Assembly: GCA_003644265.1 (NCBI GenBank)
Contig: QNBX01000025.1
Coordinates: 1 to 36,936, forward strand
DNA length: 36,936 bases
Direction: 5' to 3'
Source: Planctomycetota bacterium
Lineage (GTDB): Bacteria > Planctomycetota > B15-G4
Of this stretch, positions 1-36,936 are shown piece by piece. Position 1 is the stretch's first letter. Every line of letters starts with the position of its first letter. The notes below the pieces were generated by a model that ran no database searches, was not told where the DNA came from, and saw nothing but the letters and a program-made list of their open reading frames with translations. The position numbers and the translations under genes are program-made.

Positions 1-735
1 ATCTACAGCACCTGGAACGGCGACAACGGCGACGGGCTGGATGTCTACGGCCTAGCCCTCAACGAGCAGCACGCCAAGGTCGCCGGCTCCGCGGGCAAGG
101 TGGGCAAGCTCGACGTGTACACGGTCGGCGCGCGCGGCTGGATGAAGGCCGACGGGCTGGACGCGGAGGCGGAGTTTGCCCACCAATTCGGGCAGCGGGC
201 GCGCGACTCCATCGACGCCAACATGATCACGCTGGCCACGGGCTACACCTGGGCCGAGGCCGACCTCAAGCCGCGCATCGGCATCGACTTCGACTGGGCC
301 TCCGGCGACAGCAACCCCGGCAACTCCAGCTCCAAGACCTTCAACCAGCTCTTCCCGTTGGGTCACAAGTACCTGGGGCGCCTCGACCTCGTGGGCCGGC
401 AGAACATCAAGGCCGTCTCGCCCAACGCGTCGGTGCAGCTGGACGATCGCACCAAGCTGTGGACCGCGTACCACGTCTTCAATCTCGACAAGGAGAAGGA
501 CTCGCTCTACAACGCCGGCGGCGCAGCGACGCTCACCGACGCGACGGGTTCGTCCGGCGACAAGGTCGGCGACGAGTGGGACATCACGGTGGCGCGCAAC
601 GTCGAGGACGAGCTCATCTTCTTCGACCACGTCGAGTTGGGCTTCTCGTACTTCTCGCCCGGCAGCTTCGTCACGAAGCAGACCAGCGGCGGTCACACGA
701 CGATGTTCTACTTCCAGCTCACGGCCAACTTCTGA
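1..735 (+). CDS. Outer-membrane porin, alginate-export-like (3' part only)
   Basis: The reading frame is open from the first base, so the N-terminus lies outside the window. The visible 244 residues show the alternating hydrophobic/polar pattern of a beta-barrel, with repeated short strands rich in Tyr, Trp and Asp (for example near 'ATGYTWAEADLKPRIGIDFD' and 'HVELGFSYFSPGSFV'). The chain ends in 'FYFQLTANF'; a C-terminal Phe is the usual signal for barrel insertion by the BAM complex. The segment with 'GIDFDWASGDSNP' followed by 'FNQLFPLGHKYLG' resembles the alginate-export (AlgE-like) porin family, which forms outer-membrane channels for anionic polysaccharides or other solutes. The barrel call is firm; the substrate is unknown. 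The gene converges on the next gene, with a strong hairpin between them. Confidence 0.75.
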   Translation: MYSTWNGDNGDGLDVYGLALNEQHAKVAGSAGKVGKLDVYTVGARGWMKADGLDAEAEFAHQFGQRARDSIDANMITLATGYTWAEADLKPRIGIDFDWASGDSNPGNSSSKTFNQLFPLGHKYLGRLDLVGRQNIKAVSPNASVQLDDRTKLWTAYHVFNLDKEKDSLYNAGGAATLTDATGSSGDKVGDEWDITVARNVEDELIFFDHVELGFSYFSPGSFVTKQTSGGHTTMFYFQLTANF

Positions 736-805
736 GCTGAGCTGACCCGGCCCACTTCAGCGGCGGGTGGCGATGCAGACATCGACCGCCGCCGCACGGC
801 CGGAC

Positions 806-830
806 GCGGCGCCCAACGATCGGGCGCCGC
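806..830. terminator. Hairpin between convergent genes
   Basis: A perfect 9-bp inverted repeat (GCGGCGCCC / GGGCGCCGC) with a 7-nt loop lies between the porin stop and the stop of the convergent RF-like gene. No clear T-tract follows on either side, so termination is inferred from the stem strength and location. Confidence 0.55.
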
Positions 831-836
831 TCGGTC

Positions 837-1343
837 TCAGCGCCAGGTGGATCGACCCGCCGCGCGCAGCCGCTGGTTCAGGGCTGCCAGCGCGGCGGGC
901 TCCAGTTTGAGCACGCGCACCAGGCGCGAGGTCGAGACCTGCAGGCGGCTCGCCGCCGCGGGCAGCTCATCGTCGACGCTGTCCAGCACATCCAGCGCCT
1001 CGGCCAGCAGCGCGGGCACGTCGTCGTGGCTCGAGCCCACGGCCAGCGTCGCGCCGCCCGTGCGCCGCCGCCACAGCTCCGAGGGCCCGGACGCCGGCTG
1101 CGTGCGATGACCCAGGGCCAGCGCCAGGCGCAGCCGGTACAGGGCCGCGCCGCGGTTGATCACCAGCGAGCGGCGCTCCCCGGCCAGGGCCGACACCCCC
1201 GTGGGCACATGCACCAGCCGCACCTGGGTCTGCACCTTGTTGCGCCGCTGCCCGCCCGGCCCCGTGCCGCGACTGCGCAGCTCCTCCACCTGGGCCAGCA
1301 GGGCCTCTCTCGGCAGGGCGGCGGGGTGGACGTCGGCAGGCAT
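837..1343 (-). CDS. RF-1 domain (GGQ) peptide chain release factor-like protein
   Basis: A 168-residue protein with the class-I release factor catalytic core only. GGQ is at residues 30-32 inside 'RGTGPGGQRRNKV', followed by the basic strand 'VRLVHVPTGVSAL'. Known GGQ proteins enter the ribosomal A site and hydrolyse peptidyl-tRNA. The codon-recognition domain of RF1/RF2 is absent, so a rescue role like ArfB is plausible. Unlike ArfB, it ends with a helical segment ('STSRLVRVLKLEPAALAALN') instead of a long Lys/Arg tail. I recall this arrangement from planctomycete RF-like proteins. The start is the ATG giving 'MPADVHPAALPREALL'; the frame stays open upstream, but there it encodes repeat-derived Pro/Ala sequence. 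Confidence 0.75.
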   Translation of the reverse strand: MPADVHPAALPREALLAQVEELRSRGTGPGGQRRNKVQTQVRLVHVPTGVSALAGERRSLVINRGAALYRLRLALALGHRTQPASGPSELWRRRTGGATLAVGSSHDDVPALLAEALDVLDSVDDELPAAASRLQVSTSRLVRVLKLEPAALAALNQRLRAAGRSTWR

Positions 1344-1352
1344 GGCGAGCTG

Positions 1353-1412
1353 CGGGAGGCGGGTCGGCGGGTCGGCGGGCAGGCGGGCAGGCGGGCAGGC
1401 GGGCAGGCGGGG
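1353..1412. repeat. 8-bp tandem repeat upstream of the RF-like gene
   Basis: About seven head-to-tail copies of an octamer: one degenerate unit, two copies of CGGGTCGG, four copies of CGGGCAGG and a partial unit. It begins about 10 bp upstream (minus strand) of the RF-like start codon. The array could change length by slippage and alter the leader of that gene. The rest of 1344-1642 holds no gene that I can support. Confidence 0.8.
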
Positions 1413-1642
1413 AGCTGCGGGTGGCGGCGAGGGGTCAGGAACGAGGGGCAAGGGACGACAGGCAGCGGCCCATGGCACGCGGGCGCGACCCCGTACGCCC
1501 CCCCGTTGGGATCGGTGCAATACAGGCGGCGTACAGATTCATTATCATGCCTTGCTTGGCCGCCGGTCTGTCCGGAGCCGATCCTGGGCCCCCACGGGGC
1601 CTCCTTCACCCCTTTCATGCATCGAGAACCGGAGCCCGACCT

Positions 1643-1873
1643 ATGACCCGCCTCTTCAAGACCCTCGCCGTCGCCAGCCTCGCCGTCATGCTCGTCACCG
1701 TCGCCTGCGCCACGGACGACGTGTCCGCGTCCGCCGAGGGCGAAGGCACGCTCAGCACCGAGGCCGAGCTGACCTGCTGCCAGGAGTCCGCCATGGCCGG
1801 CGAGACCGAGTGCTGCGGTGAGAGCATCGAGGGCCAGTACTGCCCCGTCACCGGCACGAAGCTCGAGGACTGA
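1643..1873 (+). CDS. Small Cys-rich lipoprotein
   Basis: A 76-residue protein. It has a basic N-terminus (MTRLFK), a hydrophobic stretch and a lipobox-like 'VTVAC', so Cys22 is the likely lipidation site. An acidic Ser/Glu/Ala linker follows. The mature C-terminal half has five cysteines: a CC pair, a second CC pair 12 residues later (ECCGE), and a single Cys in 'YCPVTG'. CPVTG is reminiscent of CPxxG motifs in YHS-type and heavy-metal-associated small domains, so metal binding or disulfide bonding is possible but unproven. A strong hairpin follows the stop codon. Function unknown. Confidence 0.65.
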   Translation: MTRLFKTLAVASLAVMLVTVACATDDVSASAEGEGTLSTEAELTCCQESAMAGETECCGESIEGQYCPVTGTKLED

Positions 1874-1930
1874 TCGTCCTCTGGCGAGCGCCCGCAGCGC
1901 GGACGCCCGCCGATCGATCTGCAGTGCCAT

Positions 1931-1968
1931 CGGGGCGCGCGGTCTCCTTCGTGGGGCCGCGCGCCCCG
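1931..1968 (+). terminator. Hairpin terminator after the lipoprotein gene
   Basis: A perfect 12-bp stem (CGGGGCGCGCGG / CCGCGCGCCCCG) with a 14-nt loop, about 60 bp past the lipoprotein stop and before the next gene. No U-tract follows. Confidence 0.55.
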
Positions 1969-2050
1969 TGCATTCGCTGCTGCCCCACGCCGCGCGCCAG
2001 CGCGACAGGCGAGCACAGCGCGACGCGCCGTACCCGGCCCGGAACACCCC

Positions 2051-2689
2051 ATGACCGACACGCCCACCCTGCTCGTGCGTCACGGTGAGGTCGACGCCGC
2101 GCACAAGGGCACCTTCTACGGCGGCGCCGAGGTCCCGCTCTCAGCCGAGGGCGCCCGCGCCAGCCTGATCCTGGCCGAGCAGCTCGCCGCGCGCCGGCCC
2201 GCGCCGCAGGTGGTGGTCAGCAGCCCGCTCTCCCGCGCCCGCGCCGTGGGCGAGCCCCTGGCCCTCGCCCTGGGTCTCGAACTCTGGATCGAGCCCGGGC
2301 TGATCGAGCTCGACCGGGGCCGCTGGACGCACCTGCACCACGATCAGGTGGAGGCCGCAGAGCCCGGCGCCATCGCCCGCTACCTGGCCGACCCCGACGC
2401 GGGCGCGGCCCCCGGCGGCGAGACCGAGAGCGTCTTCTGCGCGCGCGTCTGGACCGCGCTCGACGCCGTGATCGCGCGCGCGGCCGGGCGCCCCACCGTG
2501 ATCGTGAGCCACGGGCATGTGATCCGCGCGACCCTGCGCCGTCTCAGAGCCTGGGACGCCGTGCGCTCGCTGCAGGAGTTCGTGCCCTACCACGCCGTGG
2601 TGCAGACCACCCTGCGCCCCGACGGCAGCGGCCAGCTGCACGGGCAGCCCGAGTCGATCCTGCCCGAGGCCCTGCGCCGGGCCCGCTGA
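2051..2689 (+). CDS. Histidine phosphatase family protein (phosphoglycerate-mutase-like)
   Basis: A 212-residue protein close to the usual length of the branch 1 histidine phosphatase superfamily. The N-terminal 'LLVRHGEVD' carries the catalytic phospho-accepting His and the adjacent Arg. 'SSPLSRARAVGEPLA' is the second conserved Arg region. 'GGETESVFCARVW' matches the family's GES(x)xxF region, and 'VIVSHGHVIRA' supplies the second catalytic His. The family includes cofactor-dependent phosphoglycerate mutase, alpha-ribazole phosphatase (CobC) and nonspecific phosphatases; the sequence does not decide among them. No cobalamin gene is nearby. A short GC hairpin overlaps the stop codon. Confidence 0.85.
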   Translation: MTDTPTLLVRHGEVDAAHKGTFYGGAEVPLSAEGARASLILAEQLAARRPAPQVVVSSPLSRARAVGEPLALALGLELWIEPGLIELDRGRWTHLHHDQVEAAEPGAIARYLADPDAGAAPGGETESVFCARVWTALDAVIARAAGRPTVIVSHGHVIRATLRRLRAWDAVRSLQEFVPYHAVVQTTLRPDGSGQLHGQPESILPEALRRAR

Positions 2690-2710
2690 GGCCCCACCCG
2701 CAGCCTCAGC
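2685..2710 (+). terminator. Weak hairpin at the phosphatase stop codon
   Basis: An 8-bp inverted repeat (GCTGAGGC / GCCTCAGC) with a 10-nt loop spans the stop codon. It may attenuate read-through into the fusion gene. There is no U-tract. Confidence 0.3.
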
Positions 2711-2719
2711 CGGTCCGAG

Positions 2720-2725
2720 TATGCT
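2720..2725 (+). promoter_or_regulatory. Candidate -10 box for the fusion gene
   Basis: TATGCT preceded by GAG, 24 nt before the ATG at 2750. It matches the TAnnnT pattern seen before several other genes in this window. No convincing -35 box is visible. Confidence 0.35.
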
Positions 2726-2749
2726 GGTCCCTCGCCGCCACCGGACGCC

Positions 2750-4867
2750 ATGAGCACCACCGCAGGAGCGCCAGACCTCTGCACCCGCCAACAGGTCGAG
2801 CAGCTCGAGCTCGAGCTGCTGCGGCCCGGCGCCGCGTTGTCCAGCGTCTCCTGGGCGCGGCCCCAGACCGAGGCGCCCGACGCCTTCCGCATCTGCTTCG
2901 TGCGCGACCGCGACCGCGTGCTGCACTGCGGCGCCTTCCGGCGGCTCAAGCACAAGACGCAGGTGTTCGTCGCCAACCGGGACGACTTCTACCGCACGCG
3001 CCTGACCCACACGCTCGAGGTCGCGCAGCTCGCTCGCTACGCCGCCCGGGCGCTGCGCCTCAACGAGGCCCTGGTGGAGGTGCTGGCGCTGGTGCACGAC
3101 ATCGGGCACCCGCCCTTTGGCCACGAGGGCGAGCGCATCCTGGACGAGATCACGGGGGTCCCCTTCGATCACAACCGTCAGGCCCTGCACATCGTGGACG
3201 TGCTGGAGTCGCCCTACCCCGACCGGCGCGGCCTCAACCTGACCCAGCTCGTGCGGCGCATGATCCTCAAGCACGGCGGTGACGCCGGCTGGGGCGCGCC
3301 CCCTACCGAGGGCCACGTGCTGGAGGCGCAGCTCAGCGACATCTCCGACTCGCTGGCCTATCAGCACCACGACCTGGAGGACGGCCTGCGCGCCGGCGTG
3401 CTGCACGAGGCCGAGCTGGCCGAGCTGTCGATCTGGAGTCAGGCCATGGACGAGGCGGGCGACGTGCCCGACGGCGCGTGCGGGCGCAAGGCGCGCCTGA
3501 ACCGCATGCTCAAGGCCAGCCTCGCTGACCTGCTGGAGCACAGCGCCGCGCAGCTGGCATCGCTGCCCGTGCGCGGTCTCGACGCGGAACAGATCGCGGC
3601 CGGCGGCCAGCGCCTGGTGGGCTTCTCACCGGCGCGCAGCAGCCAGCACGCCGAGCTCATGCGCTTTCTCTACGAGCGCTTCTACCGCAGCCCCCAGGTG
3701 CTGAGCAGCCGCGCCGTGGCGCAGGACGCCCTCGGCACCATCGTGGAGCATTATCGCACCCAGCCCGACGCGCTCCCGGAGGCCTACCGTCAGCGCCTGG
3801 ACGAGCACGGCCTGGAGCGCACGGTGTGTGACTACGCGGCCGGCATGACCGACCGCTTCGCGCTGGAGGAGTGGCAGCGGCTGAGCCCGGGCGGGGGCCA
3901 CGGGAGCGGGGTCGATCGCGGCAGAAGCAGTCGCAGTAGCGGCAGCGGCGGCAGCGGCAGCGGCAGCGGCGGCGGCAGCGGCGGCAGAAGCAGCAGCAGT
4001 GGCAGCAGTGGCACCAGCCTCGGCCCCGGGGCTGAGGCTGAGGCCATGGCCGCCGCCGTCACGCGGCTGGGCCAGCGCATTGGACACCGCTTCGCCGACC
4101 GCTCGCTGGCCGCCATGGCGCTGACCCACTCGTCGGCGCGCAGCACTTCGCGGCCGCCCAACGAGCGGCTGGAGTTCCTGGGGGACGCGGTGCTCGGCAT
4201 GGTCGTCGCGCAGCGCTGCTACGAGCAGTTCCCCGAGCAGCCGGAGGGCGAGCTCTCACGCATCAAGGCCACCACCGTCAACCGCCACGCGCTGGCGGAC
4301 GTGGCCGACGCCTGGAGCCTGCGCCCCATGCTGCGGGTGGGCGCCGGCTTCAAGCAGGCCTCGGACGTGCCGGTCTCGATCGTGGCCGACGCCGTCGAGG
4401 CGGTGCTGGGCGCCGTGCTGCTGGACGGCGGCTTCGCGGCGGCCGAACCCTTGATCGTGGCCACCTTCGGCCCACGCATCGAGCGCGCCGCCGAAGGGCG
4501 GCGCTCGCGCAACGCCAAGTCCGACCTGCAGACGTTCACCCAGGGCCGCCTGAGCCTCACGCCCAACTACCGCCTGCTCTCGGAGACCGGCCCCGACCAC
4601 GCCAAGGAGTTCCGCGTGGCCGCCGTGGTGGGCGAGCGCGAGGTGGCCGTGGCCGCCGGACGCAACAAGCGTCAGGCCGAGCAGCGCGCGGCTCAGCAGG
4701 CCCTGCGCACCCTGCGCGAGGAGGCCGGCGAGACACCGGACGTCCCGCACGCCGAGCCAGACTCCCCGAGCGACCCACCCGAGCCCGGTGGAGACACGCC
4801 CACGTCCCGTCGCCGCACGACCAAGCCCCGGCGCGACACGCCCGATACCGGAGCGCAGTCAGCGTGA
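2750..4867 (+). CDS. Fusion: HD-domain dNTP triphosphohydrolase + ribonuclease III
   Basis: A single 705-residue open frame with two enzymes. Residues about 1-378 are a dGTPase-like HD phosphohydrolase: 'RDRDRVLHCGAFRRLKHKTQ', 'RTRLTHTLEV' and 'HDIGHPPFGHEGE' supply the metal-binding H...HD motif. About 50 residues of Gly/Ser-rich linker follow (about 380-430). Residues about 433-705 are RNase III: 'NERLEFLGDAVLG' is the family signature, and 'VADAVEAVLGAVLLDGG' carries the downstream acidic catalytic pair. A dsRNA-binding domain (about 590-660) and a basic tail follow. Both halves look catalytically intact. The first normally hydrolyses dNTPs to nucleosides plus triphosphate; the second cuts double-stranded RNA. 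An in-frame ATG at 4046 could yield a separate RNase III. The GTG start of mfd overlaps the stop. Bacterial RNase III normally stands alone. Confidence 0.85.
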   Translation: MSTTAGAPDLCTRQQVEQLELELLRPGAALSSVSWARPQTEAPDAFRICFVRDRDRVLHCGAFRRLKHKTQVFVANRDDFYRTRLTHTLEVAQLARYAARALRLNEALVEVLALVHDIGHPPFGHEGERILDEITGVPFDHNRQALHIVDVLESPYPDRRGLNLTQLVRRMILKHGGDAGWGAPPTEGHVLEAQLSDISDSLAYQHHDLEDGLRAGVLHEAELAELSIWSQAMDEAGDVPDGACGRKARLNRMLKASLADLLEHSAAQLASLPVRGLDAEQIAAGGQRLVGFSPARSSQHAELMRFLYERFYRSPQVLSSRAVAQDALGTIVEHYRTQPDALPEAYRQRLDEHGLERTVCDYAAGMTDRFALEEWQRLSPGGGHGSGVDRGRSSRSSGSGGSGSGSGGGSGGRSSSSGSSGTSLGPGAEAEAMAAAVTRLGQRIGHRFADRSLAAMALTHSSARSTSRPPNERLEFLGDAVLGMVVAQRCYEQFPEQPEGELSRIKATTVNRHALADVADAWSLRPMLRVGAGFKQASDVPVSIVADAVEAVLGAVLLDGGFAAAEPLIVATFGPRIERAAEGRRSRNAKSDLQTFTQGRLSLTPNYRLLSETGPDHAKEFRVAAVVGEREVAVAAGRNKRQAEQRAAQQALRTLREEAGETPDVPHAEPDSPSDPPEPGGDTPTSRRRTTKPRRDTPDTGAQSA
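3885..4020. repeat. Low-complexity AGC/GGC repeat encoding the Ser/Gly linker
   Basis: A degenerate run of GGC and AGC/AGT triplets inside the fusion gene. It encodes almost only Gly and Ser, with a few Arg. It marks the domain junction and is prone to slippage; only changes in multiples of three would keep the frame. Confidence 0.7.
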
Positions 4868-7800
4868 GCGCAGGGGCGCCGGCCTGTCGCTCGCTGCTCG
4901 ACGCCCTGGCCCGCAGCGGGCCGGTGGCGCAGCTGAGCGCGTGCGTCGCCGGCGGCGGCCGGGTCGAGCTGGGCGGCGCGGCCCGGGCCGGCGCCGCGGC
5001 GGTGGCCGGGCTCGCCGCGCACCCAACGCAGCGCACGGTGGTGGTGGCCGCCAGCGCCGAGAGCGCCGAGAGCGCCGCCCTCGACCTGGGCTTCTTGTTC
5101 CCGGACCTGGCCGTGGCGCTGCTGCCCGCCGCCGAGTCCGAGCTCGACGACGGCCCCACCGCGCGCGCCCTGCGCTCCGAGCGCCTGGTGGCCCTGGGCA
5201 GCCTGGGCGAGCCCGGCCCCGGCCTGCTGGTGGTGAGCGCCCCCGTGTTCCTGGAGGACTTGCCCGCCACCGACGGCCCGGTGGCGCTGATCGAGCGCGG
5301 CGGCCGGCTGCAGCGCGAACTGCTGCTGCGGCAGCTCTCCGACCAGGGCTTCTCCAAGGTGGCCATGGTGGCCGCCCCGGGCGAGGTCTCGGTGCGCGGC
5401 GACATCCTCGACATCTACCCCTGGGCCGCCACCCACCCCGTACGCGTCGAGCTGTTCGACGACGACGTCGAGGACCTGCGCCGCTTCGAGGTCGACACCC
5501 AGCGCTCGGTCGAGACGCTCGACTCCATCAGCCTGCGCCTGGGCTCGGGGCAGGGCCAGCAGCGCTCGTTCACGGAGCTGCTGCTGGACGACACCGCGCT
5601 GATCGTGCTCGACCCGCCGGGCGTGCGCGACCGCCTGGTGGAGGTGGCCTTCGAGGCCGGCAGCGCACCGCGGGAGATCGACGCCGTGCTGGCCGCCATC
5701 GCGCGACAGCCCGGCGGCGAGGTCTTCCCGCTGGACGTGGGCGAACCCGCGCGCGACCTCTCGCTGCACGCCGTCAGCCGCGACGCGCGCCCGCTGGCGG
5801 AGGTTCTGCGCGCCTGGCTCGACGCCGGCCGCGAGGTCACGCTGCTGTGCGACGGCGTCGGCGAGCGCGACCGCCTGGCCCACGCGCTGAGCGCAGACGG
5901 CCTGCCCGAGCACCCCGCCCTGAAGCTGGCCGTGGGCCGCGTCACCGCCGGCTTCAGCCTGCCCGCGACAGGCCCGCTGCTGGTGCACCATCACGAGCTC
6001 ATCGGCCGCCGCGCCGTGCGCCGCAGCCGCCCCACGCGGGTGGTGGCCAGCCGCGCCCTCGACTCCGTGGCCGAGCTGGCCGCGGGCGACTACGTGGTGC
6101 ACCTGCTGCACGGCGTGGGCCGCTACCAGGGCATGCAGCGCCTGCAGCGCGAGCAGGGCGAAGAAGACTTCCTGGTGCTGGAGTTCGCTGAGGGCACCAC
6201 CATGTACGTGCCCGCCAGCCGCATCGACCTGGTGGAGCGCTTCATCGGCGGCGACGCCGTGTCGCCCAAGCTGGATCGCCTGGGCGGCCGCACCTGGCGC
6301 CGCAAGAAGGAGAAGGTGGCCCAGGCCTGCCGCGACCTGGCCAGCGAGCTGCTGGAGCTACAGGCCCAGCGCGCCAGCAACAAGGGCTTCAGCCACCCGC
6401 CGGGCGACACCGCCGAGGCCGACTTCGAGGCCACCTTTGCGTACGAGGACACGCCCGACCAGCGCAAGGCCTGGGACGACGTGCGCCACGACATGGAGTC
6501 GCCGCGCGTCACCGACCGCCTGGTGGTGGGCGACGTGGGCTTCGGCAAGACCGAGGTGGCCGTGCGCGCCGCCTACAAGACGGTGCTGGCCGGGCGCCAG
6601 TGCGCCGTGCTGGTGCCCACCACCATCCTGGCCGAGCAGCACCACGAGACCTTCCGGCACCGCATGGCCGAGGAGCCCGTGCGCGTGGAGGCGCTCTCGC
6701 GCCTGAGCAGCGCGGCCGACGTCAAGTCCGTGCTGGCGGGCATCACCAGCGGCGCGGTCGACATCGTGATCGGCACGCACAAGCTGCTCTCCAAGAAGGT
6801 GCGCTTCGCCAACCTGGGCCTGGTGATCGTGGACGAGGAGCAGCGCTTCGGCGTGGTGCACAAGGAGCGCCTCAAGCAGCTGCGCGCCGAGGTCGACGTG
6901 GTCACGCTCTCGGCCACGCCCATCCCGCGCACGCTGCACATGGCCATGAGCGGCCTGCGCCAGATCTCGACCATCCACACGCCGCCGCCGGGGCGCCTGC
7001 CGGTGCTCACCAAGGTCACCTACGACAGCGATGACATGCTGGGCAAGGCGCTCAAGCACGAGCTCAACCGCGGCGGCCAGGTGTTCGTGCTGCACAACCG
7101 CGTGCAGTCCATCGACACCATGCTGACGCGCGTCAACGCGCTGGTGCCCCACGCGCGCGCGGCCATCGCCCACGGACAGATGTCCGCGCGCGAGCTGCAG
7201 CGCGTGGTGGACGAGTTCGCGTCGGGCGAGATCGACGTGCTGGTCTGCACCACCATCATCGAGTCGGGCATCGACATCCCACGCGCCAACACCATCGTGG
7301 TCACCGACGCCCAGCGCTTCGGCCTGGCCGACATGCACCAGCTGCGCGGGCGCGTGGGCCGCGAGAACCGCCAGGCCTACGCCTTCTTCCTGGTGCCCAA
7401 GGAGAAGCTGCCCGAGGGGGCCAACCGGCGGCTCAAGGCCATCGAGGAGTTCAGCTCGCTCGACTCCGGCCTGCCCATCGCCCTGCGCGACCTGGAGCTG
7501 CGCGGCGCGGGCAACCTGCTGGGCGCCGAGCAGTCGGGGCACATCCTGGCCGTGGGTTACGACACCTACTGCCGCCTGCTGCGCGCCGCCGTGTCCGCGG
7601 CCCGCGGCCGCACGGTGGAGGACGAGCCCGGCGAGATCGAGGTCGAGCTGGCGCTGACGGCCTTCCTGCCCGCGGAGTACGTGCCCGACGAGAGCCAGCG
7701 CATGGCCCTGCTGCGCCGGCTGGCGGGAGCCGGCAAGCGCAAGCTGCAGGCCCTGCGGCTCGAGCTGGTGGACCGCTTCGGCGAGCTGCCCGTCCCCGCC

Positions 7801-8070
7801 GCCGAGCTGCTGCAGCTGTTCGAGCTGCGGCGCCTGCTGCGCCTGGCGGGCGTGAGCTCGCTGCTGGCCGACGGCATGGGCGCCGCGCTGATCAACATCT
7901 CCGACGAGCAGGCCTTCACGCAGCGCCACCCCTTCCGGCCCGACGAGTTCTTCCTGCTCTCGCCCGATCGCATCCGCGTGCCGTGGCCCCGCTCGATCAG
8001 CTCGCCCTCGCAGCGCTTGGATTGGCTGGTCGAGCGCTTCGGCGCCGCCCGCGCCGCCGCGCCCAGCTGA
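4864..8070 (+). CDS. mfd: Transcription-repair coupling factor Mfd
   Basis: A 1068-residue protein, near the family's usual length. It removes RNA polymerase stalled at DNA lesions and recruits UvrA. The N-terminal part resembles UvrB ('VSVRGDILDIYPW'). The RNA-polymerase-interacting domain follows ('LAAGDYVVHLLHGVGRYQGM', 'EFAEGTTMYVPASRIDLV'). The RecG-like motor has Walker A 'GDVGFGKTEVA' (about residue 556), DEEQ box 'VIVDEEQRFGV', and motifs 'TLSATPIPRTLHMAMSG', 'TTIIESGIDIP' and 'QLRGRVGRENRQAYAF'. A C-terminal TRCF domain ends the protein. The GTG start overlaps the TGA of the RNase III fusion (GTGA), so the two are translationally coupled. This positional link between dsRNA cleavage, nucleotide-pool hydrolysis and transcription-coupled repair is notable. 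Confidence 0.97.
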   Translation: MSAGAPACRSLLDALARSGPVAQLSACVAGGGRVELGGAARAGAAAVAGLAAHPTQRTVVVAASAESAESAALDLGFLFPDLAVALLPAAESELDDGPTARALRSERLVALGSLGEPGPGLLVVSAPVFLEDLPATDGPVALIERGGRLQRELLLRQLSDQGFSKVAMVAAPGEVSVRGDILDIYPWAATHPVRVELFDDDVEDLRRFEVDTQRSVETLDSISLRLGSGQGQQRSFTELLLDDTALIVLDPPGVRDRLVEVAFEAGSAPREIDAVLAAIARQPGGEVFPLDVGEPARDLSLHAVSRDARPLAEVLRAWLDAGREVTLLCDGVGERDRLAHALSADGLPEHPALKLAVGRVTAGFSLPATGPLLVHHHELIGRRAVRRSRPTRVVASRALDSVAELAAGDYVVHLLHGVGRYQGMQRLQREQGEEDFLVLEFAEGTTMYVPASRIDLVERFIGGDAVSPKLDRLGGRTWRRKKEKVAQACRDLASELLELQAQRASNKGFSHPPGDTAEADFEATFAYEDTPDQRKAWDDVRHDMESPRVTDRLVVGDVGFGKTEVAVRAAYKTVLAGRQCAVLVPTTILAEQHHETFRHRMAEEPVRVEALSRLSSAADVKSVLAGITSGAVDIVIGTHKLLSKKVRFANLGLVIVDEEQRFGVVHKERLKQLRAEVDVVTLSATPIPRTLHMAMSGLRQISTIHTPPPGRLPVLTKVTYDSDDMLGKALKHELNRGGQVFVLHNRVQSIDTMLTRVNALVPHARAAIAHGQMSARELQRVVDEFASGEIDVLVCTTIIESGIDIPRANTIVVTDAQRFGLADMHQLRGRVGRENRQAYAFFLVPKEKLPEGANRRLKAIEEFSSLDSGLPIALRDLELRGAGNLLGAEQSGHILAVGYDTYCRLLRAAVSAARGRTVEDEPGEIEVELALTAFLPAEYVPDESQRMALLRRLAGAGKRKLQALRLELVDRFGELPVPAAELLQLFELRRLLRLAGVSSLLADGMGAALINISDEQAFTQRHPFRPDEFFLLSPDRIRVPWPRSISSPSQRLDWLVERFGAARAAAPS

Positions 8071-8077
8071 GCGCGAG

Positions 8078-9529
8078 GTGACGCCCGCTCGCACATCCGG
8101 CGGCCCAGCGCCCACGCCCACGCCCACGCCCGGGCCCGCCACGGAGCCGTCGCTCGAGTCTGCGCCTGCGCCCGCCGGCCACGTGAACATGTCGCGCGTG
8201 CTGCGCCTGTGGTGGCCGCTCGCCACGAGCTGGTTGCTGATGGCGGTGGAGCTGCCGCTGCTGGCCGCCGTCGTGGGTCGCCTGCCCGACGAGCGCATCC
8301 ACCTGGCGGCCTACGGCTCGATCGTGTTCCCGGTCTCGCTGGTGATCGAGGGGCCGGTGATCATGCTGCTGGCCGCGAGCACCGCCCTGTGCTCGCACTG
8401 GGACGCCTATCGCAAGGTGTTCCGCTTCATGATGGCCCTCTGCGGCGGGCTCACGCTGGTGCACGCGGCGGTGGCCTTCACGCCGCTGTTCGACTGGGTG
8501 GCGCGCGACATCATGGGCGCCCCGGAGGAGGTGCTGGAGCCGGCGCGCCTGGGCCTCGCCATCATGACGCCCTGGACCTGGGCCATCGGCTACCGGCGCT
8601 TTCAGCAGGGCATCCTGATCCGCAACGAGCAGGGCCGCGCGGTGACCATGGGCACGCTGACGCGCCTGGCCGCCAACAGCACCACGCTGCTGCTGCTGGC
8701 CGGCTTCACCGACGCGCCGGGCATCGTGGTGGGCTCGAGCGCCATCGCGGTGGGCGTCTGCACGGAGGCGCTCTATATCGGCTGGCGCGTGCGGCCCGTG
8801 ATCGAGCAGCGCGTACGCCCGGCGCCCGCCAGCGGCGAACCCCTCCACCTGCGCTCGTTCCTGGCGTTCTACCTGCCGCTGGCGCTGACGCCGCTGATCA
8901 CGCTGCTGATCCAGCCCATCGGCGCGGCGTCCATGGCGCGCATGCCGGCCAGCCTCACCTCGCTGGCCGCCTGGCCCGCGGTGCACGGGCTGGTGTTCAT
9001 CACGCGCAGCCTGGGCATGGCCTACAACGAGGTGGTGGTGACGCTGCTGGGGCAGCCGGGGGCCGTCGCCGCCCTGCGCCGCTTCGGGCGCCTGCTGGGG
9101 GCGGCCACCGTGCTGGCGCTGGCGCTGCTGGCGGCCACGCCCCTGTCGGAGCTGTGGTTCGGACGGATCTCCGATCTGGACGACGAGCTGGTGGCGGCCT
9201 GTCGGCTGGCCATCGGCCTGGCCGTGCTCATGCCCGGCTACGCGGCGCTGCAGAGCTGGTTCCAGGGCAGCCTGGTCAAGGCGCGCAGCACGCGCCCGGT
9301 GACCGAGGCGGTGCTGCTCTACTTTGCCCTGAGCGCCGTGCTGCTCCAGGTGGGTGTTGCCCGGGCGCCGGCGGACGGCGGACGCTTCGTGATCGGCGGT
9401 GTGGCCCTGTCCGGCATCCACTGGGCCCTGTCCTCCTTCGTGATCGCCGGCGTGTGCCAGACCGCCTGGCTCTGGTGGCGCAGCCGGCCGGTGCTGCGAC
9501 GCTTTGCCGAGGACGAGGTGTCGAGCTGA
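8078..9529 (+). CDS. Polytopic membrane protein, MATE/MOP-like exporter
   Basis: A 483-residue protein with about 12 hydrophobic segments. After a Pro/Thr/Ala-rich N-terminus of about 37 residues comes 'RLWWPLATSWLLMAVELPLL', then repeated membrane spans in two similar halves; the second begins at 'FLAFYLPLALTPLITLLIQP'. This two-half layout fits the MOP flippase/MATE superfamily, and the sequence also recalls ANKH-like members. The substrate cannot be assigned. It starts 7 bp after mfd. The GTG at 8078 overlaps its only Shine-Dalgarno-like GAGG, so initiation at the ATG at 8189, just before the first membrane span, is also possible. Confidence 0.65.
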   Translation: MTPARTSGGPAPTPTPTPGPATEPSLESAPAPAGHVNMSRVLRLWWPLATSWLLMAVELPLLAAVVGRLPDERIHLAAYGSIVFPVSLVIEGPVIMLLAASTALCSHWDAYRKVFRFMMALCGGLTLVHAAVAFTPLFDWVARDIMGAPEEVLEPARLGLAIMTPWTWAIGYRRFQQGILIRNEQGRAVTMGTLTRLAANSTTLLLLAGFTDAPGIVVGSSAIAVGVCTEALYIGWRVRPVIEQRVRPAPASGEPLHLRSFLAFYLPLALTPLITLLIQPIGAASMARMPASLTSLAAWPAVHGLVFITRSLGMAYNEVVVTLLGQPGAVAALRRFGRLLGAATVLALALLAATPLSELWFGRISDLDDELVAACRLAIGLAVLMPGYAALQSWFQGSLVKARSTRPVTEAVLLYFALSAVLLQVGVARAPADGGRFVIGGVALSGIHWALSSFVIAGVCQTAWLWWRSRPVLRRFAEDEVSS

Positions 9530-9542
9530 TCCGCACGCCCGC

Positions 9543-9548
9543 TACCAT
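9543..9548 (+). promoter_or_regulatory. Candidate -10 box (GCTACCAT)
   Basis: TACCAT in the context GCTACCAT, 9 nt before an ATG at 9558. It fits the TAnnnT boxes seen elsewhere in the window and would drive the hydrolase gene. Confidence 0.4.
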
Positions 9549-9557
9549 GCGACGGAC

Positions 9558-9644
9558 ATGCGCCTGATCGCCCCACCGCCGCCGCTCGTCGCCCCCACGC
9601 CGGCGCGCATGCCCGCCCTCGCGACCGGGGAGGCCCCCCGCTGA
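9558..9644 (+). CDS. Possible 28-codon leader ORF before the hydrolase
   Basis: ATG at 9558 opens a short Pro/Ala-rich frame (MRLIAPPPPLVAPTPAR...) ending in TGA at 9642-9644. That stop overlaps a CTG which is in frame with the following hydrolase gene. The ATG is 9 nt after a -10-like box and has no Shine-Dalgarno, so it could be read from a near-leaderless mRNA. It may equally be chance, or the remnant of a frameshift at the hydrolase N-terminus. Confidence 0.25.
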   Translation: MRLIAPPPPLVAPTPARMPALATGEAPR

Positions 9645-9694
9645 GCGCCGACGCCGACGTCCCGCGGCAGGCTCCGCACGCGTTCGACGAGCAG

Positions 9695-10384
9695 GTGGCG
9701 TCCGACGCCGCGCTGGCCGAGGACTTCGCGCCTGACTCGCCCGTGCTGCTGGTGACCTTCGGCGGCCTCAAGGGCGCACCCATGGGCCTGCCCCCCTTCG
9801 AGTTCAAGGGCCTCTCGGCGGGGCTGGAGGTCAAGCGGCTGTTCGTGCGCGACCCCGCCCAGGCCTGGTATCAGCGCGGGCTGCCCGGCGTGGCCGCCGA
9901 CGTGGACGGCGTGGCGCAGCACCTGACCCGGCGCATCGCCGCCTCGGGCGCCGAGCGCGTGGTCATGGTGGGCAACTCCATGGGCGGCTACGCGGCGCTG
10001 CTGTTCGGCGCGCGCCTCGACGTCCACGCGGTGCTGGCCTTCGCGCCCCAGACCTTCCTCGGACGGGTCCGGCGCTGGCTGCATCGAGACGGGCGCTGGA
10101 CCCGGCAGCTGCGCGGCGCCTGGAGCTCGCCCAGCCTGCAGCGCGGCAACCTGGACCTGCGGCGGGCCATCCCCCGCGCCGGCCCGCGGCGTTGCCGGAT
10201 CCAGATCCACTACGGACGCGACGAGCAGCTGGACGCCCTGCACGCCGAGCGCCTGGCGCGCCTGCCGCGCGTGGCGGTGCACGGCCACGCCACCGGCGGC
10301 CACGCGCTGGTACGCAGCCTGCGCGACAGCGGGCAGCTGGCGCAGATCCTGGGCGACGTCCTGGGCACGGCCCCCAGGGCTTGA
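9695..10384 (+). CDS. Small alpha/beta hydrolase fold protein
   Basis: A 229-residue protein from the GTG. A hydrophobic first strand 'VLLVTFGGLKG' is followed by the nucleophile elbow 'VVMVGNSMGGYAALLFG' (G-N-S-M-G-G, catalytic Ser). 'IQIHYGRDEQLD' probably carries the acid, and the His would be in 'HGHATGGHALVR'. These are the parts of a serine-hydrolase triad; the substrate is unknown. The frame is open upstream to a CTG at 9641, which has GGGGAGG at 9627-9633 with 7-nt spacing, while the GTG has no such site. The true start may therefore be CTG, adding 18 residues. The next gene follows after 96 bp. Confidence 0.7.
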   Translation: MASDAALAEDFAPDSPVLLVTFGGLKGAPMGLPPFEFKGLSAGLEVKRLFVRDPAQAWYQRGLPGVAADVDGVAQHLTRRIAASGAERVVMVGNSMGGYAALLFGARLDVHAVLAFAPQTFLGRVRRWLHRDGRWTRQLRGAWSSPSLQRGNLDLRRAIPRAGPRRCRIQIHYGRDEQLDALHAERLARLPRVAVHGHATGGHALVRSLRDSGQLAQILGDVLGTAPRA

Positions 10385-10419
10385 GCGACGGCCGCGAGCG
10401 GCCAGCGGTCGGTGGCTGT

Positions 10420-10425
10420 TAGGCT
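10420..10425 (+). promoter_or_regulatory. Candidate -10 box for the SurA-like gene
   Basis: TAGGCT in the context GTTAGGCT, 55 nt before the ATG at 10481. No clear -35 box is visible. The leader also has an AGGA-type ribosome binding site about 8 nt before the ATG. Confidence 0.35.
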
Positions 10426-10480
10426 GACGGGAGCTCGGCGGTCGTACCGGCCCCCGCCCGCCCCACCACAGGAACCCGTC

Positions 10481-11644
10481 ATGCGCCTGCTCGCCCTGGC
10501 CCTGTCGCTCTCGGCGCTGCTGGCGCTGAACGTCGCAGCTCAGGATGCGCCCGAGCCGACGCCGGAACCGGACCCCGCGCCGGTTCCCACGCCCATGCCC
10601 ACGCCCATGCCGTCCGCTCCGGCCACGGGCCCGGCCACCGGCCCAGCCACGGTCCCCAACCCGTCGCCCATGCCGGCCGCTCCGCCGACGAGCCGCCACG
10701 ACACCCCCATCGACACCGGCCAGCGCGTGGTGGCCTCCGTCAACGGCGAGCCCATCACCGGCGCCGACATCTCGTTCCAGTCCTGGCTGCGGGCGGGCGT
10801 GCCGTCCTACCGGCTCGACGACGCCTCGCTCGACATCCTGCGTCGCCAGCTGGCCGAGCAGGTGCTCATGGCCACCGAGGCGGACCTGCTCGGCGTCACC
10901 ATCACCGAGAGCTACATCGCCAACTTCTGGGGCAACTACCAGGGCGGCCCACCGGACTACGAGCAGCTCGCCGCCCAGGCCGGCGTGACCGACGCCCGCG
11001 CCCGCGCGCTGGTGAAGCGCTCGGTCATGGCGGACCTCTACCTCTATCACCGGGTGGGCATCTGGTCGGAGTTCGGGCACTTGATCAAGCCGGAGCCGAT
11101 GTTCTCGCACCTGGTGGAGGTCACGCCCAAGGAGCTGCGCGACCTGTTCAAGAACGAGCGCGAGGTGTTCGACCTGCCCGACACGGTCACCTACGAGTTC
11201 TACCCCTGCCCGGACGAGCCGACGGCCCGGGGTGTGATCGAGGCCCTGAGCGTGGGGCTCACCCCGGGCGCAGTGCAGCCCGGCCACGAGACCGCACCGA
11301 TGGACATGGTGCCCGAGGTCTTCGCATTCTCGGCCGAGCTGGTGACCTTCCTGCAAGAGGCCGAGGTGGGCGCCATCAGCCCGGCCTACGAGGCCGAGGC
11401 CGGCTGGGTGGTGTTCGAGCTGATGGAGCGGACAGAGGGTCGCCCGGCCGAGTTCTCCGAGGTCCAGGAGGAGCTGCGCCGCCGCATGCGCATGTCGCGG
11501 CTGGATGTGGCCCGCACCCAGCTGCTGCGGCAGCTCACGCGCCAGGCCGTCTTCTGGCCCAAGGACCTGTTTGACGACGACCCCCTGCCGCCGCCCAAGG
11601 TCAGCGGCCGAGGCGCGGCCTCCACGCTCAAGCAGGACAACTAA
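10481..11644 (+). CDS. SurA-like periplasmic peptidyl-prolyl isomerase/chaperone
   Basis: A 387-residue protein with a clear signal peptide (MRLLALALSLSALLALNVAA, then QDAP). About 60 residues of Pro/Thr/Ala-rich linker follow. A SurA-N-type helical chaperone domain then starts at 'RVVASVNGEPITGADISFQS' and includes 'RRQLAEQVLMATEADLLGV'. The C-terminal part ('FDLPDTVTYEFYPCPDEP' to 'GWVVFELMERTEGRPAEFSE') resembles a diverged parvulin domain. Such proteins bind unfolded outer-membrane and periplasmic proteins. The ATG has AGGA about 8 nt upstream. The gene lies just upstream of the twin membrane-anchored toroid proteins and may help their export or folding; that link is positional only. Confidence 0.75.
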   Translation: MRLLALALSLSALLALNVAAQDAPEPTPEPDPAPVPTPMPTPMPSAPATGPATGPATVPNPSPMPAAPPTSRHDTPIDTGQRVVASVNGEPITGADISFQSWLRAGVPSYRLDDASLDILRRQLAEQVLMATEADLLGVTITESYIANFWGNYQGGPPDYEQLAAQAGVTDARARALVKRSVMADLYLYHRVGIWSEFGHLIKPEPMFSHLVEVTPKELRDLFKNEREVFDLPDTVTYEFYPCPDEPTARGVIEALSVGLTPGAVQPGHETAPMDMVPEVFAFSAELVTFLQEAEVGAISPAYEAEAGWVVFELMERTEGRPAEFSEVQEELRRRMRMSRLDVARTQLLRQLTRQAVFWPKDLFDDDPLPPPKVSGRGAASTLKQDN

Positions 11645-11799
11645 GCCGCCGCGCGGGCACGAGGATCCGCCCTGGGGCTTCCGATCAGCCCAGCCCCCCC
11701 CGGCGGCCGCCCTGAGCCCCGCCCTGGCCGGAGGCTGACCGCCCCGCGCGCCGACCCGCCCCCCAGGGGGAAGCCACCGCCCGGGAGCGGGGGAGCCTG

Positions 11800-11827
11800 T
11801 TGCCAGCACCTCACCGGCCGCTAGAAT
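11800..11827 (+). promoter_or_regulatory. Sigma-70-type promoter before the first toroid gene
   Basis: TTGCCA, a 16-nt spacer, then TAGAAT in the context GCTAGAAT. It lies about 72 bp upstream of the GTG at 11900 and is the best -35/-10 pair seen in the window. Confidence 0.6.
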
Positions 11828-11899
11828 CGAGCACCCCGCTCCCCGTCCGCCCTTCGGTCGGACACATCGACCCTGGAGCGGCCCCGCAGGAGTGCGCCC

Positions 11900-13456
11900 G
11901 TGGCCCCACACGACCCGTTTCCAGAGCTCGTCAGCCAGAAGCAGCACGGCCCCGGCATCCACGAGGAGCACAGCTTCGAGGACACCCTGCGGGATCTGGT
12001 GCGCAACTCGCCGTACCTGGGCATCTCGCTGCTGATGCACCTGGTGGTGCTGGCCATCTTCATGAGCATGAAGAACCCGATCCCGGTCGAGGACGAGAAG
12101 AACAAGATCGTCGCGACCCAGGAGGTGATCGAGGAGCCGATCCCGCCGGAGCCGGAGGAGGAGCCCGAGATCGACGAGATCGACGAGATCATCGAGGAGC
12201 CCGTCATCTCCGAGGACGTGGTGACCGAGGTCAGCGAGATCATCGATCCCAACAATGTGGACGCGGCCTTCGAGTCCACCGGTGCCAACGACGTCATCGG
12301 CGTGGGCGGTGGCGGCGGCAGCTTCGGCGGCCGCGGCAAGGGGCGCTCGCGCGGCAAGGCGGCCGGCGCGCCGCACCAGAAGACCGTCGACGACGCGCTC
12401 ATGTGGCTCAAGAACCACCAGAACCCCGACGGCTACTGGTCGGCCGAGGGCTTCGAGGAGGAGTGCGGCAAGCAGGGTGACGGCATCTGCAGCGGGCGCG
12501 GCAGCGTGCACCACGACATCGGCGTCACCGGCCTGGCGCTGCTGGCCTTCCTGGGCGCCGACAACACCGACAAGCGCGGCAAGTACAAGACGACCGTCAA
12601 GGCCGGCCTGCGCTACCTGCTCGAAGTGCAGGACCGCAGCGGCAGCTTCGCCACGAACGACATCTCCACCAACACGTACGACCACTTCCTGGCCACCCTG
12701 GCCGTGGTGGAGGCCTACGCGCTGACGGGGCAACACCGCTACAAGAAGGCCGCGCAGGACGCCATGGACTTCGCCTACGCCATGCGCAATCCGGCGGGCG
12801 CGTGGCGTTACAGCAACCCCTCCGACCCCGACATGATCACGCACCCGGACGACGTCTCCGTCACGGGCTGGGCCGTCATGGCCATGACCATGGGCAAGGA
12901 CTACGACCTGGAGATCGACGACGTCGCGCTCGAGGACTCGCTGCTGTTCATCGACGAGATGACGGGCGCCGACGGTCGCACCGGCTACTACGAGCCGGGG
13001 GGTGGCTCCTCCCGCCCGCTGGGCCGCGAGGATGATTTCCCGTACGAAGAGACCGAGGCCATGACCGCGGTGGGCGTGCTGTGTCGCATCTTCGCCGACC
13101 CGAACATGGAGCGCACCGACATCCAGAACGAGCAGGACATCGAGAAGGGCGTGAAGCTGCTCCTCGACCTGCCCATCGTCTGGGACGAGGACGTGGCGCC
13201 CGGCAAGATCGACTTCTACTACTGGTACTACGCCACCTACGCGCTCTATCAGTGGGGTGGCAAGGACTGGCGCGCCTGGGAGTCGGGCATCCCGATGGTG
13301 GCCAAGATGCAGATCGGCGAGGGCGAGCCCAAGGGCTCCTGGGACCCACAGGTCGACGTCTGGGGCGGCGAGGGCGGCCGCGTGTACTCCACCGCCATCC
13401 TGGCCCTGATGATGGAGGTGTACTACCGCTACGACTCGGTGCTCGGCAGCCACTGA
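11900..13456 (+). CDS. Membrane-anchored squalene-cyclase-fold (alpha/alpha toroid) protein A
   Basis: A 518-residue protein. A cytoplasmic tail of about 40 residues is followed by one membrane helix (about 41-57, 'LGISLLMHLVVLAIFMSM'), a strongly acidic Glu/Pro/Ile spacer (about 62-115) and a Gly-rich hinge. A prenyltransferase/squalene-oxidase-repeat domain runs from about 160 to the end: 'ALMWLKNHQNPDGYW', 'TYDHFLATLAVVEAYAL', 'DDVSVTGWAVMAMTMG', 'TEAMTAVGVLCRIF'. The anchor plus acidic/proline spacer mirrors TonB-type proteins, so the toroid should sit in the periplasm. I see no DxDD motif of true squalene-hopene cyclases, so terpene cyclisation is unlikely. The GTG start has GCAGGAG 7 nt upstream. 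A close paralog follows. Confidence 0.8.
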   Translation: MAPHDPFPELVSQKQHGPGIHEEHSFEDTLRDLVRNSPYLGISLLMHLVVLAIFMSMKNPIPVEDEKNKIVATQEVIEEPIPPEPEEEPEIDEIDEIIEEPVISEDVVTEVSEIIDPNNVDAAFESTGANDVIGVGGGGGSFGGRGKGRSRGKAAGAPHQKTVDDALMWLKNHQNPDGYWSAEGFEEECGKQGDGICSGRGSVHHDIGVTGLALLAFLGADNTDKRGKYKTTVKAGLRYLLEVQDRSGSFATNDISTNTYDHFLATLAVVEAYALTGQHRYKKAAQDAMDFAYAMRNPAGAWRYSNPSDPDMITHPDDVSVTGWAVMAMTMGKDYDLEIDDVALEDSLLFIDEMTGADGRTGYYEPGGGSSRPLGREDDFPYEETEAMTAVGVLCRIFADPNMERTDIQNEQDIEKGVKLLLDLPIVWDEDVAPGKIDFYYWYYATYALYQWGGKDWRAWESGIPMVAKMQIGEGEPKGSWDPQVDVWGGEGGRVYSTAILALMMEVYYRYDSVLGSH

Positions 13457-13458
13457 GT

Positions 13459-13493
13459 CCGAGCCTGGGGCCGAGCCTGGGGCCGAGCCTGGG
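13459..13493. repeat. 12-bp tandem repeat, 3 copies
   Basis: CCGAGCCTGGGG occurs three times head to tail (the third copy lacks the last base), starting 2 bp after the toroid A stop codon. Confidence 0.8.
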
Positions 13494-13544
13494 ACAGCGC
13501 GCCGGGCCCTCGCGGGCCTGGTGACGCACAGATCGAAGCGCCTC

Positions 13545-13581
13545 GACCGGGGGCGAGCGCCGCGAGCGCTCGCCCCCGGTC
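13545..13581 (+). terminator. Strong hairpin between the toroid paralogs
   Basis: A perfect 15-bp stem (GACCGGGGGCGAGCG / CGCTCGCCCCCGGTC) with a 7-nt loop, about 90 bp after toroid A. Only a weak T pair follows. It probably ends or reduces transcription between the twin genes. Confidence 0.7.
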
Positions 13582-13738
13582 GCGTTCAGGACCAGCTCGA
13601 TTCAGCCACGGGAGAGCGATGCCCGCCAAAGCGCGCGGGCGTGCCGTCGCGTGACACCGGCCTGTGGCGGCGCTAACTGAGCTGCACACCCCGGCCGTGC
13701 CCGTCCCACCGCTTGCGGACGGTCCAAGCAGGCACCCC

Positions 13739-15361
13739 ATGGAGGGCAGCGCCGTGGTGTCCACCCGTCCGAGTCCGCCCACAGCGCGCCCCGACGCGCA
13801 GCTCATCAGCGCGCCGCGCGAGCCCGCGCCCAGCTTCGAGCAGTCCCTGCGCGAGCTGGTGCGCAGCTCGCCCTACGTGGGCGCCTCCCTGGCTCTGCAC
13901 GCGCTGGTGCTGCTGCTGCTCGTGATCCAAGAGGTCCCGCTGCCCCAGCCCGACCCCGAGCAGGCGTCGATCCGCGCCACGCTGCCCGACACCGCGGAGC
14001 TGGTGCCGCCCGAGCCGCCCCCGCCTCCGCCCCCGCTCGTGCCGCCGGAGAGCGTGCCCGAGGTCACGGATGTGCTGGCCGCGCTCGACGATCTGGACGC
14101 GCTGCCCAGCGACATCCCCAGTGACCTGCCTTCGGACCGTCCGTCGGACGCGCCCTTCGACGACACCACGGCCCTCAACCTGATCGGCCTGGGCGGCGGC
14201 AGCGTGGGGCGCCCGCCGGGCAGCAGCAAGCTGTCTCGGCGCGGCGCCGGTGGCATGCCTCACGCCCGGCAGATCGACGCCGCCCTGGACTGGCTGGCCC
14301 GGCACCAGCACCCCGACGGCCACTGGTCAGGCGAGGGCTTCCAGGACGAGTGCTCCCCGGATGACGAGCTGTGCTCGGGGCGCGGCAGCGTGCACCACGA
14401 CGTGGGCCTGACCGGCCTGTCCCTGCTGGCCTTCCTGGGAGCGGGGCACAGCGACCGCCGGGGCCCCCACGCCGACACCGTGCGGCGCGGCATCCGCTGG
14501 CTCACCGAGGTGCAGGATCAGGAGGGACGCTACGCGGCCAACGAGGTCTCGACGGCCACCTATGACCACTTCCTGGCAACCCTGGCCATGATCGAAGCCA
14601 GCGCCCTGGGCCAGCGCAGCCAGACCCGTCGCAGCGCCTTGGCGGCCCTGGGCTGGGCCGAACGGCAACGCAACCCCGGCGGGGCTTGGCGCTATCTGCG
14701 CCCGTCAGACCCCGAGATGCTGGAGGCCCCCGACGACGTGTCCGTCACCGGCTGGGCCGTGATGGCCCTCAGCCTGGCAGCGGACCAGGGCCTGCCCGTG
14801 TCGCAGGACGCCCTGCTGGACGCGCTGCTGCTGGTGGACGAGCTCACCGACGAGCGCGGACGCACGGGCTACGTGCAGCGCGGCGGCGGCAGCAGCCGGC
14901 CCCTGGGGCGTGGCGAGACCTTCCCGGCCCACCAGACCGAGGCCATGACCGCCGTGGGCCTGCTGTGCCGGCTGTTCATCGACCCCGGCCTGCAGCGCGA
15001 CGACCTGGACAGCGCCGGCGACGCCGAGCGCGCCGTGGAGCTGCTGCTCGAGTTGCCCATCGTGTGGGACCAGCGCCGCTCCCCCGGGCGCATCGACTTC
15101 TACTACTGGTACAGCGCGACCTACGCCTTGTTCCAGTACGGCGGCGAGGCCTGGCGCCGCTGGCAGCCGGGCCTGGACGTGGTGGCCGCGCACCAGGAGA
15201 CCCTGGGCGCACGGCGCGGCAGCTGGGATCCGGCCCCGGACGTGTGGGGCGCAGAGGGCGGCCGGATCTACTCCACCGCCATGCTCACGCTGCTGCTGGA
15301 GGTCTACTCACGCTACGACGTCAGCCTGCAGACGCAACGCGGCCGCAGACGAGCACGCTGA
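13739..15361 (+). CDS. Membrane-anchored squalene-cyclase-fold (alpha/alpha toroid) protein B
   Basis: A 540-residue tandem paralog of the preceding gene with the same order: cytoplasmic tail, one membrane helix (about 46-64), a Pro-rich spacer ('PPEPPPPPPPLVPPE'), an Asp/Ser/Pro stretch and a C-terminal toroid domain. Conserved landmarks include 'SPYVGASLALHALVL' at the membrane, 'GRGSVHHDVGLTGLSLLAFL', 'DDVSVTGWAVMAL', 'TEAMTAVGLLCRLF', 'RIDFYYWYSATYAL' and 'GGRIYSTAMLTLLLEVYSRY'. The spacer has diverged (proline here, glutamate in A) while the toroid is well conserved. The ATG at 13739 has AGCAGG about 7 nt upstream; a GTG at 13664 would add 25 residues without homology to A. Function unknown. 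Confidence 0.8.
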   Translation: MEGSAVVSTRPSPPTARPDAQLISAPREPAPSFEQSLRELVRSSPYVGASLALHALVLLLLVIQEVPLPQPDPEQASIRATLPDTAELVPPEPPPPPPPLVPPESVPEVTDVLAALDDLDALPSDIPSDLPSDRPSDAPFDDTTALNLIGLGGGSVGRPPGSSKLSRRGAGGMPHARQIDAALDWLARHQHPDGHWSGEGFQDECSPDDELCSGRGSVHHDVGLTGLSLLAFLGAGHSDRRGPHADTVRRGIRWLTEVQDQEGRYAANEVSTATYDHFLATLAMIEASALGQRSQTRRSALAALGWAERQRNPGGAWRYLRPSDPEMLEAPDDVSVTGWAVMALSLAADQGLPVSQDALLDALLLVDELTDERGRTGYVQRGGGSSRPLGRGETFPAHQTEAMTAVGLLCRLFIDPGLQRDDLDSAGDAERAVELLLELPIVWDQRRSPGRIDFYYWYSATYALFQYGGEAWRRWQPGLDVVAAHQETLGARRGSWDPAPDVWGAEGGRIYSTAMLTLLLEVYSRYDVSLQTQRGRRRAR

Positions 15362-15447
15362 CCCGCGCGGGCGGGAGCGCCACGGCGGCGGCAGCGCGCG
15401 CGGCTCGCGGACGAAGCGCGGACACGGGGCCCTGAGGCCCGGCGCGC

Positions 15448-15717
15448 TCAGCCGTTGCCGGCGGCGACCTTGCGCGTGACCAGAGCCTTGCGGCGCGCGG
15501 CCGTGTTGGCGTGGATCACGTTGGTCTGCGCGGCCTTGTCGATGCGCTTGTAGGCCTGGCTGACGACCGCGGCCAGGGCCGGGGCATCGGCCCCGTTGGC
15601 GACGGCCTCGTCCACACGACGGATGGCCGTCTTCATGGCCGACGCCTTGGAGCGGTTGGTGCTCCGGCGCTTGTCGTCCTGACGCATGCGCTTGGAGGCC
15701 TGGCGACTGTTGGGCAT
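15448..15717 (-). CDS. rpsT: 30S ribosomal protein S20
   Basis: An 89-residue, strongly basic protein. The N-terminus 'MPNSRQASKRMRQDDKRR' and the core 'KTAIRRVDEAV', 'QAYKRIDKAAQTNVIHAN' and 'ARRKALV' match S20, which binds 16S rRNA early in 30S assembly. The length is typical. The ATG is preceded by AGGAAA with proper spacing. It lies 67 bp downstream of the TPR gene on the same strand, so it may be cotranscribed or have its own promoter in the gap. Confidence 0.92.
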   Translation of the reverse strand: MPNSRQASKRMRQDDKRRSTNRSKASAMKTAIRRVDEAVANGADAPALAAVVSQAYKRIDKAAQTNVIHANTAARRKALVTRKVAAGNG

Positions 15718-15784
15718 GGGGCGTTTCCTGCTCGTCTGGTGCGTGGTGTGCGGTGGCCTCGACGGCCACCGGCGGGTGGGGGTC

Positions 15785-17122
15785 TCAGTCCTGCAGAGCC
15801 TCGATCTTGGCGGCCACATCCTTGAAGTGGATGTCGACCTCGTAGATCTCCAGGTACTTCTCCAGGGCTTCCTGGGTCTGCTCCTGGCGCTCGCAGGCGA
15901 GCCCCAGATGGTAGCAGATCTCTTTTCCGCGGTCGCTACCCACGCCGCCGGCCTTGGCCAGGGCCTGCTCGAACTGCTTGCGAGCCAGGGGATACATGCC
16001 CTTGCGGAAGAAGCAGGCCCCCAGCCCCTGCCGGGCCGCCAGCTCGCTGCGCGGGTCCGAGACCAGGGCCTGAAAGGCGTCGATGGCCTCATCGGTGCGC
16101 TTGGCCCGGTAGCAGGCCTGCCCCAGCTTGAGGCGCGTGGCGCCGTCCCCGGGGTGGCGCTGGATGCGGCGGCTGAACTCGGCGATCTCCAGCTCGAGCC
16201 GCGCGGCCTTCAGGGCCTGCTCGGCCGCAGAGTCGCCGGCGACCCGGGCCGCCTCGAGCCCGGCCTTGTTGGCGGCCAGGCCGATCTCGCCGGCCAGATC
16301 CAGCAGGCCGTCGTCCTCGGGGTGATGCACCAGACCGGCCTGGGCGTCGGCCGCGGCGCGCTCCAGGTCGCCGGCGCGCATGCGGGCCTTGAGCAGCTTG
16401 CGGCAGGCGTCCACGTCATCCGGCGCGGCGGCCACGCGCTGGGCCAGCTGCTCGATGTCGGCGCTCAGCTCCTCGTCGGTGCGGTGCAGGCGCGAGCTGC
16501 TCTCCGCCTGGCGCAGGGCGTCCTGGTCGCGGATCAGCTCGCGTGAGCTCTTGGCGGTCTCGAACTTGGTGCTGGCCAGGGTGCCCTCGGCCACCAGGTG
16601 CTTGCGCAGCTTCTCCACCGCGGGGTCATGGGGGTCGATGGCGTGGGCCCGGTCCAGCAGTTCGATGGCCTCGCGGATCTCCATCAGCTCGTAGTGCAGG
16701 CTCCCGGCGGCCTTGAGCGCCTCGACGTCGCGCTCGTCGCGCTGCAGGCGCTCGGTCCAACAGGCCAGGGCCTCGTGGGGGCGCCCCAGGGCCGAGAGGG
16801 CGTCGCCCAGCATGCCCAGCACGGCCCCCTCGTTGGGGTCCTTCTCCAGCGCGGCCTCGCAGGACTTGACCACCAGGCTGTGCTGGCCGGCCTTCTGGGA
16901 GCCCGCCGCCGCGGCGCGCAGGGTCTTGGCCGCGGCCCGGTCCAGCAGGTTGGGGCCGCCCTTGAGCTCGGCCCGGCGCTTGCACGCCGCCAGCAGCCCG
17001 GCCCGCGCGCCGCCGTGGTCGGGAGAGGCCACCAGGACCTGCTTGTAGAGCGCCACCGCCTGGGGCACCGCGCGCTTGCGCAGGGCCTGCTCGGCCTTCA
17101 CAAGGAACTTGTCGACGTCCAT
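15785..17122 (-). CDS. TPR-repeat protein
   Basis: A 445-residue protein made largely of tetratricopeptide-like helix pairs: 'RKRAVPQAVALYKQVLVASP', 'GMLGDALSALGRPHEALACW', 'YELMEIREAIELLDRAHAID', 'LGQACYRAKRTDEAIDAFQA', 'GLGACFFRKGMYPLARKQFE', 'YHLGLACERQEQTQEALEKY'. There is no signal peptide or membrane helix, so it is a cytoplasmic scaffold. A less regular central part (about 190-300) is charged and helical. The start MDVDKFLV lies 7 nt after a TAACGT box and lacks a Shine-Dalgarno, suggesting a leaderless mRNA. It diverges from def-ribF and precedes rpsT. The frame stays open far upstream through ribF antisense; I reject that extension. Confidence 0.85.
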   Translation of the reverse strand: MDVDKFLVKAEQALRKRAVPQAVALYKQVLVASPDHGGARAGLLAACKRRAELKGGPNLLDRAAAKTLRAAAAGSQKAGQHSLVVKSCEAALEKDPNEGAVLGMLGDALSALGRPHEALACWTERLQRDERDVEALKAAGSLHYELMEIREAIELLDRAHAIDPHDPAVEKLRKHLVAEGTLASTKFETAKSSRELIRDQDALRQAESSSRLHRTDEELSADIEQLAQRVAAAPDDVDACRKLLKARMRAGDLERAAADAQAGLVHHPEDDGLLDLAGEIGLAANKAGLEAARVAGDSAAEQALKAARLELEIAEFSRRIQRHPGDGATRLKLGQACYRAKRTDEAIDAFQALVSDPRSELAARQGLGACFFRKGMYPLARKQFEQALAKAGGVGSDRGKEICYHLGLACERQEQTQEALEKYLEIYEVDIHFKDVAAKIEALQD

Positions 17123-17129
17123 GGCGGCA

Positions 17130-17135
17130 ACGTTA
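17130..17135 (-). promoter_or_regulatory. -10 box for the TPR gene, leaderless configuration
   Basis: On the minus strand GCTAACGT is followed by 7 nt and the ATG. With the usual 6-8 nt from the -10 box to the transcription start, the mRNA would begin at or next to the ATG. Confidence 0.5.
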
Positions 17136-17302
17136 GCACAGGCCCCGCGACCCGGCGACGCGGCCCAACACGGCCTCAAGCGCCGCTCCCGCGAAGCGGC
17201 GAGCCACGCCGGTTGGCCCCGCATCGACGCAGCGGGACGGGCCGGGGCCGCCCGGACCGCGCGCCCACCATGACGCCCCGTGCGGCCCCCCACAGGCCAT
17301 GC

Positions 17303-17308
17303 GATGAT
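17303..17308 (+). promoter_or_regulatory. Candidate -10 box for def, leaderless configuration
   Basis: GATGAT (context GCGATGAT) lies 6 nt before the def ATG, with no Shine-Dalgarno in between. It is the weakest of the leaderless candidates because the first T is replaced by G. Confidence 0.35.
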
Positions 17309-17314
17309 CTCCCC

Positions 17315-17830
17315 ATGCAACTTGAACTCCGCATCTGGCCCGACCCCGCCCTGACCCGCCGCGCCGCCGCCGTCGAGAGCTTCGATCAGGAGCTGGCCGA
17401 CCGCATCGCCCGCATGTGGGAGGTCATGTACGAGGCCGGTGGCGTGGGCCTGGCGGCGCCGCAAGTGGGCTGGTCGGCGCGCTTGCTGATCCTCAACCCC
17501 GAAGGCAACCGGGACGACACCAGCGGCGAGCTGGTGATCATCAACCCGCGTGTGGTCAAGAAGTGGGGCAAGGACACGGCCCAGGAGGGCTGCCTGTCGT
17601 TCCCCGACATCTTTGTGGACGTGAACCGGCCGGCGGGCATCCGGCTGGGCTGGCAGGACGCCAGCGGCGCCGAGCACGAGCAGGACTTCGACGAGTTCGT
17701 GGCGCGCATCCTGCAGCATGAGAACGACCACCTCGAAGGGGTGCTGCTGGTGCATCGCATGAGCCCCGTCGACAAGATCCAGTGGCGCCGGGAGCTCGAG
17801 GAGCTGGCCGAGAGCGCCGCGGCCAGCTGA
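17315..17830 (+). CDS. def: Peptide deformylase
   Basis: A 171-residue enzyme that removes the formyl group from the initiator Met of new proteins. All three signature motifs are present: 'GVGLAAPQVG' (motif 1), 'EGCLSFP' (motif 2, metal ligand Cys93) and 'QHENDH' (motif 3, His135 and His139 metal ligands, Glu136 catalytic). The length is typical. The start is the ATG giving MQLELRIWPDPAL; it has a -10-like box 6 nt upstream and no Shine-Dalgarno. ribF follows after 9 bp in the same transcription unit. Confidence 0.95.
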   Translation: MQLELRIWPDPALTRRAAAVESFDQELADRIARMWEVMYEAGGVGLAAPQVGWSARLLILNPEGNRDDTSGELVIINPRVVKKWGKDTAQEGCLSFPDIFVDVNRPAGIRLGWQDASGAEHEQDFDEFVARILQHENDHLEGVLLVHRMSPVDKIQWRRELEELAESAAAS

Positions 17831-17839
17831 GAGGCGCCC

Positions 17840-18790
17840 GTGCACCGCCACCCCATCGCCAGCATCGACGAGCTGGACCTGACCCTGCCCGGATGCGTGG
17901 CCACCCTGGGCGTGTTTGACGGCCTGCACCTGGGGCACCAGACCATCCTCGACCGCGTGCTGGCCGCGGCACGCCGGCGTGGGCTGCCGTCCGTCTGCAT
18001 CACCTTCGGCGTGCACCCCAAGGCCGTGCTGCTGGGCGAGGCGCCGGGGCAGATCCACTCGCTGGAGCACCGCCTGGAGTTGCTGGAGCAGGCCGGCCTG
18101 GACCACGCCATCGTGGTCGACTTCTCCAAGGACTTCGCACGCTTGGAACCCGAGGCCTTCGTGGAGCGCCTGCTGGTGCGCCAGCTGGGCGTGCGCGAGC
18201 TGGTCATCGGACATGACACGGCCATCGGGCGCCACCGCCGCGGCGACGCACAGTTCCTGGCGGACGCGGGCCAGCGCTTCGGCTTCACCACCGTGGCCGT
18301 GGGCGAGGTCACCGTGGACGGCCTGCCCACCTCGTCCACCGCCGTGCGCCGGGCCATCGCCACCGGCGACCTGGTCTCGGCGCGGCGCATGCTGGGCCGA
18401 CCGGTGTCCCTGGCGGGCATCGTCGTCAACGGGGACGGGCGCGGCGCCAGCATCGGCGTGCCCACCGCCAACCTGGCCGTGGAGGGCGAGGCCTTCCCGC
18501 CCCTGGGCGTGTACGCCGTGACCGTCGACGGCCCGGGCCTGCACGGCGCGCCCGCGGTGATGAACTACGGCCTGCGACCCACCTTTCATCAGGCCGCCGA
18601 CCACGCCGTGTTCGAGGTGCATGTGCTCGACCGCGACGACCTGCAGCTCAACGGTCAGCCCATGGTGGTGGCGCTGCACAGCTTCCTGCGGCGCGAGCAG
18701 CGCTTCGACGGACCCGACCAGCTGGTGGCGCAGATCCGCCAGGACGCGCAACGCGCGCGGGAGCTGCTGGCGCCCGGCGCTCAGGCATAG
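17840..18790 (+). CDS. ribF: Bifunctional riboflavin kinase / FAD synthetase
   Basis: A 316-residue protein that phosphorylates riboflavin to FMN and adenylylates FMN to FAD. The N-terminal nucleotidyltransferase domain has 'LGVFDGLHLGHQTIL' (HxGH-type motif), 'ITFGVHPKAVL' and 'VIGHDTAIGRHRRGD'. 'TSSTAVRRAIATGD' closes it (usual SST-R-LI motif). The C-terminal flavokinase domain has 'GDGRGASIGVPTANL', 'GVYAVTV', 'MNYGLRPTF' and 'FEVHVLDRDDL'. The GTG start has GAGG just upstream and lies 9 bp after def. FDPHP of the usual motif reads FGVHP here, a mild variation. Confidence 0.93.
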   Translation: MHRHPIASIDELDLTLPGCVATLGVFDGLHLGHQTILDRVLAAARRRGLPSVCITFGVHPKAVLLGEAPGQIHSLEHRLELLEQAGLDHAIVVDFSKDFARLEPEAFVERLLVRQLGVRELVIGHDTAIGRHRRGDAQFLADAGQRFGFTTVAVGEVTVDGLPTSSTAVRRAIATGDLVSARRMLGRPVSLAGIVVNGDGRGASIGVPTANLAVEGEAFPPLGVYAVTVDGPGLHGAPAVMNYGLRPTFHQAADHAVFEVHVLDRDDLQLNGQPMVVALHSFLRREQRFDGPDQLVAQIRQDAQRARELLAPGAQA

Positions 18791-18802
18791 CGCGGCGCCA
18801 CA

Positions 18803-18845
18803 AACCAAAGAGAGCCGGCCGCGCGCGTGGCGTCGACCGGCTCTC
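18803..18845 (-). terminator. Intrinsic terminator of tRNA-Phe
   Basis: Read on the minus strand, GAGAGCCGG pairs with CCGGCTCTC (9 bp, 18-nt loop) and is followed directly by TTTGGTTTG. It lies 10 bp past the tRNA 3' end. It may also act on ribF read-through from the plus strand, though without a T-tract. Confidence 0.7.
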
Positions 18846-18855
18846 GCATGTGTGG

Positions 18856-18931
18856 TGGTGGGCAGACCCGGATTCGAACCGGGGACACCTGCATTTTCAG
18901 TGCAGTGCTCTACCAACTGAGCTATCCGCCC
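18856..18931 (-). tRNA. tRNA-Phe (GAA)
   Basis: A 76-nt cloverleaf on the minus strand. The acceptor GGGCGGA pairs with TCTGCCC (one G-U), the D arm is TAGCTCAGTTGGTAGAGCA, the anticodon stem is CTGCA/TGCAG with loop CTGAAAA (anticodon GAA), and the T arm is CCGGGTTCGAATCCCGG-like. The discriminator is A and the CCA end is encoded (18856-18858). Confidence 0.95.
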
Positions 18932-19113
18932 AACGCACGGGTGAACCCTGACGGGCGAGTCCGTACGTGGTGCTGGGAGTGTCCGTGCCCGGCGCGGCGC
19001 GGTCAAGCGTCCGGCCCGGGCGGGCCTAGGATGCCCCCGTCTGGCGGCGGCGGCCCGGGGCGCGCTGGCGTTGCAGAGACCGCATTCGGCGAGGCGCGGT
19101 CTCCCGCCAGCAC

Positions 19114-19164
19114 CTGCGTTCAGCCAGCAGCTGCGTTCAGCGGGCTCCTGCGTTCAGCGGATGG
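19114..19164. repeat. 17-bp period repeat overlapping the LeuC-like gene 3' end
   Basis: CTGCGTTCAG starts at 19114, 19131 and 19148, exactly 17 bp apart. The variable 7 bp between copies are GC-rich. The third copy contains the stop codon of the LeuC-like gene. Confidence 0.75.
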
Positions 19165-20425
19165 ACGCGGCGCGGCGCTGCTCGCGGCGGACGGTCTCGG
19201 GGTCCACCAGCCGGCCGGCCAGGGCCGAGGCCCCCACCACCGCCGCTCCCGCCAGCAGATCATTGGCGCCGGTGGGTACGTTGGTCACGCGCCGCTCCCG
19301 CTTGGGCGCGTTGGGCGGCGCGAAGCCGGGGGGCATGATGGCCGCGCCCGAGCGCACGAAGGCCGTGATCAGCCCCTCCTCCATGGCCTGCACCAGCACG
19401 CGGCGGCTGGCGGGGATCACCACCAGGTGCAGCCCGGGGTGCAGCGGCCGCTCGGCCAGGGCGTGGGCGGCTAGCCGCAGCTCCGACAGGCGCCCACCCA
19501 GGATGACCTGCTGAATGGACGAGGTCTCCTCGCCGGTCGGGTCGATGGGATCGCCGGGCCAGGGGGCGTACAGCGCGGCGGGCGTGAGCTTGCTCGCGTC
19601 CACCTCGGCATCGAGGCGGGCGTCTTGATCGACGTCGCCACTCTCGGCGTCGGCCTCCGCGCTGTCGGTCAGATGAGACACGACGTCGTCCCCGGTGCCG
19701 CCCGGGTGACGCGCGGCCAGCCAGGTGCGGGTGGCGACGTCGGGCGGTACCAGCGCCGAGATGCCGGCTCGCGCCAGCACGCCGCACAGGGTCATGCGGT
19801 CGTCCACGGGCAGAGCGCTGATGGCCTCGCCGGAGAGCTCGATCACGCGGCCGCGGGCGCTCTCCCGTCCGCCCAGGGCGTCGATCACGGACAGGGCCAG
19901 CTCGAAGGGCCCCAGCCAGCGCGGCAGCCGACCGTTGATGGCGACGCGCGCGGTGTTCGGCACGGTCACCGGCATGCTGCGTCGGCGCAGCAGCGAGGCC
20001 GCGACGTCGGGCGCGGTGGCCAGCACCACCGTGCCCAGTCCACCCAACGCGCCGGCCTCGGGGTCGAGCGCGCAGACCACGTCGTCGGCGCTCACGAGGC
20101 CCTCCTCCACGGCGACCTGGGAGGGCCAGCCGGAGAGCACCGGGTCCAGGGCGATGGTGGCGCCCATGCCGCTGGCGAACTCCAACAGACCCGGGCGCTC
20201 GCGGCGGCCCAGGCGGCTGCTGTCGAGCATGATCACGCGCGCGCCCAGACCCTCGCGCACGCGCTTGGTAGTGCGGTGGAAGGCGTCGGCCAGGGCCAGG
20301 CCGCCCTCGCCGTCCATCAGCAGGCGGTCGGGGATCACGTCCAGGGCGTCGCCTGGCGCGGCGCTCGGCTTGCCTGACCGGGCCGCCAGCACGCGCGCCA
20401 CACGAGAGCTCTTGGGGGCGGTCAT
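19154..20425 (-). CDS. LeuC/aconitase-family pseudoenzyme lacking Fe-S ligands
   Basis: A 423-residue protein aligning by eye along the length of 3-isopropylmalate dehydratase large subunit (LeuC). The N-terminal 'ARVLAARSGKPSAAPGDAL' matches the family start. 'DDRMTLCGVLARAG' (209-221) matches RMTxCNMxIEAG. 'LGGRLSELRLAA' matches the region after GSCTN. 'VVIPASRRVLVQAMEEGL' and 'PTGANDLLAG' match later landmarks. However, the ligand motifs are gone: GSCTNGR reads QVILGGR (306-312), GCxxCLG reads GFAPPNA, and GTDSHT reads CALDPEA. Only Cys118 and Cys214 remain. An acidic insert sits at about 254-278. It cannot bind the 4Fe-4S cluster in the known way, so a structural or regulatory role is likely. 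It starts 5 bp after leuB. Confidence 0.75.
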   Translation of the reverse strand: MTAPKSSRVARVLAARSGKPSAAPGDALDVIPDRLLMDGEGGLALADAFHRTTKRVREGLGARVIMLDSSRLGRRERPGLLEFASGMGATIALDPVLSGWPSQVAVEEGLVSADDVVCALDPEAGALGGLGTVVLATAPDVAASLLRRRSMPVTVPNTARVAINGRLPRWLGPFELALSVIDALGGRESARGRVIELSGEAISALPVDDRMTLCGVLARAGISALVPPDVATRTWLAARHPGGTGDDVVSHLTDSAEADAESGDVDQDARLDAEVDASKLTPAALYAPWPGDPIDPTGEETSSIQQVILGGRLSELRLAAHALAERPLHPGLHLVVIPASRRVLVQAMEEGLITAFVRSGAAIMPPGFAPPNAPKRERRVTNVPTGANDLLAGAAVVGASALAGRLVDPETVRREQRRAASIR

Positions 20426-20430
20426 GTCCG

Positions 20431-21507
20431 TCAGCCCGCCAGCGCCTCCGCCACCAGGTCGCCGATCTCGGAGGTGGACTGCACGCCCGCCGAGAGGGAC
20501 TTGATGGCGTTGCTGATCAGGAGCCGCGAGATGGTGTCCTCGATCTCCACGGCGACGTCACGGTGCCCCAGGTGATCGAGCATCATCGACACCGCCATGA
20601 TGGACGCCACCGGGTTGGCCTTGCCCTGATTCTTGTACTTGGGCGCGCTGCCGTGGATGGGCTCGAACAGCGACACGCGGCCGGGGTGGATGTTGCCGCT
20701 GGCGGCGATGCCCAGCCCGCCCTGCAGCATGGCGCCCACGTCCGTGATGATGTCGCCGAACAGGTTGGTGGTGACCGACACGTCGAACCACTCGGGGTTC
20801 TTGAGCATCCACATGCAGGCCGCGTCGATGTAGGCGTGGTCGCGCTCGATGCCGGGGAACTCCTCACCCACCTCGGCGAAGGTGCGCGTCCAGAGGTCCT
20901 GGGCGCGGACGGCGTTGGCCTTGTCGATCATGAGCAGCTTGTTGCTGCGGTTGCGCTTGACCGCCAGCTCGAAGGCGTAGCGGATCACGCGCTCGGTGCC
21001 CTGGCGCGTGTAGCGCATGGGCTGGCTGGCCACCTCGTCCGGCGTGCCCTTGTCCTCGAAGGTGGGCTTGGCCGTGTAGGCGTCCTCGGTGTTCTCGCGC
21101 ACGAAGACCATGTCGACGTCGGCGCAGGTCTTGTCCTTGAGCGGACACAGGCGCTCGTCGTAGAGCTTGACCGGGCGCAGGTTCACGAACAGGTCGAGGC
21201 CCACGCGCAGGGTCATGATGACGCCGTGCTCCACCAGGCCCACGGGCGCGCGCGGGTCGCCGATGGCTCCCAGCAGCACGGCGTCGCAGTCGTCGTGGAT
21301 CTGTTTGAAGACGCTGTCGGGCAGGGTCTCGCCGCCTTGCTCGCCGCCGGTGGCGAGCCAGTGGTCGGTGCCGAAGGGGTACTCGACGGTCTCGTAGGCG
21401 ATGCGGTGGCGCTCGGCCACGACGGCCAGGACCTTGAGGCCCTCGGCGATCACTTCGGGGCCGATGCCGTCGCCGCCGATGACCGCGATCTTGTGGGGGT
21501 TCGTCAT
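20431..21507 (-). CDS. leuB: 3-isopropylmalate dehydrogenase family protein
   Basis: A 358-residue NAD-dependent beta-decarboxylating dehydrogenase. It has 'AVIGGDGIGPEVIAEGL' at the N-terminus, the substrate-binding 'LRVGLDLFVNLRP', 'VFVRENTEDAYT', the catalytic-metal segment 'VSVTTNLFGDIITDVGAML' and 'LFEPIHGSAPKY'. These fit 3-isopropylmalate dehydrogenase (leucine synthesis), which converts 3-isopropylmalate to 2-oxoisocaproate. Homoisocitrate or tartrate dehydrogenases share the motifs, so substrate choice is likely but not certain. The start is the ATG giving MTNPHKIAVIGG. The LeuC-like pseudoenzyme follows 5 bp downstream. No leuA, leuD or intact leuC is adjacent. Confidence 0.82.
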   Translation of the reverse strand: MTNPHKIAVIGGDGIGPEVIAEGLKVLAVVAERHRIAYETVEYPFGTDHWLATGGEQGGETLPDSVFKQIHDDCDAVLLGAIGDPRAPVGLVEHGVIMTLRVGLDLFVNLRPVKLYDERLCPLKDKTCADVDMVFVRENTEDAYTAKPTFEDKGTPDEVASQPMRYTRQGTERVIRYAFELAVKRNRSNKLLMIDKANAVRAQDLWTRTFAEVGEEFPGIERDHAYIDAACMWMLKNPEWFDVSVTTNLFGDIITDVGAMLQGGLGIAASGNIHPGRVSLFEPIHGSAPKYKNQGKANPVASIMAVSMMLDHLGHRDVAVEIEDTISRLLISNAIKSLSAGVQSTSEIGDLVAEALAG

Positions 21508-21607
21508 GCTGGTGGGGTCGCGATTCGGGTGTGAGGCGGCGACTCCACGGCCGCTGCCCAAGCCCCCCATCCTCCGGTCGGGACACCCGGGGCGCAAGGC
21601 CAGGAGC

Positions 21608-21613
21608 TACGAT
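21608..21613 (+). promoter_or_regulatory. Candidate -10 box (GCTACGAT)
   Basis: TACGAT in the context GCTACGAT lies 72 nt before the ATG at 21686. It fits the recurring TAnnnT pattern; no -35 box was found. Confidence 0.35.
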
Positions 21614-21685
21614 CGGGAGGACGCGGCGCGGCGCGGCCCGCTGGAAAGGCCGAGCGGGCCCGCGCCCCGCTCGCGAGGTCCCGTC

Positions 21686-22309
21686 ATGAAGCGCAACTTG
21701 CTGCTGCTCGCCGCCCTGCTGGGAGGCACGCTGCTGGTCCTGATCGTGGTCGTGAACGCGCTGGCGGTCTCGGCTGAGGAGCTCCTGCCGCCCGACCCGG
21801 CCATGTTGGTGCAGCTCCCTGACGGCAGCGAGCGCAGCCTGGGGGAGCTGATCGCGCCCTGGCAGGACGGCGACACCCTGCCCGAGCCGCCTCCCGCGCC
21901 CCGGGCCGACGGCGACGCGGGGCTGCTGGACACGCTCGACAGGAACGAGCGCGGCGGGCTCACGGAGCAGGAGCTCGACGCCCTGGCGGCGGTGCAGGTA
22001 CAGGAACTGCTCGAGCGCGCGCGCCAGCCCCCCACGGGTGACGACCCCTTCGACCTGGCGGAGTGGCACCGGCGCGAGGGCCGGCTGGACCAGGCGCGCG
22101 CGCTGTACCTGGCCCTGCCCGAGCAGCACCCCCACTGGGGCCAGGCCCGGCGACGCGTGGCCTGGGACTGCTTCGCAGTGGCGCAGGGCGAGCCGGCGCG
22201 CGGCGTGCCCTACGCCCATGAGGCACTGCTGGACAACCCGTTCGACGGCAACGCCTGGCAGGACGCCGTGCGGGTGTACGCGGCCACGCTGGGACTGACC
22301 GTCGACTGA
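21686..22309 (+). CDS. Membrane-anchored protein with TPR-like C-terminus
   Basis: A 207-residue protein. One N-terminal membrane helix (about 4-28, 'NLLLLAALLGGTLLVLIVVV') is followed by a periplasmic Pro/Asp-rich segment. A helical C-terminal half ('LAEWHRREGRLDQARALYLA', 'VAWDCFAVAQGEPARGVPYA') looks like two or three TPR-type repeats. It probably anchors to the inner membrane and binds a partner protein; I do not recognise the family. The ATG has GCGAGG about 7 nt upstream. It is divergent from leuB. Confidence 0.65.
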   Translation: MKRNLLLLAALLGGTLLVLIVVVNALAVSAEELLPPDPAMLVQLPDGSERSLGELIAPWQDGDTLPEPPPAPRADGDAGLLDTLDRNERGGLTEQELDALAAVQVQELLERARQPPTGDDPFDLAEWHRREGRLDQARALYLALPEQHPHWGQARRRVAWDCFAVAQGEPARGVPYAHEALLDNPFDGNAWQDAVRVYAATLGLTVD

Positions 22310-22477
22310 GAGCTGCGGCGCGGGCGCGAGGATCTGCGCTCGCCGTGCGCGCGGGCGTCGGATCGCGGCACGCGTCGTGGCTCAGGAGCCGGGCTCTCCA
22401 GTTTGTCACCCACGCGCTGCGATCTGCGGCCAGAATGGAAGGCTCACCGTCCCCACTTCCCGATTCGGTTTCTGTTC

Positions 22478-23452
22478 ATGAGCGCCCTCCGCCTGTCGTG
22501 CGCGGCCCTGCTGGCCGCCTCCCTCTTCGCCGCTCCCTCCCACGCCGGCATCACGCTCCAGGTGACCATCCGCGGTGAGGTCGAGTTCAACGGCATCAGC
22601 TCCGGCACCCTCGGCGGCGTGGCCAACGGCGAGTCCGCGACCATGCGCTTCAAGCTCGACTCGGACACCTTCACCAACGGCCCGGGCTTCCCCACCCGCG
22701 GCTACCACATCGTCCCGGCGAGCTTCCGCATGGCCTTCGACTCCGGTGTGATCGGGCTGCAGAGCCCGTTCCCCGCCGGCGAGACGCCGATGTTCTCGCT
22801 GCGCAACGACGACCCGGCGGTGGACGGCTTCATGGTCACGACCCAGCCCGACTTCCCGCTGGGAGTCCCCACCAACCAGGCCGGCGGCTTCGGGCAGTTT
22901 GTCGACAACTGGTACGTGACCTACGGCGGCGACACGCTGCCCTCGCTCGACATCCTTGATGCCTTGGGGAGCTACGGCTTCACGGGCCTGACGGTCTTCA
23001 ACTGGACCATGGTCGACGGTCCCTTCGACGCCATGGGCCTGATCTTCGAGAGCATGACCATCGAGGTCGACGGCAGCGCCTGGAGCGACATCGGCTCCGC
23101 GCTGGCGGGCGTGGACGGCGACCCGCGCTTGATCGGCACGGGCGACCTGTCCGACGGCAGCGCCAATTCGGTGGAGCTCGCTCACGCGGCGCCTGGCGCG
23201 CTGACGGGCCTGTTCCTCGCGCTCGGCCCCACGACACCGGTGCCGTTCAAGGGAGGCACGCTGCAGCCGGTGCCCCTGTTGATCGAGCCGATCCTGCTGC
23301 CGAGCTCGCCGACGGGAACGCTCTCGCTTCCCTTCGTCATGCCCGCGGGCCTGCCCGCCGGCGCGGAGCTGGTGGTGCAGATGGCGATCCAAGACGGCGC
23401 GGCCATACACGGCGTGGCCCTCTCGAATGCGATCAGGGGCGTCACGCCCTGA
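22478..23452 (+). CDS. Secreted protein of unknown function
   Basis: A 324-residue protein with a signal peptide (MSALRLSCAALLAASLFAAP, then SHAG). The N-terminal two thirds is beta-rich, with many Gly, Asp and Thr, and begins 'ITLQVTIRGEVEFNGIS'; it resembles proteins that open like PEP-CTERM-type exported proteins, but no PEP-CTERM tail is present. The last 90 residues ('AHAAPGALTGLFLALGP' to 'VVQMAIQDGAAIHGVALSNA') form a beta-sandwich-like tail that I have seen repeatedly on planctomycete extracellular proteins. The ATG at 22478 is chosen because the signal peptide starts there. A hairpin follows the stop. Confidence 0.65.
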   Translation: MSALRLSCAALLAASLFAAPSHAGITLQVTIRGEVEFNGISSGTLGGVANGESATMRFKLDSDTFTNGPGFPTRGYHIVPASFRMAFDSGVIGLQSPFPAGETPMFSLRNDDPAVDGFMVTTQPDFPLGVPTNQAGGFGQFVDNWYVTYGGDTLPSLDILDALGSYGFTGLTVFNWTMVDGPFDAMGLIFESMTIEVDGSAWSDIGSALAGVDGDPRLIGTGDLSDGSANSVELAHAAPGALTGLFLALGPTTPVPFKGGTLQPVPLLIEPILLPSSPTGTLSLPFVMPAGLPAGAELVVQMAIQDGAAIHGVALSNAIRGVTP

Positions 23453-23518
23453 CAGCTGGAAAGCGCCCCGCAGATGTGTTGGCCGACGCCAACCGCTGAC
23501 GGACCGTCGCACCGCCGC

Positions 23519-23543
23519 CCCTGGTGCACGAACCGCACCAGGG
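23519..23543. terminator. Hairpin between convergent genes
   Basis: A perfect 9-bp stem (CCCTGGTGC / GCACCAGGG) with a 7-nt loop lies between the secreted-protein gene (+) and the flippase gene (-). It is probably bidirectional. Confidence 0.6.
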
Positions 23544-23549
23544 TGGAGA

Positions 23550-24917
23550 TCAGCGCGCCGCAGGAGAGCCCGGGGCGCCCGCCTCCCGCTCCTGATCGCA
23601 CAGCCGTCGCGCGTGTCGGGTGGCCACCAACGCGAACACCAGATAGAGGCACGTCAGCGGCACGGAGAAACCGATCGCGCCCCCCAGGGCACCCAGCCGC
23701 GGTCCCAACCAGGCGGTCAGCCCCATGCCCGCCAACACCGCGGCAAGCGCCCCTTTCAGCACGAAGCCCTGGCGCCCGATGTACTTGAGGTAGCTCGGCT
23801 TCAGCGAGAACACGGTCCAGACGGCGGTCCCTGACGAGACCACGGCGAGGGCCGCCTGTCCCTGCTCGAACCCCTCGCCGAACAACTGCAGCAGCGGCCG
23901 GCCGAGCAGCAGCATGAGCCCCATGTGTGCCACACACAGGGGGACGACCCACGCCAGGCGCCGACGTCGCAGGCGCAACAACTGCTCACCTTCGCCGCGG
24001 GCGAGCAGCTGCGAGAGCCTCGGCAGGTACATCTTGTCGGTCCCCTTCGCGACCAGCGCCAGGATCGACCCGGTCTCAAGCACGGCGGCGAAGACAGACG
24101 TCTGTTCGTGATCGCTGACCAGCTCCATGACGATCACACTCGAACGTGTGATGGCCACCAGGAGCAAGGCGAACCCGAGGAAGGGGAGCGCGTCGCGCAT
24201 CCACTCCCGAGAGCGCACCTCGGGCGCCGCGGCGAGCACCGCCCTCGGAGGCACCTGGCGCATGAAGATCCCTAGGCAACCCAGGCCCACCACCCAGCCT
24301 ACCCCGTGCCATGTCACCGCGCCCAGAGGCGTGAGCTCTACACCGCGCGCCTGCCACGCCAACAGCCCCGCGAGCGGCACGGCCGGCACCACCACGCGGG
24401 TGACGATCGCCGAGCGCAGCGTGGCGTCGTAGGCCTGGGCGAGTTCGGCGCCGTACCCGACCAGCGCCATCACCGGGAGAAAGCACAGGGCCGCGTCCAC
24501 GGGCCCGAAGACGCCCTCGCCGGGCTGCAGCTGCTCCAGCGCGCCCACGAGCAGCGCCAGGCCCACGCCCGCGACCAAGACGGTCCCGGCGCCAAAGCGG
24601 CCGTAGCCCCGCGCCAGGCCATGAGCGCCCCGCACCGCGAACACCGGGATGACCCGCATGGCGTACTTGCCGAGTCCCAGCTCCGCCAGGGTCGAGAGCA
24701 ACGCCATCGCCGCCAAGGCCACGGCGTAGACGTCGAAGTGGCGGATGTCCAAGGCGCGCGCGGCCATCACGCTGGTCGCGTAGGCCAAGCCCAGATTCAC
24801 ACCGGTGAGCGCCAACAGCGCGACCACCGTGCTCCGCGGCGTCGGCGCCAGGCTGAGCGGCCCGGGGTTCGCGCGGGGAGCATGGCGGTTCATCATCCAA
24901 ACCAGCCCGGGCGGCAT
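23550..24917 (-). CDS. Polysaccharide/lipid-linked oligosaccharide flippase-like membrane protein
   Basis: A 455-residue protein with about 12-14 membrane helices. It starts with 'TVVALLALTGVNLGLAYATS', 'GLGKYAMRVIPVFAVRG' follows, and a second half begins near 'DALPFLGFALLLVAITRSSV'. 'VFAAVLETGSILALVAKGTD' and 'LLLGRPLLQLFGEGF' are typical of the Wzx/polysaccharide-transport branch of the MOP superfamily. Such proteins flip lipid-linked glycans across the inner membrane. It lies 30 bp downstream of carbonic anhydrase on the same strand, an odd partner. Start choice is uncertain: ATG at 24917, or ATGs at 24896/24893; none has a clear ribosome binding site. Confidence 0.75.
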   Translation of the reverse strand: MPPGLVWMMNRHAPRANPGPLSLAPTPRSTVVALLALTGVNLGLAYATSVMAARALDIRHFDVYAVALAAMALLSTLAELGLGKYAMRVIPVFAVRGAHGLARGYGRFGAGTVLVAGVGLALLVGALEQLQPGEGVFGPVDAALCFLPVMALVGYGAELAQAYDATLRSAIVTRVVVPAVPLAGLLAWQARGVELTPLGAVTWHGVGWVVGLGCLGIFMRQVPPRAVLAAAPEVRSREWMRDALPFLGFALLLVAITRSSVIVMELVSDHEQTSVFAAVLETGSILALVAKGTDKMYLPRLSQLLARGEGEQLLRLRRRRLAWVVPLCVAHMGLMLLLGRPLLQLFGEGFEQGQAALAVVSSGTAVWTVFSLKPSYLKYIGRQGFVLKGALAAVLAGMGLTAWLGPRLGALGGAIGFSVPLTCLYLVFALVATRHARRLCDQEREAGAPGSPAAR

Positions 24918-24947
24918 CGGCAACCGGCCCGCCCGAGGGTCAGCACC

Positions 24948-25619
24948 TCAGCCGAGTCCGACCGCGACGTCGAAGCGCACCTCGCCGGCGGCCACGTCGT
25001 ACATGGCGCCGACCAGCCCCACCTCCCCCGCCGCCACGGCGCCGGCCAGGACCTGGCTGTGCTCCAGGATGTTCTTGCAGGTGAGCTCCACGTTGGCGTC
25101 GGCCACGTCCTGCACGAAGTCCACGTTGGCGCTGGTGCGCTCGGCCGGGTCGGCGGGTTCAGTCACAGCCGCCAGCGCCGGCTTGAGCCGTTCCAGCAGG
25201 GCCGTGAGGTGCCCCAACTCGGCCCCGTCGCAGGCCCCCTTCACCGCGCCGCAGCGGCTGTGCCCCATGACCACGATGAGCTTGGCACCGGCCACCGCGC
25301 AGGCGAACTCCATGCTGCCCAGCACGCCCTCGCTGATCGTGTTGCCTGCCAGGCGCACGTTGAACAGATCGCCCAGGCCCTGGTCGAAGATCAGCTCGGC
25401 GGGCGCCCGCGAGTCGATGCAGCTCAGCACGATCGCGAAGGGCCACTGCCCCTCCGCGGTGTCCACCACCTGCTGGTGCAGGTCGCGCACGGCGCGGTCG
25501 CCGGTCAGGAAGCGGGTGTTGCCCTGGCGGAGCAGCTCCAGTGCCTGGGCCGGAGTCATGGCCGCCTGGCTCTCGGCATCCTGGGTCGGGGCGTTCTGCG
25601 GAGCGTTCCGGGTCGTCAT
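24948..25619 (-). CDS. Beta-class carbonic anhydrase
   Basis: A 223-residue zinc enzyme that interconverts CO2 and bicarbonate. The zinc ligands are visible: Cys67 in 'VLSCIDSRAPAELIFDQGLG', and His120 and Cys123 in 'VMGHSRCGAVKGACDG'. Asp69 and Arg71 of the CxDSR dyad are present, and 'DLFNVRLAGNTIS' is the usual strand after it. The length is typical. The ATG overlaps the SulP stop (ATGA), so the two are translationally coupled, strongly suggesting joint bicarbonate uptake and interconversion. Confidence 0.93.
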   Translation of the reverse strand: MTTRNAPQNAPTQDAESQAAMTPAQALELLRQGNTRFLTGDRAVRDLHQQVVDTAEGQWPFAIVLSCIDSRAPAELIFDQGLGDLFNVRLAGNTISEGVLGSMEFACAVAGAKLIVVMGHSRCGAVKGACDGAELGHLTALLERLKPALAAVTEPADPAERTSANVDFVQDVADANVELTCKNILEHSQVLAGAVAAGEVGLVGAMYDVAAGEVRFDVAVGLG

Positions 25620-27268
25620 GATGCAACAGTCCTCGGGCTGTCGGGGGAGGTGGGCAGGATCGCAGCTGCGAGCGAGCGCGCCGTCGAAGGAGAGGTCGAG
25701 CTGCCGCTGGTGCGCCGACGCTGGATCGCGTCATCGGGAACGTCCGTCACGGCCACCAGGATGTCGCGTTCCTCCGCGCTCGCGCAGAAGTCGTCGATCA
25801 CCTCGAGCACGTCGTGGTCACGCACGACGCAGGCGCTCATGTCGATGGACACGCGCGAGCCGTCCGTGACCTGATTCAGCGTGTGCCGGATAGCGCCCTT
25901 GTTGAGAAAGGACACCTCCTCGGACAGGCGCATGACTACGCGGTGCCGGCGGCCGGGCTCGTCCGACTCCTCGAGGTGCAGCACGTGCGCGTTCTGGTAG
26001 TTGCGGCGCAAGATGACGAGGACGGCCACGCCCAGCCCCACGCCGATGCCTGTGAGCAGGTCTGTGAAGACGATGCCCAGGATGGTGGCCACGAAAGGCA
26101 GGAACTGCCCGGGGCCCAGGGCCCACATCTGCCGGACCAACGCGGGCCGGGCCAACTTGCAGCCCACCACCAGCAGGATCGCAGCCAGCACCGCCAGCGG
26201 GATCAGGTTCAGGAAGCCCGGCAGGGCCAGCACGAACAGCGCCAACCACAGGCCGTGCAGCACGGCCGAGAGCTTGGTGCGCCCGCCCGACTGGATGTTG
26301 GCCGAGCTGCGCACGATGACCTGGGTGATGGGCAGGCCGCCGGCGAGCCCCGAGAGCAGGTTGCCCGCGCCCTGCGCCACCAGTTCACGGCTGGTGGGCG
26401 TGACCCGCCGCTGGGCATCGAGCTTGTCGGTGGCCGCCACGCACAGCAGCGTCTCCAGGCTGGCCACGATGGCGATGGTGAAGGCGGTGATCCACACGGC
26501 GCTGTCGCCGATGCGCGACCAATCGGGCGAGACCAGCAGACCGCCGAACTCCGAGAGCGACGCCACCACGGGAACGCTCACCAGGTGAGACTCTGAAAGC
26601 GACAGGCTCGGCGCCACGCGCGAGGTGATCACCTCGAAGCCGACGCCGAACAGCACCGCCACCAGGGGGCCAGGCAGCAGCTTGAAGACCCGGGCGCGCT
26701 TGGCCAGCACACGTTCCCACAGCAGCAGGATCGCCAGGGAGACCACGGTGATCACGACCGCCCCGGGCTGCACGTCGCTCAGCATGTGAGTCAGCGCGCC
26801 CAGAGTGGTGTCGCCGTCTGGCTGGACGAAGGCCAGCTCGCCCTCAGGGTCCTTGTCGTACCCCAGCGCGTGAGGGATCTGCTTGAGCACGATGATCACG
26901 CCGATGCCCGCCAACATCCCCTTGATGACCGCGGACGGGAAGAAGTACCCGATGGGTCCGGCGCGAGCGATGCCGAGGCCGACCTGCATCAGGCCCGCCA
27001 ACACGACCGACACCAGGAAGGCCTCGAAGCCCAGGGTCGAGATGGCTCCCAGCACGATCACCGCCAGGCCGGCGGCGGGGCCGGACACACCCAGCGGCGA
27101 GCCGCTCACCAGGCCCACGACCACGCCGCCGATCACGCCGGCGATGAGCCCTGACAGCAGCGGGGCGCCGCTCGCCAGAGCGATGCCGAGGCAGAGCGGC
27201 AGGGCCACGAAGAAGACCACGACGCTGGCGGGGAGGTCGTGGCGGATAGATGCGATGGGCTTGGGCAT
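25616..27268 (-). CDS. SulP-family anion transporter with STAS domain, probable bicarbonate transporter
   Basis: A 550-residue protein. About 10-14 membrane helices start at 'DLPASVVVFFVALPLCLGIA'. SulP landmarks include 'GVSGPAAGLAVIVLG', 'GMLAGIGVIIVLKQIPHALG', 'ASLETLLCVAATDKLD' and 'NLLSGLAGGLPITQVIVRSS'. The C-terminal STAS-like domain ('FLNKGAIRHTLNQVTDGSRV', 'SIDMSACVVRDHDVLEVIDD') is followed by a Ser/Arg-rich tail. SulP proteins carry sulfate, bicarbonate or dicarboxylates; overlap with carbonic anhydrase makes bicarbonate the best guess. The start is the ATG giving MPKPIASIRHDL. The divergent LysR gene across 182 bp is the likely regulator. Confidence 0.88.
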   Translation of the reverse strand: MPKPIASIRHDLPASVVVFFVALPLCLGIALASGAPLLSGLIAGVIGGVVVGLVSGSPLGVSGPAAGLAVIVLGAISTLGFEAFLVSVVLAGLMQVGLGIARAGPIGYFFPSAVIKGMLAGIGVIIVLKQIPHALGYDKDPEGELAFVQPDGDTTLGALTHMLSDVQPGAVVITVVSLAILLLWERVLAKRARVFKLLPGPLVAVLFGVGFEVITSRVAPSLSLSESHLVSVPVVASLSEFGGLLVSPDWSRIGDSAVWITAFTIAIVASLETLLCVAATDKLDAQRRVTPTSRELVAQGAGNLLSGLAGGLPITQVIVRSSANIQSGGRTKLSAVLHGLWLALFVLALPGFLNLIPLAVLAAILLVVGCKLARPALVRQMWALGPGQFLPFVATILGIVFTDLLTGIGVGLGVAVLVILRRNYQNAHVLHLEESDEPGRRHRVVMRLSEEVSFLNKGAIRHTLNQVTDGSRVSIDMSACVVRDHDVLEVIDDFCASAEERDILVAVTDVPDDAIQRRRTSGSSTSPSTARSLAAAILPTSPDSPRTVAS

Positions 27269-27382
27269 GGCGCGCTTGTGAGCGAGGTCGGGGCTGGGTC
27301 GGGAGGCGGTCGGGTTCAGGTGCGCGGGGAGGATTTGCCAGGCGGCTGGCCACGCCACCACTCCCCAGGCCTGCGGAGGCCC

Positions 27383-27411
27383 GTGATAGAGCAACTATTC
27401 ACACTTCGCAA
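27383..27411 (-). promoter_or_regulatory. Candidate promoter of the SulP-carbonic anhydrase operon
   Basis: On the minus strand TTGCGA (27411-27406), a 17-nt spacer and TATCAC (27388-27383). Each box matches the sigma-70 consensus at 4 of 6 positions. The region is markedly AT-richer than its surroundings. The near-dyad GTGATAG/CTATTCAC (27383-27402) overlaps it. Confidence 0.4.
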
Positions 27412-27417
27412 TATCTG

Positions 27418-27440
27418 ATAGCCTTTCACTATGTTAGTGA
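27418..27440. promoter_or_regulatory. OxyR-type operator ATAG-N7-CTAT and overlapping dyad
   Basis: ATAG (27418-27421), 7 nt, CTAT (27429-27432) is exactly the OxyR half-element. The perfect dyad TCACTA-TGT-TAGTGA (27426-27440) overlaps it. A further ATCG (27440-27443) sits 7 nt on, where the third OxyR block would be. The site ends 10 nt before the LysR-type gene's ATG, consistent with autoregulation and control of the divergent SulP operon. Confidence 0.55.
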
Positions 27441-27450
27441 TCGAACAGCA

Positions 27451-28398
27451 ATGACCGCCTCGAAGGTCACGATTCGCCAACTCGAGGCGTTTCTTACCCT
27501 GGCCGAGGTGGGCCACTTCCGTCGGGCCGCCCTGCGCATGGGCATCAGCCAGCCCACCCTCACCAGCCAGATCGCGGCCCTGGAGCGGGGCCTCAAGGTC
27601 AGGCTGTTCGAGCGCTCCCCCGCGGGCACGCTGGTCAGCGTCAAAGGCCGCGACCTGATCCAGGACGCGCGCCGGGTGGTTGAAGCACATCGAGCGCTAC
27701 TCGACCGCGCCAGCTCTAGCCCCGAGGGACCGGCGGGCACCTATCGCCTGGGCATCACTCCGACCCTGGGGCCGTACTTGCTGCCGCACATCCTCCCCGA
27801 CCTGCACCGCCGTTACGCCGGCCTCAAGCTGTTCGTCCGCGAGGACGCTCCGCGTGACCTGGAGCACGACCTGCTCGCCGGCGCGCACGACCTGGCGCTC
27901 ACGCCCACGCCGCTGGAGGCCACTGGGCAGCTCTCCGTGGTGCCCCTGTTCCGGGAGCCACTGCTGTTGGTCACGAGCGCCGACCACCGCCTGGCCCACC
28001 AGCGGCGGGTGCTCCCGGAGGACCTGGCAGGCGAGCCCGTGCTCACGCTGCAGGAGCACCACCACTTTCACAGGCAGGTCGAGCAGCTCTGCCATCGCCT
28101 CGGCGCCCGCCTGCTGCGCGACTACGAGGGCACCAGCCTGGACACGCTGCGGCACATGGTCGTCATGGGCATGGGCGTCGCGTTCCTGCCGGCGCTGTAC
28201 GTCGAGTCGGAGATCCACCAGCCCGACGTGCTGCACGTGACGCAGATCCACGGTGAGCGAATAGAGCGCATCCACGCCCTGGTCTGGCGCAACTCGGTGC
28301 CCCATCCAGAGCTGTTTCGACAGCTCTCAGCGGACATTCGCGACACCGTGCGCACGCGCCTGGCCGGCCTCGTGGAGACCGTGGACGACGGCGCCTGA
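27451..28398 (+). CDS. LysR-type regulator, OxyR-like but lacking the peroxidatic Cys
   Basis: A 315-residue regulator. The N-terminal winged HTH is 'TIRQLEAFLTLAEVGHFRRA' then 'MGISQPTLTSQIAALERGL'. The effector domain 'YRLGITPTLGPYLLPHILPD' and 'GTSLDTLRHMVVMGMGVAFL' aligns best by eye with OxyR. In OxyR the peroxide-sensing region reads GHCLRDQAMGFC (Cys199, Cys208). Here it reads HHHFHRQVEQLC, so the peroxidatic Cys is His205 while the resolving Cys is kept (Cys214). A disulfide switch is therefore not possible in the known way; a metal or small-molecule signal may be sensed instead. It is divergent from SulP-carbonic anhydrase and probably regulates it. Confidence 0.85.
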   Translation: MTASKVTIRQLEAFLTLAEVGHFRRAALRMGISQPTLTSQIAALERGLKVRLFERSPAGTLVSVKGRDLIQDARRVVEAHRALLDRASSSPEGPAGTYRLGITPTLGPYLLPHILPDLHRRYAGLKLFVREDAPRDLEHDLLAGAHDLALTPTPLEATGQLSVVPLFREPLLLVTSADHRLAHQRRVLPEDLAGEPVLTLQEHHHFHRQVEQLCHRLGARLLRDYEGTSLDTLRHMVVMGMGVAFLPALYVESEIHQPDVLHVTQIHGERIERIHALVWRNSVPHPELFRQLSADIRDTVRTRLAGLVETVDDGA

Positions 28399-28420
28399 GG
28401 CGGAACGGCGCCTCGCGTTC
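28397..28420 (+). terminator. Weak terminator of the LysR-type gene
   Basis: GAGGCG/CGCCTC (6 bp, 6-nt loop) starts at the stop codon and is followed within a few bases by a pyrimidine-rich run. It lies in the 25-bp gap between convergent genes. Confidence 0.35.
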
Positions 28421-28423
28421 TCT

Positions 28424-30415
<1,992 letters not shown>

Positions 30416-30425
30416 GACGTGGCTC

Positions 30426-31631
30426 TCAGATGCGCTCGATCAACATGGCGATGCCCTGGCCGCCGCCGATGCAGGCGCTGGCCATGCCGAAGGTCTTGTC
30501 GCGCTTGTGCAAGGCGTTGGTGAGGGTCAGCAGCAGGCGCGCGCCGGTGGCGCCGAGCGGGTGGCCGAGCGCGACGGCGCCGCCGTTCACGTTGACCTTG
30601 TCGCGCTCGAGCTCGAGCTCCTTCTCGACGGCCAGGTACTGGGCGCTGAAGGCCTCGTTGATCTCGAACAGGTCGACCTGATCGAGGCTCATGCCGGCCT
30701 TCTCGAGGCAGTCGCGGATGGCCGGAGCCGGGCCGATGCCCATGACCGACGGGTCGACGCCCACGGTGCTCCAACCCACGATGCGCGCCCGCGGCGTCCA
30801 GCCATTGGCGGAGGCGTGATCGGCGCTGGTGACCAGCAGGGCCGCCGCGCCGTCCACGATGCCGCTGGCGTTGCCGGCCGTGACCGTTCCGTCCTTGCCA
30901 AACGCCGCGCGCAGCTTGGTGAGGCCTTCGAGCGAGGTGTCGGGCTTGATGTGATCGTCGGTGTCGACCACGCCCACGAGCTTGTCGCGCTTGACGATCT
31001 CGACCGGCGCGATCTCGTCGGCAAAGGTGCCGTTCTGCACGGCCTCGGCGCCGAGCTGATGGCTGCGCAGGGCAAACTCATCCTGGGCCTCGCGCGAGAT
31101 CTCGTACTGCTTGCCGAGCTTCTCGGCCGTCTGCGCCATGAACAGCCCGCACATCGGGTCGTGCAGCGAACCCATGAGCTGGTCCTGCAGCTCCCACTTC
31201 TGGCCGAAGCGGTAGCCGGCGCGCGCGCCCCACAGGATGTGCGGCGACTGGCTCATGGACTCGGTGCCGCCGGCCACGACCGTATTGGCCTCGCCGCACC
31301 TGATCATGTGCGCGGCGCTGATGACCGCCTGCACACCGCTGCCGCACAGACGGTTGACCGTGAGCGAGGGGCTCTCCACCGGGATACCGGCCTTGACCGA
31401 GATCTGGCGCGCGCCGTACAGCGCGTCGGGCGAGCTGTAGAGCACGTTGCCGAAGACCGTGTGGTCGACCTGTTCGGGCGCCACACCGGTGCGCTCCAGG
31501 GCGGCCTTGGTGGCGTGCACGCCGAGGTCGAGGGCGGTGAAGCCGGCCAGCTTGCCGTAACCGGGCGTGCCGCTGTACTCGGCCATGGGGGTGCGGGCGC
31601 CGCCGAGCAGGACGAGGTCGGGCTGAGTCAT
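30426..31631 (-). CDS. Acetyl-CoA acetyltransferase (thiolase)
   Basis: A 401-residue thiolase joining two acetyl-CoA or cleaving 3-ketoacyl-CoA. The acyl-binding Cys96 is in 'VNRLCGSGVQAVISAA', 'GGTESMSQSPH' follows, the 'INEAFSAQ' Asn-Glu motif is present, the catalytic His is in 'NGGAVALGHPLGATGARL', and the second catalytic Cys is in 'ASACIGGGQGIA'. The length is typical. It lies between enoyl-CoA hydratase (82 bp upstream) and the aconitase-family gene (10 bp downstream), in one minus-strand operon. Confidence 0.95.
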   Translation of the reverse strand: MTQPDLVLLGGARTPMAEYSGTPGYGKLAGFTALDLGVHATKAALERTGVAPEQVDHTVFGNVLYSSPDALYGARQISVKAGIPVESPSLTVNRLCGSGVQAVISAAHMIRCGEANTVVAGGTESMSQSPHILWGARAGYRFGQKWELQDQLMGSLHDPMCGLFMAQTAEKLGKQYEISREAQDEFALRSHQLGAEAVQNGTFADEIAPVEIVKRDKLVGVVDTDDHIKPDTSLEGLTKLRAAFGKDGTVTAGNASGIVDGAAALLVTSADHASANGWTPRARIVGWSTVGVDPSVMGIGPAPAIRDCLEKAGMSLDQVDLFEINEAFSAQYLAVEKELELERDKVNVNGGAVALGHPLGATGARLLLTLTNALHKRDKTFGMASACIGGGQGIAMLIERI

Positions 31632-31713
31632 CGCAAAAATCCGGGTGGTGTGAGTGCGTGGGGTCGCCGCGCAACGGCGACCGTCGGGGGGAGTCGCTGC
31701 TGCGCGCTGCCGA

Positions 31714-32496
31714 TCAGGTACCGGTGAACTTCGCCGGGCGCTTCTCGAGGAAGGCGCTCATGCCCTCCTTGATGTCGTTGGTGCTGGCCAGCAGACCGAA
31801 GAAGGTGGCCTCGTAGTTGAGCCCGTCGGCCAGGGGCATCTCGCTGCCGTGGTTGACGGCCCCGAGCGCGAAGCTGGTGGCCACCGGACCGAACGAGATG
31901 ATCTTGCCCAGCGACTTGCGCGTGGCTTCCATCAGCTCGGCCTGGGGGAAGACCTTGTTCACCAGGCCGATGCGGTAGGCCTCTTCGGCGTCCACACGGC
32001 CGGCGGTGAGGATCAGCTCCATGGCACGGCCCTTGCCGACGATGCGCGGCAGGCGCTGCGTGCCGCCGTAGCCGGGGATGATGCCCAGCGTCACCTCGGG
32101 CAGCCCCATCACGGCGTTGTCCGACGCGTAGCGGATGTGGCAGGCCAGGGCCAGCTCGCAGCCCCCGCCGAATGCATAGCCGTTGACGGCCGCCACCACC
32201 GGCTTGGGCGTGCCCTCGATGGTGTTCATGAGGCGCTGGCCCTTGAGGGCCAGGGGGCGCGCGGTGAGCGCGGTCTGCGAGGCCAGCTCAGAGATGTCCG
32301 CGCCCGCGATGAAGGCCTTGTCGCCGCTGCCGGTGACGATCACGGCCTTGACCGAGTCGTCGGTGTGCAGCGCCTCGAAGCAGCGCTGCAACTCATCGAC
32401 GGTGGCGTCGTTGAGCGCGTTGAGCTTGTCGGGTCGATTGACGCTGACGGTCGCGATGCCGCCCGCGTCCTCCCGCAGGATGTTCTCGAAGGACAC
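31714..32496 (-). CDS. Enoyl-CoA hydratase (crotonase family)
   Basis: A 260-residue protein that adds water to trans-2-enoyl-CoA. 'SVNRPDKLNALNDATVDEL' and 'AFIAGADISEL' form the CoA/oxyanion region. The catalytic pair is Glu114 ('GGGCELALACH') and Glu134 ('GLPEVTLGIIPGYGGTQRL'). The length is typical. The GTG start is only 2 nt past the TAA of the cyclophilin gene, with GAGGAG inside that gene's end as ribosome binding site, so the two are translationally coupled. Confidence 0.94.
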   Translation of the reverse strand: MSFENILREDAGGIATVSVNRPDKLNALNDATVDELQRCFEALHTDDSVKAVIVTGSGDKAFIAGADISELASQTALTARPLALKGQRLMNTIEGTPKPVVAAVNGYAFGGGCELALACHIRYASDNAVMGLPEVTLGIIPGYGGTQRLPRIVGKGRAMELILTAGRVDAEEAYRIGLVNKVFPQAELMEATRKSLGKIISFGPVATSFALGAVNHGSEMPLADGLNYEATFFGLLASTNDIKEGMSAFLEKRPAKFTGT

Positions 32497-32498
32497 GC

Positions 32499-33491
32499 TT
32501 ACTCCTCGCCCTTGCTGTCGCCGCTGGCCTTGGGGGCCGCACGCCGGCGGCGCGTGGCCTTCTTCTTGGGCTTCTCCTCGCCCGCGGACTCGGCCGCCTC
32601 GGCCTTGTCCTCTGACGTGTCCGCCGCCTTGGCGTCGGCCTTGGGCTTGGCGCGCGAGCGGGCCTTGGGCTTGGGCTTGGGCTCCGACACCTCGTCGTTG
32701 CTGTCAGCCGACCTGGACTCGTCAGCGGACTGGGAGCCGGAGGCCGTGTCGGAGGAGCCGTCCGAACTGCCCGCGCTCTCGGAGGGCGCCTCGGCCTCTC
32801 CCTCACCGGCCCCGCCGCGTGGGCGCCGCCCGCGCCCCCCGCGACGACCGCGCCGCGGCTTCTTCTCGGCCGCGGCCCCGTCCTCACTGTCGTCAGCGCC
32901 CTCGGACGCGCCCTCGGACGCGTCGTCACTCGCGTCGTCACTCGCGGGCTCAGCCGTGGCCGTGGCCGGGGCCGCTTCGCGCTCATCGCTGAAGTCGATG
33001 TCGGTCAGGTCGACGCCGTTGATGTAGACCGGATCGCGCGGGATGCTCTTCTCGCCGCTGCGGGACTCGATGTCCGTGGGGACGCCGGCGATCTTGTCCA
33101 GCACGTCGAGGCCGTCGACCACGCGCGCAAACGCGGTGTAGCGGCTGTCGAGGTAGCGCGGCTCGCCGTGGCAGATGAAGAACTGGCTGAAGGCGCTGTG
33201 CGGGTCATTGTTGCGCGCCATCGACACGGTGCCCTTGATGTGGGGCGTGTCGTTGAACTCAGGGCGGATCGTGTACTCCGGCTTGCCGGTGCCATCGCCC
33301 TTGGTGCAGCCACCCTGGATCATGAAGTCCTTCACGATCCGGTGGAACGTCAGCCCGTCATAGAAGCCCTTGTGAGCCAGGCCCACGAAGTTCTTGACGG
33401 TGCGTGGCGCCTTCTCCACCAGGAACTCGAGCACCAGGTCGCCCTGGCTCGTGCGCAGCTTGGCGCGGCTCTTGTCGGTCACAGTGACCAT
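32499..33491 (-). CDS. Cytoplasmic cyclophilin-type peptidyl-prolyl isomerase with long charged tail
   Basis: A 330-residue protein. Residues about 5-165 are a compact cyclophilin: 'LTFHRIVKDFMIQGGCTKGD', 'GTVSMARNNDPHSAFSQFFI' and 'TAFARVVDGLDVLDKI'. The catalytic Arg and the FxxxQ-type core are present. The remaining 165 residues are disordered: an acidic Ser/Asp/Glu/Ala stretch, then an RGG-like 'RRGRRGGRGRRPRGG', another acidic Ser stretch and a Lys/Pro/Arg-rich end. No signal peptide. The tail suggests nucleic acid or ribosome binding. The ATG is preceded by GAGGA. It lies 34 bp after the secreted cyclophilin and is coupled to enoyl-CoA hydratase. Confidence 0.88.
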   Translation of the reverse strand: MVTVTDKSRAKLRTSQGDLVLEFLVEKAPRTVKNFVGLAHKGFYDGLTFHRIVKDFMIQGGCTKGDGTGKPEYTIRPEFNDTPHIKGTVSMARNNDPHSAFSQFFICHGEPRYLDSRYTAFARVVDGLDVLDKIAGVPTDIESRSGEKSIPRDPVYINGVDLTDIDFSDEREAAPATATAEPASDDASDDASEGASEGADDSEDGAAAEKKPRRGRRGGRGRRPRGGAGEGEAEAPSESAGSSDGSSDTASGSQSADESRSADSNDEVSEPKPKPKARSRAKPKADAKAADTSEDKAEAAESAGEEKPKKKATRRRRAAPKASGDSKGEE

Positions 33492-33525
33492 GTGTCGTCC
33501 TCGGAATCGAATGCGGGGGTACGGG

Positions 33526-34707
33526 TCAGCGATCGGCGCCGGACACGTCGTCCGGTGCGCGGGGAGGTTCGGCCACGTCCTGCGGGCCACGGTCGCGAGC
33601 GACGGCGCGCTCGATGATGACGGTGTTCACGGGCACACCCGTCTCGGAGCCCATGTCGCCGATGGCGTCCAGCACGTCACGGCCGCGGAGCAGCCGGCCG
33701 AACACAGTGTATTTTCCGTCCAGATCACCCGACCAGTCGCCCAGGCAGATGAAGAACTGACTGCCGGCAGAGTCGGGGTGGGCAAAGCGTGCCATGGAGA
33801 CCGTGCCGGCGTGGTGGTGCAGCGCGTTGAACTCGGCCTTGATGGTCCAGCCGGGGCCGCCGGTGCCGTCGCCCAGGGGGCAACCTGTCTGCGCCAGGAA
33901 GCCGCTCACCACGCGGTAGAAGCTCAGGCCGTCGTAGAAGCCCTCGTCCACCAGGCGCAGGAAGTTCTTCACGCTGGCGGGAGCCACGTCCGGTCGCAGC
34001 TCGAGCACCATCGGGCCCAGGCTGGTGCTCAGCTCGACCACCGGCACCGCGCTCAGGTCGACGGGTGCCGGGCCGGGCTCACTGGACTCCGGCTGCACGT
34101 CCAGCACGGCCACGCTGCGGTGCACATCCTCGACGCGGGCGTTGAGCTTGGCCACCCCCTGCAACAGCGCGTCGCTGCGGGCGGCCAGGGGCAGCACGGC
34201 GTCGGCCAGCTCCACCAGCTCGACCTCGGCGTCCACCAGTTCGGACAGGCGCGGCGCGGGCTGCGCGTCCAGGCGCTGCTGGATCGCGGCGCCGCGCGAG
34301 GCCACGCGACCGGCCAGTGCATCCACGTCCTCGAGCAGGTCGCCCATGAGCTGGACCCGATTGACCAGCTCGACCTTGAGGGCCAGGGCACGCTCACGCA
34401 GGGCCGGGCGCCGCAGCTCGTCGGCGCGCTCAGCCAACGCGCCCAGGCGCTCGCTGAGCCGCTGCACGGTCCTGGCGGTGGAGGCGTCGGCCACACGCAG
34501 GGCGGCGATGCCGTCGGCGGCGCGACGCTGCTCGAGCAACAAGAGCTCGCGCAGCCGCTGCAGCGCGGCGGCGTTGGAATCCGCCTCGGCGGCCTGTGCC
34601 TCGTCTGCGTCCTGGACCGGCTCAGCGTCCTGCAGGTACGGACCCCGAGCCAGGGCGGCGGGAGCCAGCAGCGCTCCCAGGAGCAGCACTAGGGCGCGAG
34701 TGTTCAG
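33526..34707 (-). CDS. Exported cyclophilin-type peptidyl-prolyl isomerase with coiled-coil N-region
   Basis: From the CTG at 34707 it is 393 residues and begins MNTRALVLLLGALLAPAALA, a normal signal peptide. A GTG at 34689 would lose the positive N-region. A helical, Leu/Ala/Arg/Glu-rich segment of about 190 residues follows and looks like coiled coil ('TVQRLSERLGALAERADELR'). The cyclophilin domain is C-terminal: 'LSFYRVVSGFLAQTGCPLGD', 'GTVSMARFAHPDSAGSQFFI' and 'TVFGRLLRGRDVLDAIGDMG'. It should act in the periplasm. The CTG overlaps the TGA of the dehydrogenase (CTGA), so translation is probably coupled. An acidic/proline tail ends the protein. Confidence 0.82.
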   Translation of the reverse strand: MNTRALVLLLGALLAPAALARGPYLQDAEPVQDADEAQAAEADSNAAALQRLRELLLLEQRRAADGIAALRVADASTARTVQRLSERLGALAERADELRRPALRERALALKVELVNRVQLMGDLLEDVDALAGRVASRGAAIQQRLDAQPAPRLSELVDAEVELVELADAVLPLAARSDALLQGVAKLNARVEDVHRSVAVLDVQPESSEPGPAPVDLSAVPVVELSTSLGPMVLELRPDVAPASVKNFLRLVDEGFYDGLSFYRVVSGFLAQTGCPLGDGTGGPGWTIKAEFNALHHHAGTVSMARFAHPDSAGSQFFICLGDWSGDLDGKYTVFGRLLRGRDVLDAIGDMGSETGVPVNTVIIERAVARDRGPQDVAEPPRAPDDVSGADR

Positions 34708-35573
34708 GCGCGCTTGTCTCCCTTCCAGTCGTAGAAACCCTCGCCGGTCTTGCGGCCCAGCTTGCCGGCCGCGACCTTCTCTTCGAGGATCTTGGGCGGC
34801 GTGAGCAGCGCGTCGTCCGGATAGCGCTCGTGCCAGCCCTGCAGGATGGAGAGGGTCGTATCGAGACCCACGTAGTCGGTCAGCGTGAACGGCCCCATGG
34901 GGTAGCCGCAGCCCAGCTTCATGGCGGTGTCGACGTCCTCTACGGTGGCGTCGCCGCGCTCGACCATGCGCATGGCCTCGGCCATGTAGGGCACCAGCAG
35001 GCGGTTGACGATGAAGCCGGGGGTGTCGCTGGCGCCCACGGGCACCTTGCCCACGGCCTCACCGAACGAGCGCGCCTCGGCGAACACGTCGTCGGCGGTG
35101 TCGGGCGTGCGCACCACCTCGACCAGCTTCATGAGCTGCACGGGGTTGAAGAAGTGCAGGCCCACCATGCGCTCGGGTCGGCCCGAAGCGGCGCCCATCT
35201 CGGCCACCGGGAACGAGCTCGTGTTGCTGGCCAGGATGGTCTCGGGCTTGCAGATCTTGCCCAACTCGGCGTAGAGCGCCTTCTTGATGGCGAGGTCCTC
35301 GATGATGGCCTCGACCACCAGGTCGCAGTCGGCCAGGTCGGCCAGCTCGAGCGTGCCCGTCAGGCGCGCGGCGGCGGCGTCGGCGCTGGCCTGGTCGATC
35401 TTCTCCTTCTCGACCAGCTTGGCCAGGCTCTTGGAGACCCGGCCCAGCCCCTTGTCGAGGGCGCCCTGCTCGGTCTCACGGACGACCACATCCATGCCCG
35501 CCTGGGCCGCCACCTGGGCGATACCGTGCCCCATCAAACCGCAACCGACGATTCCGACCTTCTTGATGGCCAT
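34704..35573 (-). CDS. 3-hydroxyacyl-CoA (3-hydroxybutyryl-CoA) dehydrogenase
   Basis: A 289-residue NAD(P)-dependent enzyme. The Rossmann motif is 'VGIVGCGLMGHGIAQVAAQA'. 'LASNTSSFPVAEMG' and 'GLHFFNPVQLMKLVEVV' carry the catalytic His and the family signature, and 'DTPGFIVNRLLVPYMAEAM' and 'GCGYPMGPFTLTDYVGLDTT' form the C-terminal dimer domain. The length is that of stand-alone short-type 3-hydroxybutyryl-CoA dehydrogenases. It is the first gene of the minus-strand run with hydratase and thiolase, which together interconvert crotonyl-CoA and acetyl-CoA. The start is the ATG giving MAIKKVGIVG; the open frame upstream lacks family similarity. Confidence 0.93.
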   Translation of the reverse strand: MAIKKVGIVGCGLMGHGIAQVAAQAGMDVVVRETEQGALDKGLGRVSKSLAKLVEKEKIDQASADAAAARLTGTLELADLADCDLVVEAIIEDLAIKKALYAELGKICKPETILASNTSSFPVAEMGAASGRPERMVGLHFFNPVQLMKLVEVVRTPDTADDVFAEARSFGEAVGKVPVGASDTPGFIVNRLLVPYMAEAMRMVERGDATVEDVDTAMKLGCGYPMGPFTLTDYVGLDTTLSILQGWHERYPDDALLTPPKILEEKVAAGKLGRKTGEGFYDWKGDKRA

Positions 35574-35766
35574 GAGCCCTGCTGCTCCGCAGACACGAGG
35601 AACTGGATGCGACCGCCCCGGGATGGCCACGGCCGACGGGCGCGCGTCCGGCTCCGACCGGCGACAGACCGGCAGCGGAGCTCCCTGGGGAAGCCGGGCG
35701 TGGCGAGCCGTACGAGGGGCCCCGAGGGGGGCCTGGGCACGGTTCTCTTCGACGCCCGAGAAACCA

Positions 35767-35798
35767 CGTATTGTGCATACGAGAGGCGTCTCCCGCAA
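35767..35798 (-). promoter_or_regulatory. Candidate promoter and dyad upstream of the acyl-CoA operon
   Basis: On the minus strand TTGCGG, a 17-nt spacer and CACAAT. A dyad CGTAT-TGTGC-ATACG (35767-35781) overlaps the -10 box and could be an operator. The leader to the dehydrogenase ATG would be about 190 nt. The remainder of 35574-35858 shows no gene. Confidence 0.35.
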
Positions 35799-35827
35799 CG
35801 CCAGTGCGGATCCCTAGAACGCCCGTT

Positions 35828-35869
35828 CCAAGGCCTCCGGCGAGGCTCCGTGCTGGCCTCAGGCCTTGG
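35828..35869 (-). terminator. Hairpin at the end of the GNAT gene
   Basis: A perfect 9-bp stem CCAAGGCCT / AGGCCTTGG with a 24-nt loop. It spans the acetyltransferase stop codon and would separate that gene from the acyl-CoA operon downstream. Confidence 0.45.
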
Positions 35870-36287
35870 GGTGCCAGACCAACAGCAGGTCCTCGTCGCC
35901 GCTGCCTGCGTCGCTGCCGGCCTTGAAGCCCTGCGACGAGAAGAAGGCCAGAGCCGAGATGGGCGCGCGCACCCAGAGGCCGCCGCCGCGCTTCTCCGCC
36001 ACCGCCTGCAGGGCCTGGAGCAGGCGCCGACCGTAGCCCTGGCGCCGTTGGGTCTCCAGCACGAATGGGCCGCGGGCGCGCCAGACCTCGCTGCCCAGCT
36101 CCCCCACCTGCTCGTGCACCAGGGTGGCCACGGCCACGAGCTGCTCGCCGTCGCGCACGCCGAAGTGCATCGCGCGCTCGTCAGCGTCGCCGGGCCAGGT
36201 CAGCCGCACCCGGCCGCCATCGGGGGCCAGCACCGCCCGGCGCACCGGTCGCACAGACTCCGCGTCCACGAGCACGAACTCCACCAT
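35859..36287 (-). CDS. GNAT-family N-acetyltransferase
   Basis: A 142-residue protein with the GNAT fold. The acetyl-CoA-binding motif A is visible as 'GPFVLETQRRQGYGRRLLQA' (R-x-x-G-x-G-R/x pattern), followed by the helix 'LQALQAVAEKRGG' and the closing strand 'APISALAFFSSQGFKAG'. The substrate is unknown. The ATG lies exactly 7 nt after a TACACT box and has no Shine-Dalgarno, suggesting a leaderless transcript. It is divergent from the glycosyltransferase gene. Confidence 0.82.
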   Translation of the reverse strand: MVEFVLVDAESVRPVRRAVLAPDGGRVRLTWPGDADERAMHFGVRDGEQLVAVATLVHEQVGELGSEVWRARGPFVLETQRRQGYGRRLLQALQAVAEKRGGGLWVRAPISALAFFSSQGFKAGSDAGSGDEDLLLVWHPKA

Positions 36288-36294
36288 GGGCGGC

Positions 36295-36300
36295 AGTGTA
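36295..36300 (-). promoter_or_regulatory. -10 box for the GNAT gene, leaderless configuration
   Basis: Minus-strand GCTACACT, 7 nt, then ATG. The spacing is the same as for the TPR gene. Confidence 0.5.
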
Positions 36301-36414
36301 GCCCCGCGACGGCACGGGCCCCAGCCCCAGGCCCCAGTCCAGCAGCGACCAACCCCTGTCCACCATGAGCAGCTCCGAGCGGCAGCGGGCGGTGCCGGGC
36401 AGCAGCACCTCGGT

Positions 36415-36420
36415 TAGCGT
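36415..36420 (+). promoter_or_regulatory. -10 box for the glycosyltransferase gene, leaderless configuration
   Basis: GTTAGCGT, 7 nt, then GTG at 36428. If functional, it rules out the in-frame ATG at 36365 as the start of this transcript. Confidence 0.45.
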
Positions 36421-36427
36421 GGACGCC

Positions 36428-36936
36428 GTGAAGCCCGCCGAGATCGACGTGCTGCTGCCTGTGCACAACGCCCTGGCCACGCTGCCCGAGGCCGTGCACG
36501 ACGTGCTGGCCCAGGAGGGCGTGCGCCTGCGGCTGTTGGCCGTGCTCGACACCCACGGCACGGGACGCGACGACGGCTCGGGCGCATGGTTGCGTCAGCG
36601 CGCCGCCGACGATCCGCGCCTGGTGGCGCTGGAGAGCGAGGGTTCGGGCCTGACCGACGCGCTGGTCACCGCCCTGGCCGCGGCCACGGCCCCGCTGGTG
36701 TCGCTGATGGAGTCCGACGACCGCTGCCCGCCGCGGCGCCTGGCCACGCTGCTGGCGGCCCTGCGTGGCAGTGAGGCCTGCGGGCGGCCCGGGCGCGCGG
36801 GCAGGCACCCGCCCGGCGCCCTCGAATCCGGCGCCTCCGTCCCTGACCTGCGCCCGCTCGACGGCGTGGTCAGCCGGGTGGCCGCCTTCGGCGACGTCAG
36901 CGGCGGCATGACGCGCTACCTCGCCTGGCAGAACGA
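36428..36936 (+). CDS. Family 2 glycosyltransferase (5' part only)
   Basis: The frame is open to the window edge (169 full codons seen). 'IDVLLPVHNALATLPEAVHD' is the family 2 nucleotide-binding start. 'LVALESEGSGLTDALVTALA' and 'PLVSLMESDDRCPPRRLATL' cover the donor-binding region with ESDD at the usual DxD site. 'GGMTRYLAWQN' matches the YxxWQN region of this family. It should transfer a sugar from a nucleotide donor, probably onto a lipid or polysaccharide. The GTG at 36428 is chosen for its position 7 nt after a -10-like box; ATG at 36365 and GTG at 36419 are in frame alternatives. Confidence 0.8.
   Translation, partial: MKPAEIDVLLPVHNALATLPEAVHDVLAQEGVRLRLLAVLDTHGTGRDDGSGAWLRQRAADDPRLVALESEGSGLTDALVTALAAATAPLVSLMESDDRCPPRRLATLLAALRGSEACGRPGRAGRHPPGALESGASVPDLRPLDGVVSRVAAFGDVSGGMTRYLAWQN

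Follow-up and report, generated by a model that had tools for sequence, protein, structure and literature searches.

RNase III and the deoxynucleoside triphosphate (dNTP) triphosphohydrolases are known as separate enzymes. The Thermus thermophilus dNTP triphosphohydrolase (structure 2dqb, family model TIGR01353) stands alone, without RNase III, and the bacterial RNase IIIs of E. coli (7r97) and Aquifex (2nug; family model TIGR02191) stand alone without an HD domain. Two further HD-domain dNTP hydrolases, CloA of the Clover system and the Shewanella anti-phage dGTPase, belong to the same superfamily and likewise lack an RNase III. According to PMC12265719, CloA is under allosteric control by nucleotides and acts together with an adjacent nucleotidyltransferase. 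The window analysed here, a stretch of 36,936 nucleotides from a Planctomycetota bacterium, encodes a dNTP triphosphohydrolase and an RNase III in one protein (Table 1).

The fused gene is a single uninterrupted frame that begins with an ATG at 2750 and ends with a TGA at 4865-4867. Pfam matches along the protein were HD (residues 84-203), HD_assoc (290-377), Ribonucleas_3_3 (450-571), Ribonuclease_3 (472-561) and dsrm (589-655). Both halves passed their NCBIfam cut-offs, the HD half for TIGR01353, dGTP_triPase (240.7 bits, cut-off 152.35), and the C-terminal half for the RNase III equivalog TIGR02191 (195.1 bits, cut-off 166.25), which together with the unbroken frame bears out the proposal, made in a preliminary description of this DNA, that an HD-domain dNTPase and an RNase III share one polypeptide. 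The HD half is a Thermus-type dNTP triphosphohydrolase that resembles 2dqb over residues 13-380, with the HD set kept, and differs from it in being fused. The RNase III and its dsRNA-binding domain (dsRBD) occupy approximately residues 438-657 and have the signature, second acidic motif and dsRBD of the E. coli and Aquifex enzymes, whereas the HD half has no counterpart there. Among the NCBIfam matches listed, the HD half missed the cut-offs of all eight narrower equivalog models for dGTPases and of the subfamily model NF003701. No other copy of dgt or rnc, for either half, was found within the window. An apparent second fusion at 16598-17830 (+) was rejected: in this frame of 410 codons the peptide deformylase domain is confined to residues 244-392, and the first approximately 237 residues read as a spurious frame before a plausible ATG.

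Table 1. Features of the fused gene and its immediate neighbours (positions in the window)
Feature	Position	Strand	Evidence and remarks
Histidine phosphatase gene, neighbour	2051..2689	+	PF00300 128.2 bits; ends 60 bases upstream
Whole fused gene	2750..4867	+	705 codons plus TGA; open frame
dNTP triphosphohydrolase half, residues 1-380	2750..3889	+	TIGR01353 240.7 bits; 2dqb aligned over 13-380
H87 codon, first HD-set histidine	3008..3010	+	Identical in 45/45
H116 and D117 codons, HD pair	3095..3100	+	Identical in 45/45
D200 codon, last metal-site aspartate	3347..3349	+	Identical in 45/45
Linker, residues 381-437, Ser/Gly-rich	3890..4060	+	57 residues, longest of 45 aligned; 383-421 pLDDT <50
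GC-rich short tandem repeats, period 6/9/15, encoding most of linker	3921..4018	+	Tandem Repeats Finder
RNase III half, residues 438-705, disordered tail from 667	4061..4864	+	TIGR02191 over 442-654; model
RNase III catalytic domain, residues 450-571	4097..4462	+	PF14622 92.2 bits; E475, D479, E550 in 45/45, D547 in 43/45
dsRNA-binding domain, residues 589-655	4514..4714	+	PF00035 62.1 bits
mfd (transcription-repair coupling factor), neighbour	4864..8070	+	UvrB_inter, CarD_TRCF_RID, DEAD, Helicase_C, TRCF

The preliminary description had suggested looking for this domain pair and its taxonomic spread in protein databases. Public protein records were searched with the RNase III half as query among proteins whose length was 0.55-1.75 times that of the fusion; the 7995 candidates with the most shared words were scored and 120 of 128 matches were listed, so that more members are possible. 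At least 49 of the 120 listed long RNase III proteins, the window's own included, also bear HD_assoc, and 46 of these bear HD as well. Organism names are attached to seven of the pair-bearing rows, and six of the seven are Planctomycetes or Planctomycetota (P0007, P0009, P0016, P0018, P0032 and P0050); the seventh, P0005, is labelled Pseudohongiellaceae, which we suspect to be a case of mis-binning. P0017 and P0016 come from long sequences, of 5.29 Mb and 1.16 Mb. The fusion is not a local accident but a conserved family. An assembly slip at the joint is unlikely because at least 46 of the 120 listed rows (window protein included) hold the full HD and RNase III pair, mostly with a shorter linker. 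Forty-five full-length fusions could be aligned end to end, with 53-73 % identity to the window protein; this set omits from the 49 pair-bearing rows P0029, P0034 and P0037, in which the N-terminus is short, and P0050, which is labelled partial. Other RNase III fusions, recognized by precomputed Pfam accessions, made up one to five listed rows per type, compared with 49 of the dNTPase type. By their Pfam families, we take these to be an Fpg/MutM type (P0054, P0066, P0116, P0117 and P0119), PHP fusions (P0053, P0056 and P0112), a T2SSE fusion (P0055), an acyl carrier fusion (P0118) and a double RNase III (P0049). They are like the window protein in having RNase III in frame with the product of another gene. 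Where their sources name them, members of the dNTPase–RNase III family are called after one half only (dGTPase, ribonuclease III or dNTP triphosphohydrolase) or as 'hypothetical protein', which constitutes an annotation gap.

Residue conservation among the 45 aligned proteins indicates that both ends of the fusion protein are under constraint. Eleven positions checked in the HD half, including H87, H116, D117, H120, H125, H141, D200, Y204 and D208, were identical in all 45; H87, H116, D117 and D200 are presumably the HD metal set (H...HD...D) of the family. In the RNase III half, E475, D479 and E550 were identical throughout, while D547 was found in 43 proteins (N in two) and E472 in 42 (Q in three), both being present in the window protein. 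We take these five acidic positions to be the catalytic ones of the family. The dsRBD positions checked were kept in 44 or 45 of the 45. The catalytic motifs that the preliminary description had quoted as intact in both halves are present in the window protein.

The linker differs in this respect, with 18-25 residues in 36 of the 45 members and an overall range of 18 to 57, the window protein lying at the upper end. In the window it is encoded by a GCAGCGGCA-type repeat, for which Tandem Repeats Finder returned four overlapping rows (3921-4008, 3927-4006, 3942-4018 and 3948-3997), and we infer that the window linker grew by slippage. One rival explanation is that an internal start near 4046, or cleavage within the linker, yields two separate proteins, and that the fusion has no lasting meaning. 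Shortly before the RNase III domain there is indeed an ATG, at 4046 (residue 433), and a possible free RNase III, P0121, lies within the fusion clade described below. However, only 17 of the 45 members have a Met in the alignment region from residue 381 to residue 457, at scattered places, so no common internal ATG start is visible; these counts were judged from proteins and apply to ATG starts, as GTG and TTG starts cannot be judged in this way. Separate products are very unlikely on this evidence.

An AlphaFold2 model built with the 45-row alignment (mean pLDDT 82.7, pTM 0.66) had a disordered linker between two modules predicted with confidence, with pLDDT below 50 for residues 383-421 and 667-705; being a monomer, it says little about contacts between the halves. 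Among the best 50 of 486 Foldseek matches, the HD half matched six chains of 2dqb, the dNTPase of Thermus, at TMt 0.91-0.93 and 41-42 % identity. For the RNase III half, TMt was 0.82 with 7r97 of E. coli and 0.79-0.81 with the Aquifex structures 2nug and 2ez6. Further RNase III chains among these 50 superposed worse (TMt 0.59-0.63, rmsd 11-14), presumably owing to the orientation of the dsRBD. The CloA and Shewanella anti-phage dGTPase chains, in the same best 50, had 18-21 % identity to the HD half, those of CloA alone 18-20 %. These matches bear on the proposal that the HD half has been redirected to an RNA-linked substrate, such as transcript 5' ends, and serves RNA processing. Its sole support is the tie to RNase III, alongside the failure to reach any of those eight narrower models, while the identity of the eleven HD-half positions in all 45 members and a dNTPase as the closest solved fold both argue against it. 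Redirection of the HD half is, in our judgement, a very improbable explanation.

Phylogenetic trees were reconstructed separately for the two halves. A branch with SH-aLRT 100 separated the fusions from all other proteins in the HD tree, which comprised 45 fusion rows and 43 others (42 solo dGTPases plus that of locus L001). In the RNase III tree (45 fusion rows and 36 others, namely 31 solo RNase IIIs and five other long ones), they formed one group with SH-aLRT 96, with the solo protein P0121 nested inside; long branches meet in this tree, that of P0145 with that of P0051. When the trees of both halves were compared for the same 45 proteins, 25 of 42 splits were common to both, against at most two in 500 label shuffles. 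The groupings indicate that the fusion arose once in this sample, and the shared splits indicate that the halves have been inherited together and have a common history. All seven planctomycete-labelled solo RNase IIIs in the tree (P0133, P0141, P0178, P0219, P0221, P0222 and P0229) belonged to the solo group next to the fusions, while the labels of the closest solo dGTPases were mixed: Deltaproteobacteria (P0245), Anaerolineae (P0258, P0284 and P0317) and Planctomycetes (P0267). These were quick trees with SH-aLRT support only, midpoint-rooted and with solo rows drawn from part of the best-scoring matches, and the sister group is therefore provisional. Among the fusions, P0047 branched off deepest. 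P0121 is an apparently free RNase III of 272 aa from a contig of 1954 bases. Its exclusion from the fusion clade was weakly rejected (p-AU 0.036) with a smaller set of 23 solo RNase IIIs and P0121, which omits P0133, P0145-P0149, P0181 and the five long ones. P0121 may have split from a fusion at a later time, or it may be a broken gene or an artefact of gene calling.

Searches for solo-length proteins, with the best 120 matches listed per half, returned few close relatives of either half alone. The top six of the 120 listed solo-length RNase IIIs had 55-58 % identity and were all located on contigs of 1.0-2.2 kb; three of them (P0122, P0034 and P0123) retained an HD_assoc remnant and three (P0121, P0124 and P0125) did not. 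The remaining 114 listed had 42-49 % identity. The HD-half search, which admitted fusions of up to 674 aa, listed 39 of them, 79 full-length solo dGTPases at 41-47 % identity and, at 69 %, the short HD-only rows P0240 and P0241, the latter labelled partial. P0124 and P0125 (RNase III only) and P0240 and P0241 (HD only) may be either free halves or truncated fusions. A scan of genome contigs with the fusion confirmed at least 596 relatives, and each of the 80 that were analysed matched best in the dGTPase half. These 80 loci are mostly alphaproteobacterial by title, with flanks of up to 10 kb and some short contigs, and give no measure of fusion frequency. No unfused dgt-rnc neighbours were seen, as the DNA of the 80 dGTPase-half loci gave no match to RNase III at E up to 1e-3; the four matches in that search were all in separate loci chosen for their RNase III.

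The GTG start of mfd overlaps the stop codon of the fusion gene. At a greater distance in the window, the neighbouring proteins of 11900-13456 and 13664-15361 (+) each match the C-terminal domain of squalene-hopene cyclase modestly, with 35.4 and 38.2 bits. An eight-base tandem repeat, GCGGGCAG, is present in 7.6 copies at 1352-1411, in the upstream part of the frame 837-1520 on the minus strand, which encodes an RF-1 domain.

A role in nucleic-acid defence had been raised in the preliminary description, and as a rival explanation the fusion would be an anti-phage effector that depletes dNTPs and cleaves dsRNA upon infection. dGTPases can act against phage (PMC12265719), and the PADLOC dGTPase model PDLC02374 matched the fusion with 256.6 bits. 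However, six solo dGTPases that are not known defence genes scored 287.4-356.4 bits with this model, and the PADLOC assignment was dropped after these controls. The anti-phage dGTPase model NF041026 was missed (183.1 bits against a cut-off of 400). The flanking genes, a histidine phosphatase (His_Phos_1) and mfd, also argue against defence, as does the steady co-inheritance of both halves. The nucleotidyltransferase gene that is adjacent to CloA in Clover, according to PMC12265719, has no equivalent on these flanks, and no match to a Pol-beta-type nucleotidyltransferase was obtained in 20 window frames up to 28.4 kb, eight of which had no Pfam match at all. Matches to the fusion were found in 31 phage and 245 plasmid records, with 20 listed for each, and in none of the 31 or the 245 did one place cover 80 % of the query. 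In IMG/VR, 33 loci were found, all matched in the HD half, from which both search patterns were taken; the best-matching one, L085, has phage-type genes on its contig and a cut-off dGTPase at the contig edge. The defence proposal is consequently unsupported, and we consider an anti-phage effector extremely unlikely.

The observations are probably best explained by a native RNase III of the lineage having become fused to a functional dNTPase, with a flexible linker between two domains that work independently; both are predicted to be active. Of the proposals in the preliminary description, that of a housekeeping RNase III which gained a domain agrees best with the data, as the RNase III half adjoins solo RNase IIIs of which the labelled ones are Planctomycetota, including Phycisphaerae; a housekeeping role and the absence of another rnc in the genome are what we infer for this organism. 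One old event, in an apparently planctomycete lineage, would have brought a Thermus-type dNTPase gene in frame upstream of the resident gene for RNase III. The two would since have been inherited as a unit and expressed as one protein of about 75 kDa. The HD half would convert dNTPs to nucleoside and triphosphate, while the C-terminal half would dimerise and cleave dsRNA like an ordinary bacterial RNase III, acting on rRNA precursors and on structured and antisense transcripts. The flexible linker would allow each half to form its putative oligomers separately. The simplest benefit would be production at a fixed 1:1 ratio and co-assembly, with no direct chemical coupling.

The prediction of an HD module and an RNase III module joined by a disordered linker was counted toward this reading of independent domains. 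Alternatively, the halves may be functionally coupled, as the preliminary description had proposed. RNase III would then be organised or switched by an HD oligomer that acts as a sensor or consumer of dNTPs, or, in a variant, dsRNA binding would alter dNTP hydrolysis, so that RNA processing tracks the DNA-precursor pool. The retention of both catalytic sets in the fusion over 53-73 % identity fits functional coupling as well, and the short linker of 18-25 residues in 36 of the 45 members would also fit a defined mutual arrangement of the halves. Nucleotide allostery of an HD dNTPase has a precedent in CloA (PMC12265719). However, no ordered joint was predicted, the window linker being disordered, and linker length varies from 18 to 57 residues among members. 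Coupling in either direction is, taken together, unlikely, and it is equally doubtful that the fusion is a regulatory device in which a dNTP-sensing HD oligomer switches the lineage's one RNase III and ties dsRNA processing to the DNA-precursor pool.

The preliminary description knew of no described bacterial fusion of these two enzymes. No description of a dNTPase–RNase III pair was found in the open-licence literature searched, although public protein records contain the architecture without remarking on it. PMC2696425, on phage T3, mentions dGTPase and RNase III, and PMC2837639 mentions RNase III, 'Planctomycet-' and gene fusion. The single origin in the sample and the keeping of both active sites over wide divergence suggest that the two enzymes belong together in this lineage. 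The fusion makes a link between RNA processing and DNA-precursor control directly testable.
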